Positions 1 through 33,763 of a DNA stretch of 33,763 nt are shown here, in pieces. Every line of letters begins with the position of its first letter. The stretch's first letter is position 1. The stretch comes from Dehalococcoidia bacterium (GTDB taxonomy: Bacteria > Chloroflexota > Dehalococcoidia > Tepidiformales > Tepidiformaceae). The notes below the pieces were generated by a model that saw nothing but the letters and a program-made list of their open reading frames with translations, did not search any database and had not been told where the DNA came from. The DNA lies in NCBI GenBank assembly GCA_020432045.1, contig JAGQHB010000112.1:1-33763 (forward strand). The letters are read 5' to 3'. The position numbers and the translations under genes were made by a program.

Positions 1-2
1 CC

Positions 3-515
3 CTCCGCGCTCCCGGAGGCCGCTTTCTCGACGTCGGCGTTGGTGTCGGGGCGTTAGCGTTCGGCGCCGCCCGGACCTGGCCGTCTGTCCATGTGACGGG
101 AATCGATATCTGGGGCCCGTCGCTCGTTGAAGCCCGCCGGCGCGTCGAAGAGGCCGGGCTGGCGGATCGGATCGAGATCCGTGAACAACCGGTCCAGGAC
201 CTGGACGATGTGGGCGTCTTCGACCTCGCCTGGTTTCCGGGGCCGTTTATCCCGCCGGACGTCGTGCAGGCCGGTATCAACGCGGTGGCCCGTAGCGTAA
301 AGCCGGGCGGATGGGTCGTGTACTCGGGTTTCAACGGACCGGGACCGCTCGGCCAGGCAACGGCGGACCTCCGAGCGATTCGATTTGGCGGCAGGGCCTT
401 CTCGGAAGCCGGTTCGGTTGCACTCCTCCAATCGGCGGGCCTCCGGGATGCCCGGGTTCTACCGCCGATGACCTGGCTCCCGGGGCGGCTCACGGTCGCT
501 CGCAAGCCAGAATAG
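3..515 (+). CDS. SAM-dependent methyltransferase, 5'-truncated by window edge
   Basis: The reading frame is open from the first bases of the window, so the N-terminus lies outside it. Just after the edge the frame encodes a class I SAM-binding motif (FLDVGVGVG), followed about 20 residues later by the acidic strand end GIDIW that would contact the SAM ribose. A motif resembling motif IV (FDLAWFPGPFIP) and a post-motif strand (VKPGGWVVYSGF) follow in the right order. This is the Rossmann core of a class I methyltransferase. The substrate cannot be read from the sequence. The internal ATG at 93 falls within the SAM-binding fold and is not a credible start. It precedes the glycosyltransferase by 78 bases on the same strand. 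Confidence 0.75.
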   Translation, partial: LRAPGGRFLDVGVGVGALAFGAARTWPSVHVTGIDIWGPSLVEARRRVEEAGLADRIEIREQPVQDLDDVGVFDLAWFPGPFIPPDVVQAGINAVARSVKPGGWVVYSGFNGPGPLGQATADLRAIRFGGRAFSEAGSVALLQSAGLRDARVLPPMTWLPGRLTVARKPE

Positions 516-593
516 CCGCCCCAGTAGACGCGAGATGCCCGTGTTTGCTCCCGCTCTGTCATCGTTGCCTCGATAATCGTCGAATCGGGGGTC

Positions 594-2666
594 TTGGTGG
601 CGTCGAGTCCGGCTTCCACAGCGCTCTCAATCTCCCGCCGCCTTGCTCAAGGCGACGGCTTGACCGCACGCGCGATCGCCCTGGCTGTCCGCTGGGGTCC
701 GCTGGTGGCCGTACTGCTCCTTGCTGCCCTCCTCTACAGCTGGAAGCTCGATCAGAACGGCTGGGGCAATAACTACTACTCGGCCAGCGCGCAGAGCATG
801 ACGCGTTCCTGGAGCAACTTCTTCTTCGGCGCGTTTGACTCCGAAGGGATCGTCACCGTCGACAAGCCGCCGCTCTCCCAGTGGCTGATCGCGGCCAGCG
901 TGAAGGTATTCGGGCTCAACAGCTGGAGCCTGCTCCTGCCGCAGGCCGTCCTCGGCGTGGCCTGCGTCGCGGTGCTTTACGCGATGGTGCGGCCACAGTT
1001 CGGCGAAGCTGCGGCAATCGTCGCAGCACTTGTCCTCGCGACGACGCCGATAACCGTCGCAATCGTCCGCATCAACAATCCCGACACGCTGCTGATCCTG
1101 CTCATGCTCCTGGGTGGCTGGTCTGGACTTCGCGCCACTGAACGCGGATCTCTCCGCTGGGGCCTGCTGGCGGCAGTGTTCATCGGCCTCGCTTTCAACG
1201 TGAAGATGCTGCAGGCATATCTTGTAGTGCCGGGCCTTGCGCTGGCCTATTTGGTGGCTGCGAAGGGGGCGCTTTGGCGGCGGACGTGGACGTTTGCGGC
1301 GGCCGGGCTGGTACTCGCCGCCGTCTCGTTCTCCTGGATGGTGGTTGTCGATAGCTGGCCCAAGGATTCGCGGCCCTACATCGGCGGCAGTCGCGACAAC
1401 ACGGTCCAGGACCTGGTCTTCGGTTACAACGGCCTTGAGCGGATCGAAGGCAACGATCCCGCGGGACCGTTCGCGGGCCAGCAACCAGGGACTACGGGTA
1501 GCGCGCCGGCGGTGCAGCAACCCGCCACGGCGAACCGTGGTCCTGCCTTTGGTGGTGACCCTGGCTGGCTCCGCCTGCTCGACACACACTCCGGCACGCT
1601 GATTGGCTGGTTCCTGCCGTTCGCCGGGACCGTCCTTCTCCTCGGCCTCGATTGGCGTGGACGGACCGCGCGCACCGATATGCGACGCGCATGGCTGCTG
1701 TTCTGGGGCGGGTGGGGGCTTGTCCACGCCGCCGTTTTCAGCACGCAGGAGGGCATCTACCACCCGTATTACACGTCTGCCCTCGCACCGGCGGTGGCGG
1801 CCCTGACTGGCATCGGCGCCTGCCTCGCGCTGACCTGGCTGCGTGAGGACAGCTGGCGCCGCTTGCTCTTGCTGGCCGCCGGCGCGGCCTACACGGCGGC
1901 CGTCCAGGTCTTCCTCACCCGACAGCGGGAGGACTGGAACCCGTGGATGACCCCCGCCCTCGCTGTTGTCCTGGGCCTCGGTATCCTCGCCACCGCGGCG
2001 TCATTCTGGCTCGTGGAGCGTCCTGCAGTCCGGCAACTGGCGGGTCGCGGCGGCCTCGTGCTCGCGTTCGGGGGGCTGTTTATCATGCCGTTCACCTGGG
2101 GCCTCACACCGCTCGATGGCCCGCGGACGAGTCCCGATGTCGCCGTCGGCCCCCTGCACATCCGCGTCGCGAACGCCGCGGCCAACGCCCCTCGCCCCAA
2201 TTCCGATCTCGGCGCCAATCAGCCGCTCGTGGACTACATGCTGGCCAACTACCGTGGTGAACGGTTCTTCGTTGCGACCTTCGGTGCGCAGGCTGCATCG
2301 CCGATCATGCTCGCCACCGGGCTTCCGGTGCTCCCGATCGGCGGCTTCGGCGGCAACGATCCCGTCCCGGACCTCCGCGAGCTCACGCGCATGGTCGAAG
2401 GTGGCGAGGTCGCGTTCGTGCTCCTCTCCGGCGCCGGGTCGAGTGCGCGAGGCGATCGTCCGAACTACCTCGCGCGGACATGCACACTCATTCCACCAGC
2501 TCGATACGGCGGCAATCCCGCGGGGCCGCAGCCTGGACCGCTGCCAGGCCCAGTTGAACCGCAGCCGCAGCCCACGCCGCCCGGACAGCCTGGCGGCCCG
2601 GCAACGCGGATCACGCCCCCCGGACAGACGCCACCGGGCCTCTACGATTGCAGGAAGACCGACTAG
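594..2666 (+). CDS. GT39-family membrane glycosyltransferase (YkcB/ArnT-like)
   Basis: This is a polytopic membrane protein of about 690 residues, predicted to move a sugar from a polyprenyl-phosphate donor to an acceptor outside the cytoplasmic membrane. The N-terminal half carries family hallmarks: NNYYSAS and the acidic loop FDSEGIVTVDKPPLSQW after the first membrane segment, then NNPDTLL between later segments. About ten hydrophobic segments run to roughly residue 480. A soluble domain follows (YMLANYRGERFFVATFGAQ, then GLPVLPIGGFGG), as in YkcB-type proteins. The last 60 residues are a Pro/Gly/Gln-rich tail. The start is TTG at 594 or GTG at 597, preceded by GGGGG; a good -10 (GATAAT, 572-577) lies just upstream. 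The acceptor is unknown. Confidence 0.85.
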   Translation: MVASSPASTALSISRRLAQGDGLTARAIALAVRWGPLVAVLLLAALLYSWKLDQNGWGNNYYSASAQSMTRSWSNFFFGAFDSEGIVTVDKPPLSQWLIAASVKVFGLNSWSLLLPQAVLGVACVAVLYAMVRPQFGEAAAIVAALVLATTPITVAIVRINNPDTLLILLMLLGGWSGLRATERGSLRWGLLAAVFIGLAFNVKMLQAYLVVPGLALAYLVAAKGALWRRTWTFAAAGLVLAAVSFSWMVVVDSWPKDSRPYIGGSRDNTVQDLVFGYNGLERIEGNDPAGPFAGQQPGTTGSAPAVQQPATANRGPAFGGDPGWLRLLDTHSGTLIGWFLPFAGTVLLLGLDWRGRTARTDMRRAWLLFWGGWGLVHAAVFSTQEGIYHPYYTSALAPAVAALTGIGACLALTWLREDSWRRLLLLAAGAAYTAAVQVFLTRQREDWNPWMTPALAVVLGLGILATAASFWLVERPAVRQLAGRGGLVLAFGGLFIMPFTWGLTPLDGPRTSPDVAVGPLHIRVANAAANAPRPNSDLGANQPLVDYMLANYRGERFFVATFGAQAASPIMLATGLPVLPIGGFGGNDPVPDLRELTRMVEGGEVAFVLLSGAGSSARGDRPNYLARTCTLIPPARYGGNPAGPQPGPLPGPVEPQPQPTPPGQPGGPATRITPPGQTPPGLYDCRKTD

Positions 2667-3007
2667 CAATTGAAAAAGTTCGATCGAAAGTCGATCTAGG
2701 CAGTCAGGTTGTGCGATACGCCGCCGTCGCAGTTGCTCTGCCTGCCACTCGCGGTGGCCGGTCGCGCCACCTGTGCGGTCGATCTGTTGCTCTCATTCGT
2801 GCCGTCGAAGCAATGACGCTCGGTCGATACGGGCTGATGTCCGGATGGGCGCTTGTGACAAGGCTGTGGATAGGGTGCCCGGGAATAAATGGCACGGTCT
2901 GGCGGGACACCTCGGCTACGATTGAGACGATGCCTTGACGAGAATAGAATGGCACGGTATACGGCAGATGCACATCCCTGGTCCGTGTTGTTGAAAGGGA
3001 CAACGAC
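2667..3007. other. 341-bp spacer with palindromes and a direct repeat
   Basis: No convincing gene. Visible structure: a perfect 10-bp palindrome TTCGATCGAA (2679-2688) just after the glycosyltransferase stop; an 11-bp dyad CTTGTGACAAG (2852-2862); and an exact 11-base direct repeat AATGGCACGGT, once at about 2888-2898 and once at 2948-2958, separated by exactly 60 bp. The second copy overlaps the promoter described separately. No T-rich intrinsic terminator is seen after the glycosyltransferase. Confidence 0.5.
2935..2963 (+). promoter_or_regulatory. Sigma-70-type promoter for the 164-aa gene
   Basis: TTGACG (2935-2940), then 17 bases, then TATACG (2958-2963). Transcription would start near 2970, giving a leader of about 38 nt that contains the ribosome-binding site AAAGGGA. 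One copy of the AATGGCACGGT direct repeat fills the end of the spacer and runs into the -10, so a protein bound there would be placed to block RNA polymerase. Confidence 0.6.
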
Positions 3008-3502
3008 GTGACCAAAAGCATAAGTCAGTACCCGCTGGAGACGATCCGCAGTAGGTTCGCCCAAGATAACTGGCTGGTCTCAGCCATGGCGGGAGGTCGA
3101 ATCCTCATCTGCCTGACCGGTGTGGCCTCGGTCAACGTCCGTGGGAGATCCGAGGAAGCGTGGCACCGTGAGGAGGTCGAGCTTCTGCTGGATCTAGGCC
3201 GGGCGCTTGGAAATGACTACGAGTTCCTGCCCGAGCAGTGGACCCAGGTGGCCACTCCCTGCTCCTGGTACAATCAGAACTCGGCTAATAATCACGGCAT
3301 TGGCGTTGACAGCTGGGTTCACGGGCCAGAGCCGTCGCACTATCGCGAGAATGGCATCGGCTGCCGTTGGTGGACGCTTCGAATTGATTGTCTGGCACGC
3401 GACTCTGATGCACAGCTGATCGGCGTGGCGTATCAAGTAACGCTCTTGGGCCAGAAGCGGCGACGAAGTAACGAGCCTAACGATGTGGGCGGCAATAGCT
3501 AA
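3008..3502 (+). CDS. Hypothetical protein, 164 aa
   Basis: I do not recognise a family. The start is GTG at 3008, supported by AAAGGGA (2994-3000) seven bases upstream and by a good promoter. The product looks soluble, with no signal peptide or long membrane segment. It is rich in Trp and Cys in its second half (WTQVATPCSWYNQNS, GIGCRWWTLRIDCLA) and ends in a basic tail (GQKRRRSNEP). The composition looks less GC-biased than the housekeeping genes nearby. It ends 11 bases from the 3' end of the tRNA-Pro gene, a common landing site for foreign DNA, and the Mrr endonuclease lies on the other side of that tRNA. It may be an acquired accessory gene; function unknown. Confidence 0.6.
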   Translation: MTKSISQYPLETIRSRFAQDNWLVSAMAGGRILICLTGVASVNVRGRSEEAWHREEVELLLDLGRALGNDYEFLPEQWTQVATPCSWYNQNSANNHGIGVDSWVHGPEPSHYRENGIGCRWWTLRIDCLARDSDAQLIGVAYQVTLLGQKRRRSNEPNDVGGNS

Positions 3503-3512
3503 CCAAGCTGTA

Positions 3513-3589
3513 TGGTCGGGGTGCGCCGATTTGAACGGCGGGCCTCTTCGTCCCGAACGAAGCGCTCTACCAGGCTGAGCTACACCCCG
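3513..3589 (-). tRNA. tRNA-Pro (anticodon CGG)
   Basis: Read on the minus strand, a full cloverleaf folds. The acceptor stem CGGGGTG pairs with CACCCCG, the D stem is GCTC/GAGC, the anticodon stem CTTCG/CGAAG encloses the loop TTCGGGA (anticodon CGG, reading CCG), and the T stem CGCCG/CGGCG encloses TTCAAAT. The discriminator base is A and the CCA end is encoded in the DNA (TGG at 3513-3515 on the plus strand). Total length is 77 nt with CCA. Confidence 0.97.
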
Positions 3590-3694
3590 ACGGCAGGCGG
3601 CAATGGTAACAGGCATGCGGATATGCGACACACGCACGCTCCTGGTCGCACCGCCCCCGCTGGTGCTGCCCGGCGTCGTCGCCATGTCGCCGTG

Positions 3695-3723
3695 CTGCCA
3701 TCTGGGTCCGGGTCTGTCAGAAT
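3695..3723 (+). promoter_or_regulatory. Candidate leaderless promoter of the Mrr gene
   Basis: CTGCCA (3695-3700), 17 bases, CAGAAT (3718-3723), each matching 4 of 6 consensus bases. Only six bases separate the -10 from the ATG at 3730 and no Shine-Dalgarno is present, the arrangement expected of a leaderless transcript. Confidence 0.4.
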
Positions 3724-3729
3724 CGTTCG

Positions 3730-4647
3730 ATGCCCACGACTGCCGATCTCCCCAAATACTGGGAGCTCATGTACCCGGTCCTTCGTGCCGTCGATTCGCT
3801 CGGCGGAAGCGCACATGCGCACCAGATCACTGAAAGGGTCATCGAGATCGAAGGCTTCCCTGAACCGTTGCTTCAGCTTCTGTATCCGAACAAGCCGAAG
3901 TCGATCCTCGTCCACCGGCTTGAGTTTGCGAGGTCTCGCTGCAAGCTCTCTGGCGTCTTCGATAGCCCACAGCGAGCTTTTTTTGTGATTACGGAACTCG
4001 GCCGGGAGCTTCTCGGCCGTCCGGAGGTCGAGGCTCGCGAAGAGCTGCGTCGACTTGATCGCCTGCTACGGGTGAGTAGGTCCTCTGTGTCACCGGACGG
4101 TGACGGGGCACCGGATGATCCGGCCGATGATGCACCACTGCTCGACGAGGCCGCAGGCGAATCTGAGTGGAGGGACGAACTCATTGTCCGGTTGTGGAAC
4201 CTTTCACCGGGTGGATTTGAGCGTTTCTGCATCTTCTTGCTCGGACTCTACGATTACAAATTGGAACACAGAGGTGGCACCGGTGACGGCGGTATTGACG
4301 GGCTCGGGACGGCACCGATAACGAAGGTTTCTTCAACAACGGTTGCGCTACAGGCGAAGAAGTACGGGCCCAGCAACCCGGTCGGCCGAGAGGCGGTAGC
4401 GCTATTTCAGCGAGATGCTGCCAGGGCTGGAGCCGAGCGAGCGGTCTTCATGACGACCGGGCGATTCAGCAAGGGAGCGGAGCAGGCTGCAAGAGAAACT
4501 CGCCCGACCGTCGATCTCATCAATGGTGAAAGGATCTGTGACCTTGTCATAGACAGGCAGCCTGAGATCGCTGGTCTCCAGCAGCGTTACTTCGTCAACG
4601 ACGATTGGTTCGGGCGATTTGAACCGTCCCCTACTCCGCGTCCGTGA
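3730..4647 (+). CDS. mrr: Mrr-family type IV restriction endonuclease
   Basis: A predicted cytoplasmic nuclease that would cleave modified foreign DNA. Residues 1-95 look like the Mrr N-terminal winged helix (YWELMYPVLRAVDSLGG, then HQITERVIEIEGF). After an acidic linker (about 115-145), the catalytic domain has the PD-(D/E)xK signature: LSPGGFERFCIFLL, then GGTGDGGIDGLG with the catalytic Asp, then VALQAKKYG supplying the QxK. The usual downstream helices (GREAVALFQRDAARAGAERAVFMTTG) follow. Its 305 residues suit the family. No methyltransferase partner is adjacent, fitting a solitary type IV enzyme. Its last 17 bases overlap the convergent end of glyA, and it sits beside a tRNA gene, suggesting accessory DNA. 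Confidence 0.88.
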   Translation: MPTTADLPKYWELMYPVLRAVDSLGGSAHAHQITERVIEIEGFPEPLLQLLYPNKPKSILVHRLEFARSRCKLSGVFDSPQRAFFVITELGRELLGRPEVEAREELRRLDRLLRVSRSSVSPDGDGAPDDPADDAPLLDEAAGESEWRDELIVRLWNLSPGGFERFCIFLLGLYDYKLEHRGGTGDGGIDGLGTAPITKVSSTTVALQAKKYGPSNPVGREAVALFQRDAARAGAERAVFMTTGRFSKGAEQAARETRPTVDLINGERICDLVIDRQPEIAGLQQRYFVNDDWFGRFEPSPTPRP

Positions 4648-5881
4648 TCCCTGGCACGGGATAGGCCCGCGCAAACTCCGCCACTTCCTGCCGCGTCCGC
4701 TCGCGCACGCCGTCGCCGTCCGGGTCCTGCAACACGCCGCAGATCCAGGCGGCTACGCGCTTCATTTCGTCCGCGCCCATTCCCCGCGAGGTGAGCGCCG
4801 GCGTCCCCAGGCGCAGGCCGCTGCCAACGAATGGCGAGCGAGTGTCGTAGGGGATCGTGTTCTTGTTTGTGATGATCCCGGAACCCTGGAGCGCGTTTTG
4901 CGCCTTCAGGCCGCTGATGTTCACACTGTTGCAGTCCACCAGGATCAGGTGGTTGTCCGTCCCGCCGGAGACCAGCCGCAGGCCGCCCGCCTGCAGCGCT
5001 TCCGCCAGCACCGTCGCGTTGGCGACGATCTTCGCCGCGTAGGCCTTAAACTCGGGCGTCAGCGCTTCGCCGAAGCAGACCGCCTTGCCTGCGATCGAGT
5101 GCAGATGAGGTCCGCCCTGCGTGCCCGGGAACACCGCCTTGTCGATCGCCTCCGCATGCTCCAGCTTCGACAGGATCATCCCGCCGCGCGGGCCCCGTAG
5201 CGTCTTGTGCGTCGTCGTGCTGACGATGTCGGCGTACGGCACCGGCGAGGCGTGTGCTCCGCCCGCCACCAGCCCGGCGATGTGGGACATGTCCGTCATC
5301 AGGATTGCGCCCACCTCCTTCGCCACCTCGGCAAAGCCGGCGAAGTCGATCGCGCGCGGATAGGCCGTGTAGCCGGAGACGATCACTTTCGGGCGGCATT
5401 CCAGCGCCAGCGTGCGCACCGCCGCGAGGTCGATCTGCTCCGATTCTCGGTCCACCGTGTAGGGCACGAAGTTGTAGAAGCGGCCGCTGAAGTTCACCGG
5501 CGAGCCGTGCGTCAGGTGTCCGCCCTGGTCCAGGCTGAGGCCCATCACCGTCGCGCCGGGCTCAATCGTCGCCAGGTAGACGGCCATGTTTGCTTCCGCG
5601 CCCGAGGTGGGTTGCACGTTCGCGTGCTCGGCCCCGAACAGCTCCTTCGCCCGGTCGATCGCCAGGTTTTCCAACTCGTCGCTGTGGACATTACCCGCGT
5701 AGTAGCGCTTTCCCGGGTAGCCCTCGGCGTACTTGTTCGTGAACACCGAACCGGTCGCTTCGAGCACACCCGCCGAGGCGTAGTTCTCGCTCGCGATCAT
5801 CTCGAGCGTCTCTACCTGGCGGACCTTTTCCGATTCGATGATGGCCGCGACAGCAGGGTCGCGGCGCGCGAGCACAGACAT
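4631..5881 (-). CDS. glyA: Serine hydroxymethyltransferase
   Basis: PLP enzyme that converts serine and tetrahydrofolate to glycine and methylene-tetrahydrofolate in the cytoplasm. The protein (416 aa, normal for the family) has the SHMT N-terminus (LEMIASENYAS), FTNKYAEGYPGKRYYAG, DMSHIAG near residue 200, and the PLP-binding lysine at about 226 in STTTHKTLRGPRGG. I chose the ATG at 5881 because it is preceded by GGAG at seven bases and begins directly with conserved sequence; a 27-residue upstream extension to 5962 is possible but looks unlike SHMT. The 3' end overlaps the Mrr gene by 17 bases (convergent). The 170-bp leader shows no folate, ZTP or glycine riboswitch that I recognise. Confidence 0.95.
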   Translation of the reverse strand: MSVLARRDPAVAAIIESEKVRQVETLEMIASENYASAGVLEATGSVFTNKYAEGYPGKRYYAGNVHSDELENLAIDRAKELFGAEHANVQPTSGAEANMAVYLATIEPGATVMGLSLDQGGHLTHGSPVNFSGRFYNFVPYTVDRESEQIDLAAVRTLALECRPKVIVSGYTAYPRAIDFAGFAEVAKEVGAILMTDMSHIAGLVAGGAHASPVPYADIVSTTTHKTLRGPRGGMILSKLEHAEAIDKAVFPGTQGGPHLHSIAGKAVCFGEALTPEFKAYAAKIVANATVLAEALQAGGLRLVSGGTDNHLILVDCNSVNISGLKAQNALQGSGIITNKNTIPYDTRSPFVGSGLRLGTPALTSRGMGADEMKRVAAWICGVLQDPDGDGVRERTRQEVAEFARAYPVPGITDAE

Positions 5882-6050
5882 GGCATTACTCCAGGACAGC
5901 GGCTTCCGTACGTCCTCCGAGGGTAGAAGCACTCCCTCTCCCGCACCACCTTGACCTGGCACGTTTCGTTCCGGGCAGCCCCTCCGGGTTCCCGGCGGAA
6001 TGGCGAGCGGACGTGAAACAGCACAGCATCGGCCGGGTCAGCAGATCTTC

Positions 6051-6377
6051 CTACTCGCAGTCCCCCGGTGCACAGGCATCGGCAGGGCAGCACAACTCCA
6101 CCGCGAACGCCGCCAGCCAGCGCATCGCCTCCGGCTCCAGGCAGTAGCACGGGTCGCCGTCTGTCTCGCCGCGGATGATGCCCGCCTCCTTCAACACCTT
6201 CAGGTGCTGCGACACCGTTGACTGCGCCAGCGGCAGGACATCGACGAGGTCGCTGGTCATGCAGACATTGCGCCGCGCCAGCTCCCGCACAATCCGCAGC
6301 CGCGCCGGGTTGCCCAGCGCCCGGAACACGTCCGCCGCGCGCTCCTCTTCTTCGGTCAGGTCTGCTATCTGTTTCAT
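6051..6377 (-). CDS. arsR: ArsR-family metalloregulator with C-terminal Cys triad
   Basis: A winged-helix repressor of about 108 aa. The recognition helix region reads LAQSTVSQHLKVLKEAGII, with the usual ALGNPARLRIVREL helix before it. Cysteines lie at about 39, 77, 79, 96, 97, 102 and 107. The C-terminal set CCPADAC resembles the As(III)-binding triad of Acidithiobacillus ferrooxidans ArsR (Cys95/96/102) rather than the E. coli ArsR site in the DNA-binding helix. That suggests arsenite or antimonite as inducer (inference). The start is taken at 6377, where the protein begins like other ArsR members; an upstream ATG at 6431 adds 18 hydrophobic residues unlike the family. No clear Shine-Dalgarno. 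An 11-bp palindrome TATCGCCGATA (6393-6403) just upstream could be an autoregulatory site. Confidence 0.88.
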   Translation of the reverse strand: MKQIADLTEEEERAADVFRALGNPARLRIVRELARRNVCMTSDLVDVLPLAQSTVSQHLKVLKEAGIIRGETDGDPCYCLEPEAMRWLAAFAVELCCPADACAPGDCE

Positions 6378-6419
6378 CGGCCGTACGATCAGTATCGCCG
6401 ATAGTGCTGCAAACGCCGA

Positions 6420-6446
6420 GGGGCCAGGCACCTGAGGCCTGGCCCC
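6420..6446 (-). terminator. Strong GC hairpin closing the 7537-6474 gene pair
   Basis: A perfect 10-bp stem (GGGGCCAGGC/GCCTGGCCCC) with a 7-nt loop, 27 bases beyond the stop of the 210-aa gene. On the minus strand it is followed by TCGGCGTTT, only moderately T-rich. It probably insulates the secreted-protein pair from arsR. Confidence 0.6.
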
Positions 6447-6473
6447 GAAAGCCGTGTCAGCCCCGGGATTCCA

Positions 6474-7106
6474 CTACGGGGCAGCCAGCTCGCCGTGCTT
6501 TAGCCCGCACTGTGCGTGTGCTCTCACTTCAGCCGACTCCGGGCCGTACTGTTCCTGGATGTCCCAGGCAATTCGTCGCTTCAATTCTGGGAAGCCCGCG
6601 GCATCCAGGCAGGAGTCCATCGCTTGCCACATTGCTTCCACCGCCTCAGGAGTGATGAGTTGGATCCCCCACACCCGCTCCACGGCCGATTTGTGGCGTG
6701 TGAAGCAGCCCAGCAAGTCCCCCTGGAGCCCCGCATTGCTCTGCGTCGATACGCTCGACTGCCAGCTCAGCCGTGTTGTGCCCCCGGGCCCCCTGCCCGG
6801 TTCGCGAATAGCAACGACGTTCGCGCCCGCGCCGGCCGATTCCAGGCACTGGGCCGTCGCCTCGACGGCTTGCTCATATTCTTCTCGCGTGACGACGCCG
6901 TCAGCGAGGGCTGCCCGCTGCTGCTCAGACGTCGCGGGATCTAGTTGGTGTGCGGCGTCAGCGGCTGACGGTACGAGCGAGGCAGGCGGCGAGTCCTTCG
7001 CCTCTGCGCTGAGCCCCGCTAACGCCCAGGACCCAACGGCCCCGGCGACGAGAGCGACGATGACGCCGAGCAAGATCGAGTTGGTAGTTCGAGTGAACGC
7101 AGGCAC
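6474..7106 (-). CDS. Membrane-anchored or secreted hypothetical protein, 210 aa
   Basis: Family not recognised. The N-terminus has one strong hydrophobic segment (ILLGVIVALVAGAVGSWALAG, residues about 11-31) after a short basic stretch, so the product is exported or anchored. The rest is soluble and has four cysteines in related contexts (QCLESAG, GCFTRHK, SCLDAAG, QCGLKHG), hinting at two disulfides. The segment DGVVTREEYEQAVEATAQCLESAG is typical of uncharacterised secreted proteins of high-GC bacteria. The start is GTG at 7106, with GGGAGG about six bases upstream. It begins 14 bases after the stop of the upstream 138-aa secreted protein and is very likely co-transcribed with it; a strong hairpin follows. 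Confidence 0.7.
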   Translation of the reverse strand: MPAFTRTTNSILLGVIVALVAGAVGSWALAGLSAEAKDSPPASLVPSAADAAHQLDPATSEQQRAALADGVVTREEYEQAVEATAQCLESAGAGANVVAIREPGRGPGGTTRLSWQSSVSTQSNAGLQGDLLGCFTRHKSAVERVWGIQLITPEAVEAMWQAMDSCLDAAGFPELKRRIAWDIQEQYGPESAEVRAHAQCGLKHGELAAP

Positions 7107-7120
7107 GTTGCCCTCCCTGT

Positions 7121-7537
7121 CTAGTGGTTCGTGTACGCGAATGTGTTCAGGACAGGACTGGTGTCCGGCCCTGTGAGGCTCACGCGATGGTAGATCCCGG
7201 ATGCGCGATGGTATCCAGTCGAACCGATTAGATCCTGACTATTGCTCACGTAATAGCTAGGGTAGGCTGGCTTCCAGTCGCTGTAGTAGTTGTACCAGAG
7301 CGAGTTTGCGTGGTACTCGGCCCATAGTTCTATGTAGGCACCGCAACTTGTGGTGCTCGTCCGGGTGTACCCTTGCATGAACGACCCGTAGTGATAAACC
7401 TGCGCCAGTCCGCCATAACCGCAGCCGCCGTAGTTACCGCTGGCCGCGTTGCTCGCGCCATGTCCGAAGACGAGCGACACAGAGGCGAACCCAACGGCGG
7501 CGGCGCCGAGCAGGGCACCAACGATACGAACTTTCAT
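7121..7537 (-). CDS. Small secreted protein, Tyr-rich, 138 aa
   Basis: Family not recognised. A classic signal peptide (MKVRIVGALLGAAAVGFASVSLVFG, cleavage plausibly near GHGASNA) is followed by about 105 residues rich in Tyr, Ser, Gly and Asn with two cysteines that could form one disulfide. Motifs such as YIELWAEYHANSLWYNYYSDW suggest a beta-rich extracellular domain. The start is ATG at 7537, supported by AAGGAG seven bases upstream. Its leader contains a 7-bp hairpin, and its candidate promoter has an 11-G run between the -35 and -10 elements, so expression may be switchable. It heads a two-gene unit with the 210-aa protein. Confidence 0.75.
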   Translation of the reverse strand: MKVRIVGALLGAAAVGFASVSLVFGHGASNAASGNYGGCGYGGLAQVYHYGSFMQGYTRTSTTSCGAYIELWAEYHANSLWYNYYSDWKPAYPSYYVSNSQDLIGSTGYHRASGIYHRVSLTGPDTSPVLNTFAYTNH

Positions 7538-7555
7538 GAGCCAACTCCTTCATGA

Positions 7556-7573
7556 TCTCACCGTGTGGTGAGA
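7556..7573 (-). promoter_or_regulatory. Perfect 7-bp dyad in leader of the secreted-protein gene
   Basis: TCTCACC (7556-7562) and GGTGAGA (7567-7573) are exact inverted repeats around a 4-base loop. The dyad lies between the candidate transcription start and the ribosome-binding site (7545-7550). It could be an RNA hairpin next to the Shine-Dalgarno or a dimeric repressor site. Confidence 0.45.
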
Positions 7574-7594
7574 CGATTTGGGGGGCTCTCATGC

Positions 7595-7626
7595 ACCGTA
7601 CCCCCCCCCCCACAGTCGAATGTCAA
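7595..7626 (-). promoter_or_regulatory. Candidate promoter with G11 spacer tract
   Basis: On the minus strand, a perfect -35 TTGACA (7621-7626) is followed by a 20-base spacer ending in eleven consecutive G, then TACGGT (7595-7600) as a possible -10. A 20-base spacer is longer than the optimum of 17, so the promoter should be weak as sequenced and stronger if the tract lost about three G. The leader to the ATG at 7537 would be about 50 nt. Confidence 0.45.
7601..7611. repeat. Homopolymer C11/G11
   Basis: Eleven consecutive C on the plus strand. It is the longest homopolymer I noticed in the window and lies in a promoter spacer, so its length could vary by slippage. Its length is also the base count most likely to be wrong in an assembly. 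Confidence 0.9.
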
Positions 7627-7669
7627 GACCTTTGGGAATCTCGATGGTTGAGTACGCGACCGCCGTGCG

Positions 7670-7698
7670 TTGACAGCTTCTGCGTTCACTCTTATCTT
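7670..7698 (+). promoter_or_regulatory. arsM promoter
   Basis: Perfect -35 TTGACA (7670-7675), 17 bases, then TATCTT (7693-7698). Transcription would begin near 7705, giving a leader of about 33 nt. It is divergent from the G-tract promoter, the two -35 boxes being 43 bp apart. Confidence 0.6.
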
Positions 7699-7704
7699 TT
7701 GTTT

Positions 7705-7722
7705 CATCGTAAAAAACCGATG
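7705..7722 (+). promoter_or_regulatory. Inverted repeat at the arsM transcription start
   Basis: CATCG (7705-7709) and CGATG (7718-7722) flank an A-rich centre right after the -10 of arsM, a position where an ArsR dimer could block transcription. The nine bases GTTTCATCG at 7701-7709 also occur exactly at 6371-6379, over the start codon of arsR. Assigning it to ArsR is a guess. Confidence 0.3.
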
Positions 7723-7737
7723 GAGGTTTTCCCAGCC

Positions 7738-8616
7738 ATGACCGAACGTACCGCTGAAGAAGTCCGCGAGTTCGTCTCCCGTTCATACGGGGCCCGCGTC
7801 CGCCCCGTCCTCGAACAGGTGGAAGCAGAAGGAGCCGTTTGTTGCGGCCCCGACTGCTGCGCTCCCGCCTCTAACACCGTCGAAACCCTGCAGCTCATCG
7901 ATCTTACGCCGGCGGCGGACGCCTGCTGCGACACCTCGGCCGGCGCCGATTGCTGTGGCGACACGTCCAGCGAGGTCGAGATCGTCAATATCGCCCGCCT
8001 TTACCAGGAGACGGATATCAGCGACCTGCCCTCGACAGTCACCGATGTCGCCTTTGGTTGCGGCAATCCCACCGCTATCTCGGCGCTCCAGCCCGGAGAA
8101 GTCGTGCTCGACCTCGGCTCGGGCGGCGGCATCGATTGCTTCCTTGCGGCGAAGATGGTCGGCCCCGAGGGCAAGGCCATTGGTGTCGACATGACCGACG
8201 AGATGATCGCCCTCGCGCGCAAGAACGCCGACAAGATCGGCGCCACGAACGTTGAGTTCCGCAAGGGCGAGATCGAAACACTCCCGGTCGACGATGCCAG
8301 CGTCGACGTCATCATCTCGAACTGCGTCATCAACCTCTCGCCGGACAAGTCCCGGGTCTTCCGCGAAGCCTTCCGCGTCCTCAAGCCAGGCGGACGCCTC
8401 CAGGTATCCGATATCGTCTGGACACAGGACGTCCCCGAAGACGTGAAGGGGGATATGGAGAAGTGGGCCGGCTGCATCGCCGGTGCGCTTCTCGAACGTG
8501 ACTACCTGGCCGGTATCACGGCCGCGGGCTTCCACGACGTCACCAGTGTCGCCAGCGAATACCCCAAGGGCCGCGGCCTCGCTTCGGCCGCCGTCGTCGC
8601 CTTCAAACCGCGCTAA
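7738..8616 (+). CDS. arsM: Arsenite S-adenosylmethionine methyltransferase
   Basis: Cytoplasmic enzyme that methylates As(III) with SAM to mono-, di- and trimethyl arsenicals. The SAM motif is [13 protein letters not shown] (about 123-134). The three cysteines expected to bind arsenic are visible in their conserved settings: C108 in FGCGNPT, C196 in [12 protein letters not shown] and C246 in [10 protein letters not shown]. Before the catalytic domain is an unusual cysteine-rich segment with four adjacent Cys pairs (35/36, 40/41, 63/64, 72/73), a possible metalloid-loading site. The start at 7738 is favoured by GGAGG (7722-7726); an ATG at 7720 would overlap that site. It has its own strong promoter. 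The arsR gene lies 1.3 kb away on the other strand and an MFS transporter follows downstream. Confidence 0.93.
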
Positions 8617-8637
8617 GCGGTAACGCGCAGTCAGCCC

Positions 8638-8668
8638 GCCCCGGATGTCGAATGCTCGCATCCGGGGC
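8638..8668 (+). terminator. Hairpin after arsM
   Basis: A perfect 10-bp stem (GCCCCGGATG/CATCCGGGGC) with an 11-nt loop that can itself pair three more bases (CGA/TCG). It starts 22 bases after the arsM stop. No T-tract follows, so it may be a weak or factor-assisted terminator or only an RNA-stabilising hairpin. Confidence 0.45.
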
Positions 8669-8709
8669 GTATGGCGTCCCGCACCAAACGGCCGTAGCGT
8701 CCCACCCCC

Positions 8710-9948
8710 ATGAACCTCGCCGCCCCCATCCGCCAGCCCGCGCTCCACGGTCACCGCTGGCTCTCGGTCGTGGCGGCGTCCGCCCTGATCAACACGAGCT
8801 ACGGCACGCTCTCCTACTCCTTTAGCGTCCTCGTCACTCGCTCGGCGATGGGAGGAGACCTCGGCACCGGCGCCGTTGCCCTCGGCTTCAGTGTGGCGCT
8901 GCTGGTCTCCGGGGTCGCCGCCATTGCCGCCGGCGCGATCGCCGACGTTTTTGGCTGCCGCCGACTGCTGGCCGCCGGATCCGTCCTGGGCGCCATCTCC
9001 CTTGGATTGCTCTCGCTCTGCAACGAACCGTGGCAGGCAATCCTGGTTATGGCCTTCGTTATGGGTCCGGCCATGGCTGCCACCTTCTACGAACCCGTCT
9101 ATGTCCTGATGAATCGCTGGTTCTCCGCGGACGAACGCCCCCGTGCGTACGGTGTGCTCACGCTCCTCAGCGGCGTCTCCATTTCGATTTTCACTCCCCT
9201 CACCCGGCTCCTGGTCGATGCCCTTGAATGGCAGGGGGCGGTCGCAGTCCTTGGCGCGATTCTTGTGACGGTGGGGCTCACGGTCGCCGCTCTGCTGCCC
9301 GAGGGCGACCTCCCCGAGTCCGCCACCACCGCCTCGAAGCGGCTCCGCAGTCTCGGAAGTGACCTGCTCGACGGCCTCCACCACACGACGGCGCCGTTCT
9401 GGGCTTTCTCGATCGCCTTCTTCATCGGCACCGCGGCGTTCAGCGGCTTTTCGTTCCATATGATCTCGCAGCTGGAAACCCGCGGGTTCAACGAAGGCGC
9501 AGTGGCCGCGGCGATCGGCGTTACCGGGCTCGTCAGCCTCCCGCTCAGGCTTGGCCTTCCCGTGCTCTCCGCGCGAGTGTCGGGTTCGACGCTGTTGGCG
9601 GTTTGTCTGGTCATCCTCGCTGGCTCGTCGGTACTGGCTTCACTCACCGTCAGCTGGTGGCAGGTCTGGCTCTACGTTGGAGTCTTCGGCGCAGTCTTCG
9701 GGGCGGTCTATCCGCTGCGCGCGCTTGCTGGCAGCGAACGATTCGCCGGCCCCTATTTCGGCCGTCTACTCGGAATCCAGGCGCTGCTCGTCGCCTTCGG
9801 CCGTGCCGCCGGTCCGCTGCTCATTGCCGTCATCGGCACCGACCGCGCGGGTTACGAACTCGGCTTTCGCATCGCCGGCGCTGTCCTTGCGCTCTCAGCG
9901 ATCGCGGGCTGGGTCGCATTGCGGTCGATGCCACGGTCAGACGCCTGA
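8710..9948 (+). CDS. MFS transporter, 12 TM
   Basis: A 412-residue inner-membrane permease with about twelve hydrophobic segments in two six-helix halves and a cytoplasmic loop near residues 195-220 (LPESATTASKRLRSLG). The MFS loop 2-3 signature is recognisable as GAIADVFGCRRLLAAG (about residues 76-91). The second half contains GRAAGPLLIAVIG. The substrate cannot be read from sequence. It follows arsM by 94 bases beyond a hairpin, so export of a methylated arsenical is conceivable, but this is not the ArsB, Acr3 or ArsP fold and I would not assign ArsJ. The start ATG at 8710 has no clear Shine-Dalgarno. Confidence 0.8.
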   Translation: MNLAAPIRQPALHGHRWLSVVAASALINTSYGTLSYSFSVLVTRSAMGGDLGTGAVALGFSVALLVSGVAAIAAGAIADVFGCRRLLAAGSVLGAISLGLLSLCNEPWQAILVMAFVMGPAMAATFYEPVYVLMNRWFSADERPRAYGVLTLLSGVSISIFTPLTRLLVDALEWQGAVAVLGAILVTVGLTVAALLPEGDLPESATTASKRLRSLGSDLLDGLHHTTAPFWAFSIAFFIGTAAFSGFSFHMISQLETRGFNEGAVAAAIGVTGLVSLPLRLGLPVLSARVSGSTLLAVCLVILAGSSVLASLTVSWWQVWLYVGVFGAVFGAVYPLRALAGSERFAGPYFGRLLGIQALLVAFGRAAGPLLIAVIGTDRAGYELGFRIAGAVLALSAIAGWVALRSMPRSDA

Positions 9949-9991
9949 CCCGGGCAAGCCAGGCGTCCGGCCGCGGCTCAATCAGGCCGGA

Positions 9992-10342
9992 TTAGTGACG
10001 GAGCGACCGCTCCATCCGTTCGCGCTGTTCGCGCATCGCCTCGTCCGAAAGCAGCTGGTCCCGGTTCGGGTCCAGGTCGACTTTGTGCTGGACGATCGAC
10101 TCGGGAACCTTGTGCGCATCCAGCTGTTCGGCGAGCAGGGCCACCATCAGAGGGCCGCTCTCGCCGTCGCGGTCGTAGATGAACTCCGAATCCAGCCAGT
10201 AGGCGTGCCGGCGGAAGCCCTTTTTCACGAGGAAGTAGCTCCCGCGGATCTCTTTGATCCGCCCAAGCCCCTGTCCGTCCATCGTCACGACTTCGTCACC
10301 CGTCGCCGGGGCAATATTGCGTTGTTTCGTTGGGGTAGTCAT
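9992..10342 (-). CDS. PRC-barrel/DUF2171-like small protein
   Basis: A soluble 116-aa protein. Residues 12-60 (GDEVVTMDGQGLGRIKEI, then GSYFLVKKGFRRHAYWLDSEFI) look like the small beta-barrel of DUF2171/PRC-barrel proteins, in which a polar strand pair is followed by 'Y-W-x-P/D' entry residues. The second half is predicted helical and highly charged (DPNRDQLLSDEAMREQRERMERSLRH). The start is ATG at 10342 with AGGAG seven bases upstream. It is the first gene downstream, on the same strand, of a c-di-AMP riboswitch about 170 bases away, so its expression may respond to c-di-AMP, a signal tied to turgor and cell-wall state. That link is inferred from position. The molecular function is unknown. 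Confidence 0.7.
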   Translation of the reverse strand: MTTPTKQRNIAPATGDEVVTMDGQGLGRIKEIRGSYFLVKKGFRRHAYWLDSEFIYDRDGESGPLMVALLAEQLDAHKVPESIVQHKVDLDPNRDQLLSDEAMREQRERMERSLRH

Positions 10343-10408
10343 TGCGAATCTCCTGTTCCGCTGCTGTGAGGTCCTCCTGGGGGACGTGGGATTGGGTGCG
10401 CGCCACGG

Positions 10409-10426
10409 GCCCGGACATGGCCGGGC
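10409..10426 (-). other. GC hairpin between riboswitch and PRC-like gene
   Basis: GCCCGG (10409-10414) and CCGGGC (10421-10426) form a 6-bp stem with a 6-nt loop. On the minus strand no T-tract follows, so it is not a canonical terminator. It lies between the riboswitch and the downstream start codon and might take part in expression control. Confidence 0.35.
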
Positions 10427-10469
10427 TGGCGGCTCGTGCAGCGCGCGTCTCGGGTGCGGGTGGGTTGCG

Positions 10470-10496
10470 TCAGGTGAGGTTTGGCAGGCTGTTCAT
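10470..10496 (-). CDS. Candidate 8-codon leader ORF after the riboswitch
   Basis: ATG at 10496 opens an ORF of eight codons (MNSLPNLT) ending in TGA at 10470. GGAGG (10502-10506) stands five bases before the ATG, one of the best ribosome-binding sites in this region. The Shine-Dalgarno is the 3' arm of the hairpin at 10498-10519. It could be a leader peptide whose translation is gated by the riboswitch, or chance. Confidence 0.3.
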   Translation of the reverse strand: MNSLPNLT

Positions 10497-10497
10497 T

Positions 10498-10519
10498 GAA
10501 GCCTCCACGTTGGAGCTTC
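10498..10519 (-). promoter_or_regulatory. Hairpin able to hide a Shine-Dalgarno
   Basis: On the minus strand, GAAGCTCC and GGAGGCTTC are complementary with one bulged base around a short loop. The 5' arm directly abuts the 3' end of the riboswitch core and the 3' arm contains GGAGG, so pairing would hide the ribosome-binding site of the 8-codon ORF. This is the geometry of a translational expression platform. Confidence 0.45.
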
Positions 10520-10640
10520 CGTTCGCCGGCGGGGTTAGCTGACGGGCTACGGCCGGAGCGGTCCGCTTCGCATTCTGCGAATGAGCCCCACGGTTCTGGT
10601 TCCCCCGTCCCGTGTTCACGGGTTAGGCGGTCGACCTCTC
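10515..10640 (-). promoter_or_regulatory. c-di-AMP riboswitch (ydaO-yuaA)
   Basis: The minus strand carries the family's most conserved blocks in order: CGCCTAACCC (P1 and first junction), ACGGGGGAACC (about 10598-10608), TGGGGCTCATTCGC leading into a small hairpin (TTCGC/GCGAA), then CCCGTCAGCTAACCCCG (10530-10546), the hallmark sequence, followed by CCGGCG, which can close P1 with CGCC. Core limits are about 10520-10636. These RNAs bind cyclic di-AMP and usually control cell-wall hydrolases, potassium or osmolyte transport. Here the next gene on the same strand is the PRC-barrel-like protein at 10342. A separate hairpin GGTCGA/TCGACC (10629-10644) overlaps the 5' side of P1 and could compete with it. 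Confidence 0.9.
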
Positions 10641-10649
10641 GACCCTTCC

Positions 10650-10678
10650 ACCCTATGAGCTGACGCCGCGACTTTCAA
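10650..10678 (-). promoter_or_regulatory. Promoter of the riboswitch transcript
   Basis: On the minus strand, TTGAAA (10673-10678), 17 bases, then TAGGGT (10650-10655). Transcription would begin near 10643, just before the riboswitch core. The -10 is a poor match (3 of 6). Confidence 0.45.
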
Positions 10679-10689
10679 CCGCTACCTGG

Positions 10690-10723
10690 GCGAGAATCTC
10701 GCAATTTCACCGCACATGCGGTG
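10690..10723. promoter_or_regulatory. Two adjacent perfect dyads upstream of the riboswitch promoter
   Basis: GCGAGA-A-TCTCGC (10690-10702) and CACCGCA-CA-TGCGGTG (10708-10723) are exact inverted repeats five bases apart. They lie 11 bases upstream of the -35 of the riboswitch promoter and 130 bases after the rimO stop. They could be regulator sites or part of a rimO terminator, though neither has a T-tract. From 10724 to 10856 I see nothing else. Confidence 0.4.
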
Positions 10724-10856
10724 CGATTCGCGGGAATTTACGTCGAGGATTCGCGCCAGTTGCATCGCGTTTACACACCAGCAACCGCACGAGTCCGTTC
10801 CCGAGAAGCTGGCCCGCTGCTTGTGAACGCAATCACACCAAACGCACGCTACGACC

Positions 10857-12158
10857 TCACACAACCCGTCCAAACAGGTCGTACTCGCTCGATTCCTCGA
10901 TGCGCACGCGGACGCGCCTGCCCGCTTCGGCGCGTCCGCGTGCCAGCACCATACCGTCGACTTCCGGGGCTTCGCGGTACGTCCGCCCGGCAACGACGGG
11001 GTTGCCATCTTCGTCTTCGCCCGAACCCTCGACGAGCATTGGCAGTGTCTTGCCGACGAAGCGCCGCGCCTTTTTCGTCGCGATCCGCTGCTGCTGCACC
11101 ATGAACCGTTCGCGCCGCTCATGTTTCACTTCGTCCGGCACCTGGTCTTCGAGGTCCACTGCTTCAGTCCACTGCTGCCGCGAATAGGTGAAGCAGCCCG
11201 CGTGGTCGAAGCCGATCGTCTTCGCAAATGCCAGCAACTCCTCGAATTCGGGCTCCGTCTCTCCGGGGAACCCTGCGATAAACGAGGTCCTCAGCACGAT
11301 GTCCGGCATGGTGGCACGCAACTTGCCCACGAATTCGTGTACCCGCTCGATATTGTGCGGCCGCTTCATCCGGCGAAGCGTCGCCTCCGAACCATGTTGC
11401 AGCGGCACGTCCAGGTAGTGGACGACGTTCGGGATGGCCGCCATCGTCTCGATGAGCTGGTCCGAAACGCGACTGGGATAAGCGTACATAAGACGTAACC
11501 ACGTCTCTGCCCCTACCGCTTCCGACAGTATCTGAAGCAGTCCCGGCAGACCCCTGGCCACGCCGAGGCCCATATCCTCGCCCCACGCCGTCGTGTCCTG
11601 CCCGACGAGCACCAACTCTTTCGCCCCGGCTTCCACCAGCCGCTGCGCTTCCTTCACGAGGAGCCCGGCCGGGGCAGAACGCAGCCCGCCCTTGATCTTC
11701 GGGATTACGCAGAACGTGCAGGGAGCATCACAGCCGTCGGAGATCTTCAGATAGGCGCTGGGTCCGGTGACCTTTGCGTGCTCAGGGATGTCGTGCACCG
11801 CGTCCACGTCCACCTGCAGCAGCTTTGCCACGTCCCGCCACTGGCCGACACCGAAGACATGGTCGACCGCCGGTACCTCGGAGCTGAGCTGTGCCCCGTA
11901 GAGCTGGGTCATGCAGCCCGCGACGATGAGCGTTTGGTCCGGGCGCTTGCCTGCCGCGAGCAGTTGCACTGCCTCCATAGACTGCGCCTGGCTCTGTTCG
12001 ATGAATCCGCAGGTGTTTACAACGATGGCATCGGCGTCGGCCGCGTTCAACACGGGCAAGAGTTCGCCCCCGGCCAACAGTCGCTCAAAATGTTCGCTGT
12101 CGACGTCATTCTTGGGGCAGCCAAGCGTGATGAGATGATAGGTCTTCGGTTGTGCCAC
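10857..12158 (-). CDS. rimO: Ribosomal protein S12 methylthiotransferase RimO
   Basis: Radical-SAM enzyme that adds a methylthio group to the beta-carbon of an aspartate in ribosomal protein S12. The N-terminal UPF0004 domain holds three cluster cysteines (C14 in LGCPKND, C50 in NTCGF, C82 in AGCMTQ). The radical-SAM triad is C143, C147 and C150 in SDGCDAPCTFCVIPKIKG. A C-terminal TRAM domain ends in EYDLFGRVV, typical of RimO rather than MiaB. The length of 433 aa is normal. The start is GTG at 12158, overlapping by one base the TAG of the upstream HTH-PASTA gene (TAGTG), so the two are translationally coupled. Confidence 0.95.
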   Translation of the reverse strand: MAQPKTYHLITLGCPKNDVDSEHFERLLAGGELLPVLNAADADAIVVNTCGFIEQSQAQSMEAVQLLAAGKRPDQTLIVAGCMTQLYGAQLSSEVPAVDHVFGVGQWRDVAKLLQVDVDAVHDIPEHAKVTGPSAYLKISDGCDAPCTFCVIPKIKGGLRSAPAGLLVKEAQRLVEAGAKELVLVGQDTTAWGEDMGLGVARGLPGLLQILSEAVGAETWLRLMYAYPSRVSDQLIETMAAIPNVVHYLDVPLQHGSEATLRRMKRPHNIERVHEFVGKLRATMPDIVLRTSFIAGFPGETEPEFEELLAFAKTIGFDHAGCFTYSRQQWTEAVDLEDQVPDEVKHERRERFMVQQQRIATKKARRFVGKTLPMLVEGSGEDEDGNPVVAGRTYREAPEVDGMVLARGRAEAGRRVRVRIEESSEYDLFGRVV

Positions 12159-13261
12159 TACGGTCCTTCGCTGACGACGATTCGTACTTCGTCGCCTGGC
12201 TGTAACTGCGTCGTCGATGACGGTGATTGATCGGTCACCGTTCCCTTCGGCTGCGTGCTCTTCTCGGAAATGACGCGGACGGTGAGTCCCGCTGCCTTGA
12301 TGAGCTTTGTCGCGTCGGCTTCGGTTTCGCCTACCACGTCCGGGACGACACCCTGGGTGGCCGCCTGGGATGTGGCAGTTGCGGTGCGCGTCGTGGCAGC
12401 GCCGGTCGCCGTCGTTCCGGGGCCGGTCGTGCCGCTTGACGGCGTCGTGGTCGTATTCGGCCCCGGGTTGGCGCCGCCGTCGTCGCCCCCCAGGTTTGAA
12501 ATCAGGAACGCGGCGATCACTACAATCAGGAGGATTGCCCCCATCGCGACGATCACCACCATGTTCCGCTGCTTGTCCGCGGCACGGTGCGCGCCACCAG
12601 TCTGACTGTTGGCCCGCGTGGGACGAACATCGCCGATCATAGCCTCTGGCGGAGGAGCAGGAGGAGTCGTCGCCCGCAACGCCGGCGGCCGCGACTGCCG
12701 CGGCTGTCTCGGTGGCGCGGCAACGGGCTCTGCAGGCGGGGTAACATCGAACACTGTCCCGGCGGGCGGGACGCTGCCGACTTCTAACTGTTCACCACCA
12801 ATCACGAACTCCTGCGGCGCCAATGCCGCCGGACGTTCGCCCTGGACCGGTGGTGGCGGTGGAGGTTCTCGCCGCCGCGGGCGCGGCTCCAGGCGTGGCG
12901 CTTTTCCAGCGTCAAAGCGTGGCGGTTTTCGCCACTGCGGCCGTGAAGCGCTCGTTGGCGGGATAGGCGTGCTCATCGTCGCATGGGCTGGCTGCGTGGC
13001 AGCGGGAGCGGTTGCAGGCTGACCGGGCGGTTCGTCGCCGCGCGGGAAGAGCGTCAGCAGCTCCTGCGGGTCCATGCCGAGGTACTGGGAATATGAGCGC
13101 AGGAAGCCGCGCGCATACACAGGCGCCGGAATCACCTCGAATTGCTCTGATTCGAGCGCTTCGAGGTATCGGCGCGAGATGCGCGTATCACGCTCCGCGT
13201 CTTCCAGGGTGAGCCCCCGGGCTTCCCTCGCCCGGACGAGCCGCGACCCGATCTCGCCCAT
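12158..13261 (-). CDS. HTH-TM-PASTA membrane protein (RodZ-like N-terminus)
   Basis: A single-pass membrane protein of 367 aa. Residues 1-75 form an HTH_25 domain as in RodZ (IGSRLVRAREARGLTLEDAERDT, then YARGFLRSYSQYLGMDP). A long Pro/Arg-rich cytoplasmic linker follows, then one membrane helix (VVIVAMGAILLIVVIAAFLI, near 237), a Thr/Gly-rich extracellular spacer, and a C-terminal PASTA domain (VPDVVGETEADATKLIKAAGL). PASTA domains bind muropeptides or beta-lactams in serine/threonine kinases and PBPs. RodZ links MreB to the wall machinery. The combination suggests a cell-wall sensor or shape factor (inference). Start ATG at 13261 has GAGG six bases upstream; a possible -10 TATATT is at 13303-13308. 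Confidence 0.82.
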   Translation of the reverse strand: MGEIGSRLVRAREARGLTLEDAERDTRISRRYLEALESEQFEVIPAPVYARGFLRSYSQYLGMDPQELLTLFPRGDEPPGQPATAPAATQPAHATMSTPIPPTSASRPQWRKPPRFDAGKAPRLEPRPRRREPPPPPPVQGERPAALAPQEFVIGGEQLEVGSVPPAGTVFDVTPPAEPVAAPPRQPRQSRPPALRATTPPAPPPEAMIGDVRPTRANSQTGGAHRAADKQRNMVVIVAMGAILLIVVIAAFLISNLGGDDGGANPGPNTTTTPSSGTTGPGTTATGAATTRTATATSQAATQGVVPDVVGETEADATKLIKAAGLTVRVISEKSTQPKGTVTDQSPSSTTQLQPGDEVRIVVSEGP

Positions 13262-13333
13262 GCACGACCTCGATCAGTGGGGCCTTACCGTAACACTCCG
13301 CCAATATAGATGCAGAATCCGGGGCGCGGCGCC

Positions 13334-14617
13334 TTATCCGCCCACTACCGCGTTGATGCTTGCCTCCGTCACAGACCCGATCGTTTCGATCTCTGCGCCC
13401 GTCAGCACGAAGGGCGGTCCGAACATCGTGCAATCCTGGTGCGTTCCCGATCCACTCGGGTAAACCCAGACGCCGCGTTCAAGCGCCTCGGCCGTCACGC
13501 GGTTCGCGACCCGGTCCCCCGCCGGAAATGGCTCACCCGTGCGCCGCTCCTTTACCCACTCGATCCCCAGCATCAGCCCCAGGCCGCGCACCTCACGTAC
13601 ATTCGGGTGGTCCGCCAGCGCATCAAGCCGTTTGCGGAGCCGCGCGCCCGTTGCCGCGACCTGCTCCACGAGCTGCTCCCGCTCCATGATTTCCAGCACC
13701 TTGTCCGCGATCGCGCAGCAAAGCGGGTGCGCGGCGAACGTGTAAAACATCAGGTCCTGGCGCGCTTCCACCAGCGGTGCGACGACAGCTTCTGTCGCGA
13801 ACACTCCGCCCATCGGCGCGTAGCCACCGGCCAGCCCCTTTCCGCCCACGAGTACGTCCGGCGCCACTTCCCAGTGTTCGACCGCGAACTTCTTACCGGT
13901 CCTTCCGAATCCGGTCATCACCTCGTCCGCGATGAGCAGCACGCCATAGCGGTCGCAAACTTCTCGCACGCGTGGCCAGAACTCTGGGGGAGGAACCATC
14001 GCACCGCCGGCTGAGCCGACGACCGGTTCGAGGATCACGGCCGCGACTGTGTCCGGACCTTCCTTCTTGATGACCTGTTCCAACAGCGCAGCCGCGTTCT
14101 CGTTGTCGTATGGGTTCGGCGTGTGTGGAAACGCTGGCAACATCGGTTCGAATGCGGCGCGGCGTGGCGCATGGTTGGCAACGCTGAGCGTCGCCAGCGT
14201 GATGCCGTGGTACGAAAGGTCGGAGCCGATCACTTTCCAGCGCTCAGGGCGGCCCGCTGCCACGTGGTGTGCCCGCACGAGCCGCAGCGCTGCGTCCACA
14301 GACTCGGAACCGCCACTGGTGAAGAAGCAGCGCGTCAGCCCCTTCGGGAGCCAGTTCGCCACGAGCCGTTCGGCCAGTGCCACCTTTTGCGGCGTCGAAA
14401 ACGTGGGCACGACATAGCCGAACTGCTCCAGCGTCTTCGCCGCGACATCCGCCACTTCCTTCCGTCCGTGCCCAATGTTCGTCACGATTGCGCCGCCGCC
14501 GGCGTCGAGGATCGCGCGCCCGTCATCCGTATAGAGGTAGCTGCCCTTTGCGCGCTCCACGTAGAACGGCGTCGAATGGGGGACGAAAGAGGTGCGGCGG
14601 AGGGTTTCGGCATCCAT
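13334..14617 (-). CDS. Class III (omega) aminotransferase
   Basis: PLP-dependent enzyme of the class III family, moving an amino group between a terminal amine or omega-amino acid and a keto acid. Visible elements: FTSGGSESVDAALRLVRAH (phosphate-binding loop, about 99-117), YHGIT, ILEPVVGSAGG, D231 in LLIADEVMTGFGRTG, and the PLP lysine K260 in VGGKGLAGGYAPMGG. The 427 aa length is normal. The substrate is not determinable. Start ATG at 14617 was chosen because a 30-residue extension from 14707 is unlike the family. No Shine-Dalgarno is present, but TACACT lies six bases upstream of the ATG, suggesting a leaderless transcript. It is divergent from the SMP-30 gene. Confidence 0.88.
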   Translation of the reverse strand: MDAETLRRTSFVPHSTPFYVERAKGSYLYTDDGRAILDAGGGAIVTNIGHGRKEVADVAAKTLEQFGYVVPTFSTPQKVALAERLVANWLPKGLTRCFFTSGGSESVDAALRLVRAHHVAAGRPERWKVIGSDLSYHGITLATLSVANHAPRRAAFEPMLPAFPHTPNPYDNENAAALLEQVIKKEGPDTVAAVILEPVVGSAGGAMVPPPEFWPRVREVCDRYGVLLIADEVMTGFGRTGKKFAVEHWEVAPDVLVGGKGLAGGYAPMGGVFATEAVVAPLVEARQDLMFYTFAAHPLCCAIADKVLEIMEREQLVEQVAATGARLRKRLDALADHPNVREVRGLGLMLGIEWVKERRTGEPFPAGDRVANRVTAEALERGVWVYPSGSGTHQDCTMFGPPFVLTGAEIETIGSVTEASINAVVGG

Positions 14618-14724
14618 CCCGGCAGTGTACGACGGCTGGCGCCGGGCCGGTGCCCGCGAGATCGACAGCATGACCGGCTCTCCGTAGGCTCCGCCCACCA
14701 ACCACACCCGAGGTTTCCGCCACC

Positions 14725-15642
14725 ATGGACTATCGCGTCGTTGCCACCAGCCTCGCCTTCCCCGAGGGCCCGCTCGAACTCCCCGGCGGCGATATCGCCC
14801 TCGTCGAGATCCGCGCCGGCGATGTTAGCCGCATCAATCCCGCCACGGGCGCAAAGACCGTCATCGCGCACACGGGCGGTGGTCCGAACGGCGCCGCACT
14901 CGGGCCTGACGGCGCCATCTACGTCGCCCAGAACGGCGGCTTCTCCTGGGTCCCCCGCGATGTGGGCGGCGAGACGCGCTACTTCCCCGGCGAGCAACCG
15001 GAAGACTACATCGGCGGCCAGATCCAGCGCGTGACCCTGTCCGGCGAGGTCTCGACGATCTACTCGGAGTGCAATGGCGAACCTCTGAAAGGCCCCAACG
15101 ACCTCGTGTTTGATGCGGAGGGCAACTTCTACTTCACCGACCACGGCAAGAACCGCCCCCGCTCCCGCGACCGAACGGGCATCTACTACGCCTCACCCGA
15201 CGGAAAGATGATCAAGGAGATCATCTTCCCAATGGAGGCGCCGAACGGCATCGGCCTGAGCCCCGACGGTAAGACGCTCTATATCGCGGAGACTCCCACC
15301 GCGCGGGTCTGGGCTGTCAGCCTCTCCGGGCCCGGCCAGGTCGCCGGACGCCGGGTGCTCGCGACGGTACCGGGAGGTCCTCCGAACAACCTCGCCATGC
15401 TCGATTCGCTCTGCGTCGACGCCGAGGGCAACGTCCTCGTTGCGACGCTGGTCCACGGCGGCATCACGTCCATCTCGCCCGATGGCGCACGGCTGACGCA
15501 TACGCCGGTCCCCGACAGGCTGACGACAAACTGCTGCTTCGCAGGGCCAGGACTCGGGACGCTTTACGTCACAGCCAGCACCACCGGCCAGCTCGTCGCC
15601 TTCGATAACTGGCCAACGAAGGGACTGAAGCTCAACTTCTGA
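14725..15642 (+). CDS. SMP-30/gluconolactonase/LRE-like protein
   Basis: A six-bladed beta-propeller metal-dependent lactonase family member of 305 aa. The metal ligands fall in conserved places: E14 (AFPEGP), N125 (KGPNDLVFD), N174 (EAPNGIGLSPDG) and D227 (MLDSLCVDAEGN). Repeated blade motifs (SPDG, DAEGN, GPDG) are seen throughout. It probably hydrolyses a sugar lactone or similar ester in the cytoplasm, as no signal peptide is present. Start ATG at 14725 has GAGG about 11 bases upstream. It shares a 107-bp intergenic region with the divergent aminotransferase. Confidence 0.88.
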   Translation: MDYRVVATSLAFPEGPLELPGGDIALVEIRAGDVSRINPATGAKTVIAHTGGGPNGAALGPDGAIYVAQNGGFSWVPRDVGGETRYFPGEQPEDYIGGQIQRVTLSGEVSTIYSECNGEPLKGPNDLVFDAEGNFYFTDHGKNRPRSRDRTGIYYASPDGKMIKEIIFPMEAPNGIGLSPDGKTLYIAETPTARVWAVSLSGPGQVAGRRVLATVPGGPPNNLAMLDSLCVDAEGNVLVATLVHGGITSISPDGARLTHTPVPDRLTTNCCFAGPGLGTLYVTASTTGQLVAFDNWPTKGLKLNF

Positions 15643-15694
15643 TCCGCAACCGTCACCATTTGTACTTCGCTCACCGCCGATGGTGAACAGGTAA

Positions 15695-16126
15695 ATGGTT
15701 GGGAAAGAGGCTTCGAAACTGCTGCGGATGCTTGCGCTGCTCTATGCGCTGAGCCTCTCCGTCGCGTGCGTGCCAGGGGTCTCGCCAGCGCCTGCCCTGG
15801 AGGAAGAGCCCGAGTACTCGCTCACCCCGCCGGGAGCCGACGAGGTGGGGGCCGGTGTGGCCTTCCCGTTCCACGTCGACGAAGGTGGCGTCCTCCGCGT
15901 TCTCGCCGTGCAGGCCCCCGGCCAGGACGTCTTGGCGTTCTACCAGAAACAGCTCGCTGACTATGGGTGGGAACCGCACGCCGATACCCTGCCGAATTCC
16001 GGCTCCGAGCAGTCGGCAGTTAGTTGGGCGAAGGGGCGCTTGCACTTCCGCCTCGCGTTCTGGCAGGGCCTGGACGACGACCCCCGGACCATCTTCTCGA
16101 TCACCCTCTATCGCGATGGCGGCTAG
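15695..16126 (+). CDS. Putative lipoprotein, 143 aa
   Basis: Family not recognised. After a basic N-terminus a hydrophobic stretch (LLRMLALLYALSLSVAC) ends in a lipobox-like LSVAC, so the protein is probably lipidated at Cys25 and anchored on the outer face of the membrane; Ser at -3 is not the most common residue. The mature part begins with a Pro/Glu-rich segment and then a small alpha/beta domain (GQDVLAFYQKQLADYGWEP, then GRLHFRLAFWQG), similar in look to small domains in which a helix ending 'YGW' packs on a sheet. It follows SMP-30 by 52 bases and converges on PPK2 with 10 bases between stops. Confidence 0.65.
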   Translation: MVGKEASKLLRMLALLYALSLSVACVPGVSPAPALEEEPEYSLTPPGADEVGAGVAFPFHVDEGGVLRVLAVQAPGQDVLAFYQKQLADYGWEPHADTLPNSGSEQSAVSWAKGRLHFRLAFWQGLDDDPRTIFSITLYRDGG

Positions 16127-16136
16127 GAGGGCGAAC

Positions 16137-16940
<804 letters not shown>

Positions 16941-16972
16941 CGTCTGCTCCTTCGCGTGGCCGGTGGGCGGTG

Positions 16973-17578
16973 CTATTCGCTCGCCCTTGCCTGGCGGCGT
17001 TTCCGCTGGTCTTCCGGGAGGACCTCTTCAAAATGGTCCTTCCATTCCGCATCCGGAGTCTCGCAGGCGTCTTTCGGTACGAACCGTGAGCGCTCCACCA
17101 TCTGCATCTTGTGGATGTAGCGCGGGCAGTTCGGGAATATCTCTTCAGCCTGCACGCGCACTACGAACTGCGCTTCCGGGTATTCGGCCAGCAACGGGTC
17201 ATCGAAGTCGATGCTCGCCGTGCCGTTCACGCGCATCCGGTTTTGGCGCTCCCAGTCGATGAACAGCATCCCTACCTTGCCGTTGGTGGCGATGTTCCCG
17301 CCGCTCATGAACTGGCCGTTGCCGTCATAGCTCGGGAATGCCAGCGTGTGCTCGTCCAGCACGCGGATGAACCCGGGATCGCCGCCCTTGTAGGAACAGT
17401 CGACATTGCCCCGTGCGTCCACCGTCGCGAGGAAGAACATGTCCATCCGCTCGATGAATGCCTGGTCCCTCTCGTCGATCCGGTCATGCACGGTACGCGT
17501 GCGGATCGCCTCCGCCAGCCGCTCGGAATCGAACCGCCTTTGCAGCTCCCGTTCACCGTCGTTGAGTTCGTACGCCAT
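16973..17578 (-). CDS. Pyridoxamine 5'-phosphate oxidase-fold flavoprotein (COG3576-like)
   Basis: Split beta-barrel FMN-binding family member, 201 aa. Recognisable parts: AFIERMDMFFLATVDARGNVDCSYKGGDPGF (first strands and flavin loop), LAFPSYDGNGQFMSGGNIATNGKVGMLFIDW (dimer and FMN phosphate region) and a C-terminal helical segment containing CPRYIHKMQMV, typical of the flavin-nucleotide-binding branch. Function is probably a reductase or oxidase on a small redox compound; the true PdxH role is unlikely. Start ATG at 17578 lies in a 95-bp divergent region shared with the methylisocitrate-lyase-family gene. PPK2 follows 32 bases downstream. Confidence 0.83.
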   Translation of the reverse strand: MAYELNDGERELQRRFDSERLAEAIRTRTVHDRIDERDQAFIERMDMFFLATVDARGNVDCSYKGGDPGFIRVLDEHTLAFPSYDGNGQFMSGGNIATNGKVGMLFIDWERQNRMRVNGTASIDFDDPLLAEYPEAQFVVRVQAEEIFPNCPRYIHKMQMVERSRFVPKDACETPDAEWKDHFEEVLPEDQRKRRQARASE

Positions 17579-17673
17579 CGTGGGCCCCCCTGTCGCGATG
17601 GCTCATCCTATCCTTCGCGCGCGGGCGCCGGTACATGCGTCGCCGGCTCCGCGCCAGCATGGAGGCTCTATCA

Positions 17674-18573
17674 ATGTTGAATGTCACCGTTTCCGTCGAA
17701 GAGAAGCGCCAGCGATTCGTCCAGAGCCTGGCTTCGGGGCGCCTGCAGCGGTTTGCGGGGGCGTTCTCCCCGCTCGTCGCCATGCTCATCGAAGACGTGG
17801 GCTTCGATGGCGTCTACGTCTCCGGCGCCATGCTCTCGGCGGACCTCGGACTGCCCGATATCGGGCTCACGACGCTGACCGAGGTTTCCGAGCGAGGGCA
17901 CCAGATCTCCCGCGCCACCAACCTCCCGGTCTTTATCGATGCTGACACCGGCTTTGGCGAGCCAATGAACGCCGCCCGCACCGTTCGCACGCTCGAAGAC
18001 CTGGGACTCGCCGGCTGCCACATCGAAGACCAGGTCAACCCGAAGCGCTGCGGCCATCTCGACAACAAGGAGGTGGTCCCCACCGGGGACATGGTGCGCC
18101 GCATCACGGCCGCGGCGAGGGCCCGGCGCGACCCAAATTTCATCATCTGCGCGCGAACTGACTCGCGAGCGATCGAAGGTCTCGACGCAGCGATCGCGCG
18201 GGCAAGGGCCTACATCGATGCTGGCGCCACTATGATCTTCCCCGAGGCGCTGGCTGACGAGCGCGAATTCGAAGCATTCCGCCACGCGATCAACGTCCCA
18301 ATCCTTGCCAACATGACCGAGTTCGGGAAGTCAAAGCTGCTGGACGCCGCCACCCTCCAATCGCTCGGCGTGAGTATGGTCATCTACCCGGTCACTTCGC
18401 TGCGTATCGCCATGGGCGCGGTCGAGCGCGGCCTCCGCCAACTGCTCGAAGAGGGTACTCAGGCGGCCCTTGTCGGCCAGATGCAGACGCGCGAGCGGCT
18501 CTACGAACTCGTCCACTACGCCGGCTACAGCGCCTTCGATGAGCGCGTGTTCAACTTCGAGACCCCGTCCTAA
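17674..18573 (+). CDS. Isocitrate lyase/PEP mutase family, methylisocitrate lyase-like
   Basis: A TIM-barrel lyase of 299 aa that cleaves a C-C bond next to a carboxylate. It has the Mg-binding strand FIDADTGFGEP (about 88-97), the catalytic loop KRCGH (124-128) and the PrpB-like ARTDSRAIEGLDAAIARA, then TEFGKSKLL. KRCGH with a Cys is the hallmark of lyases in this superfamily, as opposed to PEP mutases. Methylisocitrate lyase (2-methylcitrate cycle for propionyl-CoA) is the best guess, but no prpC or prpD is in the window, and related carboxyvinyl-carboxyphosphonate or dimethylmalate lyases look alike. Start ATG at 17674 is set by GGAGG (17661-17665) eight bases upstream; an ATG at 17635 lacks such a site. 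Confidence 0.85.
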   Translation: MLNVTVSVEEKRQRFVQSLASGRLQRFAGAFSPLVAMLIEDVGFDGVYVSGAMLSADLGLPDIGLTTLTEVSERGHQISRATNLPVFIDADTGFGEPMNAARTVRTLEDLGLAGCHIEDQVNPKRCGHLDNKEVVPTGDMVRRITAAARARRDPNFIICARTDSRAIEGLDAAIARARAYIDAGATMIFPEALADEREFEAFRHAINVPILANMTEFGKSKLLDAATLQSLGVSMVIYPVTSLRIAMGAVERGLRQLLEEGTQAALVGQMQTRERLYELVHYAGYSAFDERVFNFETPS

Positions 18574-18636
18574 CGACCGCTGCGGCGGGTCCATCCGGAT
18601 CTACACGCCATGCTGGAGTTGCCGCATCCTTGATGC

Positions 18637-19281
18637 GTGTCACGCTCTGCACTGCTCCGCTTACTGGCCATCGCGTTTGGTGCCGCCGCTGCCGCGCATG
18701 CGTACGTCCGTTTATTCACCCCGTGGCAGCGCAACTGGGGCGCAACGCAGGAAGAGAGCGAGGGGCCACTCGAAGGTGACGAATTCGTCGACACGTCCCA
18801 GGGCCAGACAACGCGCGCGATCACTGTCGACGCACCGCCCGAGTGCATCTGGCCGTGGCTCGTGCAGATGGGCTACAGGCGCGGCGGGTTCTATTCGTGG
18901 GACTTCCTCGATCGCCTGTTCCGCATCCTCGATGCGCCAAGCTCGAAGCGCGTCCTCCAGGAGTTCCAACAGCTTGCTCCCGGCGATGAAGTACCCGTCG
19001 GCGTCGGCCCGGCGTTTCCCGTGCTGCGTGTCGAGCCGGCCCGTGTGCTGGTGCTCGGTTCGGCCGACCCCAACTTCAAGGTCTCCTGGCAGACGGTGCT
19101 GCGACCCCTTCCCGGCGGCCGCACGCGGCTGATCACGCGAAACCGGGTCCAGCCGCCACCAGGGCTCGGCAACCGCATCGGTGCGATGGTGATCGATATC
19201 GCCGCGTTCGTGATGGTCAGGCGCTGGCTGAAGGTGCTAAAGGAGCGCGGCGAGGGCCTCGCCACCGGCAGGTACGAGTGA
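18637..19281 (+). CDS. SRPBCC-fold protein with N-terminal membrane segment
   Basis: A 214-aa protein with an N-terminal hydrophobic segment (LLRLLAIAFGAAAAAHAYVRLF) and then a START/SRPBCC-type ligand-binding domain (TRAITVDAPPECIWPWLVQMGYRRGGFYSWDFLD, later TRLITRNRVQ). The pattern 'APPECIWPWL' is the usual first strand and helix of the polyketide-cyclase/dehydrase-like family. A second hydrophobic stretch near the C-terminus (GAMVIDIAAFVMV) may return it to the membrane. Ligand unknown. The start is GTG at 18637 without a strong Shine-Dalgarno. It follows the lyase by 63 bases on the same strand. Confidence 0.7.
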   Translation: MSRSALLRLLAIAFGAAAAAHAYVRLFTPWQRNWGATQEESEGPLEGDEFVDTSQGQTTRAITVDAPPECIWPWLVQMGYRRGGFYSWDFLDRLFRILDAPSSKRVLQEFQQLAPGDEVPVGVGPAFPVLRVEPARVLVLGSADPNFKVSWQTVLRPLPGGRTRLITRNRVQPPPGLGNRIGAMVIDIAAFVMVRRWLKVLKERGEGLATGRYE

Positions 19282-19356
19282 TTCCCGCACGGATAGCCGC
19301 CCCGTACCGCTCCCGGTAAAGTGGCCACCACTCAGATTGAACCCGGAGCACATGCA

Positions 19357-19824
19357 ATGCCCAGCCGCCGCAACAACATCGCCCTGACCGACGAAGAACG
19401 CACGCAATACCTGGCCGACGGCTGGAACCTGCAGGTCGCCTCGATCGGTCCCGGCGGATTCCCCCACCTCGTCGCGATGTGGTACGTCCTCGACGACGAG
19501 GGCCGCATCATGTTCACGACCTTCCGCAAGAGCCAGAAGGTGATAAACCTCCAGCGAAACCCGAAGATGACCGTGATGCTGGAATCCGGGAAGGCGTACA
19601 ACGAACTCAAGGGCCTCGTCATTGAAGGCGAGGTCGACATCGTCGACGACACCGGGTTCACCGCGAACGTGATGGCCCGCGTCGGCGAAAAGTACAACGG
19701 CATTCCAGCCCGCACCGATACGCCCGAAGCCGCCCTCAAGGTCGCCTCCAAGCGCGTTGTCGTCCGCCTCAACCCGGTGGACGTTTACAGTTGGGACCAC
19801 GGCAAGCTCGGCGGCGTCTACTAG
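19357..19824 (+). CDS. PPOX-class flavin/F420-binding protein
   Basis: A 155-aa split-barrel protein. Motifs: LTDEERTQYLADGWNLQVASIGPGGFPHLVAMWYVLDDEGRI (strand and cofactor loop), FRKSQKVINLQRNPKMTVMLESGK and LKGLVIEGEVDIVDD. The arrangement fits the TIGR03618-like class, often F420- or FMN-dependent. Start ATG at 19357 has GGAG eight bases upstream; a GTG at 19321 would add 12 residues of no family character. The next PPOX gene begins 20 bases after its stop, so the two form an operon. Confidence 0.82.
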   Translation: MPSRRNNIALTDEERTQYLADGWNLQVASIGPGGFPHLVAMWYVLDDEGRIMFTTFRKSQKVINLQRNPKMTVMLESGKAYNELKGLVIEGEVDIVDDTGFTANVMARVGEKYNGIPARTDTPEAALKVASKRVVVRLNPVDVYSWDHGKLGGVY

Positions 19825-19844
19825 GATTCAGGAGGACATTCGCT

Positions 19845-20282
19845 ATGGGCGCATTCACGATGTCGAAATCCGAACGCGAGGCGTTCCTCGCCGACCTGCA
19901 CGTCGGCGTGCTTTCGGTCGCTGATGGCGCCCGTGGGCCCCTCAGCGTCCCGGTCTGGTACATCTACGAGCCGGGCGGCGACGTCTGGTTTTCAACCGGG
20001 CGCGAAAGCGAAAAAGCCCGGCTGCTCCGGGGCGTCAGCCGCGCAAGTCTCGTCGCCCAGACCGAGACCGCACCGTATCAGTACGTGATGGTCGAAGGTC
20101 TCGTCAGTTTCGGCCCCGCCGATTACGAACAGCACCTGCGGCCGATGGCCCACCGCTATCTTGGCGAAAAAGGCGGCGAGGCCTATCTGCGCTCCACCGG
20201 CAGCGAGGCTGGCGTCGCCGGCAGCCTGATCGTCCGCATCACGCCGGACCGCTGGCGCACCGTGGACTACGGGAAGCGCTAA
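19845..20282 (+). CDS. PPOX-family protein, second of a tandem pair
   Basis: A 145-aa split-barrel flavoprotein with MSKSEREAFLADLHVGVLSVA, then LSVPVWYIYEPGGDVWFSTGRESEKARLLRGVSRASLVAQTE, the cofactor-binding loop of the family. It is divergent in sequence from the upstream paralogue, so it is not a recent duplication. ATG at 19845 follows AGGAGG (19830-19835), a strong ribosome-binding site. Cofactor and substrate are unknown; both members may be deazaflavin- or FMN-dependent reductases. Its 3' neighbour is convergent. Confidence 0.82.
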   Translation: MGAFTMSKSEREAFLADLHVGVLSVADGARGPLSVPVWYIYEPGGDVWFSTGRESEKARLLRGVSRASLVAQTETAPYQYVMVEGLVSFGPADYEQHLRPMAHRYLGEKGGEAYLRSTGSEAGVAGSLIVRITPDRWRTVDYGKR

Positions 20283-20385
20283 CCCACCGGCCTGCCTTCG
20301 TAGTCGCAGCCACCCCTGGCCGCGGGCCTCTGAACGAGGGCCGAATCAGCAAGAACGACTTCGCGGTCGCTCCATCGCGTCGGCC

Positions 20386-20823
20386 CTACCGGCTCGGCGC
20401 ACTCCCTCCCTCTGCTGCCCGCTTCAACCCCTCGCTCTCCATCTCCAAATTCCGGTGCGCGACCCGCGCGAGCATCGGCCGCAGCAACAGCGCCCCGAGG
20501 CCCTCCATCTCCGCCCGCAGCGTCACCCGCGAGCGGTTCTCGCCCAGCGGTTCAACCGCGTGGTACCCGGTTGACCGAACGCCCGGCGCCTTGTTTTTCC
20601 AGGTGAACTGACGCCCGGGTTCGCATTCGGTCACGGTCCACGTGCCAGTCGGCCCGCCCTTCACGGCGACCTTTGCACGCAGCCCTTCCCGAATCGGTAG
20701 TGGGTCGAGGAGCGACAGCGACTTGAATGAAGCAGTCCACGAAGGCCAGCTCTCGAGGTCGGCCATGACCTCCCAGACCTTCTCCGGCGGTGCGGCGATT
20801 TCGATTGAGCGTTCGTATTTCAT
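20386..20823 (-). CDS. SRPBCC family protein (polyketide cyclase/dehydrase-like)
   Basis: A 145-aa soluble START-like protein. The first strand and helix read MKYERSIEIAAPPEKVWEVMADLESWPSWTASF, a textbook opening for the family, followed by strands ending in FTWKNKAPGV and SRVTLRAEMEG, and a long C-terminal helix (RVAHRNLEMESEGLKRAAE). It likely binds a hydrophobic ligand. Start ATG at 20823 was chosen because conserved sequence begins there; the longer frame to 20889 adds 22 unrelated residues. No clear Shine-Dalgarno. Confidence 0.8.
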   Translation of the reverse strand: MKYERSIEIAAPPEKVWEVMADLESWPSWTASFKSLSLLDPLPIREGLRAKVAVKGGPTGTWTVTECEPGRQFTWKNKAPGVRSTGYHAVEPLGENRSRVTLRAEMEGLGALLLRPMLARVAHRNLEMESEGLKRAAEGGSAPSR

Positions 20824-20915
20824 GGGCAGAGTGTTGCTCGCCCACACCGGCCGGGCCTGCGTCCTTTGGAGGAAGCAGGCCCGGGACAAGTGATGGAGTC
20901 CATTGGAGCGATAGC

Positions 20916-22097
20916 CTAGCCGACGGCCCCGCTCGCCTTGAGTGCTGCGATCTTTTCCGCGCTCAACCCCATGCCGCTGAGGATCTCGTCGGTGTGCTGG
21001 CCGATCATCGGGCCGGTGCTCTTCGGCTTGCCGGGCGTATCGCTCAGCTTCGCCGCAACGCCGATCTGCTGCACTTTACCGACCGGTGAATCCAGCTCGA
21101 TCACCATGTTGCGAGCGACGTTGTGCGGGTTCGTCACCACGTTCTCCATCTCCAGCACCGTTGCCGCGCAGATGTCGTACTTCGACATCTCGGCCATCCA
21201 CTCGTCCGCCGTCCGCGTCTTCATCACGGCGGCGACCTTCTCTTTGAACTCCGGCCAGCGCTCCGCATTGTGCTGCTCGTGCCGCATCTCTTCGATGCCG
21301 AGGACGTTTGTCAGCGCCTCGTAGAAGTGCGGCTCAATGCTGCCCAGAGAGAACCAGCGCCCGTCCTTCGTCTCGTAGACGTTGTAGAAGTGCGTCACAC
21401 CATTGAGCGTCGATTCGCCACGCCTCACGGGCGTGCCGCTGCCGAAGAACCCCGAGAAGGCGCTCGTCATCAACGAAAGCACGCCGTCGCTCATGCCAAC
21501 GTCCACGTTCTGGCCGCGGCCCGTCTGCTGCCGCGCGAGCAGCGCCACGCAGATGGCGAATGCACACATCAGCCCTCCACCGGCGAAGTCCGCGACCAGG
21601 TTGATCGGGATCGCCGGTGGCTGGCCCTTCTGCCCGATGACGTCGAGCCCGCCTCCGGTCGACGTGTAGTTGATATCGTGGCCGACAAGGTTGCTGTACG
21701 GGCCTGTCTGCCCGAATCCGGAGATCGAGGCGCAGATGATGCGCGGGTTGATCTTCGAAAGCGTCTCGTAGTCCACGCCGAGCCGCTTCACCACGCCCGG
21801 CCGGAAGCCTTCCAGCACCACGTCGGCATTCTTCACCATCTCGTAGAAGAGCTCGCGCGCCGTCTCGTCCTTCAGGTTGAGCGCGATCGACTTCTTGCCG
21901 CGCCCGAAGGCGTTGTAGGCGACCTGCTTCTGCGCACCCTCCGGGTTGCGGGGGCCGCCGAGCTTGGCGGAGACGCCGGGGATCGCTTCCACCAGCGTCA
22001 CGTCGGCGCCGAAGTCTGCCAGCAGCATCGAGCAATACGGCCCGGGCGCCAGCCGCGAAAGGTCGAGAATCTTAATACCGTCGAGGGCCATCACCAT
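20916..22097 (-). CDS. Class III CoA-transferase fold, alpha-methylacyl-CoA racemase-like
   Basis: A CaiB/BaiF-fold enzyme of 393 aa. Beyond the CoA-binding N-terminus (LDLSRLAPGPYCSMLLADFGADVTLVE) it carries the racemase catalytic pair: H140 in GHDINYTSTGG and D170 in NLVADFAGGGLM. These are 30 residues apart, as are His126 and Asp156 of the mycobacterial MCR enzyme. True CoA-transferases use an Asp near the same place but lack the HDINY/ADFAGG pair. It should epimerise 2-methylacyl-CoA thioesters before beta-oxidation of branched chains. Start ATG at 22097 has AGGAG nine bases upstream; in-frame codons further upstream give no family sequence. Confidence 0.88.
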   Translation of the reverse strand: MVMALDGIKILDLSRLAPGPYCSMLLADFGADVTLVEAIPGVSAKLGGPRNPEGAQKQVAYNAFGRGKKSIALNLKDETARELFYEMVKNADVVLEGFRPGVVKRLGVDYETLSKINPRIICASISGFGQTGPYSNLVGHDINYTSTGGGLDVIGQKGQPPAIPINLVADFAGGGLMCAFAICVALLARQQTGRGQNVDVGMSDGVLSLMTSAFSGFFGSGTPVRRGESTLNGVTHFYNVYETKDGRWFSLGSIEPHFYEALTNVLGIEEMRHEQHNAERWPEFKEKVAAVMKTRTADEWMAEMSKYDICAATVLEMENVVTNPHNVARNMVIELDSPVGKVQQIGVAAKLSDTPGKPKSTGPMIGQHTDEILSGMGLSAEKIAALKASGAVG

Positions 22098-22182
22098 GGC
22101 GAAACACTCCTGCTTAGGGATAGTTAGCGTGGGCGTAAGCATGGCCGCGCACGCCATGCGGCGCAACCGCCCTTCTCCTTGC

Positions 22183-22368
22183 TCAGTACCGCATTCCCGT
22201 CTTCGCTTCGTACGCCCGGCCGACGGCCAGGAAGGCGTCGTCTCAGGTGTAGGCGACGAGCCTCGCGCCGGCGACATCCTCGGCGTACAGCCGTTCCCGG
22301 CTGGCGCTGCCGTTCAGCCGGTTGGCCACGCGCATGATGGCGTGCGCCCCATCGCGAAGGGCCTTCAT
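22183..22368 (-). pseudogene. Small gene interrupted by an in-frame TGA
   Basis: ATG at 22368 overlaps the stop of the histidine phosphatase (ATGA) and gives 41 codons (MKALRDGAHAIMRVANRL, ending RLVAYT) to a TGA at 22243-22245. The same frame continues after this TGA for 19 codons that look coding (DDAFLAVGRAYEAKTGMRY) before a second TGA at 22183-22185. A single TGG-to-TGA or similar change would explain it. The alternatives are a real 41-aa protein or stop-codon readthrough. I see no convincing SECIS element; a GC hairpin follows the TGA by about 15 bases. Family not recognised. Confidence 0.5.
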
Positions 22369-22967
22369 GCTTTCCCCATGCCGATCATCGCGAAGCCCGT
22401 GACCTGCTCCGGGGCGAGGTGCGCGGTCGAGGCCGCCTCCAGCAGCGACAGCCCACCGTGTCCCGCTGTCATCGTTGTGATCGATGCGTTCGCCATCGGC
22501 ACGGGTACCACGCGGTCGTCCCCGGTCGCCACCCCGATCGCCACGCCGATTGCGATGTAATGCGAGACGATCACAAGGTCGAGCCCACTGGCCTCGGCGG
22601 CGAGGCCCGCTGTGAGTACAGCGTCGAGCACGCGTTCCCGCCACTCCTGGAGCCTCTCTGGCTGGTCACGCCACTTCCCTGCCATGAACGGCCCGATCAT
22701 CGCCTGCCGTTCCGCTGCCGGCCACGAGGGGTCGAACACCTCCGCCACCTCGTCGCGCACCTCTGCTTCGAGCGTGAGCTCCTCCGCGATCGGCTCCGCC
22801 GTCTCGCGTGTCCTTCGCAGCGGCGACACCAGCAGCCGCCCGGCCCGGATACCGCGGAGAGCGTCCGCCACGGCGTCGGCCTGCTTGCGCCCAAGTGGCG
22901 CGAGGCCCGGGTCCAGCGCATCAACACCTGCCTCTGCGAGCCCGTGGCGTACGAGATAGATGGTCAT
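22365..22967 (-). CDS. Histidine phosphatase family protein (SixA/PhoE-like)
   Basis: A 200-aa cytoplasmic phosphatase of branch 1 of the histidine phosphatase superfamily. The catalytic RHG motif is at residues 7-9 (IYLVRHGLAEAG), the second phosphate-binding Arg lies in SPLRRTRETAEPIAE, and the late catalytic His is in LVIVSHYIAIG. The order DPGLAPLGRKQADAVADAL resembles SixA- or phosphoglycerate-mutase-like proteins. The substrate is unknown. The start codon overlaps the end of the upstream decayed frame (ATGA at 22964-22967) and its stop overlaps the next small ORF, so the three were a tightly coupled operon. Confidence 0.85.
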   Translation of the reverse strand: MTIYLVRHGLAEAGVDALDPGLAPLGRKQADAVADALRGIRAGRLLVSPLRRTRETAEPIAEELTLEAEVRDEVAEVFDPSWPAAERQAMIGPFMAGKWRDQPERLQEWRERVLDAVLTAGLAAEASGLDLVIVSHYIAIGVAIGVATGDDRVVPVPMANASITTMTAGHGGLSLLEAASTAHLAPEQVTGFAMIGMGKA

Positions 22968-23181
22968 TGCTGCGAAGTCTGCCCGGTCGCCCGCCCCGCC
23001 GCCAGAGCTAGCGCGGCGCCCACGGCAAGGCTGGGACTCGAGAGCACCGGTGGGTTCCCCTCAAACCGCGCCACGGGTCCGGGCATCGGCAAGCAGCGTT
23101 TCGTCCACCTCATGCGTCGCGCCGGCCCCCGGCGCCCGCTCCGCGATGGATCGATGCGGTATGCAGGAACGCGATCCGCAC
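22964..23181 (-). pseudogene. Remnant of an Asp/Glu-racemase-like gene
   Basis: GTG at 23181 with GGGAGG five bases upstream starts a protein-like frame (RIAFLHTASIH) that soon shifts. A second frame then reads IAERAPGAGATHEVDETLLADARTRGAV and stops at 23061, and a third reads EGNPPVLSSPSLAVGAALALAAG to the TGA at 22964. In order, these look like the N-terminus, the segment after it and the C-terminus of an amino-acid racemase-family protein (recalled openings: 'RIAFLHT...' then 'HEVDE.LLADAR'). At least two frame changes and the loss of the middle of the protein would be needed. Its final TGA still overlaps the phosphatase ATG. Confidence 0.5.
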
Positions 23182-23464
23182 GCATACCTCCCTCTCCAGC
23201 AGTCGAGACCGCCCTGGCCGCACCGCTCCCGAAAATACCCCAAAAGTCGGAGGCAGTGCACCCCGTAAGGGAGACGCCTGCTTCCTGCCGCTGCCGGACA
23301 CTGGGGCGGTTCGTGCCAGCGTTCGCCCCGCGGTTCACCGCCGGGCTGAACACTGATTCACGTTCGGGTACGGTATCGGGAGTTATGAGTTATATCGAAA
23401 TGCAGGACAACGACCCGGCGCCACAGATCCACCGCGGCGCCGGCCAGACCGGGAGGCCCGTTCA
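23182..23464. other. 283-bp divergent spacer, possible 27-aa leader ORF
   Basis: No convincing promoter pair is visible. A short plus-strand ORF (23385-23468) starts [14 protein letters not shown] and ends in a TGA overlapping the ABC ATPase ATG (CAATGA). GGAG lies only two bases before its ATG, so translation is doubtful. The rest shows nothing I can support. Confidence 0.35.
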
Positions 23465-24217
23465 ATGAGCACATCCAATGGCGCCAGCGGCGACGACATC
23501 GTTATCGAAGCGCGTTCGGTCGTGAAGACCTATGCCTCCGGTACCGTCCAGGTGCACGCCCTGCGCGGTATCGACCTCGCTGTCCGCCGCGGCGAAATGG
23601 TCGCGGTCATGGGCCCTTCGGGCTGTGGCAAAACCACCCTTCTCAACGCGCTCTCCGGGCTCGATGACTTTGATAGCGGCCGCGTCACCATCGCCGGCAC
23701 TGACATCTCAAAGATGCCTGACGACCGCAAGACCGACTTCCGCGCCCGTGAGATGGGCTTCATCTTCCAGACCTACAACCTTCTCCCTGTGCTCACCGCG
23801 GCCGAAAATGTCGAGCTTCCGCTCATCGTTTCCGGCGTCAGGCCGAAGGAAGCGCGTGTCCGCGCACTCGAAGCGCTCGCGACGGTGGGGCTCAGGGACC
23901 GCGCGAATCAGCGCCCCAACCAGCTCTCCGGTGGCCAGCGCCAGCGAGTCACCGTTGCCCGGGCGCTCGTCAACCGGCCGTCAATCATCTGGGCCGACGA
24001 ACCAACGGGCGCCCTCGATTCCGCAACCGCCAAGGAGATCATGGACCTGATCGTCCAGCTCAATGAGCAGGAACATCAGACGACCATCCTCGTCACGCAC
24101 GACCCCAAGGTTGCCGCGCGTTGCCACCGCACCATCCACATGGCGGACGGCTTGATCGAGCGCGAAGACAGCCAGGCGAAGATGCAGGCCGCGGTCGCGA
24201 CCGGCGGCGCTTCCTAA
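23465..24217 (+). CDS. ABC transporter ATP-binding protein (MacB/LolD type)
   Basis: A 250-aa nucleotide-binding subunit that drives the adjacent permease. Walker A is GPSGCGKTT (about 50-58), the Q-loop [16 protein letters not shown], the signature [15 protein letters not shown], Walker [14 protein letters not shown] and the H-loop LVTHDP. The sequence around the Q-loop (TYNLLP) and 'EPTGALDS' is typical of the LolD/MacB/FtsE-type subfamily that partners FtsX-like permeases and moves lipoproteins, peptides or mechanical signals. Start ATG at 23465 has GGGAGG eight bases upstream. The permease begins 15 bases after its stop. Confidence 0.95.
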
Positions 24218-24232
24218 AGGTGGCAGCTCTCT

Positions 24233-27200
24233 ATGGATGAACTTTTTGGACTCTCGATGAACGTGATCGCCGCCGTCTCGGTGGGCCTCACGCTCGCGAT
24301 CTTCGCCATCCTCGCGTTCTTCGCTTTCCGTAACCCGGTCATGTTCAAACAGGGGCTGCGCAACATTCCCCGGCGAAAGACGCAGACTGCGCTGATCGTC
24401 TTCGGCCTGATGTTGGCGACGGTCATCATGACGGCCGCGTTCAGCACCGGCGATACGGTTGCCAGCACGGCCACGGCCGACATCTACGACCTTCTCGGGG
24501 AGGTCGACGAGATCATCCAGTGGGATGCCCAGGACAACCCGGCGCCGGAGGACCAGCGGATCATCCCGCAGTCCGAACTGGATGCGCTCCGGGCGAAATT
24601 CGCCGGCGACAAGGACATCCAGGCGTTCCTCGGGCTCTCCTTCGAGCGGCTGCCGGTCATCAATGAGCGCACATCGCTCAACGAAGCGGATGCCACGATC
24701 GCTGCCTTCGACCCGGCCGAGGTTGGCGTCTTCGCCAACGGTATTTCGACGACGGGAGACGGCTTCAACCTCACGGGGAACGGCATTCTCGTGAATAAAG
24801 ACCTCGCTGAGGCCCTCGATGTCCAGATCGGCGACACGCTGCAGCTGATTTTCGAAGGCAAGCCGGCTGATGTGGTCGTGACCGGGATAGCAAGCCTCAG
24901 TCCGCTCACTGGCGCGTTCGACATCGGCACACTGGCCAAGCCGGGCGGGGCCGTGAACATCGATTTCTTCCGGCAGGTGACCGGCCGCGAGGATGCCGTA
25001 GACGTGATCCTCGTCAGCAACACCGGCGATACCAAATCGGGCCTCGGCCGCACCGGTGACGTCGAGGTCAAGATCAAGCCGGAGCTGCGGGACACGCCTT
25101 ATGAGCTCGTGACGCTGAAGGACGACAGCATCACGTTCGCCAAGCTCATCAGCAGCTTCTTCACTACCTTCTTCGTCGTCTTCGGCCTCTTTGGCATCGC
25201 TGCCGGTGTCCTTCTCATCTTCCTGATCTTCATCATGCTCGCGGCCGAACGGAAGCCGGAGATGGGCATGGCCCGCGCCGTCGGCGCCCGCCGGCGCCAC
25301 CTTGTCGAATCCTTCCTCGCCGAAGGCATGGGCTACGACCTCGGGTCTGCGCTCGTCGGCCTCGTCGCCGGCATGGGTGTCACCGTGGCGATGATCGCGA
25401 TCGTTAACAACGCCGGCGAGTCGGGGCTCGGCCTCAACCTGCGCGTGACGTTCACCCTGCGCGGGCTGATCGTCTCGTTCTGCCTTGGCGTCATCGCCAC
25501 CTTCCTGATCATCACGGTCGCTTCGGTGCGGGCTTCGCGCCTGAACATCACCTCGGCCATCCGCGACCTCCCGGAGACGAAGCCCCTGAATCCCGAACAG
25601 GGGACGTGGTTCGGATACCTTCGCGGGCTGCTGAACGTCATGGCCGCGTTTGGCTTCTTCATCGGCTTCCTTGTGCTCGGGGCCCGCGTTTCTCCGGTGT
25701 TTTCCATCCTCGCTCTCGTGAGTCTCGTCGGGCCGTTCCTGTACGTCCTTCGCGGCACCAACTTCTACCTGCCGAAGGACGAACGCCTGCAGGGCGGCCA
25801 CATCCCGTTCTGGCCGTTCTTCACCGTCATCGGCATTCCGTTTTACCTGCTCGCGGTCCTCCTCGTCCGCCTCACCCGTGACCGGCGGCCTTCGAGTGTC
25901 CCGCTCCTGGTGATGGCCGCCGGTGTCATCATCCCGTTCGTGGGCATCCCGCTGGCAGCGCTACAGGACCGTGAACGGCCGATCGCGTGGAGCGCCGGCA
26001 TGGGCGCATTCGGCGCCATCATCGGCGTGCTCTTCATCGACTGGGGCCTCGATACCGATACGGCGTTCTTCTTCTCCGCCGGCGTCTCCCTCGTCATCCT
26101 CTGGGCCGGCACTATCCTTCGCCACTTCCGGATTGCCGAACGTGCTTCGATGACAGGTGTTTCGCTGCTGCTGCTCGCCTACTGGTACAGCCCATCCAGC
26201 TGGTGGGAGCCTTTCACCGGCAAGCTCGAAGGGAACTTCGAGATGTTCTTCCTCAGCGGCATCACCATGGTTGCCGCCGGCACGTTCATCATCACCTACA
26301 ACCTGGACCTGCTGATCCCCGTTGTCGCGGCGTTCGGATCGCGCCTCGGGAGGCTCGTCCCGGCCGTGAAGACCGCCGCCGCCTACCCGCTCACGGCCAG
26401 GGTCCGGACCGGGCTCACCATTGCCATGATCGGGCTCATCATGTTCGGCCTGATCACCTTCTCGACGATCAATCAGAACTTCACGAGGCTCTTCCTCGGG
26501 GACGACGCCAAGGGTGGCTGGGACATCCAGGTCTTTACGAACGTGAACAACCCTGTCGACGACCTGCCTGCCGCCCTCAAGGCCGCCGGTGCTGACACGT
26601 CGCCGATAGCCGTTGCTGCCGAGGGGTACTGGACGGGCTTCGGTGAACTCGAATTCCGCAATCCCGGCTACGACGCCGCCAAGGACCAGCCGACGGACGA
26701 ATACCGCCCCTACCCGGTCTTCGGCGCAGATGAGACCTGGCTGCGGGACAACACGTTCGGCATGAAGTTCCGTGCTGCCGGATACGCGACTGACGCGGAC
26801 GTCTGGGCGGCGCTCGCCTCCGGCCAGAAATTTGCTCTCGTCGATGCAGGAGTCACGGCAGGGTCCCAGGACTTTGGTACCGGTGACCTGCTCAATCTCG
26901 ATAAGGAGCTGTCGGACGGTTTCGAACCGTTCACGATCACGGCCCGCAACCCGGCTACCGGCGAAGAAACGGTCCTCACGGTTATCGGCCAGGCCGACGA
27001 CTCTGCCGCCGTCTTCTTCACAGGCATCATTGTCAGCCTCCCGACACTGAAGACGGTCTACCCCGAAGCGGCCACCCAGGCGTGGTACGTGCGCCTCAAC
27101 GGCGGCGACTCGCGAGAGTACGCCAAGACCATTGAGTCGACCCTCTTCCAGGCGTCGGCCGAGTCCTTTGACAAGCTGCTGGACGACCAGCGGTCGGCGT

Positions 27201-27613
27201 CTGCCGGCTTCCTCCTGCTCTTCCAGGGCTTTATGGGTCTGGGCCTCGTCGTCGGTATCGCGGCGCTCGGCGTGATTTCCTTCCGGGCCGTCGTCGAACG
27301 GCGGCAGCAGATCGGGATGCTCCGCGCCATCGGCTTCCAGCGTTCGATGGTCGCGCTCAGCTTCCTCTTCGAATCCGGACTGGTGGCGATGAGCGGCATC
27401 CTCATGGGGCTGCTCATGGGGGTCAGTTTCTCGTGGGTCCTCTGGACCAGCGGGGACCTTGATGCCGCCGCAGGCACCACGCCGTTCACTGTGCCGTGGA
27501 TGCAGCTCGCCGTTATCTGCGGCATCGCGCTGGTCTCGTCGCTGCTGATGACCTATTTGCCAGCGCGGGCCGCCTCCCGCATCGCTGTCGCGGAGGCGCT
27601 GCGCTACGAATAG
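24233..27613 (+). CDS. Large FtsX-type ABC permease, 1126 aa
   Basis: Integral membrane partner of the upstream ATPase. An N-terminal helix (about 8-32) and NIPRRKTQTALIVFGLMLATVIMTAAFSTGD are followed by a large extracytoplasmic domain (about 75-300). The first FtsX domain follows (three helices, about 305-435, with AAERKPEMGMARAVGARRRHLVESFLAEG). A central block (about 465-720) holds roughly eight extra membrane helices. A second extracytoplasmic domain (about 770-985) and a second FtsX domain (VVERRQQIGMLRAIGFQRSMVALSFLFESG, ending LPARAASRIAVAEALRYE) complete it. Two FtsX domains are normal for this type; the extra central helices are not. Substrate unknown; lipid or lipoprotein handling is likely. 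Confidence 0.9.
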   Translation: MDELFGLSMNVIAAVSVGLTLAIFAILAFFAFRNPVMFKQGLRNIPRRKTQTALIVFGLMLATVIMTAAFSTGDTVASTATADIYDLLGEVDEIIQWDAQDNPAPEDQRIIPQSELDALRAKFAGDKDIQAFLGLSFERLPVINERTSLNEADATIAAFDPAEVGVFANGISTTGDGFNLTGNGILVNKDLAEALDVQIGDTLQLIFEGKPADVVVTGIASLSPLTGAFDIGTLAKPGGAVNIDFFRQVTGREDAVDVILVSNTGDTKSGLGRTGDVEVKIKPELRDTPYELVTLKDDSITFAKLISSFFTTFFVVFGLFGIAAGVLLIFLIFIMLAAERKPEMGMARAVGARRRHLVESFLAEGMGYDLGSALVGLVAGMGVTVAMIAIVNNAGESGLGLNLRVTFTLRGLIVSFCLGVIATFLIITVASVRASRLNITSAIRDLPETKPLNPEQGTWFGYLRGLLNVMAAFGFFIGFLVLGARVSPVFSILALVSLVGPFLYVLRGTNFYLPKDERLQGGHIPFWPFFTVIGIPFYLLAVLLVRLTRDRRPSSVPLLVMAAGVIIPFVGIPLAALQDRERPIAWSAGMGAFGAIIGVLFIDWGLDTDTAFFFSAGVSLVILWAGTILRHFRIAERASMTGVSLLLLAYWYSPSSWWEPFTGKLEGNFEMFFLSGITMVAAGTFIITYNLDLLIPVVAAFGSRLGRLVPAVKTAAAYPLTARVRTGLTIAMIGLIMFGLITFSTINQNFTRLFLGDDAKGGWDIQVFTNVNNPVDDLPAALKAAGADTSPIAVAAEGYWTGFGELEFRNPGYDAAKDQPTDEYRPYPVFGADETWLRDNTFGMKFRAAGYATDADVWAALASGQKFALVDAGVTAGSQDFGTGDLLNLDKELSDGFEPFTITARNPATGEETVLTVIGQADDSAAVFFTGIIVSLPTLKTVYPEAATQAWYVRLNGGDSREYAKTIESTLFQASAESFDKLLDDQRSASAGFLLLFQGFMGLGLVVGIAALGVISFRAVVERRQQIGMLRAIGFQRSMVALSFLFESGLVAMSGILMGLLMGVSFSWVLWTSGDLDAAAGTTPFTVPWMQLAVICGIALVSSLLMTYLPARAASRIAVAEALRYE

Positions 27614-27638
27614 CGCGGCTACTCCGCTTCGCCGAACG

Positions 27639-27670
27639 AAAGGGCCGGCGGAAGCCGGCCCTTTCTTCTT
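27639..27670 (+). terminator. Rho-independent terminator of the ABC operon
   Basis: GGGCCGGC (27642-27649), loop GGAA, GCCGGCCC (27654-27661), then TTTCTTCTT. Three A before the stem can pair with the first T residues. It starts 26 bases after the permease stop and is the clearest intrinsic terminator in the window. Confidence 0.93.
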
Positions 27671-27696
27671 GCGCCCGCGATAGGCAGGCTTTCGCT

Positions 27697-28479
27697 ATGG
27701 AACGACCGGAACTGCTCGGGACTCAGCTCTTCGACCTCAGCGGACGGGTCGCCATCATCACCGGCGCGGGCCGTGGCCTCGGACGCACCATGGCCCTGTC
27801 GCTCGCGGCGGCGGGCGCAGATCTCGTGCTCACCGCCCGCACGGCATCGGAGATCGGGGCCCTCGCCGAAGAAGTGCGCGAGCTCGGCCGCCGCGCTGTT
27901 GCTGTCACGGCCGACGTCACCAGCGAGGCGGACGCCAATCGGGTCGCCGCGGAAGCACTGGCACAACTGGGGCGGCTCGACATCCTCGTCAACAACGCGG
28001 GGATCAACATCCGTAAACCCGTGCTCGAATTGACCGAGGCTGAGTACCGCCAGGTCCTCGAGACCAACCTTATCGGCTGCTTTCACTTCGCCCGCGCCGC
28101 CGGCCGCCATTTCGTCGCGCAGGGCTGCGGCAAGCTCATCAACATTTCGAGCATCATGGGACAGGTGGCGCTTGCCTCGCAGGGCGCCTATGCCAGCTCA
28201 AAAGGCGGTATTGAGCAGCTGACGAAGGTGCTTGCACTCGAATGGGCGTCGGCGAATGTCCAGGTCAACGCCATCGCCCCGACCTACTTCGAAACACCGC
28301 TCACCCGCCCCCTGTTTGATGACCCGGAAAGAAACGCGTTCATCACGGGCCGCACGCCAATGGGCCGCTGGGGCCAGCCGCACGAGCTGGCCGGCGCCGT
28401 GATCTTCCTCGCCAGCGCTGCCAGCGATTACATCACGGGCCATACCCTCACCGTTGATGGCGGTTGGACAGCCTGGTAA
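27697..28479 (+). CDS. Short-chain dehydrogenase/reductase
   Basis: A 260-aa classical SDR oxidoreductase. The cofactor motif is TGAGRGLG (about 24-31), followed by NNAG, the catalytic Ser region INISSIMGQVA and YASSK (catalytic Tyr and Lys), with a family C-terminus (PHELAGAVIFLASAASDYITGHTLTVDGGW). The residue after the second strand (LVLTARTASEI) includes an Arg, which favours NADP(H). Substrate unknown; gluconate 5-dehydrogenase- and 3-oxoacyl-reductase-like enzymes look like this. Start ATG at 27697 is only 26 bases after the terminator, with no strong Shine-Dalgarno or separate promoter visible. It converges with the VOC gene, three bases apart. Confidence 0.9.
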   Translation: MERPELLGTQLFDLSGRVAIITGAGRGLGRTMALSLAAAGADLVLTARTASEIGALAEEVRELGRRAVAVTADVTSEADANRVAAEALAQLGRLDILVNNAGINIRKPVLELTEAEYRQVLETNLIGCFHFARAAGRHFVAQGCGKLINISSIMGQVALASQGAYASSKGGIEQLTKVLALEWASANVQVNAIAPTYFETPLTRPLFDDPERNAFITGRTPMGRWGQPHELAGAVIFLASAASDYITGHTLTVDGGWTAW

Positions 28480-28482
28480 GGC

Positions 28483-28872
28483 CTAGCGGGCGGACCACAG
28501 CGTAAAGAAGTACCCGTCTGGCCCCATTATGGTCGCGAGACTCATCTCTCCCGCGACTGTCGGTGGACGGATGGACAACGCTCCGCCTCGCAACGCTTTC
28601 GCAAAGGCGGCGTCCACGTCATCCACCTGGATCCGGATCTCAGCGCCAATCCCCCGGGCGGCGCCGTCGCGGGCCAGGGCCTGGTACCACGGGTGGCGGC
28701 GGTCAGCATCGTCGTCGCCGTGGAGCTCGATTTCCGCGTTCCAGGCCTGCAACCGCGCGTAGCCCGGGTAGTCCTCGATCAGGGAAAGGCCCGCCACGCC
28801 GGACAGGAATCCCGCCAGCGCCGGGATGTCGGTGGTCCACAACGCCACACTTACGATCGGTGTTTCGTCCAC
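28483..28872 (-). CDS. VOC (glyoxalase/bleomycin-resistance fold) protein
   Basis: A small single-domain vicinal-oxygen-chelate protein of about 130 aa. The beta-alpha-beta-beta-beta repeats are visible as SVALWTTDIPALAGFLSGVAGLSLIEDYPGYARLQAWNAEIELHG and, in the second half, GAEIRIQVDDVDAAFAKALRGGA, ending GPDGYFFTLWS. A metal-binding set is not obvious (Glu in EIELHG is a candidate). It may be a dioxygenase, isomerase or binding protein. GTG at 28872 has GGAGG four bases upstream; a GTG at 28887 would add five residues. Direct repeats lie just upstream. Confidence 0.8.
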   Translation of the reverse strand: MDETPIVSVALWTTDIPALAGFLSGVAGLSLIEDYPGYARLQAWNAEIELHGDDDADRRHPWYQALARDGAARGIGAEIRIQVDDVDAAFAKALRGGALSIRPPTVAGEMSLATIMGPDGYFFTLWSAR

Positions 28873-28898
28873 CCTGCCTCCGCCCACCCCCGATGCGA

Positions 28899-28915
28899 TA
28901 AGTGCCTGTTAAGTG
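28899..28915 (-). repeat. Direct repeats upstream of the VOC gene
   Basis: TAAGTG at 28899-28904 and again at 28910-28915, 11 bp apart (one helical turn), with a third related TAAGTC about 22 bases further on. They lie in the promoter region of the VOC gene and could be a regulator site. Confidence 0.35.
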
Positions 28916-28960
28916 TGAGTGACTACGACACGCCATAAGTCGAACGTTCTGTAAATGGAA

Positions 28961-29374
28961 TCAGGCTGGCCGGAACTTCGGCAGTGCTACGTCGTCATAA
29001 CGTTGAAAATCCACGACTACCGGCATCCCCACGCGGATCGCGCTGTTCTCGACCCCCACCAGGTTTGTCGAGAGGCGGGGCCCTTCTTCGAGTTCGATCA
29101 CCGCCAGGTTGTATGGCAACTCGTCAAAAAACCCCGGGTGGTACTTCTGATGCATCACGCCGAATGTGTGCACCGTCCCCCGCCCGCTCGCCTCTTCCCA
29201 CTCGAAATCCGGCGAGAGACAGTTGTCGCAGTGCGATCGCGATGGGATGCGCGCCACACCACAGGCGGTACAGCGCATGATCATCAGTCGGCCTTCCATG
29301 GCCCCCGTGAAAAACGGCTCGGACGCCTCGTCCGGCTGTGGCAGTGGTTTCTGAGGTGCAGCAGCTTCGGCCAT
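28961..29374 (-). CDS. OB-fold/Zn-ribbon protein (DUF35), thiolase partner
   Basis: A 137-aa two-domain protein. The rubredoxin-like zinc ribbon is MRCTACGVARIPSRSHCDNCLSPDFEW (four Cys in CxxC...CxxC), and the acyl-CoA-binding OB-fold follows (GRGTVHTFGVMHQKYHPGFFDELPYNLAVIELEEGPRL). In actinobacterial sterol side-chain degradation such DUF35 proteins form a complex with a Cys-less thiolase-fold aldolase (Ltp2-ChsH2-DUF35). ATG at 29374 follows the thiolase stop by two bases and has GGAG seven bases upstream, so the two are coupled. The N-terminus before the ribbon (EPFFTGAMEGRLMI) is the usual DUF35 opening. Confidence 0.9.
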   Translation of the reverse strand: MAEAAAPQKPLPQPDEASEPFFTGAMEGRLMIMRCTACGVARIPSRSHCDNCLSPDFEWEEASGRGTVHTFGVMHQKYHPGFFDELPYNLAVIELEEGPRLSTNLVGVENSAIRVGMPVVVDFQRYDDVALPKFRPA

Positions 29375-29376
29375 GG

Positions 29377-30567
29377 TTAGCTCCGGTTCGGGCTCAGGAC
29401 GAGGCAGGCGTGATAACTCAGCATGCCGCCGTTTCCTGTGCAGAGGATGACGTCGTTGTTTACCTGGCGCTGGCCGCCCTGCCCGCGCCCCTGGATGACG
29501 GCTTCGCTGAGAGGCGTCATGCCCCACATGTAATAGCCGGACAGCTCACCACCGCCCGTGTTCGTCGGCAACGTGCCGCCGGGGCCGAGCTTGCCGTCTT
29601 CGACGAACGCCCCGCCTTCGCCCTTCTTGCAGAACCCGTAGTCTTCCAGCGTGACCAGCACGGTGTACGTGTAGCAGTCATAGAGCTGGCACTGCGTCAC
29701 GTCTTCAGGTCCCACGCCGGCCATGGCGTACGCCGTTTCGGCCGCGATCCTGGCGCCTGTTTCCGTCTCGGGGTCGAATCCGTGGCGTGCCGGGTCACCC
29801 GGGTGGCCCTGGCCCATGCCCCAGATGTACACGGGTGGCTGCGGCATGTTTACCGCGTCTTCGGCGCCGCTGACGATCACCGCAATCGCTCCGTTAGAGA
29901 CCAGGCAGCAGTCGAGCAGGTGCAGTGGTTCGATGATCCAGCGCGAGTTGTGGTAGTCCTCCATCGTGATCGGGTCGCGCATCTGGGAGATGGGGCTCAT
30001 GCCCGCCCACTTTCGCTGCCCGACAGCGATCGTGCCGAGCTGATCGTGGTTCGTGCCGTACAGCGCCATGTGACGCTGCGCCGCCAGCGCGTAGCCCGTG
30101 TTGGCCCCGAAGAAGCCTGCCGCTGGCGCCAGCCCCGCCATGCCCTGCGGGCGTCCGGGGTTGCGCGCCGCACCGCCGTATGCTCCACCGGCCGACTTTC
30201 CTTCGCTCAACGGCAAGTCCGCAAATACGCAGACCACGTGTCGCGCTATGCCCGCGTTAATCGCCAGGGCTGCGTACTGCACCATCTGCGCCGCCGTCGA
30301 ACCGGCGGCATTCATATGGTTCAGCAGCCGCAGGTTGGTCATCCCCAGGTAGTTCTGCAACGGCAGGCTGATGCCACCGCCCGTGAAGCCCGTGATCCCG
30401 GGGTTGATAAGCAGCCCGTCGATATCGCCCTTGGTCAGCCCGGCGTCCGCAATCGCGGTGCGCACCGCGTCGGCAGCGAGTTCGGTGGCCGACTTGCCGT
30501 AGATGCGGCCCATCGGCGTCATTCCAAGGCCCGTGATGGCCGTCGCTCCGCGCATCGGATGTGGCAT
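29377..30567 (-). CDS. Thiolase-fold protein lacking the nucleophilic Cys (Ltp2-like)
   Basis: A 396-aa protein of the SCP-x/lipid-transfer thiolase branch. The position of the acyl-accepting Cys is replaced: the region reads LNHMNAAGSTAAQ (81-93) and contains no Cys, so it cannot act as a classical thiolase. Tyrosines near 296 and 299 (QLYDCYTY) and at 345-346 (LSGYYMWG) lie where the Ltp2-type retro-aldolases have catalytic tyrosines, to my recollection. With the adjoining DUF35 protein it is likely an aldolase releasing a C2 or C3 unit from a branched acyl-CoA. The start is ATG at 30567 with AAGGGGGG about five bases upstream. Confidence 0.87.
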   Translation of the reverse strand: MPHPMRGATAITGLGMTPMGRIYGKSATELAADAVRTAIADAGLTKGDIDGLLINPGITGFTGGGISLPLQNYLGMTNLRLLNHMNAAGSTAAQMVQYAALAINAGIARHVVCVFADLPLSEGKSAGGAYGGAARNPGRPQGMAGLAPAAGFFGANTGYALAAQRHMALYGTNHDQLGTIAVGQRKWAGMSPISQMRDPITMEDYHNSRWIIEPLHLLDCCLVSNGAIAVIVSGAEDAVNMPQPPVYIWGMGQGHPGDPARHGFDPETETGARIAAETAYAMAGVGPEDVTQCQLYDCYTYTVLVTLEDYGFCKKGEGGAFVEDGKLGPGGTLPTNTGGGELSGYYMWGMTPLSEAVIQGRGQGGQRQVNNDVILCTGNGGMLSYHACLVLSPNRS

Positions 30568-30593
30568 TTCGCGCCCCCCTTCGAGGTCAGCGG

Positions 30594-30633
30594 ATCTTAG
30601 CGGGATCCTTTGGGCGATGCGAACTACCGGTTC
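30594..30633 (-). promoter_or_regulatory. Candidate promoter and dyad for the thiolase-DUF35 pair
   Basis: On the minus strand, TTCGCA (30618-30623), 18 bases, TAAGAT (30594-30599). A dyad GAAC-TACCG-GTTC (30621-30633) overlaps the upstream edge of the -35. The start codon lies at 30567, so the leader would be about 20 nt. It sits in an 85-bp gap after the P450 stop, so the pair may also be read from the P450 promoter. Confidence 0.4.
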
Positions 30634-30652
30634 TCAGGCCGGATCGGGGCAC

Positions 30653-31930
30653 TTAGCTCACGGTCACTGGCAGATGCTTGACCCCTGCCAGGAAGTTCGA
30701 GCGAAGCCGCTCCGCCGGTCCCGACGGTTCGACCGACTTGAAGCGAGCAAGTATCTCCTCGAACAGGATCCTCATTTCGAGCCGCGCGAACCCCGCGCCG
30801 AGACAAAAGTGCTCCCCGATGCCAAACGCGAGGTGGTCGTTCGGCGACCGTTCGATATCGAACACTTCCGCATTTTCGAACACGGCCGGGTCCCGGTTCA
30901 CCGCCGGGTACCACATGATCACCCGTTCGCCCTTCTTGATCGGCTGTCCGTTAATCTCGGTGTCTTCGAGTGCGACACGGGCCATATGCGTCACGGGCGA
31001 CACCCAGCGCAGGATCTCCTCCACCGCCGAGGGTACGAGCGAGCGGTCCTCGCGCAGCTTCGCCAGCGCATCCGGGTGCTCAAGAAGCGTGATCAGTCCA
31101 CCGGACATCGCGTTTCGTGTGGTCTCGTTTCCCGCGAGGATGAGCAGGAATGAGAACCAGAGGATGTCCTCGTCGGAAAGCTTGTCCCCTTCGATCTCCG
31201 AATCCACCAGGATGCTGATCAGGTCGTCCCGCCGGTTCGCCTTGCGTTCCTGCAGGACCTGCGCGAAGAACCCGAACATCTGCATCGTGCCCATCTGGCC
31301 GGTAGTTCGGGCTGCTTCGCTGGTACCACGCTGTTCTTCCGGCACATCTTCCTGGTATTCCGGGTCGCCCGCGCCGAGCACTTTATTGGTCAGCTTGAAC
31401 ATCAGCGGCCGGTCTTCAGGCTTGAGCCCGAGCATGGAGCAGATGACGGCGAGCGGGATCTTGGATGCGACATCGAGGACGAAGTCGCCGCCGCCATTTG
31501 CCTTGAACTCCTCCAGCAGCCCGATCGTGATCGTCCGGATTTCCGGCTCCCATGCCGCCACGGCGCGCGGCGTAAAGCCCTTGTTTATCAGCCGGCGCAG
31601 CTTCACATGGCGTGGTGGGTCCATCGTGATCAGCATCTTCCCGTTGCCCGTGCCAGGGCCGGTGACTTCCGCCGGATCGTGCGGCTCGAATGAAGCAATG
31701 CCGCGCTCCGAACTGAAGATCTCCGGATGCCGCGAACAAGCCAGCACATCCGCGTAGCGCGTGAGCGACCAGAACCCCTTGCCGGCATCGGTCGGGGGCG
31801 TCCAATGCAGCCCCGGCAGCACCCGGATGAGCTTGAACGCCTCGTTGGCGCGTCCTGCTTCAAACATGTACCCGTTATCGAGACGGATCTCATCCAGTGT
31901 GAGGGGCTTCGTCGCCGGGCTGCTGGTCAT
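30653..31930 (-). CDS. Cytochrome P450
   Basis: A soluble bacterial P450 of 425 aa. The I-helix oxygen motif is AGNETT (266-271), ExxR is E305-R308 (EEILR), and the heme-binding Cys is C376 in FGIGEHFCLG. No membrane anchor. The N-terminal part (LDEIRLDNGYMFEAGRANEAFKLIR) resembles the CYP124/125/142-type or linalool-8-monooxygenase branch, which hydroxylate the end of branched hydrocarbon or sterol side chains; this assignment is by eye. Start ATG at 31930 has GGAGG five bases upstream. It is divergent from the acyl-CoA synthetase, and a dyad lies between them. No ferredoxin is in the window. Confidence 0.93.
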   Translation of the reverse strand: MTSSPATKPLTLDEIRLDNGYMFEAGRANEAFKLIRVLPGLHWTPPTDAGKGFWSLTRYADVLACSRHPEIFSSERGIASFEPHDPAEVTGPGTGNGKMLITMDPPRHVKLRRLINKGFTPRAVAAWEPEIRTITIGLLEEFKANGGGDFVLDVASKIPLAVICSMLGLKPEDRPLMFKLTNKVLGAGDPEYQEDVPEEQRGTSEAARTTGQMGTMQMFGFFAQVLQERKANRRDDLISILVDSEIEGDKLSDEDILWFSFLLILAGNETTRNAMSGGLITLLEHPDALAKLREDRSLVPSAVEEILRWVSPVTHMARVALEDTEINGQPIKKGERVIMWYPAVNRDPAVFENAEVFDIERSPNDHLAFGIGEHFCLGAGFARLEMRILFEEILARFKSVEPSGPAERLRSNFLAGVKHLPVTVS

Positions 31931-31944
31931 AGGTGCCTCCGCAC

Positions 31945-31966
31945 TTCGGTATCTACCGAATGGTAG
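31945..31966. promoter_or_regulatory. Overlapping dyads, candidate TetR-type operator
   Basis: TTCGGTA-TC-TACCGAA (31945-31960) is a perfect 7-bp inverted repeat. Overlapping it, CTACC-GAAT-GGTAG (31953-31966) is a perfect 5-bp one. Both lie 15-36 bases upstream of the P450 start and in the divergent region before the acyl-CoA synthetase. Shape and position suit a TetR-family repressor; none is encoded in the window. Confidence 0.55.
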
Positions 31967-32060
31967 GATAGTCTACGCGGCGGCCGTTGCCCGCGTCATC
32001 TCGTTTTCGCAATCGTGCTTGTCCATTTGCTGACCCTTCGCCCTGCTCTTGCGCCTCCTG

Positions 32061-32066
32061 TAGAAT
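32061..32066 (+). promoter_or_regulatory. Candidate -10 of the acyl-CoA synthetase
   Basis: TAGAAT matches 5 of 6 consensus bases and lies 34 bases upstream of the GTG start. The -35 (about TTCGCC, 32037-32042, 18-base spacer) is weak, so activity may need an activator. Confidence 0.35.
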
Positions 32067-32100
32067 CCGCGGCACCAAGCTCTGCCCATGGAGGGATGCC

Positions 32101-33687
32101 GTGGAAGTACCGCTGCTGCTCAATGACTTCCTGCGCCGCGCAGCCAAGCTCTATCCAAATAAGACCGCCATCGTCGACGCCGATCGGCGCTTCACCTACC
32201 GCGAATTCCAGGAGCGCTGCAACCAGCTCGGCCACGGCCTCCTCAGCCTCGGCATCAAGCGTGGCGACCGAGTCTGCATCCTCAGCCCCAACTCTCACTA
32301 CTTCCTCGAAAGCTATTACGGTGTCACCCAGATCGGTGCAATTCTCGTACCGCTGAACTACCGCCTGGTCGCGGCCGACCACGAATACATCATCAACCAC
32401 GCGGGCGTCACGGCCGTGCTCGTGGACTACGAGTACACCGGCGTAATCGATGACATCCGCGCCAACCTGCCGAATGTCAAGCACTTCATCGTTGCCGACC
32501 CCCGTCCTGGCAAGGTGACGCCTGACGGCTGGATCGACTGGGACGGCCTCGTCGGCAACCGCCCAACATCCGCGACTCCGGCCATCGACCTGGGCGAAAA
32601 TGACGTTACCTCGATCAACTACACGTCTGGCACCACAGCACGCCCCAAGGGCGTGATGCTCACGCACCGCAACGTGTACATCAACGCCTACAACTTCATC
32701 GCCCACCTGCGCGCCAGCCACGAAGACGTGGAGCTCTGGACGCTGCCGATGTTCCACGCCAACGGATGGGGCGGCCCCTTCGCAATCACCGCAATGGGCG
32801 GCACCCATGTCGTCCTTCGTGCCGTCGTCGGCAGCGAGATCTACCGCCTTATCGAAGAAGAGAAGGTCACGTTCGCCTGCATGGCCCCCGCCGTGCTTTC
32901 GACCATCCTCAACTACCCCGATAAGGCGAAGCACAAGATCACGACGAAGCCGCGCTTCACCGTTGCCGGCGCTCCGCCCCCCGCCGCGTTCATCGAGCGC
33001 CTTGAGCAGGAGCTCGGCTGGGAGTTCCTCCAGATCTACGGACTCACCGAAACGGCGCCGCTGATCACAGTCTCAACGCCCGACTTCCAGAACCCCGACG
33101 GGACCGACTATCCGCGCCGTGCACGCGCCGGTGTCGAAGTCATCGGCTGCGACATCCAGGTGCTCGATGAAAACGGCCAGCCCGTGCCGATGGACGGTGT
33201 CGCCATCGGCGAGGTCTGTGCTCGCGGCAATATGGTCCTCAAGGGCTACTGGGAGCAGCAGGAAGAGACCGACCGCGCCATCTACGACGGCTACTTCCAC
33301 TCGGGTGACCTTGCCGTCTGGGACGAATTCGGAAACATCCACATCGTCGATCGCAAGAAGGACGTCATCATTTCCGGCGGCGAAAACATCTCATCTCCCG
33401 AGATCGAGGACGCGCTTTACAAGCACCCCGCGATCCTGGAATGCGCGGTCATCGGCGTCCCGCATGAGAAGTGGGGCGAGACGCCAAAGGCGCTCGTCGT
33501 CCTCCGCCAGGGGATGACCGCGACCGAACAGGAGATCATCGGCTTCTGCCGCCAGCACATCGCGCACTTCAAAGCGCCAACCAGCATTGACTTCGTCGAC
33601 GCCCTGCCGCGCACCGCGACCGGCAAGCTCCAGAAATTCGTCATCCGCGAAAAGTACTGGGAAGGCCACGACCGCCGCGTGAGCTGA
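32101..33687 (+). CDS. Acyl-CoA synthetase (AMP-forming, FadD type)
   Basis: A 528-aa adenylate-forming ligase that activates a carboxylic acid with ATP and CoA. Motifs in order: YTSGTTARPKGVMLTH (P-loop, 174-189), LPMFHANGW, YGLTETAP, YFHSGDLAVWDEFG and the late lysine in PRTATGKLQKF. No membrane anchor. The substrate may be a fatty or branched acid. GTG at 32101 has GGAGGG five bases upstream; the frame continues upstream but lacks family sequence. It diverges from the P450 gene, so oxidation of a terminal carbon followed by CoA activation is a natural pair of steps (inference). Confidence 0.93.
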   Translation: MEVPLLLNDFLRRAAKLYPNKTAIVDADRRFTYREFQERCNQLGHGLLSLGIKRGDRVCILSPNSHYFLESYYGVTQIGAILVPLNYRLVAADHEYIINHAGVTAVLVDYEYTGVIDDIRANLPNVKHFIVADPRPGKVTPDGWIDWDGLVGNRPTSATPAIDLGENDVTSINYTSGTTARPKGVMLTHRNVYINAYNFIAHLRASHEDVELWTLPMFHANGWGGPFAITAMGGTHVVLRAVVGSEIYRLIEEEKVTFACMAPAVLSTILNYPDKAKHKITTKPRFTVAGAPPPAAFIERLEQELGWEFLQIYGLTETAPLITVSTPDFQNPDGTDYPRRARAGVEVIGCDIQVLDENGQPVPMDGVAIGEVCARGNMVLKGYWEQQEETDRAIYDGYFHSGDLAVWDEFGNIHIVDRKKDVIISGGENISSPEIEDALYKHPAILECAVIGVPHEKWGETPKALVVLRQGMTATEQEIIGFCRQHIAHFKAPTSIDFVDALPRTATGKLQKFVIREKYWEGHDRRVS

Positions 33688-33712
33688 GGCGGGGCGTAAT
33701 CTAAACGCCGCC
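33688..33712 (+). terminator. Weak hairpin after the acyl-CoA synthetase
   Basis: GGC and GGCGT pair with ACGCC and GCC across a 2-base bulge and a 7-nt loop, directly after the stop codon. No T-tract follows. From 33713 to the end nothing further is supported. Confidence 0.3.
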
Positions 33713-33763
33713 GTCTCAATGCGCAGGGGCCCGCCAACCGTTCGCGAGGGCCCAGCCGGAGTA

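Follow-up and report, generated by a model that had tools for sequence, protein, structure and literature searches.

A variant c-di-AMP riboswitch recurs in front of a PRC-barrel gene in one Chloroflexota family

Riboswitches of the c-di-AMP class (the ydaO/yuaA leader; Rfam family RF00379) have an osmotic and envelope role (PMC3766115, PMC7266159), and in characterised members such as that of Streptomyces rpfA the ligand turns expression OFF by transcription termination (PMC10117811). Here we describe a member of this class in a 33,763-nt stretch of Dehalococcoidia DNA from the family Tepidiformaceae of the Chloroflexota (henceforth the window, meaning the whole stretch analysed), where the neighbouring gene and the downstream leader differ from those of the described systems. 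We consider it probable that a riboswitch of a variant type (type B, see below) in the 5' leader regulates the gene behind it, which encodes a small cytosolic PRC-barrel protein, with c-di-AMP as the presumed ligand and a presumed switching step in the leader, and that this protein is a stress adaptor, i.e., an output of c-di-AMP control and not a c-di-AMP receptor.

Comparison of the window with Rfam 15 using cmscan returned one riboswitch (RF00379) and a tRNA. The riboswitch match runs from 10639 to 10511 on the minus strand, spans the complete model (positions 1-134 of 134) and scores 58.5 bits against a gathering threshold of 38 (E = 3e-11). An earlier note on this DNA had assigned the minus-strand interval 10343-10640 to such a riboswitch and had proposed an Infernal search with RF00379 as a check; the significant match bears out the assignment while narrowing the aptamer to 10511-10639, the remainder of the interval being leader. 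The sequence CCCGTCAGCTAACCCCG is found at about 10546-10530 (minus strand), and the conserved core (CCCGUCAGCUAACC and GGGGGAACCA) is present in the cmscan alignment. The consensus UGAAU and the UA/GA junction, which are typical of the class and not demanded by the model score, are replaced by CUCAU and AG/UA, with the junction bases at 10566-10567 and 10548-10549, and we term the window aptamer a class variant on account of its score over the whole RF00379 model. The window genome contains 11 RF00379 copies scoring 58.5 to 89.3 bits, of which the window copy is the lowest, together with one diadenylate cyclase domain (E = 3.4e-41), from which c-di-AMP production is expected. Judged by sequence, the window element is a c-di-AMP riboswitch of the ordinary class that would bind c-di-AMP itself. 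The features of the locus are collected in Table 1.

Table 1. Sequence features of the riboswitch and the barrel gene in the window.
Feature	Position	Strand	Basis
c-di-AMP riboswitch aptamer (RF00379), type-B variant	10511..10639	-	cmscan and type-B signature
CUCA in place of the UGAA or CGAA of other copies; pairing possible between C10585 and G10547	10582..10585	-	segment counts, U-A/C-G covariation
P6-loop strand GCUCCG of putative pseudoknot with 3' tail	10554..10559	-	duplex -8.7 kcal/mol
Type-B signature UAG preceding CCCGUCAGCUAACC (type A, the family majority: GAA or GAG)	10547..10549	-	counts over 142 aptamers
Putative expression platform: 3' tail CGGAAGCUCCA and hairpin GAAGCUCCA-ACG-UGGAGGCUUC over GGAGG Shine-Dalgarno	10498..10521	-	hairpin -10.4 kcal/mol
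8-codon ORF MNSLPNLT with its own GGAGG, directly 3' of aptamer	10470..10496	-	read from sequence
Shine-Dalgarno AGGAG of barrel gene, seven bases 5' of ATG; can pair with aptamer tail	10350..10354	-	sequence; duplex -8.9 kcal/mol
116-aa PRC-barrel (DUF2171/PRC-like) protein with charged C-terminal helix	9992..10342	-	homologues, AlphaFold, structural matches

The first same-strand ORF of at least 80 aa downstream of the aptamer is the ATG-initiated barrel gene, which starts 169 nt past the aptamer end, with the 8-codon ORF in between. A convergent MFS gene lies downstream of it, while rimO (10857-12158) and then a RodZ-like gene lie upstream of the riboswitch on the minus strand. Scanning positions 9850-10900 revealed neither an intrinsic (U-tract) terminator-like site nor a sigma-70-like promoter match, and the whole leader did not fold more stably than shuffled sequences (z = 0.35), by a measure that is poorly suited to GC-rich pseudoknotted RNA. 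Two other genes of the window caught our attention. The RodZ-like protein adjoining rimO (12158-13261, minus strand) combines an HTH_25 with a C-terminal PASTA domain, to our knowledge not a common pairing, and positions 7552-8616 (plus strand) encode an ArsM-like arsenite methyltransferase extended at the N-terminus by about 125 aa.

We regard the 116-aa ORF as a real gene because homologues (E <= 0.001) were detected in 14 of the 61 genomes searched, the best outside the window at 1.9e-13. A profile search found homologues in 17 of the 38 family genomes, representing 12 of 18 genera, and a search of the genome collection with the single window protein found no relative. The window protein matched nothing in Pfam or NCBIfam up to E = 0.1, thus falling short of the curated cut-off for PRC or DUF2171, and among 19 aligned proteins of the family weak profile matches were obtained to DUF2171 (PF09939) in 12 and to PRC (PF05239) in 10; a PDB sequence search with the family profile gave no match. 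The AlphaFold model built on this alignment (mean pLDDT 82.8, reaching about 90 or higher across most of the barrel) shows strands within residues 17-67, then a helix spanning residues 92-115. Its top Foldseek match is the PRC-barrel protein 3htr (E = 2e-3, probability 1.00), VIA-align gave Z-scores of 8.3 to the C-terminal domain of RimM (2f1l) and 7.7 to 3htr over 65-72 residues, and the best structural matches overall were 3htr, 1pm3, RimM C-terminal domains and reaction-centre H subunits. The window protein is thus predicted to have a PRC-barrel fold followed by a C-terminal helix, sharing the barrel with the PRC-barrel superfamily and differing from it by this helix and by the lack of a Pfam or NCBIfam match of its own.

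To place the locus among its relatives, we scanned 20 loci with barrel homologues for RF00379, and found the riboswitch just upstream of the barrel gene at three of them (G006, 74.0 bits; G016, 62.2 bits; G018, 59.1 bits). When every ORF downstream of 142 riboswitches was searched with a profile, barrel genes turned up behind exactly these three and the window copy. The pairing occurs in 4 of 38 family genomes and in three genera (G006 and G018 belong to the same genus), and the gene neighbourhoods differ among the four loci; as a rough estimate, a given gene would lie next to a riboswitch by chance in about 0.3 percent of cases (around 11 in 3,500 genes). Within the family, barrel homologues mostly lack a riboswitch, and none was found near barrel homologues in the loci tested outside the family. 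In the window genome (G000) the riboswitch-linked protein is the one convincing member of the barrel family. We also considered whether the linked proteins form a single orthologous clade, which was unsupported (4 label changes, 0 one-clade bootstrap trees); the protein tree is poorly resolved, with well-supported branches forcing at least two of the four label changes. In the literature searched, mostly open-access papers, we found no text naming a PRC barrel together with c-di-AMP.

These results bear on the remaining claims of the earlier note, which had described the 116-aa protein as the product of the first gene in the same direction and as PRC-barrel-like, had held that an early transcript end or a lack of conserved linkage in relatives would speak against the pairing, and had suggested a new c-di-AMP effector or output. 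The gene call and, as far as structural modelling can tell, the fold are corroborated, the linkage recurs in three genera of the family, and the leader sequence has no apparent intrinsic terminator at which a transcript would end early. Given the significant RF00379 match, the terminator-free leader and the pairing in three genera, a new output of the c-di-AMP regulon is a reasonable reading. The effector half of the suggestion is unsupported: nothing tested suggests nucleotide binding, and a linked riboswitch is absent from most of the family's barrel homologues.

We then compared the aptamers themselves, surveying 142 RF00379 aptamers from 32 genomes. Most of them (114) are of type A, mostly with GAA or GAG preceding CCCG-N-CAGCU, while 28 are of type B, with UAG, CAG or a triplet close to it; all four barrel-linked aptamers are of type B. 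The nucleotide that follows GGGG and the one preceding CCCG form U-A in 69 copies, C-G in 33 and a C-A mismatch in 4 (these counts leave out 36 of the 142 copies, which could not be parsed), and the inner junction position has A opposite G in most type-A copies and A-U, G-C or G-U in almost every type-B copy. The crystallised aptamer already has the C-G form but keeps UA/GA at the junction (sequence in PMC5393176). The window segment reads UCAU versus mostly GAAU or GCAU in other copies (elsewhere GGGGUGAAU or GGGGCGAAU), and among the 142 aptamers the combination UC at 10584-10583 occurs only in the window copy, each base being present singly in others. The type-B junction and the U-A/C-G changes are compensated by covariation; the window copy shares its U-to-C and junction changes with type B, whereas its UC is private.

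Given that the window aptamer has the lowest score of the 11 copies and departs from a conserved segment at two bases (UC instead of GA or GC), its binding could be weakened. It could even be a decaying riboswitch that is functional in relatives, with the barrel gene expressed constitutively from its own Shine-Dalgarno, and the short ORF beside the hairpin does resemble a displaced start site. We nevertheless find such decay improbable: the score is well over the gathering threshold, the core is complete, P1 is present and the pseudoknot is possible, the U-A to C-G and junction-pair changes are compensated, and both odd bases are seen singly in other copies.

Of the type-B aptamers, 18 precede a gene for a ~580-aa protein, 4 one for a 55-58-aa protein, 2 those for a small protein and DnaX, and 4 the PRC-barrel gene. 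One type-B copy was found outside the family (G037), preceding the same ~580-aa gene, and a search of 400 Chloroflexota genomes with the exact core pattern (a strict one that misses TCG variants, applied to a set with few family genomes) gave 2 matches, both within the family and none outside. Type B is, on this comparative evidence, a clade-specific aptamer variant with compensatory junction changes. It might further constitute a distinct functional subclass, with an altered junction that shifts affinity, ligand stoichiometry or the choice of ligand, and with its own set of targets (the PRC-barrel adaptor, the ~580-aa membrane protein, the tiny proteins and the wall protein) apart from the genes that type A controls in the same cells; we hold this extension to be doubtful.

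How the riboswitch might act on the barrel gene is suggested by the pairing options of its 3' tail. The tail (CGGAAGCUCC) has three competing partners of similar energy, namely the P6 loop (-8.7 kcal/mol), the neighbouring UGGAGGCUUC with its Shine-Dalgarno (-10.3 kcal/mol) and the barrel Shine-Dalgarno (-8.9 kcal/mol), and the proximal Shine-Dalgarno within the hairpin is paired with a probability of 0.86-1.0. Across the family, loop:tail complementarity exceeds that of re-paired controls. For type B, complementarity between the tail and the Shine-Dalgarno region of the first gene was -12.95 compared with -11.84 +- 0.49 in re-paired controls, a weak signal of about 2.3 sd that is absent in type A. 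Because the tail can pair with the P6 loop, the proximal Shine-Dalgarno hairpin or the barrel Shine-Dalgarno, translational control appears the likeliest mode. Specifically, c-di-AMP binding would lock the tail (CGGAAGC) onto the P6 loop as a pseudoknot, the ligand-free tail would pair with the downstream Shine-Dalgarno sequences, and ligand-dependent release or capture of the tail would alter ribosome access to the Shine-Dalgarno. This geometry would let the ligand free the Shine-Dalgarno (ON), as opposed to the OFF response of characterised members such as rpfA.

The riboswitch could instead be mainly transcriptional, with ligand binding ending transcription early within the 169-nt leader, perhaps through Rho, and the Shine-Dalgarno pairings being incidental. 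Known c-di-AMP riboswitches, rpfA among them, terminate on binding (PMC10117811), and the leader between aptamer and barrel gene is long (126-169 nt) in three of the four linked copies. Against this, the leader has no U-tract terminator, and in G016 the barrel gene starts just 31 nt past the aptamer, which leaves scant room for a terminator, and the tail forms a strong helix with the Shine-Dalgarno (-17.8 kcal/mol). On balance we rate the transcriptional mode as rather unlikely. A further question is which ORF would be regulated, since the best aptamer-adjacent Shine-Dalgarno precedes MNSLPNLT and not the barrel gene, which lies 128 nt further on. The short ORF may be a leader peptide or a vestigial start. 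That it is the true target, or that the terminated leader RNA itself is the product, and that the barrel gene is adjacent by accident, strikes us as very improbable, as the barrel gene comes next after a similar aptamer in three other genomes with unrelated neighbourhoods.

With translational control of the barrel gene as our preferred reading, we asked what its product might do in light of the other riboswitch-linked genes. In the family these encode SulP, MFS, KamA-like radical SAM and Zn-ribbon proteins, a G5/3D wall protein (in the window genome, behind one type-B copy and a small ORF) and an OtsA-like protein, the latter judged on its N-terminal sequence only. A regulon of transport and envelope genes fits the osmotic and envelope role of the class. 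Since PRC barrels with helical tails occur in multi-member families, a role as a protein-docking module is plausible, and the barrel protein most likely serves as an adaptor under osmotic or envelope stress, its barrel docking to proteins and carrying a helical tail.

Further genes met in the survey are recorded here in their own right. A 72-aa Zn-ribbon protein (L041, 5676-5894 of G000:C24, and relatives), 92-100% identical across the family, lies behind a type-A riboswitch in 24 surveyed genomes and is often followed by a 95-aa gene (MPYIRLSIA...). A second Zn-ribbon protein of 57-62 aa ending in PEWRFG (L039, 3163-3351 of G000:C79, and relatives) lies behind type-A riboswitches in 15 genomes. 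Behind type-B riboswitches, 4 genomes have a 55-58-aa charged protein without a Pfam match (L047, 5382-5558; L172; L139; L129), which tiny proteins ahead of dnaX (L100, L164) resemble. The commonest type-B target (18 copies) is the ~580-aa protein (L048, 3980-5701 of G000:C106, and relatives), which is membrane-glycosyltransferase-like and has no Pfam match. A two-domain PRC-barrel protein (PF05239; L174, 1451-2005 of G000:C4) lies 496 nt behind another c-di-AMP riboswitch of the window genome, after a 106-aa ORF, and in genus g7 (L287, L288) a small Asp-rich lipoprotein (ACEDNDDDNG...) is encoded next after the barrel gene, possibly in an operon.

If the reading proposed here holds, the likely targets of c-di-AMP control gain a PRC-barrel family that is widespread and uncharacterised. 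Within one Chloroflexota family, two aptamer variants operate in parallel on different gene sets, with 11 copies in one genome; should type B differ in ligand response, the c-di-AMP response would be graded by aptamer subtype within a cell. Compared with the ydaO/yuaA leader, the window element shares the complete core, the order of elements, P1, the conserved 3' block and the co-occurrence with a diadenylate cyclase. It differs in the type-B junction, in which UA...GA, the usual bases flanking the P6 helix, mostly give way to AG or AA...UA or CA, adding a Watson-Crick or G-U pair, and in its PRC-barrel target and an expression platform without an intrinsic terminator. With Streptomyces rpfA and other wall-hydrolase leaders it has in common a c-di-AMP riboswitch in a high-GC bacterium, and a G5/3D wall gene stands behind one type-B copy; whereas rpfA is reported to be termination-based (PMC10117811), the window target is a small barrel protein and its platform looks translational. 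By these sequence comparisons, the locus is a known riboswitch class with a newly noticed, recurrent target, the PRC-barrel gene, on a clade-specific aptamer variant.
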